Of a stretch of DNA of 29,353 bases, positions 1-29,353 are shown piece by piece (within the stretch, counting starts at the first letter, position 1; each line of letters begins with the position of its first letter). The DNA lies in the NCBI GenBank assembly GCA_900548405.1, contig UNSJ01000024.1, positions 1 through 29,353 on the forward strand, written 5' to 3'. This DNA is from Candidatus Gastranaerophilales bacterium. Its GTDB lineage: Bacteria > Cyanobacteriota > Vampirovibrionia > Gastranaerophilales > Gastranaerophilaceae. The notes beneath the pieces were generated by a model. That model was given only the letters and a program-made list of their open reading frames with translations. It had not been told where the DNA came from and searched no databases. A program made the translations under genes and the position numbers.

Positions 1-40
1 TTCCAATTGACGTAACAGCTTCTTTACTAAACTTTCTCAT
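1..40 (-). CDS. partial CDS, N-terminus only, unidentified
   Basis: The first 13 codons of a minus-strand gene run off the left edge, reading MRKFSKEAVTSIG. The start is well supported: an AGAAAGGAG Shine-Dalgarno lies about five to six bases upstream of the ATG at 40. It lies downstream of sepF but is separated from it by a terminator hairpin, so it probably has its own promoter in the AT-rich stretch 41-90. Too little is present to name a family. Confidence 0.6.
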   Translation of the reverse strand, partial: MRKFSKEAVTSIG

Positions 41-90
41 AAATTGCTCCTTTCTATATTATTATAAACCATTTTCGGATTTTTTTCAAT

Positions 91-114
91 AAAAAAAGAG
101 GCACAATGTGCCTC
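91..114 (-). terminator. intrinsic terminator of the yggS-sepF operon
   Basis: A perfect 7-bp stem (GAGGCAC/GTGCCTC, 98-104 and 108-114) with a 3-base loop is followed, reading on the minus strand, by seven Ts (91-97). It sits 37 bases past the sepF stop codon and ends that transcript. Confidence 0.85.
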
Positions 115-150
115 ATATTCAACTATCTCTCTTTCTCATATTGTTATAGA

Positions 151-654
151 CTACTGTTGCAGAGGTGCTCTCCACAAAGAGTCATTAAATTTATTTTGAT
201 TAGCAGTAACGTCAACAGACAAAGTAACGTTGCTAGGTGTGAATACAAATACTAAATCACCTACTTTTTGCGGTTTGCCATCAAGAGCGTGAGCTGCACC
301 GCATACGAAGTCGATTGTTCTTTGTGATTGTTCTTTATCTAAAAGATGAAGGTTTAAAACGATTGTTTTTCTGTTTCTAAGATGTTGTACAATTGTTGCA
401 GCATCTTCGAATGAACGAGGTTCCATAACTTTTACTTCATAACCTTTGAAGTTAGGGTGATTAACAACTTTTAATTCGCTTGTTTTATCAACTGTTGGCT
501 GATAAGAATAAGCAGGATCCAATGCTAAATTGTCCTGAACAGGATAATCTTCATCAATTTCCTGAGCCATTTCATCGAAAATAGTTTCTCTTGGTTCAAA
601 TCCTTTTACTAAAAAATCTACTACTGATTTAATTTTGTCTGTTACTACTGCCAC
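151..654 (-). CDS. sepF: cell division protein SepF
   Basis: This 167-residue protein resembles SepF, which anchors FtsZ to the membrane and forms rings that guide the septum. The N-terminus (residues 1-20) could form the short amphipathic membrane-binding helix. A charged, Pro/Asp-rich linker follows. The C-terminal half carries the SepF core: the VKVMEPRSFEDAATIVQHLR segment, the V-x-LNL strand, then QRTIDFVCGAAHALDG and a final FVFTPSNV strand. The start is GTG at 654 with GGAGG five to six bases upstream. It lies 23 bases downstream of yggS, the same pairing as in Gram-positive ylmE-ylmF operons and in cyanobacteria. SepF in a diderm fits a cyanobacteria-related lineage. Confidence 0.93.
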   Translation of the reverse strand: MAVVTDKIKSVVDFLVKGFEPRETIFDEMAQEIDEDYPVQDNLALDPAYSYQPTVDKTSELKVVNHPNFKGYEVKVMEPRSFEDAATIVQHLRNRKTIVLNLHLLDKEQSQRTIDFVCGAAHALDGKPQKVGDLVFVFTPSNVTLSVDVTANQNKFNDSLWRAPLQQ

Positions 655-677
655 CGTTTTTCCTCCGTTTATCTTAC

Positions 678-1340
678 TTATTTAAATAATTTTCTACCTA
701 TTCTCAGCATTGTCGCACCGTTTTTCACTGCGATATTGTAATCCTGACTCATTCCCATTGATATCTCTCTTAATTCACAGTTGTATTTTTGTTCAAGTTC
801 GTTTTTGATATCTCTCACTTGAGAAAACAGCTTGTTCAATTCTTCTTCAGAAGCCCCCAGAGGCGCCATATTCATCAGTCCTGCAACTTCAATAGCGGGA
901 AGCTCTTTTATAGAGGTAAAAATTTCGAAAAGCTCTAACTTGGAAAATCCAAACTTTTGTTCTTCTTCTGCATTGTTAACCTGAAGAAAAATTTGCTGAA
1001 CTTTCCCTGCTTTTGCTGCTTCATCCGAAATTTCTTTTGCAAGTTTGAATGAATCCACAGAATGTATATAATCAAAAGTCCCTACTACCTTTTTAACTTT
1101 GTTAGTCTGCAGGTGCCCTATAAAATGGAACTTTGAATTACTTTTTATTTCTGCAGGAAGATTGTTAATCTTCTCAATAGCCTCAATTACTCTTGATTCC
1201 CCGAAGTCCCTCAATCCGGCATTATATGCTTCGATTATGGCATCTTCGTTAAAATACTTCGTAACTGCAATTATTTTTGGTTTATAAGGTGCGATTTCTT
1301 CCTGTATTTGTAAAAGATTTTTTTTAACCGTGTTTAACAT
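678..1340 (-). CDS. yggS: YggS/PLPBP family pyridoxal phosphate homeostasis protein
   Basis: This 220-residue protein has the single alanine-racemase-like TIM barrel of the YggS/PROSC family, which binds PLP and balances free vitamin B6 without known catalytic activity. The PLP lysine is K28 in IIAVTK. Other signatures are GESRVIEA (family FGEN-like), FHFIGHLQTNKVK, IHSVDS, LQVN, KFGF, GLMNMAPLG and SMGMSQDYNIAVKNGATMLRIG. The C-terminus ends RIGRKLFK rather than the usual RIGxxIFG. The length is slightly below the typical 225-235. It is the first gene of the sepF operon. A putative AGGAT site lies upstream of the ATG at 1340. Confidence 0.95.
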   Translation of the reverse strand: MLNTVKKNLLQIQEEIAPYKPKIIAVTKYFNEDAIIEAYNAGLRDFGESRVIEAIEKINNLPAEIKSNSKFHFIGHLQTNKVKKVVGTFDYIHSVDSFKLAKEISDEAAKAGKVQQIFLQVNNAEEEQKFGFSKLELFEIFTSIKELPAIEVAGLMNMAPLGASEEELNKLFSQVRDIKNELEQKYNCELREISMGMSQDYNIAVKNGATMLRIGRKLFK

Positions 1341-1382
1341 AAATAATCATCCTACCCCTACAAGAAGTTGAATATAGTATTA

Positions 1383-1411
1383 ATTGTACTCTATACATCT
1401 GACGCGGACAA
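1383..1411 (-). promoter_or_regulatory. sigma70-type promoter for yggS-sepF
   Basis: On the minus strand, TTGTCC (1411-1406) and TACAAT (1388-1383) are 17 bases apart. This predicts a transcript start near 1376, about 36 bases before the yggS ATG. Confidence 0.55.
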
Positions 1412-1630
1412 CTTTTTTATTTTTAACCCTTCCTCCTCTATATATTTTCCCCGAAAACCATGATGTCATCATGATTTCGCGGTATTTAACATTTCTTCAA
1501 GTTTGGTTAATATTTTGTAATATTGTCTCTTTTACGGCATGCTTTTTATTATTTTGGGCATGCCCCTGATGTATATTATTAGAATAAACGATGTTTACAA
1601 AGATTTTATCCACTAAACACATGAGATTTT
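1412..1630. other. intergenic region between divergent genes, with a 34-nt palindrome
   Basis: The 324-base gap between yggS and the next gene holds a minus-strand promoter at its left end and a plus-strand promoter at its right end. In the middle is a strong imperfect palindrome (1449-1482, listed separately) and a perfect 10-bp palindrome GGGCATGCCC at 1556-1565. An open frame on the plus strand (1384-1569, TTG start, no ribosome site) translates to a Phe/Leu-rich string typical of T-rich DNA, so it was not accepted as a gene. No RNA gene is recognised. Confidence 0.6.
1449..1482. repeat. imperfect 34-nt palindrome, possible operator
   Basis: CATGATG (1459-1465) and CATCATG (1467-1473) form a perfect inverted repeat around one T. 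After a small internal bulge the symmetry resumes with CGAAA/TTTCG (1452-1456 and 1475-1479) and CC/GG at the ends. It lies between two divergent promoters, roughly 40 bases upstream of the yggS -35 box. It has no T-tract on either side, so it is not an obvious terminator. Dimeric regulator binding is a plausible role but is inferred. Confidence 0.45.
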
Positions 1631-1658
1631 TTGATTTTATTAAAGAAATAAGTATAAT
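1631..1658 (+). promoter_or_regulatory. sigma70-type promoter for the TPR-glycosyltransferase gene
   Basis: TTGATT (1631-1636) and a consensus TATAAT (1653-1658) are 16 bases apart. The predicted transcript start coincides with the GTG start codon at 1665, so the message would be leaderless. Confidence 0.65.
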
Positions 1659-1664
1659 TAGCTT

Positions 1665-3137
1665 GTGGATATTTCAGAAAAAGAAAAATTTGATACTGCA
1701 TTTAAGCTTCACAGAGAAGGAAAGACTGCTGAGGCAGAAAAAGCTTATATTGAAATTTTAAATACAAAACCTGACAATTACGAGGTTCTAAACCTTTTGG
1801 GATTGCTTTATCTTTCTCAAAATAAACAGAAAGAAGCAGAAGAATATATTACTAAGGCTTTATCTTTCAATAAAAATTCATATTTTTATGAAAATTTGGC
1901 AAGGGTTTATATTCAGGAAAAAAGTTTTGACAAAGCCTGCAAGATTTTAGAGGAAGCTATAAACACTTGTAATTGCGGGTTTGAGATTTATTTCCTTTTA
2001 GGTTTGTCTTACAAAAATAACATACAGTATGAAGAAGCAGAAAATGCGTACCTCAAAGCGCTTGAGATTAACCCTAAATCAGAAAAAGCTTGTTTTAACC
2101 TTGCAAGCCTGTATCTTTTCCTGAATAAGCCAGAAAAGGCAATTGAATACTTCACAAAATGCCTTGAAATAAACCCGAATGATAAAGAGGTTCTTTATTT
2201 TCTATCTTTAGGATATTTCAGGATAAAAGATTATGAAACAGGGACAAAATACTTTGAAAACAGGCTATGCAGAAGCACTGCAATCACTTCCCAGAAAGTA
2301 ACTTATCCAAACTTGATAAAAAAAGCACACCTGTGGCAGGGGGAAGATATTTCCGACAAAACGCTTTATACATATTACGAAGCAGGTTTTGGCGACATGA
2401 TTATGTTTGCAAGATATATTCCCGAACTTCAAAAACGATGTAAAAAACTTTTAATAAAACCGCAAAAAGAGCTGTCACAACTCTTTAGAGATAACTTTCC
2501 CGATGTTGAGGTTATGGACTTGTTTTATGATGAAGCAAATACGGATTTTGATGTGCATATTCCTTTTTTGAGCGTTCCTTATGTGCTGGGGCTTAATAAT
2601 GAAGAAATATTCATGCATCACGACAGGTATCTTAAAGCAACACCCGACAAAATAAAATATTACAAAGAAAAGTTTTTTAATAATGACAAGTTTAATATAG
2701 CCGTTAAATGGCAGGGAAACACTTATTACGAAACAGACAGAGTGATAAACGTTGATGCTTTTGCTCCCTTATTTGAACTGCCTAATGTAAAAATTTTCTC
2801 AGCACAAACATTTGAGGGAGCTGAGGAATACGAAAAACTTGCTTCCAAATATGATATTACTGACTTAAGTAAGAGCTTTAAAGATTTTTCTTATACGGCA
2901 GGCGCTGTTGAAAACCTTGATTTGATTATTTGTAATGATACGTCTTTAGCCCACCTTGCAGGGGCAATGGGAAAACCTTGTATCATTCTTCTGCCTTATC
3001 AGTATAACTGGAGATGGCATATGGATATAACTCACTGCGACTGGTATGACAGTGTTAAGCTGTTCCGATTAGGCAAAAAAGAAAGCTGGAATGAACTTAT
3101 GCAAAGGGTTGCAGAAAGCTTAAGGGCAGCTAGATAG
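1665..3137 (+). CDS. TPR protein with C-terminal GT9/GT41-like glycosyltransferase domain
   Basis: This is a 490-residue soluble protein. Residues 5-200 hold about five or six tetratricopeptide repeats, with recurring patterns such as A-x-KLHREGKTAEAEKAY, YLSQNKQKEAEEYITKAL and YLKALEINPKSEKACFNLA. Residues 205-490 form a Rossmann-like domain resembling glycosyltransferase family 9/41-type domains in bacterial TPR proteins. Its clearest motif is NDTSLAHLAGAMGKP (from N424) followed by LLPYQYNWRWHMD and a C-terminal WYDSVKLFR. These are usual for the nucleotide-sugar binding end of that group. Substrate and acceptor cannot be told. The start is GTG at 1665. There is no Shine-Dalgarno, and TATAAT lies only six bases upstream, so translation is probably leaderless. 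The gene ends in a hairpin overlapping its own stop codon. Confidence 0.85.
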   Translation: MDISEKEKFDTAFKLHREGKTAEAEKAYIEILNTKPDNYEVLNLLGLLYLSQNKQKEAEEYITKALSFNKNSYFYENLARVYIQEKSFDKACKILEEAINTCNCGFEIYFLLGLSYKNNIQYEEAENAYLKALEINPKSEKACFNLASLYLFLNKPEKAIEYFTKCLEINPNDKEVLYFLSLGYFRIKDYETGTKYFENRLCRSTAITSQKVTYPNLIKKAHLWQGEDISDKTLYTYYEAGFGDMIMFARYIPELQKRCKKLLIKPQKELSQLFRDNFPDVEVMDLFYDEANTDFDVHIPFLSVPYVLGLNNEEIFMHHDRYLKATPDKIKYYKEKFFNNDKFNIAVKWQGNTYYETDRVINVDAFAPLFELPNVKIFSAQTFEGAEEYEKLASKYDITDLSKSFKDFSYTAGAVENLDLIICNDTSLAHLAGAMGKPCIILLPYQYNWRWHMDITHCDWYDSVKLFRLGKKESWNELMQRVAESLRAAR

Positions 3138-3147
3138 CTGCCCTTTT
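3122..3147 (+). terminator. intrinsic terminator overlapping a stop codon
   Basis: A perfect 11-bp inverted repeat, AAGGGCAGCTA/TAGCTGCCCTT (3122-3132 and 3135-3145), is followed by a T-rich stretch. The TAG stop at 3135-3137 lies inside the right arm. The facing methyltransferase gene ends at 3150, but no good U-tract follows the hairpin on the minus strand, so it acts mainly on the plus strand. Confidence 0.75.
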
Positions 3148-3149
3148 AA

Positions 3150-4133
3150 TTATTTCTTTTCAAATATCATTACGTATTCGTGTTTAAAGATAAAAAATCC
3201 GCCTGCAAGAGCTCTATAACGCCATAAATTAGCGGTTTTACCCTTAGCACGTTCGTTTCCCTGAATATCTTTTACAATAATACCTTTCAGCTTAAATCCC
3301 AAGCTCATCATTCTTGCCATACACTCAAATCCGAGCGGCTGAACTTCTGAATTTTTGTAGCTGTCACCGATAATCAATGCTGCAAAACGTCCTTTTTCAA
3401 GCATATCATAACCGTTTTTTGCAACTTTCGCAAACAAATCGTAAAATTCTTCTGTTGTATCGCAGTTTGATAAATCTTCTTTTTTATCCGAAAACTTGAT
3501 AATATCATCGTAAGGCGGGTGAAGAATTAAGAACTGGGCTTTTTCTTCACGCATAATATCAAGACTTGCCTGAATTTTTTCTTTAGCTATTTCTGATGCA
3601 GAATCCGCACAGATTACTCTGACGTCAGTTACAAGCTGTTTTGGAGTAAACTTTTCGGAAACGCTTTCTGCAAGTTCATCTTTAAGTTCAACACCAATGC
3701 AGCGTCTGCCCATATTTACAGCTTCAATCCCTGAAGTTCCGGAACCGAAAAACAGGTCAAGCACAATATCATTTTTCTTGGTAAATCTTTCATAAAGCTG
3801 TTGAGCGATTTGAGGAATATAGTTTCCGTGATATTCATTGGAGTGTCCGCCGTCTTTCAATCGTGTCGGGAATTCCCACAATGTATCTGTTTTTACGTGC
3901 TCATAAGCCTTCCAGTTGTTTAAATCAATGTCACTGTATCTGGTAGTTTTGACAGGTTTTACAACTTGCAAATCCGCTGTCTTGGATTTGCTCCACGCTC
4001 CCCGAGTTTCGCCTTTGGAGCTTTGCTCCAGCAGGCTCAATCTGTTCGCTATCCGGACTTGCGCTGCTTCGTCCGTCCGCAAATCCGCCTGTTTAGATGG
4101 TTTTATTTTTGTATTTGTTCTCGCTCTTACCAA
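3150..4133 (-). CDS. site-specific DNA methyltransferase (N4-cytosine/N6-adenine type) with an inserted N-terminal segment
   Basis: This 327-residue protein carries the amino-methyltransferase core. A motif X-like stretch HGNYIPQIAQQL (102-113) precedes motif I, the SAM-binding DLFFGSGTSG (126-135). Then comes GVELKDE, and motif IV appears as HPPYDDIIKF (205-214). Histidine replaces the usual Asp/Asn/Ser of the catalytic (D/N/S)PP(Y/W), a variant I recall in some orphan enzymes. The start is TTG at 4133 with GGGAG eight bases upstream. Residues 16-52 are encoded by a GC-rich 111-bp insertion listed separately; the conserved part begins near SDIDLNNWK (67). No restriction endonuclease is adjacent, so it may be an orphan regulatory methyltransferase or modify in trans. 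Target sequence and base are unknown. Confidence 0.85.
   Translation of the reverse strand: MVRARTNTKIKPSKQADLRTDEAAQVRIANRLSLLEQSSKGETRGAWSKSKTADLQVVKPVKTTRYSDIDLNNWKAYEHVKTDTLWEFPTRLKDGGHSNEYHGNYIPQIAQQLYERFTKKNDIVLDLFFGSGTSGIEAVNMGRRCIGVELKDELAESVSEKFTPKQLVTDVRVICADSASEIAKEKIQASLDIMREEKAQFLILHPPYDDIIKFSDKKEDLSNCDTTEEFYDLFAKVAKNGYDMLEKGRFAALIIGDSYKNSEVQPLGFECMARMMSLGFKLKGIIVKDIQGNERAKGKTANLWRYRALAGGFFIFKHEYVMIFEKK
3968..4088 (-). repeat. 111-bp GC-rich palindromic element inserted in frame in a coding region (RPE-like)
   Basis: Ten-base direct repeats GCAAATCCGC at 3968-3977 and 4079-4088 bracket a segment of exactly 111 bases (37 codons). An inverted copy GGATTTGC at 3984-3991 pairs with GCAAATCC at 3968-3975 or 4079-4086. 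Inside is a tight hairpin TGGAGC-TTT-GCTCCA (4016-4030). By hand count, 64 of the 111 bases from 3978 to 4088 are G or C, far above the surrounding DNA. The insertion keeps the methyltransferase frame open and adds residues 16-52 (ADLRTDEAAQVRIANRLSLL and on). This matches the behaviour of Rickettsia palindromic elements: small, structured, GC-distinct and in frame. No second copy was seen in this window, so its dispersed nature is inferred. Confidence 0.65.
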
Positions 4134-4161
4134 GTCTTTTTCTCCCTATAAATAAATTCTC

Positions 4162-4189
4162 TTTATAGCATCTTATAGAAATGTTTCAG
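4162..4189 (-). promoter_or_regulatory. extended -10 promoter for the methyltransferase gene
   Basis: On the minus strand, TGC-TATAAA (4170-4162) forms an extended -10 with a CTGAAA -35 (4189-4184) 16 bases upstream. A start near 4155 leaves about 20 bases of leader that contain the GGGAG ribosome site. Confidence 0.5.
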
Positions 4190-4253
4190 ATTTGTAATCA
4201 AACATTTAGATGAATTTGTGTTTGTTGTAGATTGAAAAATAGATGGAGGTATG

Positions 4254-5276
4254 ATGTTCGAGGGAGCATTTACACTAAGTAATTTTTATATGATTGCAGG
4301 ATTTTTACTTTCAATGTATGCCTGCGTTTCAAACGATATTATTCAAACTCTGGGTACATTTTTAAGTGCAAATAAAAAAACACCGTTTTATTATTTGTGG
4401 GCTTTTTCGGTAATCGTTCTTGTTATAACAATTGTTACAGGATGGATTGTTAATAACGGAGATATGTCCTTCGGTCTATTGACCAGAATTCCTGTAACAG
4501 AACATTATACATTTCTTTACCTGCTTCCTCCAATTATACTTATACTTTTAACAAGATGGGGAATTCCTGTTGCAACAACATTTTTGGTGCTAAGTGTTTT
4601 TTCTGTCAGCGATACATCCGTAATTTGGATGATGCTTACTAAATCTGTACTCGGTTATGTTATTGCATTTGTTGCCGCAATAATTATCTATAACATCATC
4701 GGACGACCTCTGGAGAGATATTTTTATTACACCCAAAAACGTTCCGGAGATACTAAAATTTCAAAATGGTGGATGGTTGCCAAATGGTGCTCTACTGCAT
4801 TCATCTGGTCCCAATGGCTTGTACAGGATTCTGCAAAGCTGTTTGTATATTTACCAAGAAAGGCATCTGTCACAGAATTATTATTTGTACTTTTAAGCTT
4901 CACTGTTTTCTTGGGAATTTTAACTTACAAACGCGGAGGAGATATTCAAAAAATTGTCAAGATGAAAACTAATGTTCAAGATCCCCGCTCCGCAACTATT
5001 ATTGATATAATTTATGCATTCTTGCTTTTATATTTTATAAATTTAAACAATGTGCCGATGTCAACAACCTGGGTTTTCATAGGTTTGCTTGCCGGACGTG
5101 AAATTGCGCTATATCAAAGATTGCGTTTTGAATCTCCTAAAAAAATGTATAAACATATTATAAAAGACTTATACAAAGTAACTTTAGGTTTAATAGTTTC
5201 GGTTGTAGTAGTAGTTTTACTTACACAATTTGATTATGTTAAACACTTCTTCTTCTCTCATTTTATAGGAGGCTGA
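4254..5276 (+). CDS. divergent PiT-like (phosphate permease superfamily) membrane protein
   Basis: This is a 340-residue polytopic membrane protein with roughly eight to ten hydrophobic segments. Two short motifs resemble the repeated signature of inorganic phosphate transporters of the PiT/PHO4 group: near the N-terminus ACVSNDIIQTLGTF (compare GANDxxNxxGT), and in the second half NNVPMSTTWVFIGLLAGREI around P268 (compare PVSTTHxxxGxxxG). This supports a PiT-like inverted-repeat fold, but the sequence is divergent and the substrate may differ. The start was set at the second ATG (4254), because GGAGG at 4245-4249 is only one base from the first ATG at 4251. It is cotranscribed with mutL, whose ATG lies one base past this stop. 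Confidence 0.6.
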   Translation: MFEGAFTLSNFYMIAGFLLSMYACVSNDIIQTLGTFLSANKKTPFYYLWAFSVIVLVITIVTGWIVNNGDMSFGLLTRIPVTEHYTFLYLLPPIILILLTRWGIPVATTFLVLSVFSVSDTSVIWMMLTKSVLGYVIAFVAAIIIYNIIGRPLERYFYYTQKRSGDTKISKWWMVAKWCSTAFIWSQWLVQDSAKLFVYLPRKASVTELLFVLLSFTVFLGILTYKRGGDIQKIVKMKTNVQDPRSATIIDIIYAFLLLYFINLNNVPMSTTWVFIGLLAGREIALYQRLRFESPKKMYKHIIKDLYKVTLGLIVSVVVVVLLTQFDYVKHFFFSHFIGG

Positions 5277-5277
5277 T

Positions 5278-7041
5278 ATGGCTAGAATTCAACAATTATC
5301 AAAACATTTAATAAATCAAATCGCAGCAGGCGAAGTTATTGAACGCCCGGCATCTGTTGTAAAAGAATTGGCTGAAAACTCCATAGATGCAGGTGCTACA
5401 AAAATAAGTATCGAAATCAATAACGACTGCCGTGATATAAGAGTTGCGGATAACGGATGCGGAATTCATCCGGATGACATTATGCTTGCTTTTTCAAAAC
5501 ATGCTACAAGTAAAATTGCTTCTGATGATGATTTGTTTGACATTCATACACTTGGTTTCAGAGGGGAAGCTCTTGCAAGTATTATTTCAATTTCAAAACT
5601 TACCTGCACTACAAGAACTGTTGATTTTGAAACAGGTACAAAAGTTAAATGCGAAAACTCCGAAGTTAAACAGGTTGAAACAGGATGCGCAGTCGGAACT
5701 ATTATGGATATAAAAGATTTGTTTTATAACCTTCCTGCGAGATTAAAATTCTTAAAAAGCCCTAATACGGAATTTTCATACATTCAGGAACTTGTTCAAT
5801 CCTTAGCACTTGCTCATCCCGAATGCTCTTTGGAATTAAAGAAAAACGGCAAAACAATGCTGAAAACATCTGCACAAAATAACTTGCTGCAAACTATAAA
5901 AGAGGTTTATTCTGCCGATGTTATATCAAACCTTAAAGAAGTCTTAAAAACAGATAACCTCTCAGGCTTGAAAATTAGCGGTTATGTCAGCACTCCTGAT
6001 TACACACGCTCCAGCAAAAAGAGTTATCATATTTATATTAATTCAAGAACAGTGAAATGCGGAGTTTTTCAAAAGGCTATTGATACTGCTTACAAAAGCC
6101 TTATTGCAAACGGCAAATATCCTTTTGTTGTTTTAAATTTGGAAATTCCGCCTGCTGACGTTGATGTTAATGTTCACCCTACAAAAAAAGAAGTAAGATA
6201 TAAAAACACAAACCAAATATTTAATTTTATTTATACTTCTATTCAGGCAGGACTTGCAAATTATGTTGAAAGACAACAGCCAAAATCTGAACAGCCCGCA
6301 CAAGATAACGTAATTGACTTTGTACAGCCAAAACTTGAAAGCTCGGGAGAAATCTTTTTTGACAAAAATGATGATGCGGTTTATGTGTCAGATAAAATTA
6401 TGGAACAGGAATCAGACAATAATGTACAGGAAAAAGAAAATACTGAACAAAGAAAATTTTTCGTTCCTGCTGATAAAGAACCTGAACCTGAAGAAAACAT
6501 TGTTGGACAATACAAAAATACATATATTTTAATAGAAAAAGAAGACGGCTTGGAAATAGTTGACCAGCACATAGCAGAAGAACGATACATTTATGAAAAG
6601 CTTATGTCGGAAAAAAATATTGTTTCACAAATGCTTTTTGTATCTGATGTAGTTCCTGTTTCTATTTCTGAAGCAGAACTTATCAAAGAAAACATAGAAA
6701 AGTTTGAAAAATTTGGTTACGGAATTGAATTCCTAAAAGACAATGAGTTAATTTTCAAAAAAGTTCCGCAAATGATTGCAAAGGTAAACCCTAAAGAGAT
6801 TTTAGCTGATATTTTGGAGAATATTGACGGTAATATTGACAGACTGGAAGAAAAAATTCTTATCACAACATCTTGCAAAGCTTCTGTAAAAGCAGGTCAA
6901 AAACTTTCTACCTGGCAGATGCAGGAAATTATCAAAAAATGGCGTACAACAAAAATGCCTTACACCTGCCCTCACGGCCGCCCCATTGTTAAATTCTTCC
7001 CGCATAAAGAAATTGCAGCATTTTTCCAAAGAAATGCATAA
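5278..7041 (+). CDS. mutL: DNA mismatch repair protein MutL (endonuclease type)
   Basis: This 587-residue protein has the full MutL architecture. The N-terminal GHKL ATPase shows IAAGEVIERPASVVKELAEN, SIDAGAT, DNGCGI, ATSKI and TLGFRGEAL. The transducer domain contains NVHPTKKEVR. A charged linker (about 335-405) leads to the C-terminal dimerisation/endonuclease domain. The metal-binding motif DQHAx2Ex4E is present as DQHIAEERYIYE (429-440), with Ile for the usual Ala, plus SCKASVKAG and CPHGRP (from C564). This is the nicking MutL of organisms without MutH; MutS directs it to mismatches. GGAGGC lies just upstream, and the gene is tightly coupled to the permease gene. It ends at a strong bidirectional terminator. 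Confidence 0.97.
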   Translation: MARIQQLSKHLINQIAAGEVIERPASVVKELAENSIDAGATKISIEINNDCRDIRVADNGCGIHPDDIMLAFSKHATSKIASDDDLFDIHTLGFRGEALASIISISKLTCTTRTVDFETGTKVKCENSEVKQVETGCAVGTIMDIKDLFYNLPARLKFLKSPNTEFSYIQELVQSLALAHPECSLELKKNGKTMLKTSAQNNLLQTIKEVYSADVISNLKEVLKTDNLSGLKISGYVSTPDYTRSSKKSYHIYINSRTVKCGVFQKAIDTAYKSLIANGKYPFVVLNLEIPPADVDVNVHPTKKEVRYKNTNQIFNFIYTSIQAGLANYVERQQPKSEQPAQDNVIDFVQPKLESSGEIFFDKNDDAVYVSDKIMEQESDNNVQEKENTEQRKFFVPADKEPEPEENIVGQYKNTYILIEKEDGLEIVDQHIAEERYIYEKLMSEKNIVSQMLFVSDVVPVSISEAELIKENIEKFEKFGYGIEFLKDNELIFKKVPQMIAKVNPKEILADILENIDGNIDRLEEKILITTSCKASVKAGQKLSTWQMQEIIKKWRTTKMPYTCPHGRPIVKFFPHKEIAAFFQRNA

Positions 7042-7043
7042 AT

Positions 7044-7074
7044 AAAAAAGAGCCTTATTTAAGGCTCTTTTTTT
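7044..7074. terminator. bidirectional intrinsic terminator
   Basis: GAGCCTTA/TAAGGCTC (7050-7057 and 7060-7067) has an A-run on the left and seven Ts on the right, so it can terminate both mutL (plus) and the DAHP synthase gene (minus), which end on either side of it. Confidence 0.88.
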
Positions 7075-7075
7075 A

Positions 7076-8125
7076 CTAATCAACATTTGCAGACAGACAA
7101 GTTTTTTCATAGTGCAATCTGTTGTTAAATTGATTAATTCTTCCCATAACTTCTTTAAACATAGGTATAGGCAAGCTTTGTTTACCGTCAGATAAAGCAT
7201 TTTCAGGATCATGATGAACTTCTATCATAATACCGTCAGCACCTACAACAAGCCCTGCCTTAGCCATCGGTTCTATCAAATATCTTTGTCCTGTACCGTG
7301 GCTTGGATCTACAATTATAGGGAGGTGAGAATATTTTTTTATAACAGGAATAGATGCAATATCCATTACGTTACGGGTAAATGCGCTGTCAAAGCTTCTT
7401 ATACCTCGTTCACAAAGGATTACATTCGGATTTCCGTTATACATAATATGTTCTGCTGCAAGTAAAAATTCTCTGATTGTACTTGCCAAACCGCGTTTTA
7501 AGATTACAGGCTTTCTGCATCTGCCGACAGCGTGAAGCAGTTTAAAGTTTTGTACGTTTCTTGCTCCGATTTGCAATACATCAATGTATTCACACATTAT
7601 GTCAAGGTCCGCAACATCCATAACCTCTGAAACAGTCAAAAGTCCTGTGGCTTCACTTGCCCTCTTCATATATTGCAAAGCTTTTTCACCATAGCCTTGA
7701 AAATCATAAGGCGATGTTCTCGGTTTAAAAGCTCCGCCTCTTAAAAATTCACAGCCCATTTCTTTTCCTGCCATAGCAACTTTTAATAGCCCCTCATAAT
7801 CTTCTTCAACTGAACAAGGACCTATCATTGAAACAGGTTTATTTGTACCGCCTATTTTTACACCGTTTGCAAATTCTATCACGGTATCATCAGGCTTTCT
7901 GTCACGAGATGCAAGTCTGAACGGTTCTCTTATGATTTTAACTTCTTTTACGCCGTCAAAAGCTGAAATTCTTCCGGGAGTAACTGTCGTTTTATCACCG
8001 ATAGCATCAATAACCGTGTGTACTTCACCCTGATTAAATCTTATATCAAATTCATTGTCTTTTAAAAAATCAATAACTTTTTGTACTTGAACTTTGGTAG
8101 CGTTACGCTCCATAATTATAATCAT
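7076..8125 (-). CDS. aroF: 3-deoxy-7-phosphoheptulonate (DAHP) synthase, type I-beta
   Basis: This 349-residue enzyme condenses phosphoenolpyruvate with erythrose 4-phosphate, the first step of the shikimate pathway. Residues 1-70 look like the ferredoxin-like regulatory domain of the I-beta group, which can mediate feedback control by aromatic amino acids. The barrel shows [44 protein letters not shown] and a C-terminal [15 protein letters not shown]; the metal ligands Cys, His, Glu and Asp are in place. The start was put at ATG 8125 because GGAGG (8136-8132) is six bases upstream. A longer frame to 8182 would run into the preceding TPR gene and lacks a ribosome site. It follows that gene by 34 bases, probably in one transcript. 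Confidence 0.95.
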
Positions 8126-8159
8126 AGTCATCCTCCATATTCCGGCAAAAAGTAGTGTA

Positions 8160-8765
8160 TCATAAATATTTTTTATTATCAATCTGCTTTAACATTGCTT
8201 TTGCAGGATAATAACCGGGTAAAACCGTTAAGCAGGCTTTTAAATATTTTTCAGCTTCTTTAAAATCATTTTTATTGTAATAAATATATGCCAAAAGATA
8301 GTGCAGCTCTGGATCATGATAAAAATAGGATTTTGCTCTGTCTAAAAAGAATAAGGCTTGTTCCTCCAAATTATTGTTATAAAACACACGTCCGATAAAT
8401 TTATGAACTTCAGGGTTTATAGTAAACATAAAATCTGCATATCTTACAATATTTTCAACATATTCACCCTTGTAATAATGGATAAGTATATTCAAATCAA
8501 TTTCCAAGAAATTTCTAAGCTCAAAATATGAAGGATACTCTCTTATATCCTGCTGTATTAAGGAAACCATAAAATATCCCCAATGAGCTCGAATATCATT
8601 ATTTTTAGCAGCTTCAAACAGGTTTTTCGCCTTAACTATATTATCAGACAGAAGCTCGTAATATGCATTTTCCAAAATGCAGCCGTTTTTAACAAAAAAT
8701 TGTTGGCTCTCTTCATCAAGAGAAACCAACAATTTTTCTTTAGCTGTATTATAATTTATAACCAT
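8160..8765 (-). CDS. small TPR-repeat protein
   Basis: This is a 201-residue protein without signal peptide or membrane segment. The C-terminal third has clear TPR-type helices (LEEQALFFLDRAKSYFYHDP, ELHYLLAYIYYNKNDFKEAE, KYLKACLTVLPGYYPAKAML). The N-terminal part is less regular, with a repeat-like KAKNLFEAAKNNDIRAHWGY. It starts three bases after the stop of the upstream secreted TPR gene and has no obvious Shine-Dalgarno, so translation is probably coupled. TPR units usually mediate protein contacts. The position suggests partnership with the upstream protein, but nothing shows the function. Confidence 0.75.
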   Translation of the reverse strand: MVINYNTAKEKLLVSLDEESQQFFVKNGCILENAYYELLSDNIVKAKNLFEAAKNNDIRAHWGYFMVSLIQQDIREYPSYFELRNFLEIDLNILIHYYKGEYVENIVRYADFMFTINPEVHKFIGRVFYNNNLEEQALFFLDRAKSYFYHDPELHYLLAYIYYNKNDFKEAEKYLKACLTVLPGYYPAKAMLKQIDNKKYL

Positions 8766-8768
8766 AAA

Positions 8769-9755
8769 CTAATATTTGTCGTTGTTAGAACCAAAGCTGA
8801 AATCAGGCATCATAGAATTCATCATCATAGCCTGCATTACTCTCGGATCAATATTTTGCCCTTTTTGAACCTGACTCATCATCATAGGAAGCATATTCAT
8901 CATGCTGTTATTATTGTTATTGTTTCCGCCTAAAAGCATACTCATTTCCATCATTTGCGGATCCTGATACTGCATCATTGAGGCATAACCTTCCGGTTGA
9001 ACCGTTAAGTTCAGCCCGGCAGCTTTTAATGTCTTGACAGCATTTAGAATTTCTTCATCACTTACTTGAGCAATTTTTTCTGTTTCTTCTGCGGATGACT
9101 TATTGTCAAATTTTTTAATTTTTTCAAGGTCTTTTGTTTCAAGAGAATCTTTTTTATTGATTGTTTCTTTAATGTTGTTTAATTCTTTTTGTTTAACTTC
9201 CTGATTTAATTCAGGTGACAAACCATTGCCATATGGAGATTTGATAAATCTGTCCAAATCATCTTCTTCAGCGCTTGTATCTTCAGGCGGCTGGCAAGCA
9301 GGTCCGCCGGTCAAGCAATCACGTCCTTTAATTGCATAATCAACTAAATAGCTGTTCGGGCTTAACGCTATAACCTTTTCGTAAGATTCGACTGCATCCT
9401 CAAGCATGTCTACATGGGTATAAGCCAGTGCCATATAATAGTAAGCAACCGCATTTGAAGGATCTTTTTTGACTAATGAAAATAACTCTTGAAGACATCC
9501 GGAATAATTTCCATTTTTGTACTTAGCTATTGCACTTTTAATATTTGCATTCGGATAGTAAACAGTTATTTTATCTAATGAAGATGAAGCTGTAGTTTTT
9601 GAGCTGTCACTGGTTGTTTTCATTGAACCGTCCGGATTGTATTCAACCTTTCTCGGCTGGTTTAATTTTTCCAATTTTTGAGGCGGTGCAGCATTTACAC
9701 ATAATGTGCTGAGTGCTAATAATGCAGTTAATGTAACAAAAATTTTCTTATTCAT
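8769..9755 (-). CDS. secreted TPR protein with a methionine-rich, asparagine-run C-terminus
   Basis: This is a 328-residue exported protein. It begins with a signal peptide, MNKKIFVTLTALLALSTLC, then VNA-APP, with a likely signal peptidase I cut after VNA. Residues about 75-140 contain TPR-type repeats (AIAKYKNGNYSGCLQELFSL, AYYYMALAYTHVDMLEDAVE). A charged Lys/Glu-rich middle follows. The last 70 residues are very rich in methionine (about 18), with six consecutive asparagines, and end FSFGSNNDKY. The start at 9755 has AAAGGA eight bases upstream; the frame could extend to 9803, but the extension would destroy the signal peptide. It has its own promoter. Function is unknown; the Met-rich tail could bind metal or act as an adhesive or disordered segment (speculative). 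Confidence 0.78.
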   Translation of the reverse strand: MNKKIFVTLTALLALSTLCVNAAPPQKLEKLNQPRKVEYNPDGSMKTTSDSSKTTASSSLDKITVYYPNANIKSAIAKYKNGNYSGCLQELFSLVKKDPSNAVAYYYMALAYTHVDMLEDAVESYEKVIALSPNSYLVDYAIKGRDCLTGGPACQPPEDTSAEEDDLDRFIKSPYGNGLSPELNQEVKQKELNNIKETINKKDSLETKDLEKIKKFDNKSSAEETEKIAQVSDEEILNAVKTLKAAGLNLTVQPEGYASMMQYQDPQMMEMSMLLGGNNNNNNSMMNMLPMMMSQVQKGQNIDPRVMQAMMMNSMMPDFSFGSNNDKY

Positions 9756-9816
9756 CACGTACGTCCTTTTTCTCATTCTTAATGATTTTTCAATATAAAT
9801 CAAGCTCTTTACTTAA

Positions 9817-9844
9817 ATTATATAACATTTTTTAAAATAGTCAT
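9817..9844 (-). promoter_or_regulatory. promoter for the secreted TPR - small TPR - aroF genes
   Basis: On the minus strand, ATGACT (9844-9839) and a consensus TATAAT (9822-9817) are 16 bases apart, giving a leader of roughly 55 bases before the ATG at 9755. Confidence 0.5.
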
Positions 9845-9867
9845 AGTGTAAATATATGATATTGATA

Positions 9868-10410
9868 TTATCTGACAGAAAATTCACATCCGCAGTAATT
9901 TTGCCTGTACAGGTTTAAATCTTTAGAAATCCTGTTTGTCTTTAAAAATCCATCTTTTTTCTTAAAGTCAATTGCAATGTATTCAAGTCCGTATTCTTGC
10001 GCGATATTTTCACCTATTTCACTAAGTCTTGAAAAATTCTTATGCGGGCTTATAACAATTGAGGTTGTAAATTTATTTATTCCCATTTCTTTAGCAAATT
10101 CAGCTGTTTTTCTTAAACGAAGTTCAAAACATCTGTCACATCTTTTTCCTTTTTCCGGTTCGTTTTCATAACCCTTTGCAGCACTGTAAAATTCCTGCGG
10201 GTTATAATCACCCTCAATTAACTTTACATTAGAATATGAGCATAACGTCTTTTCTGCATACAGTCTTTTATAATATTCTTCCTGCGGGAAAATATTAGGA
10301 TTATAAAAATATACAAAAACCTGATATCCCATATCTTGTAATAAAGATATAGGATATCCGGAACATATTGCACAACAGCTGTGAAGTATTATTTTATTTT
10401 TCTTCTGCAC
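9868..10410 (-). CDS. queH: epoxyqueuosine reductase QueH
   Basis: This 180-residue protein matches the QueH (former DUF208) family, which reduces epoxyqueuosine to queuosine in tRNA, the last step of the pathway, replacing the unrelated QueG. Visible signatures are LHSCCAICSGY (C12, C13, C16), a GDYNPQEFY segment, KGKRCDRCFELRL (C91, C94), TTSIVISPHK and the C-terminal NYCGCEFS (C173, C175). The cysteines fit the iron-sulfur and metal site of the family. The chosen GTG start at 10410 overlaps the 3' end of the VKOR-DsbA gene by 17 bases with only a weak ribosome site, so translation is probably coupled. The rest of the queuosine pathway is not in this window. Confidence 0.93.
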   Translation of the reverse strand: MQKKNKIILHSCCAICSGYPISLLQDMGYQVFVYFYNPNIFPQEEYYKRLYAEKTLCSYSNVKLIEGDYNPQEFYSAAKGYENEPEKGKRCDRCFELRLRKTAEFAKEMGINKFTTSIVISPHKNFSRLSEIGENIAQEYGLEYIAIDFKKKDGFLKTNRISKDLNLYRQNYCGCEFSVR

Positions 10411-11590
10411 CTGCTTTTTCTACCCATTCCACGTATTCTTTGTAAGGCTTAATACCTACATAAGCATCGTTATTTATCATTGTTGTCGGTGTTCCGTTTA
10501 TGCCTTTAGCATAAGCTTCATCAATTTCTTTACGTATTTTTTCAGCTGTTTCAAGACTGTTTGCATCTTCCTGAAGCTTCTGCATATCAAAGCCCATATC
10601 TTTTACAAGGTCAAGAATTGCTTCTTCATTTTGAGGTTTATTTTGGAATAAAATATCGTTCATATCCCAGAATTTACCTTGTTTTTCAGCAGCAATTGCA
10701 TATTTGGCATCTATACAAGAACCTTGATGGAACGGTCCCTGCAAATACTTGTTACAATCTGTATCCAGAGGAAGATTTCTGTGAATAACCTTGATATTTT
10801 TCATATCTTTTGCAAGTTTATGCATCATAATATTGTGAGCATAACATATCGGGCACTGGTAATCTGAATATGTATAAACAATAATTTTTGCATCTTTATT
10901 ACCCAAAACATTCCCTTTAACAGCGTATTTATTATGTTTTGCTTTTACAAATTCTTTAAATTGAAGCTGTCTTTTTACTTGCGGTGCAAATACATAGCTT
11001 GTTGCAGTATAAGTTAAAAAGCTTGCGGCAGCCAGCATAACAATAATAAAGGCTATTAAATATTTTTTAATTTTAACAGCATCTATAAAATCCGCAAAAC
11101 TTTGTTTAACTGATTTTACAAAACCGCCGTTTTTGAAATCTGTTGCGATACAGCCTATTAAAAGATTTAAGATATAAGTAAACGCGCAAAGCACGCACAA
11201 TTTTTTAATTTCAAACAAACTTAAACATAACAATATCATTGAAATTATGAATGAAATTAATCCCAAAGATGCTATGTAATCCAACGGATTTTTGAAAACT
11301 TCCAAGAACTTTAAGAATTTTACATTCTTCAATTTATTTACAAAAAGCATAAAAATCATAAATGCATATAAGAACATTCCCCAGTAAGCAAGAGGAATAC
11401 CAAAGAATTGTGATTCAGTGGTTTTTGCAATTCCGTCGCAATCAATAAAATCATTTACAGAACAAAAGCTTGCTAATGCATAAGGATTAAAGTTTGCATT
11501 GTAATAAATAATCGCTAATTTTATAGTTGTAAGTAAACCTATAACTGATAAAACAGCTATTCCAACCTTTTTTTTCATATCTTCATTCAT
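10394..11590 (-). CDS. VKOR-DsbA fusion: disulfide bond-forming membrane protein
   Basis: This 398-residue bifunctional protein drives oxidative protein folding in the periplasm. The N-terminal VKOR domain (1-150, about four membrane helices) has loop cysteines C43 and C51 in SFCSVNDFIDCDG, the GIPLAYWG motif and the quinone-side CxxC C132/C135 (KKLCVLCAF). A fifth membrane helix (178-200) leads to a periplasmic thioredoxin-like domain with YSDYQCPICY (C246/C249) and a cis-proline NGTPTTM. VKOR fused to a Trx domain is typical of cyanobacteria and some other bacteria; here the Trx part is DsbA/DsbG-like. The start was set at ATG 11590, eight bases past AGGAG; the longer frame to 11623 would place the ribosome site inside the gene. 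It overlaps queH. Confidence 0.93.
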   Translation of the reverse strand: MNEDMKKKVGIAVLSVIGLLTTIKLAIIYYNANFNPYALASFCSVNDFIDCDGIAKTTESQFFGIPLAYWGMFLYAFMIFMLFVNKLKNVKFLKFLEVFKNPLDYIASLGLISFIISMILLCLSLFEIKKLCVLCAFTYILNLLIGCIATDFKNGGFVKSVKQSFADFIDAVKIKKYLIAFIIVMLAAASFLTYTATSYVFAPQVKRQLQFKEFVKAKHNKYAVKGNVLGNKDAKIIVYTYSDYQCPICYAHNIMMHKLAKDMKNIKVIHRNLPLDTDCNKYLQGPFHQGSCIDAKYAIAAEKQGKFWDMNDILFQNKPQNEEAILDLVKDMGFDMQKLQEDANSLETAEKIRKEIDEAYAKGINGTPTTMINNDAYVGIKPYKEYVEWVEKAGAEEK

Positions 11591-11614
11591 ACATAATTCT
11601 CCTATTATATGTTT

Positions 11615-11643
11615 ATAATACAATTTTAATTTTTATAAATCAA
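11615..11643 (-). promoter_or_regulatory. promoter for VKOR-DsbA and queH
   Basis: On the minus strand, TTGATT (11643-11638) and TATTAT (11620-11615) are exactly 17 bases apart. The predicted start near 11608 leaves a leader of about 18 bases containing AGGAG. Confidence 0.6.
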
Positions 11644-11709
11644 TAGCATAAAGCAGGTATATTAAATCCCCCGTTATGGCAATAAAAAGTCTATTATTAT
11701 ATTTTAACC

Positions 11710-11738
11710 TTGAATAAAATAAGATTTCATGGTATACT
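11710..11738 (+). promoter_or_regulatory. promoter for the MshEN-like gene and asparaginase
   Basis: TTGAAT (11710-11715) and TATACT (11733-11738) are 17 bases apart. It lies inside the longest open frame, which could begin at 11729. This shows that the real start is downstream, at TTG 11771. Confidence 0.7.
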
Positions 11739-11770
11739 TGATTTATACAGTTATTTTGCGAGAGGTTGAT

Positions 11771-12526
11771 TTGAAAAAGAATATTTTTGACTTGTTTTTA
11801 GATAAAGTACTTACTGTACCTTTTTGGGTAAGACAGGTTATATATCTGAAATTAGCTCAGGAAATGAGAGAAAAATCTTGTGAAAACTTTTTAAGAAATA
11901 ATCCTGATGATATTCTCTCTACATTCGTTCCTACTCTTACCTTTAAGGGAAAAACAGAACTTATGGAACGTAAATGCGGACTTGATAATAATATTTATAA
12001 CTTCCTTCAAGGATGTGCAAATGAATATAGCATGCTGGAAATATCAGTTAACACTTTCCTTTCTATGGAAGAAGTTGCTAAGTACTATGAATTATGCCTG
12101 GAACAGAACTTTATTAAAGTGCCTGATTCTAAAGAAATTCATGCTATGGCAGGTTATATTGCAGGCAAATTCAGGGTCGGCGAATATTTTAAACAAAAAG
12201 GAGCACTTACTGTTGATCAGCTGCAGCAGGCAATTTTAGCTCACCGAAGCGCAAACGAACAAGGTCAGCCTGCAAGATTTGGAGAAATCCTTGTAACACT
12301 CGGTTTTGTTAAAGAAGAAGATTTAACAGCTTTGTTATTGCTAAAAGAAGAATCTAAAAAACGTTTCATTCTTGACTACAATACCGTTCCAAAATCCGAA
12401 ACAACTTTTACTAACGATAATCAAAAGTATGAGGAAGAAATTGCGGCATTAAAAGATGAAAATCTTAAATTAAAACGTAAAATGATTCAGCTTTTGGAGT
12501 TAGTAAAAAGAAATGGTCAACAATAA
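11771..12526 (+). CDS. MshEN/GspE-N-like domain protein with C-terminal coiled coil
   Basis: This is a 251-residue soluble protein of uncertain role. Residues about 135-200 (RVGEYFKQKGALTVDQLQQA, then GEILVTLGFVKEEDLTALL) match the repeat pattern of the type II secretion/pilus ATPase N-terminal domain (MshEN-like), which in other proteins can bind cyclic-di-GMP or partner proteins. The N-terminal 130 residues are helical and unrecognised. The last 40 residues (EEEIAALKDENLKLKRKMIQ) form a clear coiled coil. No ATPase is fused. The start is TTG at 11771, five bases past AGAGG, chosen because the promoter covers the alternative ATG at 11729. It overlaps the asparaginase gene by 14 bases, so the two are cotranscribed. 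Confidence 0.7.
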   Translation: MKKNIFDLFLDKVLTVPFWVRQVIYLKLAQEMREKSCENFLRNNPDDILSTFVPTLTFKGKTELMERKCGLDNNIYNFLQGCANEYSMLEISVNTFLSMEEVAKYYELCLEQNFIKVPDSKEIHAMAGYIAGKFRVGEYFKQKGALTVDQLQQAILAHRSANEQGQPARFGEILVTLGFVKEEDLTALLLLKEESKKRFILDYNTVPKSETTFTNDNQKYEEEIAALKDENLKLKRKMIQLLELVKRNGQQ

Positions 12527-13469
12527 TACAGAACCGACACTTCTTGTCGAATTTGAAAGAGACGGACTTGTAGAGCGCGAGCATTACGGTTTTATAGTTC
12601 TTGCCGATAAAAACAGGGCTTTTGACTTCACAGGAGATGCAAAAAATTATCCGTTCTACCTGCGTTCCTGCGCAAAACCTTTACAGGCAAGCCTTTTGAT
12701 AGATTTCGGGATGGACAAGCACTATGAGATGACAGAAGAAGAAATTGCAATCTGCTGTGCTTCTCATGCCGGAGAGGAGGTTCATGTTAAAACAGCAGTC
12801 GGACTTTTAAAGAAAATCGGACTTGATGAAAGCTATTTAAAATGCGGTTTTCATAAGCCTCTTTCTAAGACCGAACAAAATAAAATGCTTTTATCAGGAA
12901 CCCGGGAAAATATAATTCAAAACAACTGCTCAGGCAAACACATTATGATGCTCGGTTTATGCAAAATGAAAAACTGGGATTTGGCTACATATGATGAGCT
13001 TGAACATCCTTTACAGCAGGCGATTAAAAATAAAATTAATGAATTATGCCATATAACTAAAGAATATCCGATTACAAAAGACGGATGCGGCGTACCTATT
13101 CATTCCATGCCTTTGAAAAACATGCTTCACGGGTACTTAAATCTTTTCTGCAATCCGAAATACGAAAAAATAAAAAATGCATTCTTAAATCATCCTTATC
13201 TTATAGGCGGTGAAGACAGAACTGACACCAAAATTATCGAGCATTCCAACGGACTTGCTGCAAAAGTAGGAGCAGGCGGATTATGCATAGTTGTAAATAC
13301 TTTAACAGAGGAAGCCTTTATTGTTAAGATTGCTGATTGCGACATGCAGGCAAGAGAACTTGTAGTTTTGCAGGTTCTCAAAAATCTTCACTGGGCTGAT
13401 ATTGAAATCTCTCATGACATAAAAACACTTCACAATGAAAAAGTCGGAGAAATTATTGTTTCAACTTAA
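12513..13469 (+). CDS. L-asparaginase II family (Rhizobium etli type)
   Basis: This 318-residue protein resembles the asparaginase II family, which hydrolyses asparagine to aspartate and ammonia and has a serine beta-lactamase-like fold unrelated to the E. coli enzymes. Signatures are VEFERDGLVEREHYGFIVLA, RSCAKPLQ with the Ser52-Lys55 pair, CCASHAGEE around S84, NCSGKHIMML and DGCGVPIHSMPL. It looks cytoplasmic, since no signal peptide is present. The ATG at 12513 lies inside the upstream gene, overlapping it by 14 bases, with only a weak ribosome site, which suggests coupled translation. Its 3' end overlaps the convergent muramidase gene by 17 bases, and no terminator is visible between them. 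Confidence 0.92.
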   Translation: MVNNNTEPTLLVEFERDGLVEREHYGFIVLADKNRAFDFTGDAKNYPFYLRSCAKPLQASLLIDFGMDKHYEMTEEEIAICCASHAGEEVHVKTAVGLLKKIGLDESYLKCGFHKPLSKTEQNKMLLSGTRENIIQNNCSGKHIMMLGLCKMKNWDLATYDELEHPLQQAIKNKINELCHITKEYPITKDGCGVPIHSMPLKNMLHGYLNLFCNPKYEKIKNAFLNHPYLIGGEDRTDTKIIEHSNGLAAKVGAGGLCIVVNTLTEEAFIVKIADCDMQARELVVLQVLKNLHWADIEISHDIKTLHNEKVGEIIVST

Positions 13470-14745
13470 GCTTTCCGTTTAGCATTTTTGATGCCTCCTG
13501 ATTATATTCTGCTTTTACATTTAAGTAAGCATCTTTCTTAATCAAACCGTTGTCAGTTTCTATTGACATGAAATATAAGCCTCTGTTATAAACATTCTGC
13601 GCTGATTTCATTATTTCATCAGGAATTTTTCCGTTATAAATCTTGCTTGCATGAGATATTTCATACAGCCTGCGCTTATCTAATCCGCTTAAATATTTTC
13701 GAAGCGTTTTACCGTCTTTTTCAACAACAAACATTTTTTTGTTTTCAAAGTTATTAATATATTTCTCCAGTTCGCCTGAACTTTTAAATTTTATTTCGGA
13801 ATAATCAACATTCATTTTTGCAATAGCAGATGAGTAATCACCGCTTTTTAAAGCACTTACAAATCCTGAATGGTTTTCAAACATTGTTTCGCCTCTGTTA
13901 AACACAAAATCCATTACGGAATCTTTAACATTCTGCGGCATTTTTTTGTAAGCATCATCACCGATTATAGCCCTAATGTTTTGTTCTCTATCAAGAATAT
14001 CCTGAGCCAATAGTGTATAAATCTGCGTATCAGAAAGTTTCGCATTTTTATATTTTGTATACTCTTTACCATCAAGAGCGTGTCCTATGCCGATTGTTTT
14101 AACCCCGTTTTTGTCTGTGTATACGCTATTGTGTTTTTCTTCCATTTTTTCAAGCGACTTTAAATAATCAAGGCTAAACCCTGTGGCTTTTGCAGCATCA
14201 TCAATACTTTTGACGTTTTTAGCAATTCTTCTTTCAGGAATTTTAATTGTTTCACCCACTTTTAGTGCTTTCTCATTAAGAGAATTAAGTGCAAGAACCG
14301 CTTCTGTGGAAACACCGAATTTCTCTGCAATAGAACCTGCCGTATCCCCTTGTTTAATAACATAATCAGGACTTTTTGTTATTTTTACAAATTTATTACG
14401 TGCATTTTCTTTTGCGATATCTTCATCGGAAATTTCTTTATACATTTGAATTCCGCTGTTATTATTATTTTTGGGTGAAGTAAAAATTGCAGCGTTTGAT
14501 TTTGCCGGAATTTTAAGCCTTTGACCGACTGACAATGCATTACCGCTTAATCTGTTAGCTTTCTTTAAATCTTCTACGGAAACTCCGTTTGCTTTTGCAA
14601 TAGAAAACAATGTCTCTCCTGATTTTACAGTGTAAACATTATCATCCTTATGTGGCACGTTTTTTGTGTTATTTGATTTTTGCGTTTGTTCGGGAGGAGT
14701 TGATCTGAAAAAGCTCAGCAACTTCCATAAATCGAAATCTGACAT
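13453..14745 (-). CDS. LysM-LysM-GH24 lysozyme (muramidase)
   Basis: This 430-residue protein is predicted to bind and cut peptidoglycan. Two LysM domains (about 37-80 and 127-170) show YTVKSGETLFSIAKANGVSV and YVIKQGDTAGSIAEKFGVST with terminal LKIP and IKIP. A glycoside hydrolase 24 domain follows. E202, D211 and T217, the last in TIGIGH, have the same spacing as E11, D20 and T26 of T4 lysozyme. A phage-lysozyme-like FVFNRG segment lies near 280. A helical tail of about 110 residues has no assignment. There is no signal peptide or membrane anchor. The gene follows the amidase gene by eight bases, with AAGG upstream of the ATG. It could be released by lysis, exported by an unusual route, or be of phage origin. 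Confidence 0.88.
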   Translation of the reverse strand: MSDFDLWKLLSFFRSTPPEQTQKSNNTKNVPHKDDNVYTVKSGETLFSIAKANGVSVEDLKKANRLSGNALSVGQRLKIPAKSNAAIFTSPKNNNNSGIQMYKEISDEDIAKENARNKFVKITKSPDYVIKQGDTAGSIAEKFGVSTEAVLALNSLNEKALKVGETIKIPERRIAKNVKSIDDAAKATGFSLDYLKSLEKMEEKHNSVYTDKNGVKTIGIGHALDGKEYTKYKNAKLSDTQIYTLLAQDILDREQNIRAIIGDDAYKKMPQNVKDSVMDFVFNRGETMFENHSGFVSALKSGDYSSAIAKMNVDYSEIKFKSSGELEKYINNFENKKMFVVEKDGKTLRKYLSGLDKRRLYEISHASKIYNGKIPDEIMKSAQNVYNRGLYFMSIETDNGLIKKDAYLNVKAEYNQEASKMLNGKLKLKQ

Positions 14746-14753
14746 TTTTTACC

Positions 14754-16607
14754 TTACTTTATTAAAGTTTCTTCTATTGCATCAGCAACACATTTCATAT
14801 ATTTTTTCTGGTCATACGTTGATAAAAGCGAGTTTGTAATATCTTCATTTGCAATATTACCTATTTCCAGCAGAGATGATGAAACACCTTTTGTCGCATT
14901 ATTCACATACAACTCATCATGTTCCACTTTTGGCGTAAGCTGTGGAAAACCTTTTTTCAAATGTTTGTTAATATTATCCGAAAGCTTTTTATCAACGCCT
15001 TTTGTGTATCTTACAGTACACTTTTTATCTTTCGGGTTTTCTTTTACTGATTCCACGTGAACAGACAAAAATAGCATATCGCCTTTATTGCTGTCTTTCA
15101 TAACTTTTCGTACATCATCAGCGCCTTTTTTGCCTGCTAACATATTTTCAAGATAATGTTGTTTTGCCATACCACCGTTTCTTACTGCACCTGAAACAAA
15201 AACAACAGTTGCACCTCTGCTTCTCAATTCGTCAGACAACTTGTCAACAAAGCTTTGCGCCACGCGCCATTCTTCAATAGGCATCTCTTTGCCTTCGGCA
15301 TTTTTTACAGAAAGAACTGTACCCGGATCAAAACTACCGTTGCTTTGCTGATAGCCGCCGTGCCCTGAATTCAGGATTACTACTTTATTATTCAAATTAC
15401 CTTTGCCTGTTGGTTTTTGAAGTTCCGTAACAGCTTCTATTTTCTTTGTTTCGGTATTATAATTCGGAAGCGGTCTTACAATATAAGGATTATCGACTTT
15501 ACTAAACCCTTTATCTTTTTTGGCACTGTTAATCGCCCATTTTTTTAACTGACCTGCCGTAGCATAATTTCCGTCAGAACCTTTTATGGTTGTAAGAGTA
15601 TTTGATGTTATATCTTTACTGTTACCGCCGTTTGTACTTTTTACTGTTTCGTTCGGAATGGATGAAGAATTGGAAGATTTGCCCGAGTTTTTAGCAGGAG
15701 GTTCAGTTGTTTTTTCATCGGCAGACATCATTTCTTCAATCATATTATCCATATTTTCGGTATCTACCATACCTTTGTACCAGGGCTTATCAAATTCTTT
15801 TTCAAGCTCTGCTTTAAATTCCTGTCTTTTTTGAGGATTTATGTTTTTTGTATGCTTTGCAAGATAATCGTAAACTGTCATTACGGCATCTTTTCTCAAT
15901 TGCGCATTACTTCTAACTTCAGAACAGATCGCATTTATAAGCGTTTCATCATTTTTGGGCAACGCTTCATACTCTTTTATTACCTCTTTGGCATTTTTTT
16001 CGTTTATCTTTAAAAATGCTTTTGCAAAATCTTCTTTTCCAACAGCACCTGTATTATTACAAACAGCCTCTTTGATTTGTTCAGCTATCTCTTTAGGTGT
16101 AACCTCTTTTTTAGGAACTACCGGCTTATCAACTGAAGATGTTTCATATAGCTTTGCTAAAGAGTTTTGTTTTCGAGGTTTTGGCTGAGGTTTTGAGGTC
16201 TTTTCTGCACCCTGTTTTTTAGGATACACATAAAAATGTTCGCCTTTTGAAGGTTTGTAGTTTTTTGGAAGACCGTTCAGTGCAAGTAATTCTTCCTCTT
16301 TCATTCCGTTTTGTTCGGCAAGATATTTTAATCCTTTTCCGTCAGGAATTTGTGCGTGAGGAATATTTTTTATGACCTGATTTTTATCGAGCGTATCTTT
16401 AGTAAGTCCTGTCATATTTTTAAAATCCGTTAATGACATATTAAACTTACGCGCAATAGCAGTCAGTCCTTTCTCATCACCGCTGACTGTTACAATATAC
16501 TCTCCGCGCGCTCTTGCATCTTTTTTAATTTTTTCCATATCTGGAACTTCATTATCCCTTTTTTCTAAAGGGTTTGCACCGTTAAGTTCTTTAATTTCAA
16601 AATTCAT
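14754..16607 (-). CDS. LysM-containing N-acetylmuramoyl-L-alanine amidase (Amidase_3)
   Basis: This 617-residue protein is predicted to cleave the peptide stem from peptidoglycan. Two LysM-like modules lie at about 36-82 (YIVTVSGDEKGLTAIARKFN) and 89-129. A long middle region includes a helical part (170-295) and a Ser/Asn/Thr-rich linker (300-345). The C-terminal zinc amidase starts at VVILNSGHGGYQ (H416), continues with EEW (E445/E446) and LSVHVES (H517), and ends with LLEIGNIAN (catalytic E581). All expected zinc and catalytic positions are present. It has no signal peptide. The ATG at 16607 has AGGA eight bases upstream. It is the first gene of a two-gene unit with the GH24 lysozyme, so both glycan and peptide bonds would be attacked together. 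Confidence 0.9.
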   Translation of the reverse strand: MNFEIKELNGANPLEKRDNEVPDMEKIKKDARARGEYIVTVSGDEKGLTAIARKFNMSLTDFKNMTGLTKDTLDKNQVIKNIPHAQIPDGKGLKYLAEQNGMKEEELLALNGLPKNYKPSKGEHFYVYPKKQGAEKTSKPQPKPRKQNSLAKLYETSSVDKPVVPKKEVTPKEIAEQIKEAVCNNTGAVGKEDFAKAFLKINEKNAKEVIKEYEALPKNDETLINAICSEVRSNAQLRKDAVMTVYDYLAKHTKNINPQKRQEFKAELEKEFDKPWYKGMVDTENMDNMIEEMMSADEKTTEPPAKNSGKSSNSSSIPNETVKSTNGGNSKDITSNTLTTIKGSDGNYATAGQLKKWAINSAKKDKGFSKVDNPYIVRPLPNYNTETKKIEAVTELQKPTGKGNLNNKVVILNSGHGGYQQSNGSFDPGTVLSVKNAEGKEMPIEEWRVAQSFVDKLSDELRSRGATVVFVSGAVRNGGMAKQHYLENMLAGKKGADDVRKVMKDSNKGDMLFLSVHVESVKENPKDKKCTVRYTKGVDKKLSDNINKHLKKGFPQLTPKVEHDELYVNNATKGVSSSLLEIGNIANEDITNSLLSTYDQKKYMKCVADAIEETLIK

Positions 16608-16633
16608 AAATTAATTCCTACTTTTACACACAT

Positions 16634-16676
16634 AAAAAATAACGGCTTCTTGAAGAAGAAACTTTAAGAGAACCGT
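16634..16676 (-). terminator. probable terminator downstream of the uracil phosphoribosyltransferase gene
   Basis: On the minus strand, ACGG-TTCTC and its complement ending CCGT (16673-16676 with 16642-16645, plus further pairs around a one-base bulge) form a stem of about nine pairs, followed by TATTTTTTA. It separates the MCE-upp operon from the LysM hydrolase genes. Confidence 0.5.
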
Positions 16677-16706
16677 CACTTTATTAATATTTATTTACAA
16701 ATATAT

Positions 16707-17357
16707 TTATGTATTGAAAATCCTGTCGCCTGCATCTCCCATACCGGGTACAATATAGCCTTTTTCATTTAAACGGTCATCAACTGCAGCAGTAATAATT
16801 TCAATATCAGGGTAATGCTTTTGAATATTTTCAATTCCCTGAGGAGCAGCAATAATACAAATTACCTTGATATTATCAATAGGTATTCCTTTGTCAGCAT
16901 ACAGTTTAATCGCTTCTATCAAAGAATTTCCGGTAGCAAGCATAGGATCTGTTATATAAATATAGAATTTTTCGGGATTAGGAGCATCCATAGGAACCTT
17001 ATTGTAATACCATACAGGCTTAAGTGTCTTTTCATCCCTGTACATACCAATATGTCTTATACACGCTTGAGGCAGAATATCAATGGCTTCATCCGTAAAA
17101 ATCAAACCTGCCCTCAATATAGGCGAGATAATAATATTTATATCAGAATCAACTGTCTTTGTTGTAAAAGATGTTAAAGGAGTAGTAATTTCAGCATCAA
17201 CAAGCGGTAAATTTTTTGAAGCTTCATATAAAAGACATCTTGTAATTTTTCTTGCTGCAATTCTAACCCCTTGACTATCAGTATCTTTATCTCTCATTGT
17301 ACATAAGTTCAAAAGCACTACAGGGTTACTGATTATTCTCACTTTCTTTTTGTTCAT
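16707..17357 (-). CDS. upp: uracil phosphoribosyltransferase
   Basis: This 216-residue enzyme joins uracil and PRPP to give UMP in pyrimidine salvage. It has the family N-terminus (NPVVLLNLCTMRDKDT), RIAARKITRCLLYEAS, the SPILRAGLIF segment, the PRPP-binding loop YITDPMLATGNS, AAPQGIENI and the C-terminal GDAGDRIFNT (usually GDAGDRxFGT). The start was set at ATG 17357, downstream of AAGGAG with about ten bases spacing. Translation could open up to 18 codons earlier, but the family N-terminus argues against it. The start lies inside the 3' end of the MCE gene, a 32-base overlap, so the two are one transcript although their functions are unrelated. Confidence 0.95.
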   Translation of the reverse strand: MNKKKVRIISNPVVLLNLCTMRDKDTDSQGVRIAARKITRCLLYEASKNLPLVDAEITTPLTSFTTKTVDSDINIIISPILRAGLIFTDEAIDILPQACIRHIGMYRDEKTLKPVWYYNKVPMDAPNPEKFYIYITDPMLATGNSLIEAIKLYADKGIPIDNIKVICIIAAPQGIENIQKHYPDIEIITAAVDDRLNEKGYIVPGMGDAGDRIFNT

Positions 17358-17964
17358 CAGTATCAACTCCTTTATTTTTCTTTTTTGGAAATTCATTAAT
17401 CCATTTATCAAGCATATTCATATTGCTTTTAATGCCTCGAAGTTCAACTCCTGAACTATCCATATTTTCAAGTCCAGTTTCTTTTGCAAAAAATGATAGT
17501 TTATTGGTAATAGAACCGATTTTATCAAACATGTCATTTAACAATCCTAGAGAATCATGCAGTCTTTTAGGATTTTTAACAACTAATAGCTTCTTTGCAG
17601 CCAAGCTTTCTTCAGTTGGAGGATATACCTCCAATGATTTTGAACCGCCCATACCGCTAAATTCTACCGTTGCAATAGAACCTTTTGGAAAAATTACTTC
17701 TTTGTCGGTAATAATTACTTTTACATAAACATCGTTTGATAAGATTTTAATTCTGTCAACATAACCAACTTGAACTCCCATAAATTTAACGGGAGAACCA
17801 ACAATAAGCCCGTCAACGTCAGGCAGAAACAGCTGATAAGTAACAAGCTCTTTGCTCTTATGGTATCTGTAAATACGAACACCTGCAATAACAAAACATA
17901 AAATCAAAAACCAAATTGCAAATTCTATCCAAACGTATTTATGAATACCTTCTATTTTTTTCAT
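17326..17964 (-). CDS. MCE/MlaD-domain lipid-transport protein
   Basis: This 212-residue protein has one N-terminal membrane helix (about 12-31, IEFAIWFLILCFVIAGVR) and a periplasmic MCE domain (about 40-120) with VDGLIVGSPVKFMGVQVGYV, IFPKGSIATVEFSGMGGSKS and LEVYPP. MlaD-like proteins form hexameric rings that pass lipids between inner and outer membrane with an ABC transporter, so its presence implies an outer membrane. The C-terminal 90 residues are helical and charged. The MlaE/MlaF partners are not here. The start is ATG at 17964. A consensus TATAAT lies just six bases upstream and no ribosome site exists, so the message is probably leaderless. A longer open frame to 18069 would contain that promoter. 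Confidence 0.88.
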   Translation of the reverse strand: MKKIEGIHKYVWIEFAIWFLILCFVIAGVRIYRYHKSKELVTYQLFLPDVDGLIVGSPVKFMGVQVGYVDRIKILSNDVYVKVIITDKEVIFPKGSIATVEFSGMGGSKSLEVYPPTEESLAAKKLLVVKNPKRLHDSLGLLNDMFDKIGSITNKLSFFAKETGLENMDSSGVELRGIKSNMNMLDKWINEFPKKKNKGVDTDEQKESENNQ

Positions 17965-17970
17965 AGGTCT

Positions 17971-17976
17971 ATTATA
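17971..17976 (-). promoter_or_regulatory. -10 box of the MCE-upp promoter (leaderless)
   Basis: A consensus TATAAT on the minus strand is six bases before the ATG at 17964, so transcription should begin at or next to the start codon. The -35 region is poor. Confidence 0.5.
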
Positions 17977-18000
17977 CACTAATACATGAATTTTTGCTAC

Positions 18001-18029
18001 TTGCCAAAAAACTTTTTGTATTATAGTAT
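18001..18029 (+). promoter_or_regulatory. promoter for the omega-like subunit gene
   Basis: TTGCCA (18001-18006) lies 17 bases before TAGTAT (18024-18029); an alternative TATAGT begins at 18022. It is divergent from, and close to, the MCE promoter. Confidence 0.45.
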
Positions 18030-18060
18030 TAATATATATATAGAAAAGTGAGGTTTGAAA

Positions 18061-18300
18061 ATGGATCAAATTATAAGAGTTGCGTGGGATTTGAATGAAA
18101 ATACCGACAACAGATATCAGTTAGTATATGAAATTGCAGAACTTGCAAAAAAATTAGTTGATGAAAATCAAGCTAAAAAAGCTCGTGATGATTTCAATTT
18201 CGAAGAAAACTTTGATACAACTTATAAAAAAGAAAATCCTGTTGAACATGCCATTATGGTAAAAGCTGCAGAAGCTGATGACGACAGATTAGTAGGTTAA
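18061..18300 (+). CDS. rpoZ: RNA polymerase omega subunit-like small protein
   Basis: This 79-residue protein has the omega pattern: TDNRYQLVYEIAELAKKLVD matches the conserved NRYxLVxxxAxxAKxL helix, and NPVEHAIMVKAAE followed by RLVG resembles the cyanobacterial-type C-terminus (KPVxxAIxEMxDE...G). Omega helps fold and keep the beta-prime subunit in RNA polymerase. The start is ATG 18061, seven bases past GTGAGG; a TTG at 18055 is only one base from it and was not chosen. The assignment rests on a short motif and should be read as probable. A strong hairpin follows directly after the stop. Confidence 0.62.
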   Translation: MDQIIRVAWDLNENTDNRYQLVYEIAELAKKLVDENQAKKARDDFNFEENFDTTYKKENPVEHAIMVKAAEADDDRLVG

Positions 18301-18309
18301 TTTTTTATT

Positions 18310-18339
18310 AAGGCACAAGAAAAATCTTGTGCCTTTTTG
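18310..18339 (+). terminator. strong hairpin terminator between the omega-like and PNP genes
   Basis: AAGGCACAAGA/TCTTGTGCCTT (18310-18320 and 18325-18335) is a perfect 11-bp stem with an AAAA loop, followed by a T-run. It is 10 bases past the omega stop and 25 bases before the PNP start codon, leaving almost no room for a separate promoter. Confidence 0.88.
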
Positions 18340-18359
18340 TGTTTAAAATCGGGGGATAT

Positions 18360-19160
18360 ATGGAAAATACAGTTAAATATTTAAAAGAAAAAACTAACAA
18401 CTTCAATCCTGAAACAGGTATTATTTTAGGTTCGGGGCTAGGTGAACTTGCTGATGAATACTGTAATTATGCCGTACCATATTCAGATATTCCAAATTTT
18501 ATTAAATCTACCGTTAAAGGACACAAAGGAAGATTGGTCTTTGCAGAAATAAATAATAAAAAAACAGTTTTGATGCAGGGCAGAAACCATTTTTACGAAG
18601 GTCATTCAATGCAGGAAATTACTTTTCCTGTTAAAGTTATGAAAGCACTCGGTGTTAAAACATTAATTTTAACTAATGCAGCAGGCGCTGTAAATGAAAG
18701 TTATAAACCTGCTGATTTAATGATTATTACCGATCATATTAACAATATGGGTTCAAATCCGCTAATTGGTCCGAATGACGATACTTTAGGCGAAAGATTT
18801 CCTGATATGACAGAAGTCTATAAAAAAGACCTTATTGAGCTTGCTGAAAAATCTGCCAATAAATTAGGTATGGATATTCAAAAAGGCGTATATTGGGCGA
18901 ATTCAGGACCTTCTTATGAAACTCCTGCCGAAATCAACATGATTAGAAAACTCGGCGGTGATGCAGTGGGAATGTCAACCGTTCCTGAAGCAATCGTTGC
19001 AAATTACTGCCAAATTGATGTTTTAGGAATCAGCTGTATATCAAATGCTGCAAGTTCTGCCACAGGAGAAAAACTTTCCCATGAAGAAGTTATTGACACA
19101 ACTAACAAAGCAAAAGCAAAATTTAAGTCTTTAATCCTTGAAGTAATAAGTAATTTATAA
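18360..19160 (+). CDS. punA: purine-nucleoside phosphorylase (trimeric type)
   Basis: This 266-residue enzyme splits purine nucleosides with phosphate to base and ribose 1-phosphate for salvage. Signatures are IILGSGLGELAD (phosphate-binding loop), VKGHKGRLVF, LMQGRNHFYEGHS (active-site His), TNAAGAVN, YETPAEINMI (E191), AVGMSTVPEAI and CISNAAS (N229). The Glu/Asn pair at the base site is that of the 6-oxopurine (inosine/guanosine) type. The start is ATG 18360 preceded by GGGGGA. A longer frame begins inside the upstream terminator at 18327 and is rejected. Expression must come from read-through of that hairpin or from a weak box near 18344-18349 (TAAAAT). Confidence 0.94.
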   Translation: MENTVKYLKEKTNNFNPETGIILGSGLGELADEYCNYAVPYSDIPNFIKSTVKGHKGRLVFAEINNKKTVLMQGRNHFYEGHSMQEITFPVKVMKALGVKTLILTNAAGAVNESYKPADLMIITDHINNMGSNPLIGPNDDTLGERFPDMTEVYKKDLIELAEKSANKLGMDIQKGVYWANSGPSYETPAEINMIRKLGGDAVGMSTVPEAIVANYCQIDVLGISCISNAASSATGEKLSHEEVIDTTNKAKAKFKSLILEVISNL

Positions 19161-19172
19161 TTATAAAACTGA

Positions 19173-19200
19173 TTGTAAATTTACGTAAATTTTGTATATA
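19173..19200 (+). promoter_or_regulatory. promoter for the large duplicated-domain protein
   Basis: TTGTAA (19173-19178) and TATATA (19195-19200) are 16 bases apart. The predicted start near 19207 lies beyond an ATG at 19202, which supports the downstream start at 19259. Confidence 0.5.
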
Positions 19201-19258
19201 CATGCTCTTGTCAAATTTTTGTTTTCAGTTGAAAATACATGACGGGAAGGACGAAAAA

Positions 19259-21598
19259 ATGTTAGTAGGAAGAACAACATACGATGCGGTCAAACAACGA
19301 CAAAAGTCTACCGGAGAATTATCTCCAAAGCGTATTCCTCTTTCTTCCGAGTTCATGTCTTCAAAAAATAGTTTAAATAATATCGAGAGACCTTTAAAAA
19401 GTAATCAAAATGATTTATCTTTTAAAGGTCTTTCTTTTAAGGGTGAAAATAAACCTAAGAAAAAAGATGATAAAATGAAGCCGCTGCTTGCAACATTTGG
19501 AGTACTTGCAGCTACGGGGCTTGCTTTGAGATTTGCTCCAAGATATAAAGAAGCAGGAAATTTCAAAGTTACGGAATTTTTAGAATTTGCACAAAAGCAT
19601 ATGGGTGTTATTAAAAAAGATGCTAAAAACCCTGATGCAATAGTTAACTCATCAATCGCAGAAGAATTGTTTGAGAGTGTTAGAGATTCTGAATTAACTA
19701 AAAACTTAATCAAAGTAGACGGTGACAATGTTACTTTCTACAAAAAAACCATCCCTCAATTAATATGGGATGGTTTAATTTATCCGTTTAAAATACTTCC
19801 TGCAGACATTTTGAACGGCGGAGTTGAGTTAATTGGTAAAATTAAACCTTTTAAAGGCTGGGCTGAAAAAACATTACAAAAACCTATGTTTAAAAATATC
19901 AGACAGCGTTCCAAAATTGATGCAAAAGTTAACTCTTTAAGAGGATTGTTCAAAACGGCTTCTGATTTGAACGGTAAAACAGAAGCAGAAATTTCTTCTG
20001 CAATGTTCCAGCGTTCAGTAAAAATGTTCGATCCGGGAACAGGAAACTATGACACTAAACACGAAAGATCATTAAACAGACTTGTGTCAGGTCTTCCTCC
20101 TGCATTGTTCCTGGCTAACGATGCATACAACCTTTCAAGAATGATGGATGATGACGGAAAAGCAGCTACCGAAGAACAAAAAGTAAGATTTAAACAAGAA
20201 ATGGCAAGAATAGGCTTTAATGCATACATTACACTTGTTACTCTAGGCGCTTTGAACAAATATATTAATAATTCTAAAATGGGTATTATGCTGATGACAG
20301 GTTTGACAACTCTGACAACAGAAGCATTCTCAAGGGTTATTAACGGAAAACATATTACAAGATTAACACCTGAAGAAGCTCGCAGGGAAAATGAAAAGAA
20401 CCAAGCTCCGGAAGCGCAAATAAAACCTGACTTATCATTCAAAGCATCTGAAAAGCCTAAAGAAGATAAAGAAAAACAACAAAAACCGCTGCTCACATTT
20501 AATTCGGCAATGAAAGCAGTTGGTTTAATCATAGCAGGAGGATATGCTGCAAAAGGTTTGAGAAAAATCTCTGCAGTAGATAACGCATGGAAAAATTTCA
20601 GCGGCTACTTTAAAAATTTATATAAAGATGCAACTCAAATAAAAGATTACAGAATACCTCAAGAAAAATTAAATGAAATAACCAAAGTACTTGATGAAAA
20701 CGGCTTTACAAAACTGGCAGAAAAATACAGAAACGTAGCAAAAACTGCAGTAAATCCTGACGGAACAATCAGTCTGGGAGTAAAAGATAAGAAAACAAAA
20801 CCTTTAGTAGACTTTTTCTTAGCGCCGTTCAGATTTATATGGAAATACGGTTCACTACCATACAAGTTTGTTGATGATGCAGTCCAATCTTTTGGTAAAA
20901 AAGCTCCAAAAGCAGCACGCAAGAAAGTAGAAGATATTTCAGCACTAGCTAAAAGTATTGATAATATCGGACGCGAAGCTACTAAGAAAAATTATACACC
21001 GGAACAGTTCCAATCTTATGTTAAAGATAACATCTTAAAAGCATTTAACGTTGACACAATGTCTAACGTGTCAAACAGCGAACTTTCTAATCTTGCTAAA
21101 ACAGCTGCGCTTGCGGCAACTATATGGTTCCTGATGACTGATAACTACAACATGGTTATGTTGAAGTCTAACGGTAACGATGTAGAAGGTGCAAAAACAA
21201 AATTCACTGAAAGATTTGTTCAAGAAGGTTCTAGATTATTCTATCAAACATTACTGATTGATTTATTCAACAGCACCTTCAAGAGCCAGTACAACAAGTC
21301 ACTGTTTGGAATGAGCTGGATTACATTAACTAATACTACAATGGGTGAATGGCTGACAAGAAAATCAGTCGGCGTTCCTGTTGGAACTCATACACGTGAC
21401 CAGTTAATAGAACTTGAAAATAAACAAGAAAATGCAACAGGTTTTGAAAGAAAATATTATGACTTTATGAAACGCTTAACCGGAAAACGTTCAATTAAAA
21501 CTTATGAAGTAGATAAAAAAGAACAGCCTGTAACAGCTCAAGCTCAAGAAATCAATTTTACAAACAAAAGCAGCCTTAACAAAATAATTAAAGGTTAA
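19259..21598 (+). CDS. large two-module protein with SFKG motifs, lineage-type, unknown function
   Basis: I do not recognise a named family. The 779-residue protein has a polar N-terminal tail with LSFKGLSFKG near residues 57-66, then module 1 (about 75-380), a second motif DLSFKASEKP, module 2 (about 405-745) and a tail with INFTNK. The modules look like a tandem duplication. Both have a hydrophobic, Gly/Ala-rich opening (PLLATFGVLAATGLALRF; PLLTFNSAMKAVGLIIAGGY), a block with IYPFKILPAD versus LAPFRFIWKYG, and a block with NDAYNLSRMM versus TDNYNMVMLK, then FNAYITLVTLG versus FYQTLLIDLF. Weak membrane helices are possible in each. The start at 19259 has AAGGA seven bases upstream. It is cotranscribed with the next small gene. 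Confidence 0.8.
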   Translation: MLVGRTTYDAVKQRQKSTGELSPKRIPLSSEFMSSKNSLNNIERPLKSNQNDLSFKGLSFKGENKPKKKDDKMKPLLATFGVLAATGLALRFAPRYKEAGNFKVTEFLEFAQKHMGVIKKDAKNPDAIVNSSIAEELFESVRDSELTKNLIKVDGDNVTFYKKTIPQLIWDGLIYPFKILPADILNGGVELIGKIKPFKGWAEKTLQKPMFKNIRQRSKIDAKVNSLRGLFKTASDLNGKTEAEISSAMFQRSVKMFDPGTGNYDTKHERSLNRLVSGLPPALFLANDAYNLSRMMDDDGKAATEEQKVRFKQEMARIGFNAYITLVTLGALNKYINNSKMGIMLMTGLTTLTTEAFSRVINGKHITRLTPEEARRENEKNQAPEAQIKPDLSFKASEKPKEDKEKQQKPLLTFNSAMKAVGLIIAGGYAAKGLRKISAVDNAWKNFSGYFKNLYKDATQIKDYRIPQEKLNEITKVLDENGFTKLAEKYRNVAKTAVNPDGTISLGVKDKKTKPLVDFFLAPFRFIWKYGSLPYKFVDDAVQSFGKKAPKAARKKVEDISALAKSIDNIGREATKKNYTPEQFQSYVKDNILKAFNVDTMSNVSNSELSNLAKTAALAATIWFLMTDNYNMVMLKSNGNDVEGAKTKFTERFVQEGSRLFYQTLLIDLFNSTFKSQYNKSLFGMSWITLTNTTMGEWLTRKSVGVPVGTHTRDQLIELENKQENATGFERKYYDFMKRLTGKRSIKTYEVDKKEQPVTAQAQEINFTNKSSLNKIIKG
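19746..19776 (+). repeat. perfect 10-bp inverted repeat inside a coding region
   Basis: AAACCATCCC (19746-19755) and GGGATGGTTT (19767-19776) surround an 11-base loop, within the codons for KKTIPQLIWDGL. It could fold in the mRNA, but may simply be chance within coding constraint. Confidence 0.5.
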
Positions 21599-21605
21599 TA
21601 TTAAA

Positions 21606-22046
21606 ATGGCAATTCATTCTGTTCAGAACATATCAAAAGATGATAAACGAAATATTGCAATGGCTTCCGGAGGCAGTGTAATTTGGGGCGGAAAAGAATT
21701 ATATAATACTTTTAATAATATAAAAATGCAAAAGCACGGTTTTAAAATCTTTATGCGTGCCGCATACAATAAAGATACCTTTGATTACATAAAACAATCA
21801 AGAGAAAAAGATTTAGAAAACGCAAGAGCTTTAGGTATTGAAGATAAAATTAAAGAAGTGCATAGAGAAAGTGATTTGAAATGGTCACAAGGCATTAAAG
21901 CGCATAAAATGCGTTATAAGAACGAAATAAAAGACATTCAAAAGAATGCGCCGTTTAAAATAACTATAAAAATGTTAGGCGGAGCCGCAATAGGTCTGTT
22001 ATTAAGTATGTTGATTACACATCTTAAAAACTATAAAGACAAATAA
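21606..22046 (+). CDS. small protein with C-terminal membrane helix, partner of the upstream gene
   Basis: This 146-residue basic protein matches no family I know. The N-terminal part contains a Gly-rich stretch (MASGGSVIWGG) and a long charged helical region (about 40-115, YIKQSREKDLENARALGIED and on). A single membrane helix lies near the C-terminus (about 118-137, IKMLGGAAIGLLLSMLITHL), followed by a basic tail. It starts seven bases after the large SFKG-motif protein, so it is almost certainly cotranscribed and perhaps interacts with it. The last 16 bases overlap the convergent small membrane protein gene. Confidence 0.68.
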   Translation: MAIHSVQNISKDDKRNIAMASGGSVIWGGKELYNTFNNIKMQKHGFKIFMRAAYNKDTFDYIKQSREKDLENARALGIEDKIKEVHRESDLKWSQGIKAHKMRYKNEIKDIQKNAPFKITIKMLGGAAIGLLLSMLITHLKNYKDK

Positions 22047-22237
22047 ACTGATGAAATATAACTTGCTTGGTTATTTTTAACTTCTTTATTGTTATTCTGC
22101 CAAAAGAATATCCCAACAGCAATCGCAGCTACAAGAATTATTATAAATAACACTTTTGTAAGTATTGCAAAAATTTTACCTACAATAAATAAAACTATAA
22201 TAATTCCTAATCCTATTAGTAAAGTTGTAAATTCCAT
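22031..22237 (-). CDS. small hydrophobic membrane protein downstream of plsY
   Basis: This 68-residue protein has two close membrane helices (residues about 5-22, LLIGLGIIIVLFIVGKIF, and 27-46, VLFIIILVAAIAVGIFFW) and a polar tail with NNNKEVKNNQ. The ATG at 22237 is two bases after the plsY stop, with AAGGT nine bases upstream inside plsY, so it looks translationally coupled. The function is unknown. The 3' end overlaps the facing gene by 16 bases, with no terminator visible. Confidence 0.6.
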   Translation of the reverse strand: MEFTTLLIGLGIIIVLFIVGKIFAILTKVLFIIILVAAIAVGIFFWQNNNKEVKNNQASYISSVYLSL

Positions 22238-22239
22238 AA

Positions 22240-22845
22240 TTATCTGACCTTATTTTCTTCCCCTTTAATAAGTCTTACAATATTTGAGCGGTGTAAATAA
22301 ATAATATAAACAGCACCCAATGCACAATATGCAATATAAGCTAAAGGAGCTTTAAAAGCCCACATTAAAAAGGGTGATATAGCAAGCGCAACAATAGAAC
22401 CCACTGAAACATATCTTGAAACAAAAGTAACAACAGCCCAAATTGCTGCAATTATTAAACCTACCTGCCAGTTGAGAGCAAGAATTGTACCTACACCTGA
22501 TGCAACAGATTTTCCGCCTGTAAATTTTAAGAATATTGATTTGCTGTGGCCGAGAATAACCGCAATCGCCGCCAGTACAGGTAAAAGTCCTATACCTGTA
22601 AATGTTGTTGCAAATATTTTTGCAAGCACTACGGGCAGGGCGCCTTTGAAAGCGTCAAGAAGCAATGTGATAAAGAACCATTTTTTGCCCATAACTCTTT
22701 TTACATTAGTAGCGCCTGTTGAGCCTGAACCTATTGTTCTGATATCTTGTCCAGTGAATGCTTTTACAATAATATAACCTGTCGGTATAGAACCGATAAT
22801 ATATGCAGCTATTACAACAGCAAGTAATTCCAATATTTTTTCCAT
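22240..22845 (-). CDS. plsY: acyl-phosphate:glycerol-3-phosphate acyltransferase PlsY
   Basis: This 201-residue multi-pass inner-membrane enzyme makes lysophosphatidic acid from acyl-phosphate (supplied by PlsX) and glycerol 3-phosphate, the first step of phospholipid synthesis. The three conserved loops are visible: GSIPTGYII, then GSGSTGATNVKRVMGKK, and GHSKSIFLKFTGGKSVASG. The length is typical. The start was set at ATG 22845, six bases past AAGGAG; a longer frame to 22863 would contain that site. It has a well-formed promoter and is followed closely by a small membrane protein gene. Confidence 0.96.
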   Translation of the reverse strand: MEKILELLAVVIAAYIIGSIPTGYIIVKAFTGQDIRTIGSGSTGATNVKRVMGKKWFFITLLLDAFKGALPVVLAKIFATTFTGIGLLPVLAAIAVILGHSKSIFLKFTGGKSVASGVGTILALNWQVGLIIAAIWAVVTFVSRYVSVGSIVALAISPFLMWAFKAPLAYIAYCALGAVYIIYLHRSNIVRLIKGEENKVR

Positions 22846-22865
22846 AATCTCTCCTTCGTGCAAAA

Positions 22866-22894
22866 ATTATATCAAGGATGTTGTAATAATTCAA
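22866..22894 (-). promoter_or_regulatory. strong promoter for plsY
   Basis: On the minus strand, TTGAAT (22894-22889) and TATAAT (22871-22866) are exactly 17 bases apart. It overlaps the oppositely oriented promoter of the next gene. Confidence 0.72.
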
Positions 22895-22908
22895 GAATCT
22901 ATTATAAT
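22881..22908 (+). promoter_or_regulatory. promoter for the envelope gene cluster
   Basis: TTGTAA (22881-22886) and TATAAT (22903-22908) are 16 bases apart. The transcript would start about three bases before the ATG at 22918, so the message is nearly leaderless. Its -35 region overlaps that of plsY. Confidence 0.6.
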
Positions 22909-22917
22909 ATATAAATA

Positions 22918-23763
22918 ATGAAAAAGATTATTGCATTTTTAATATGTATTCAAATGGTAATTCTGCCGGTGTATGCAGAATATGATTTCAGTGATGAAGC
23001 ACAGGCGGAATTTGACAGAAACAGGTTTCAGCCCGTTCAAGCCCAACCTGTACAAAATGATTTTTCAAAAACTCAAAAGAAGAAAATTTTAAAACAGAAA
23101 AATAATAATGATAATTATATAAATGAGTCATACAGAACAAATTATACTCCGCCTTTGCTTGAAGAAAATAATCCTGCCACCCGCCCTCAGCCTCAGCTGT
23201 CAGGTAGTGTAGTTACAGTGCCTTCAGGAACAACATTTTACGTAACTTTTGATGCCGGAATAAGCTCGGGAAGCCTTGAAAAAAATGACAGGCTTACTGT
23301 AAGACTTACCGAAGATTTGAGATATAACGGCATTTTAATAGCACCTGCCGGAAGTCTTGTTTATGGAAGCGCAATTGATGCCAATGCTGCAGGTTTGGCT
23401 TACGGAAGCGGAGCAATTGAAATTAATTTTAACCAAATATTGACACCCGATGGAAACGTCATAAATATATCAACCGAAAAAATTTATATGAAAGCCAAAA
23501 GCGAACGTGCACAAAAAATGACACGTGATATTGTGATAGGAGCACTTGGCAGTATGCTTGTCGGGGCTGCATTTACCGCACTCGGCGGAGGGGACAACTG
23601 GGGTGAAAATATGTTAATTTACGGCGGACTTGGTGCATTGGGCGGAGGCTTACGCGGCACAATGCAAAGAGGCGAAGACATCCAAATCCAAGACGGAACA
23701 AGCGTTGAAATCAGACTTATTCAACCGCTTAACGCTGTTCAATATAATTACGGATTGCTCTAA
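22918..23763 (+). CDS. secreted protein with VirB10/TrbI-like domain and Gly-rich hairpin
   Basis: This 281-residue protein has a signal peptide (MKKIIAFLICIQMVILPVYA, then EYDF), with a likely cut after VYA. A disordered Gln/Asn/Lys/Pro-rich stretch runs to about residue 95. Residues about 100-200 resemble the beta-domain of VirB10/TrbI-type proteins: VPSGTTFYVTFDAGISSGSL, RLTEDLRYNGILIAPAGSLVYGSAIDAN, and a strand pair ending QILTPDGNVINI. A glycine-rich hydrophobic segment (about 205-245) comes next. No other secretion or conjugation genes are nearby, so this is a fold resemblance, not evidence of a type IV system. No Shine-Dalgarno precedes the ATG, in line with a near-leaderless transcript. 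It begins the envelope cluster. Confidence 0.72.
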   Translation: MKKIIAFLICIQMVILPVYAEYDFSDEAQAEFDRNRFQPVQAQPVQNDFSKTQKKKILKQKNNNDNYINESYRTNYTPPLLEENNPATRPQPQLSGSVVTVPSGTTFYVTFDAGISSGSLEKNDRLTVRLTEDLRYNGILIAPAGSLVYGSAIDANAAGLAYGSGAIEINFNQILTPDGNVINISTEKIYMKAKSERAQKMTRDIVIGALGSMLVGAAFTALGGGDNWGENMLIYGGLGALGGGLRGTMQRGEDIQIQDGTSVEIRLIQPLNAVQYNYGLL

Positions 23764-23783
23764 CAAGCAAAATATGATATAGT
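23755..23783 (+). promoter_or_regulatory. possible internal promoter before the vWA gene
   Basis: TTGCTC (23755-23760) and TATAGT (23778-23783) are 17 bases apart, just at the end of the preceding gene. It may add transcription of the vWA-FHA-TonB genes. Confidence 0.4.
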
Positions 23784-23812
23784 AATGATAAAGAGTTTAA
23801 AACAGGTGAGAG

Positions 23813-24487
23813 ATGAAGTTAAATAAAAGATTAGTCACATTAGGTTTATTAATATTAATACTTTCGGTTGCAGGAAAATTTCTTTGGATGGGATTAAGAC
23901 AGATTAAAGTTGATGACTTTCATCCGTCAGCTGTAATTTTTGTTATTGACTCATCAGCATCAAACCAAAAACAGCTTCCCGAACAGAAAAAAACATTAAG
24001 ACAAATATGTAACCTTCTTGATCCTGAGGACCAAATTAAAATATTAAGGGTTTCAGAAGACGCATATCTCATTTACGAAGGCACTCCGATGAACGGAAGT
24101 GTTATAACAAAATCAATGGATGCGTTCACTCAATATGATAAAAATGATTACGGAACAGCTTACGGCGTCGGACTTAAAAAAGCATTTTCTCATGTATTGA
24201 CTATGCAAAAAGCAGGATACAGACCTGCTGTAATTGTTATGGGTGATTTAGAAAATGAAGGTGCTATTGAAAAACAGATTAACTGGAATACACTTCCTCA
24301 GAATGTTCAAAATGTTAAACAATACGCACCGGAACTTTCAATGATGTTTTTGGATGCTCACCCTGCAAAACTTGATTTGGTTAAAGAAAAATTAACACCT
24401 GTACTTGGTGAAGAACATTTGATAGTTTCACCAAAACAAAATATAGATAAATCTATTAGAAAATTCCTTCACGCACTTGGAAGATAA
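23813..24487 (+). CDS. membrane-anchored von Willebrand factor A domain protein
   Basis: This 224-residue protein starts with one membrane helix (about 7-28) and continues with a vWA domain. The metal ion-dependent adhesion site is complete: IDSSAS (D46, S48, S50), a Thr in DYGTAYG near residue 119 and an Asp in VMGDLEN near 146. Such domains bind a protein partner through a divalent metal. The anchor leaves the domain most likely on the periplasmic side, though orientation is inferred. A partial ribosome site (AGGTGAG) precedes the ATG. The next gene follows after 19 bases. Association with the neighbouring FHA-like and TonB-like proteins suggests a membrane complex. Confidence 0.85.
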   Translation: MKLNKRLVTLGLLILILSVAGKFLWMGLRQIKVDDFHPSAVIFVIDSSASNQKQLPEQKKTLRQICNLLDPEDQIKILRVSEDAYLIYEGTPMNGSVITKSMDAFTQYDKNDYGTAYGVGLKKAFSHVLTMQKAGYRPAVIVMGDLENEGAIEKQINWNTLPQNVQNVKQYAPELSMMFLDAHPAKLDLVKEKLTPVLGEEHLIVSPKQNIDKSIRKFLHALGR

Positions 24488-24506
24488 TTAACGAGGTAAT
24501 AAATTA

Positions 24507-26135
24507 ATGGCTATAATAGTTTCAACATCTAAACAAGAAAAAGTTTTTAGCGGTAAAGATGTAATAAACGTTGGTACAAATCCTAATTGTGATTTTATTT
24601 TGGAATTGGGATTTGATGTTTTGCTCACGCTCCAATACAATAACGCTGATAATAAATGCGTTATTATGAACACTTTTCAAAGTGATAAAGTATTATTTAA
24701 GGGGCAGCCCGTTAAAAGAGTTGAGGTTGGAAATGTATGCAAATTAATGTTTGCTGGAAGTGATGAATTCGTAAGTATTAAGATACTTGCAGAAGCACCT
24801 GTTGCGGCTTCTGTTGAGCACAAAAAAACAGTTACCTCAATAAGCCAGGAAGATTTTACCGAAGAAGATATTAAAGGGCTTTACGGAAAAGATGTAAATG
24901 CCGTTACCAAAGTTAAAATCGAAAAACAGAAAGAAGATTTGGAAAACGTTCGTGTTGCAATAATAAAACAAGTTGCATTCCACATAAACGATTTGAAACA
25001 AAAACTTTCTACAAATTCTAAAACAAGTATATTTTTACACATTGCAATGTTTATAAGCTCAATTATCTGTGCGTTTGGCGTATCAAATTATTTAATGGGT
25101 TTGTCTATTCAGGAATCTGCAAATTACCTGCATCTTCCTACAAACATCAAAGTTTGGGCTGCATACACAATTTTAACATACGGTATATGTCTTCTGTTAA
25201 AACAGGGCGTATATTTGTATATGCAGAGTAATATTCAAAAAGAAATGTCAAAATCCGCAAAACTCGGACAGACATTTATGCTTATATTCTCATTAATATT
25301 TGTACTCGGAATTTATGTGGTAAATCTTGTTTATTATATGAATTTAAATGATTTTATGACATTTGCTATATTTATTTCTTTCTTCTTCTCAGGTATTATG
25401 GCAGTTCTTGCAATAAGCTGCGGCTACTTTAAATGCAACGGTACAGAATGGACTGTAATGCTTGATAAATATGAATACAGAGAAGATTTTGAAAGCGTTA
25501 TCAAGTCTTACAGACAATGGATTGAACGATATATTAACAGCTTAAGCAACTCTAAAATTCAATATATTAAAGATAAAATGTTTAATCTGCAGTTAAAATC
25601 AGTCGGAGAAACTGTGGTAGGTATATTAACAGCTCCGTTTTTGGCTTACGGTGTTTCAAACACTCTTGCAATGTGTTTTCCGGAAGCTGCAGGATGGGTT
25701 AGAATTTCAGGATTAAGAATCAGCCCTGTATTTTTAACTCTTGCAACATTTTTGATTATCTTTGCATTTTTCTCATTTGTAAATGCTTTCTTATGCACTA
25801 AAAAAGTTCAAGGTTCACAAGTTATAAAACAAGACGGTTTCAGCGATTGGCAGCATCATGGCGTTACCATTTACGGACTTGAAGGTGTCAGAAGACTGGA
25901 GTCTGAAAAACGCCGTTCACTTGCAATTGCATGTGCAATCATTTTCATAGAATTTGCTATGAACATTTCATATTTTATGACTGAAATCGGCGGAGACTTA
26001 CAAGGCATATTTTTAAGTTTAGTTGCAGCATTAGTTCCGACAGCATTATTGATTGCTGAAACTATGATGCTCAGCCAGACTAAATTTGATATCTATGCCT
26101 GCGATGAATTACTTTCTAAAGTAGATAAAGACTAG
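24507..26135 (+). CDS. FHA-like domain fused to a polytopic membrane protein
   Basis: This 542-residue protein is not a family I can name. Residues 1-95 look like a forkhead-associated-type beta sandwich (FSGKDVINVGTNPNCDFIL, then a strand pair and VLFKGQPVKRVEVGNVCKL), but the Arg and Ser/His residues that usually hold phosphothreonine are not evident, so phosphopeptide binding is doubtful. A charged helical segment (about 115-165) leads to roughly eight membrane helices between 172 and 525, arranged as four, a cytoplasmic stretch of about 70 residues (WTVMLDKYEYREDFESVIKS), then four more. The cytosolic N-terminus would sit opposite the vWA domain. GAGG lies ten bases upstream of the ATG. 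The gene is followed one base later by a TonB-like gene. Confidence 0.72.
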   Translation: MAIIVSTSKQEKVFSGKDVINVGTNPNCDFILELGFDVLLTLQYNNADNKCVIMNTFQSDKVLFKGQPVKRVEVGNVCKLMFAGSDEFVSIKILAEAPVAASVEHKKTVTSISQEDFTEEDIKGLYGKDVNAVTKVKIEKQKEDLENVRVAIIKQVAFHINDLKQKLSTNSKTSIFLHIAMFISSIICAFGVSNYLMGLSIQESANYLHLPTNIKVWAAYTILTYGICLLLKQGVYLYMQSNIQKEMSKSAKLGQTFMLIFSLIFVLGIYVVNLVYYMNLNDFMTFAIFISFFFSGIMAVLAISCGYFKCNGTEWTVMLDKYEYREDFESVIKSYRQWIERYINSLSNSKIQYIKDKMFNLQLKSVGETVVGILTAPFLAYGVSNTLAMCFPEAAGWVRISGLRISPVFLTLATFLIIFAFFSFVNAFLCTKKVQGSQVIKQDGFSDWQHHGVTIYGLEGVRRLESEKRRSLAIACAIIFIEFAMNISYFMTEIGGDLQGIFLSLVAALVPTALLIAETMMLSQTKFDIYACDELLSKVDKD

Positions 26136-26136
26136 T

Positions 26137-27009
26137 ATGGATTTCTTAAAAGTTACAGTTATAGTTTTATTTGTATTATTGACCATCATAACTGTGCATA
26201 TACATCCTGATATGCATCAGCCGATGATACTTGAGGATGCGGATTTTAAGGTTACACGAATAAGCGACAATCTAACAACAAAAAATATTCCTGTAACCAA
26301 ACAGCCTGCTTTGAAAAGCGAAACAAATACAGATAATAAAGCCACAGAATCCCAACGTGAAATAAGAGTTCAAGACAATTCCGCAATCAATAAAAAAACA
26401 AAACAAGTTAAGCAGGAAGAACAAAAACCTGTTAGAAAAACACAAAAATATAAGCAGGATAAAGCAGATGAAACTTCTCAACTGGAATTACTTCAAAGGA
26501 TTATAAAACAGGCAGAACAGGGAGCTTCCCAAACAGAAGAAATTCCTTTTACTCCGCCGCAGCAAAAACCTCAGCCTAGACGTGAACAGGCTCCTGCACA
26601 AAAACAAGAAGTTAAGAAAAACAGCGGCAACCCTAAAAATCCGTATATGACCGAGCAGGAAGAAATTATAGCCTGGAACAAATGGAGAAGTGCAGTCCAA
26701 AACAGGATAATGGATGATTCAAAAATAGATTACGCACCACTTGGAACCGCATTTATGTTTTCATTTGTAGCTGACAAATTCGGGAATGTTTCTAACATAA
26801 AAGTTGTTTGCTCAAACCCTGCCTTTATGGATGTTGCAAGAAACAACGTAAAACCTGCTATTGCAAACCTTCAAAAGCAGCCTATATTAAGGTTTCCACG
26901 CGGAACCCAAAGAACTTCCACAGTAGTAACAGGTATATTTCTTATAGGAACAGAAGAAAGATATTCATCACCAAGTGATTTTTCAGATTATGAAAGGGTT
27001 AAATACTAA
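26137..27009 (+). CDS. TonB-like protein (membrane anchor, Pro/Gln/Lys linker, TonB C-terminal domain)
   Basis: This 290-residue protein has the TonB layout. An N-terminal membrane helix (about 5-21) is followed by HPDMHQPMILED and a long low-complexity Lys/Gln/Pro/Thr linker (about 45-165, for example TPPQQKPQPRREQAPAQKQE). A C-terminal domain (about 175-275) begins EEIIAWNKWRSAVQNRIMDD and continues FSFVADKFGNVSNIKVVCSN. The linker is long enough to span the periplasm. In true TonB, ExbB/ExbD energise the protein and the C-terminus contacts an outer-membrane receptor; neither partner is seen here. The stop overlaps the start of the next, very small gene by one base. Confidence 0.78.
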   Translation: MDFLKVTVIVLFVLLTIITVHIHPDMHQPMILEDADFKVTRISDNLTTKNIPVTKQPALKSETNTDNKATESQREIRVQDNSAINKKTKQVKQEEQKPVRKTQKYKQDKADETSQLELLQRIIKQAEQGASQTEEIPFTPPQQKPQPRREQAPAQKQEVKKNSGNPKNPYMTEQEEIIAWNKWRSAVQNRIMDDSKIDYAPLGTAFMFSFVADKFGNVSNIKVVCSNPAFMDVARNNVKPAIANLQKQPILRFPRGTQRTSTVVTGIFLIGTEERYSSPSDFSDYERVKY

Positions 27010-27152
27010 TGGATGCAAAAAAAATTACAATTATTTGTATGGTAATGCTCATTATAATCGCAATTTCAACAACAGCAATTATAAATATGAAGCCGCAGAT
27101 GCATAAGACTTTTCAACTCGAAAATTTAATTTTTAAAAGAGGTAATAAATGA
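27009..27152 (+). CDS. 47-residue membrane micro-protein, paralogue of the TonB-like N-terminus
   Basis: A short frame of 47 codons fits exactly between its neighbours. Its ATG shares one base with the upstream TAA, and its TGA overlaps the downstream ATG by four bases (ATGA). The product starts MDAKKITIICMVMLIIIAIS, a single membrane helix, followed by NMKPQMHKTFQLENLIFK. This parallels the start of the upstream TonB-like protein, MDFLKVTVIVLFVLLTIITV followed by HPDMHQPMILEDADFK. Shared positions include MD, K-[VI]-T-[VI]-I, P-[DQ]-M-H-[QK], LE[DN] and FK. So it looks like the anchor of that protein without linker or C-terminal domain. The perfect operon packing makes it a likely real gene. 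Confidence 0.68.
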   Translation: MDAKKITIICMVMLIIIAISTTAIINMKPQMHKTFQLENLIFKRGNK

Positions 27153-27331
27153 TTTTAAAAATAATTTGCCTCATACTCTTGATTATACTTGAGCTTCCTC
27201 TTGTTATAAGATTTATACGCTACAACAGAGAATATGAAATAACAAGGCAGGTTGCAGTTACTATATTAATGATTATTACAGCCTTAATTGTTTGGGGTAT
27301 TTATAAACTTGCGTTATTTGTGATAAGATAA
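27149..27331 (+). CDS. 60-residue membrane protein
   Basis: This small protein has two membrane helices (about residues 2-22, ILKIICLILLIILELPLVI, and 36-57, VAVTILMIITALIVWGIYKL) joined by a charged loop RFIRYNREYEITRQ. AGAGG is six bases upstream of the ATG at 27149. It overlaps the 47-residue gene by four bases and is seven bases before the zinc-ribbon TonB-like gene. The function is unknown; its place suggests a small subunit of a membrane complex. Confidence 0.62.
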   Translation: MILKIICLILLIILELPLVIRFIRYNREYEITRQVAVTILMIITALIVWGIYKLALFVIR

Positions 27332-27338
27332 AATTGTT

Positions 27339-28217
27339 ATGTACAGATGTAGAGAATGCAAAGCTGAATACAATCAAAAAGTTGATTACTGTGATTGCGG
27401 TAACAACACATTTGATATTATAGATGATGCTCCGTTTACAGAAGAAAAACAATCGCCAATTAATGTAAAAACTCCCAAAGACAGCATCTCTTTAGCATTT
27501 TTTGTTATCTGTCTGATATTATCAATAATTGTTTGGCTTATCCCTGTAAAAAGTGCGCCTCACAAGCCTGAAGCACAAAAGTCAGTACAAAAACCAAAGA
27601 CTGTAAATATTCCGAATAATATTGACAAAATTTGGGATGATACCCCGCTTTACGCCCCTAAACAAGAGCAGCAGCCGGAAGTTATAAATGAAGAACGCCA
27701 GGTTCCGATTCCGTTAACGTCAACGCCTGTTGACTATGCCAGGCGTATAACAGAACCCCCTGCACCTGAAAAAATAAATAAAAAACCTGTTCAAAAAAAG
27801 GAAACAATACAAAAAACTGAACAAACGCCCAAGACTGTTTACACTCCAAAAGCAGAGCCGCAGAACAAAAAACTTGAGCCGATTTTTCATGAGCCTGCAA
27901 AACCTGTTTATAACCCGAACAGCCCAAAGATGTTGAAATATAAAGGAATTCTTCGCGGTGCACTATTTTCTAAGTTTGCAGTAGGAAGCGTTCAAGGCTC
28001 AGGAACCTGCGAGATACAATTTTCAGTAGATTCAACAGGAAAACTTATTAACAGAAAATTTGTACAACAATCAGGAAATAAGTCACTTGATGATGCTGTT
28101 TATTATATGTTGATGAGTGTACCAAAATTCACAGCCCCGCCGCCAGAATACAACGGTGAACCTATCAGAATGAAATTCATCATAAATAACGGTAACTATG
28201 AAGTCACAATAAATTAA
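27339..28217 (+). CDS. zinc-ribbon membrane protein with TonB-like C-terminal domain
   Basis: This 292-residue protein has an unusual order. An N-terminal zinc ribbon (CRECKAEYNQKVDYCDCG, cysteines about 4, 7, 18 and 20) lies on the cytosolic side. A membrane helix follows (about 50-68, SLAFFVICLILSIIVWLIPV), then a long Pro/Lys/Gln/Thr-rich linker (about 70-200) and a C-terminal TonB-like domain (about 205-290) with TCEIQFSVDSTGKLINRKFV and KSLDDAVYYMLMSVPKF. It would join a cytosolic metal-binding domain to a periplasm-spanning arm. It has no clear ribosome site and starts seven bases after the previous stop, so translation is probably coupled. It ends back-to-back with the convergent secreted TonB-like gene. 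Confidence 0.78.
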   Translation: MYRCRECKAEYNQKVDYCDCGNNTFDIIDDAPFTEEKQSPINVKTPKDSISLAFFVICLILSIIVWLIPVKSAPHKPEAQKSVQKPKTVNIPNNIDKIWDDTPLYAPKQEQQPEVINEERQVPIPLTSTPVDYARRITEPPAPEKINKKPVQKKETIQKTEQTPKTVYTPKAEPQNKKLEPIFHEPAKPVYNPNSPKMLKYKGILRGALFSKFAVGSVQGSGTCEIQFSVDSTGKLINRKFVQQSGNKSLDDAVYYMLMSVPKFTAPPPEYNGEPIRMKFIINNGNYEVTIN

Positions 28218-28961
28218 TTATTTAAGACTAAAATTAAAGTTTAAAATAATTACCAGTTCTTCGTTAAAAAAGTTTTCCGGAAAAGGCTTGAACGGAGCCG
28301 CAGCTTTAATTGCATCTCCTGCATTTTCATCAAGCTCTTTTATTTTTGAAGATTTTAAAATTTTGCATTTTTTAACATGTCCGTCGCGCCCGAGCGTTAA
28401 AGCAACCTGCACAAGCAAATCAGTTTGTCCTTTTGCAAGAATATCAATTTTTTTACGTGAAGGAACTTTCCAGCTTTTTATTACTTTTTGTCTTACTTCC
28501 GCTACATAAGGCGCATAGTCAACATATTTACCTTCCGGTGAAAATACAAAAGATTCGCTGTCTGAAACAAAAATCTGAACCGCATGCAATTTTCCTGACG
28601 GATAATCATATATAATTCTGCATTTTTGAAGTTCAGGACGTCTGAAAGATACAAACTTCAATTCGTTTGAATCCGAATTATAAATAAGCTCTGCTCCGCC
28701 GCTTTTGACATAGTAATAGTTTTTATTCTGCGTACCGTCATCTTTTATTAACGTAAAATCATGATAATATTTCGGATATTTAGAAGTTTTAACTTCAGGT
28801 TTTATCTTACTGAAAATTATAGCTAATGTTTCATTTACAGTTTTATAGCTTGCGCTTTGAGTGTGTGACAAGAATTCCGGTTCAATCTTCACATAATTAG
28901 CTGCAAAAGACTGAGAAGCCATAATCATCATTATCGAAAACAATATAAGTAATTTCTTCAT
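28218..28961 (-). CDS. secreted protein with TonB-like C-terminal domain
   Basis: This 247-residue protein has a signal peptide (MKKLLILFSIMMIMASQSFA, then ANY). The middle part (about 60-150) is rich in Tyr/Ser/Phe beta strands and has a repeat-like flavour (GAELIYNSDSNELKFVSF, CRIIYDYPSGKLHAVQIFV, ESFVFSPEGKYVDYAPYVAE). The last 90 residues are TonB-like: AEVRQKVIKSWKVPSRKK, VQVALTLGRDGHVKKCKILK and DENAGDAIKAAAPFKPFP. It lacks a membrane anchor and a long linker, so it would be free in the periplasm. The start is ATG 28961, seven bases past GAGGAG. Its stop codon directly abuts that of the convergent zinc-ribbon gene. Confidence 0.82.
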   Translation of the reverse strand: MKKLLILFSIMMIMASQSFAANYVKIEPEFLSHTQSASYKTVNETLAIIFSKIKPEVKTSKYPKYYHDFTLIKDDGTQNKNYYYVKSGGAELIYNSDSNELKFVSFRRPELQKCRIIYDYPSGKLHAVQIFVSDSESFVFSPEGKYVDYAPYVAEVRQKVIKSWKVPSRKKIDILAKGQTDLLVQVALTLGRDGHVKKCKILKSSKIKELDENAGDAIKAAAPFKPFPENFFNEELVIILNFNFSLK

Positions 28962-29165
28962 AACATACTCCTCTGACATTGTACCATAAACATACGATTG
29001 TGAACAATTTTGAGCTTTGCAGGCAAATTTTCATTTAAGAAATGTAAAACTGTATGCCTGAATCATAAAGTTTTTCTAAAAAAAATCCGTCAGAAATTAT
29101 GAATGTTTATTGACTTTCGTAGAAAAATCATTAAACACTAAAAAAAATTATGAAAGGATGTGGGT

Positions 29166-29353
29166 ATGTCGTCATCAATCAGTTCAATCAGCAGTGCGGC
29201 AGCTGCTTGCACATATCAAACCAATACGCTTAGTACTGCTACAAAACAGAAGCTTGAAGCATTAGGAATTGACCCGAGTTCGGTAACGAGCGAAGCACAA
29301 GCCCAAGCGCTTATTGCACAGGCAGAAGCTACAAAGCATCAGCAAAACGCTGA
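29166..29353 (+). CDS. partial CDS: Ser/Ala/Gln-rich protein, N-terminus only
   Basis: The gene runs off the right edge after 62 codons. The product begins MSSSISSISSAAAACTYQTN and continues with a helical stretch TKQKLEALGIDPSSVTSEAQ, then AQALIAQAEATKHQQ. It has no signal peptide. AAAGGA lies seven bases upstream of the ATG. A TTGACT box at 29110-29115 could be its -35, though no convincing -10 is seen. The family is not recognised; this kind of Ser/Ala start with an EALGIDPSSV segment looks lineage-specific. Confidence 0.78.
   Translation, partial: MSSSISSISSAAAACTYQTNTLSTATKQKLEALGIDPSSVTSEAQAQALIAQAEATKHQQNA

Follow-up and report, generated by a model that had tools for sequence, protein, structure and literature searches.

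A palindromic DNA element of approximately 111 bp is dispersed through the genomes of one bacterial family of the Gastranaerophilales; its fold is kept by compensatory changes, filled sites correspond to empty ones plus the element (in one pair a single junction base has also changed), and in some genes the reading frame stays open through it. The element is probably mobile, structured and non-autonomous, with precise insertion that leaves no target-site duplication; it would move as a folded strand or a circle, be tolerated at certain genic sites, and have filled the same site of a methyltransferase gene independently in three species. The copy used here as reference lies in the window, which is the whole 29,353-nucleotide stretch of DNA that was analyzed.

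Within the window, the element is carried by a DNA methyltransferase gene (PF01555; 3150..4133, minus strand) that encodes 327 aa and begins with a TTG codon, with GGGAG located upstream at 4142-4146; the start occupies a matching place in many orthologues. A 341-residue ORF (4251-5276) separates this gene from mutL in the window, while mutL lies directly next to it in L002 and L003. A preliminary description had pointed to 10-bp direct repeats around 111 bp, an inverted copy of the repeat, an internal hairpin, a GC share of 64/111, and an open frame, and each of these features was recovered. The repeat GCAAATCCGC occurs at 3968-3977 and 4079-4088, 111 bp apart from start to start; an 8-bp inverted copy, GGATTTGC, is located at 3984-3991; the GC share is indeed 64/111, as compared to 34% for the window overall; and in the minus-strand ORF 15 residues precede the unit and 274 follow it. 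The spacing of the repeat-bracketed unit was thus right, and its limits were refined: the element proper is at 3978..4088 (minus strand, 111 bp, codons 16-52 of the ORF), as indicated by the dispersed family, alignment A1 and comparison with empty sites, and 3968..3977 (minus strand) is host sequence. The latter is a copy of GCGGATTTGC, forming Ala-Asp-Leu codons, that matches the element end and serves as target; in empty orthologues it reads GCNGATTTGC or a near variant.

In minus-strand order the element reads GCGGATTTGC...CAAATCCAAGACA. Its 5' end, GCGGATTTGC at 4079..4088 (minus strand), is both one strand of the terminal stem and the second member of the direct repeat, and the other strand of the stem (GCAAATCC, 3984..3991, minus strand) is identified by the inverted repeat and by covarying helix 1. 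The internal apical hairpin, GGAGC/GCTCC at 4017..4029 (minus strand), corresponds to covarying helix 5 of the element family. Among 58 aligned copies, the 5' end is GCGGATTTGC in 43, GCGAATTTGC in eight, and a different sequence in seven. Target-site duplication was rejected as the origin of the 10-bp repeats because other copies retain this end, generally without a second repeat; on comparison of these sequences, the repeats are the element end plus matching host sequence, with no duplication made by insertion.

The 58 copies just mentioned were aligned for fold analysis out of 87 picked as diverse from a set of 161; the 29 unaligned copies are mostly of 114-122 bp (four are of 105-108 bp), so that a longer subfamily is barely represented in the fold test. 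RNAalifold identified 29 pairs, 19 of which are changed on both sides. Cells paired in the consensus structure amount to 96.7%, versus 84.3% in shuffled alignments, and double-change cells to 241 versus 64, values that were reached in 0 of 500 shuffles in either case; since one alignment served both to derive the consensus structure and to score it, the comparison is somewhat favorable to that structure. Slid helix partners were paired in 10-46% of cells, and helix 1, which joins the terminal inverted repeats GGATTTGC/GCAAATCC, in 98.7%. Compensatory changes keep a family fold that consists of a terminal stem around a short hairpin and a long arm. The RNA fold predicted for the minus strand at 3978-4088 has an energy of -38.2 kcal/mol (z -2.30; 5 of 200 shuffles fold as well) and is partly unlike the family fold; two pairs of the long helix, in the long arm, read A-G in this copy.

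When the window element was used as query together with its short flanks (E 0.001), 237 of the 383 family genomes sampled gave matches. In the genus, between one and twenty matches were obtained in each of 28 genomes out of 33, and three copy-rich genomes display at least 32, at least 43 and at least 36 matches (40 of 61-67 candidates having been scored in each), such that copy number reaches dozens per genome in some family members; these counts come from sampled genomes related to that of the window. In a sample of the phylum, 95 of 292 genomes match, and all 95 are genomes of the family sample; in the samples searched, the element was seen only in this one bacterial family. The matches collected numbered 239, of which 173 were full; 161 flank-distinct full copies of 103-124 bp were retained, a non-random sample since it was drawn from the genus, the three copy-rich genomes and the best family matches. 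The proposal that this lineage carries its own coding-compatible palindromic element is supported by these many copies besides that of the window, by in-frame copies in the methyltransferase and in pilin-like leaders, and by the existence of orthologues that lack the segment. Phage and plasmid collections gave no element match at E 1e-5, and one 24-mer had no exact match in viral contigs; a phage or plasmid carrier was rejected on this basis. An exact 20-mer match in a Rhodobacter genome (L001) was taken as chance.

Comparison of methyltransferase orthologues reveals the empty state of the site. The gene was detected in 369 of the 383 family genomes. Among the best 120 of 5216 homologous proteins, most are 285-300 residues long, with ...KPSKKADLQVVKPVKTT... 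or a variant of it at the insertion point; since orthologues without the element read ...KPSKKADLQVVKP..., the window gene has 37 additional codons after residue 15. Thirty orthologous loci were fetched as DNA, of which 27 are empty (the site reads GCNGATTTGCAG or a close variant of it), two are filled (G001 and G002), and one (L080) was unreadable by motif. Among the matches listed, G001 and G002 alone align from residue 3 of the methyltransferase; rows beginning further in were inspected for the 30 fetched loci. Each of these two genomes has one element copy, at the methyltransferase site in both, with a single element end in each. Since 27 of 30 orthologous loci lack the segment, it is not common to all orthologues. 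As for a single copy of the 10-bp repeat in empty orthologues, the exact host GCGGATTTGC is present in 3/3 filled genes and in 3/27 empty ones (L068, L072, L091). From these alignments, the element GCGGATTTGC...CAAATCCAAGACA is inserted before the host GCGGATTTGC in the window gene. A further orthologue, P0018, has an additional segment of a different kind, approximately 26-30 residues long, at about this N-terminal position.

The majority of element copies are located outside genes. ORFs with at least 12 codons before the copy and at least 50 after it span 44 copies: three are methyltransferases, 24 include a pilin motif (147-499 codons after the element), and 17 are others (50-91 codons after); the latter, with no more than 91 codons following the element, seem to be chance frames. 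Consequently, 27 of the 161 copies are in frame with more than 100 codons following, three in methyltransferases and 24 in pilin-like leaders upstream of the N-methylation motif. In the genus alone, ORFs span 13 of 76 copies (15 codons before, 30 after), and three of the 13 are methyltransferases. Identification of the pilins is based on an FTLAE-type motif together with Pfam N_methyl matches in 8/10 and 9/10 scanned ORFs; in the second scan two of the nine were just below the curated cut-off, and one copy was scanned twice.

Element and motif lie within 900 bp of each other in 40 pairs; the frame of the motif is open in 25 of these, as compared to 4/80 for the other two frames. Broken down by distance, the frame is open in 16/16 pairs within 150 bp, 25/29 within 450 bp and 0/11 beyond, so that 11 of the 15 closed pairs lie beyond 450 bp. 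Seven genomes contributed the 25 open copies (ten belong to G016), and with many of these copies being paralogous they do not represent independent events. Twelve of the 25 have no ATG, GTG or TTG codon between element and motif, and some or all of the element must thus be contained in the motif-bearing protein; four of these 12 (L039, L038, L044, L217, the last three with identical element copies) have no start codon inside the element either, and it would be read whole. It thus seems, from the frames, that the element is translated as part of pilin leader segments, and the motif indicates that this leader is presumably removed by prepilin peptidase. Public protein sets contain six matches to element-bearing pilin-like proteins, three of them probably from the G016 genome.

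Two sets of pilin-like paralogues allow filled and empty sites to be compared directly. In G107, L229 (filled) and L230 (empty) have common flanks and an in-frame difference of 120 bp, and no sequence is duplicated. The G016 set consists of L039, which carries the element, and the paralogues L180 and L048, which lack it; here one base at the junction has changed. The number of open codons before the motif has a median of 140.5 with the element (22 ORFs) versus 44 without it (62 ORFs), with overlapping ranges, and element-free leaders can equal filled ones in length (farthest start up to 183 codons). Pilin-like leaders display other irregularities, such as partial duplicates of the FTLAE motif in L036, L183, L184 and L185, and G runs in L030 and L247 that could switch frame. 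In addition, a second dispersed palindrome (GATCCTGAAAC...AGTTCAGGATGAC, read ILK.VQDD) is found in the leaders of L039, L180, L048 and other G016 loci, and is interrupted in its loop by the element in G016 leaders.

The insert of the methyltransferase had been described as adding residues 16-52 outside the catalytic core. It is in frame, and it lies upstream of the DNA methylase domain match, whose best stretch covers residues 75-157 and is thus C-terminal to the insert; as for the added residues, we infer from the gene sequences that they are translated. A structure model has a mean pLDDT of 55, with nearly all of residues 1-71 below 50, which says just that the inserted segment lacks a confident fold, and no protein sharing the inserted peptide was found at E 0.01 (24 candidates). 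The element could instead be an untranslated leader, with translation beginning at the TTG at 3969-3971, just past it; this is the start annotated in the database entries P0001 (labelled Candidatus Melainabacteria bacterium 35_41, and 99% identical over 83% of the methyltransferase protein) and P0002. We regard this as unlikely, given that the upstream TTG and GGGAG are retained in 3/3 filled species, that the N-terminal peptide NTKLKPSKK (or a near version) is common to filled and empty orthologues, that the frame is open through the element in 3/3 filled methyltransferases, and that the four pilin cases mentioned above have no start codon inside or after it. Removal of the element from the transcript in the manner of an intron, leaving it absent from the protein, would fit the conserved branched fold and the precise empty sites; this is nevertheless highly improbable, since the genes keep the frame open through the element, which removal would not demand, and since an Rfam scan of 3700-4400 gave a single match, below threshold and outside the element, and thus no family at or above threshold. 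Translation of the insert is the reading retained here.

The three filled methyltransferase genes (those of the window, G001 and G002) are occupied at the same base. Over the element region they are identical at 119-120 of 121 positions (98-99%), while the gene body is 84-87% identical; third codon positions differ at 0-1 sites in the 37 codons of the element versus 83-103 of 262 in the gene. A coding constraint is not supported as the cause of this near-identity, the two substitutions among the three species being one silent and one not. The three hosts do not form a clade: the methyltransferase tree (30 rows) requires three changes, with one change in 0% of 200 bootstrap trees and an AU p of 0.0242 for a filled clade, and the mutL tree (31 rows) also requires three, with an AU p of 0.0012. 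When well-supported branches alone are considered, one change is forced in the former and three in the latter; the filled group is defined by the trait and not by the trees, which differ in detail, and mutL is near the methyltransferase, so that the two loci are not independent. Near-identical elements within diverged genes of hosts that are not a clade indicate that the same base was hit by separate insertions, and each of the three species probably acquired its copy on its own. This would be the simplest reading of the sequences.

Its main rival is a single ancestral insertion, kept nearly unchanged by selection on RNA or DNA structure and precisely lost in many lineages by way of the 10-bp repeats. 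Such repeats do allow precise deletion, the count of changes is blind to gain versus loss, and copies at the same tRNA gene can outmatch their flanks (L126/L102, 96.4% versus 85.7%). Many losses would, however, be required with hosts that are non-clade in either tree, the 0-1 third-position differences are far under the level of the gene, and copies at other shared sites diverge freely, as in L191/L143, where the element is 82.9% identical and the flanks 73.7 and 88.6%; over 146 pairs, many being paralogous, the identity of the element can be either higher or lower than that of the flanks. These observations leave the ancestral scenario unlikely. Less likely still is a spread of the element among the three species by homologous recombination of longer DNA, rather than by an insertion of its own. 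It would account for near-identity in distant hosts, but in the flanks (45 nt preceding the element and 39 nt following it; eight best rows each) filled species are no closer mutually than to empty ones, and any tract must therefore stop close to the element. Independent insertion is thus preferred over both.

A different context is provided by tRNA genes. An intact tRNA gene is located at most 400 bp upstream, in the minus orientation of the element and on the same strand, in 35 of the 161 copies, while the mirror test on the opposite strand found one in 0/161. In many tRNA-side copies, a second tRNA 3' end follows directly after the element, with the break falling within the T-loop (TTCG^AGTC), an arrangement suggesting site-specific recombination. 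GTTCA or GTTCG, with or without another A, forms the 5' flank of 45/161 copies. Duplicates of tRNA 3' ends that are broken in the T-loop by the element are seen at L020, L032, L126, L136, L151, L191 and other loci. Tandem units occur at some tRNA-side loci, and the array of L136 includes a different structured element. This second type, also present at L151 and L118 in an equivalent tRNA-side position, ends in CAAGACA like the main element and has a different interior (GAGCTGAGG...).

The element may move as a folded single strand or circle through the action of a recombinase, with a host GCGGATTTGC identical to its own end as the insertion point in the methyltransferase. Genic copies would persist only where the added peptide does little harm, as in pilin-like leaders and the N-terminal tail of the methyltransferase. 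The sole mobilizer sought, the Y1 transposase (PF01797), is found in 6/33 genomes of the genus, with no match in 27/33, and in 0/5 of the most copy-rich ones (G273, G333, G290, G241, G267), and is not supported in this role. A more far-reaching scheme, which we put forward tentatively and hold to be somewhat less probable than its negation, is that a lineage-specific, tRNA-associated, branched nucleic-acid element travels from one species to another in the form of a circle or a folded single strand and picks sites that match its own end or that lie in hairpin loops or T-loops; it would have found two sheltered coding niches, namely cleaved pilin-like leaders and one methyltransferase base entered three times.

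Protein-coding palindromes are best known in Rickettsia and Wolbachia, with scattered in-frame cases of other small bacterial repeats, according to two reports (PMC2229807, PMC10969869). Rickettsia palindromic elements (RPEs), also present in Wolbachia, are described as dispersed palindromes of approximately 100-150 bp, located in frame in conserved protein genes and also in RNA genes, and the descriptions take up orthologues whose inserts share a locus, as well as potential hotspots of insertion (PMC2229807, PMC10969869, PMC3767692). The Gastranaerophilales element is likewise a dispersed palindromic repeat in this size range (161 copies of 103-124 bp), inserted in frame in genes whose relatives lack it (methyltransferase orthologues and two sets of pilin-like paralogues), the likeness being one of behavior and description. 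It departs from RPEs as described in its fold of terminal stem, short hairpin and long arm, in the concentration of in-frame copies in pilin-like leaders, in tRNA-side copies on one strand, and in near-identical copies at one base in non-clade hosts. A literature search, mostly without subscription papers, returned no title reporting the Gastranaerophilales element.

Bacterial MITEs (RUP, Correia/NEMIS, ERIC, Yersinia YPAL) include several that are fused in frame, one from Yersinia forming part of a predicted signal peptide (PMC2229807). The present element resembles them in being small and non-autonomous with terminal inverted repeats (GGATTTGC/GCAAATCC), and differs in that no target-site duplication exists at the two empty/filled pairs or in the methyltransferase; no parent transposon was found, the Y1 transposase being the only one sought. 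REP elements, which are linked to RAYT (Y1) transposases, are similarly palindromic, dispersed and structured, whereas the present element is of approximately 111 bp and 27/33 genus genomes are without a Y1 transposase match. The REPs themselves measure 20-40 bp (PMC3733652). Both the element and the double-hairpin elements of fungal mitochondria, compared here by description, are small hairpins, and they differ in genome and fold. The latter are found in RNA genes and coding sequence. The element is accordingly filed as a variant of coding palindromes, RPE-like in behavior with MITE-like ends. It places a coding palindrome in a distant lineage, in hundreds of sampled genomes, with adjacent empty and filled sites and a strongly covarying fold; the presumed discarding of the pilin leader offers a possible simple reason for its tolerance by genes, and the apparent triple hit at one base makes target choice directly testable.
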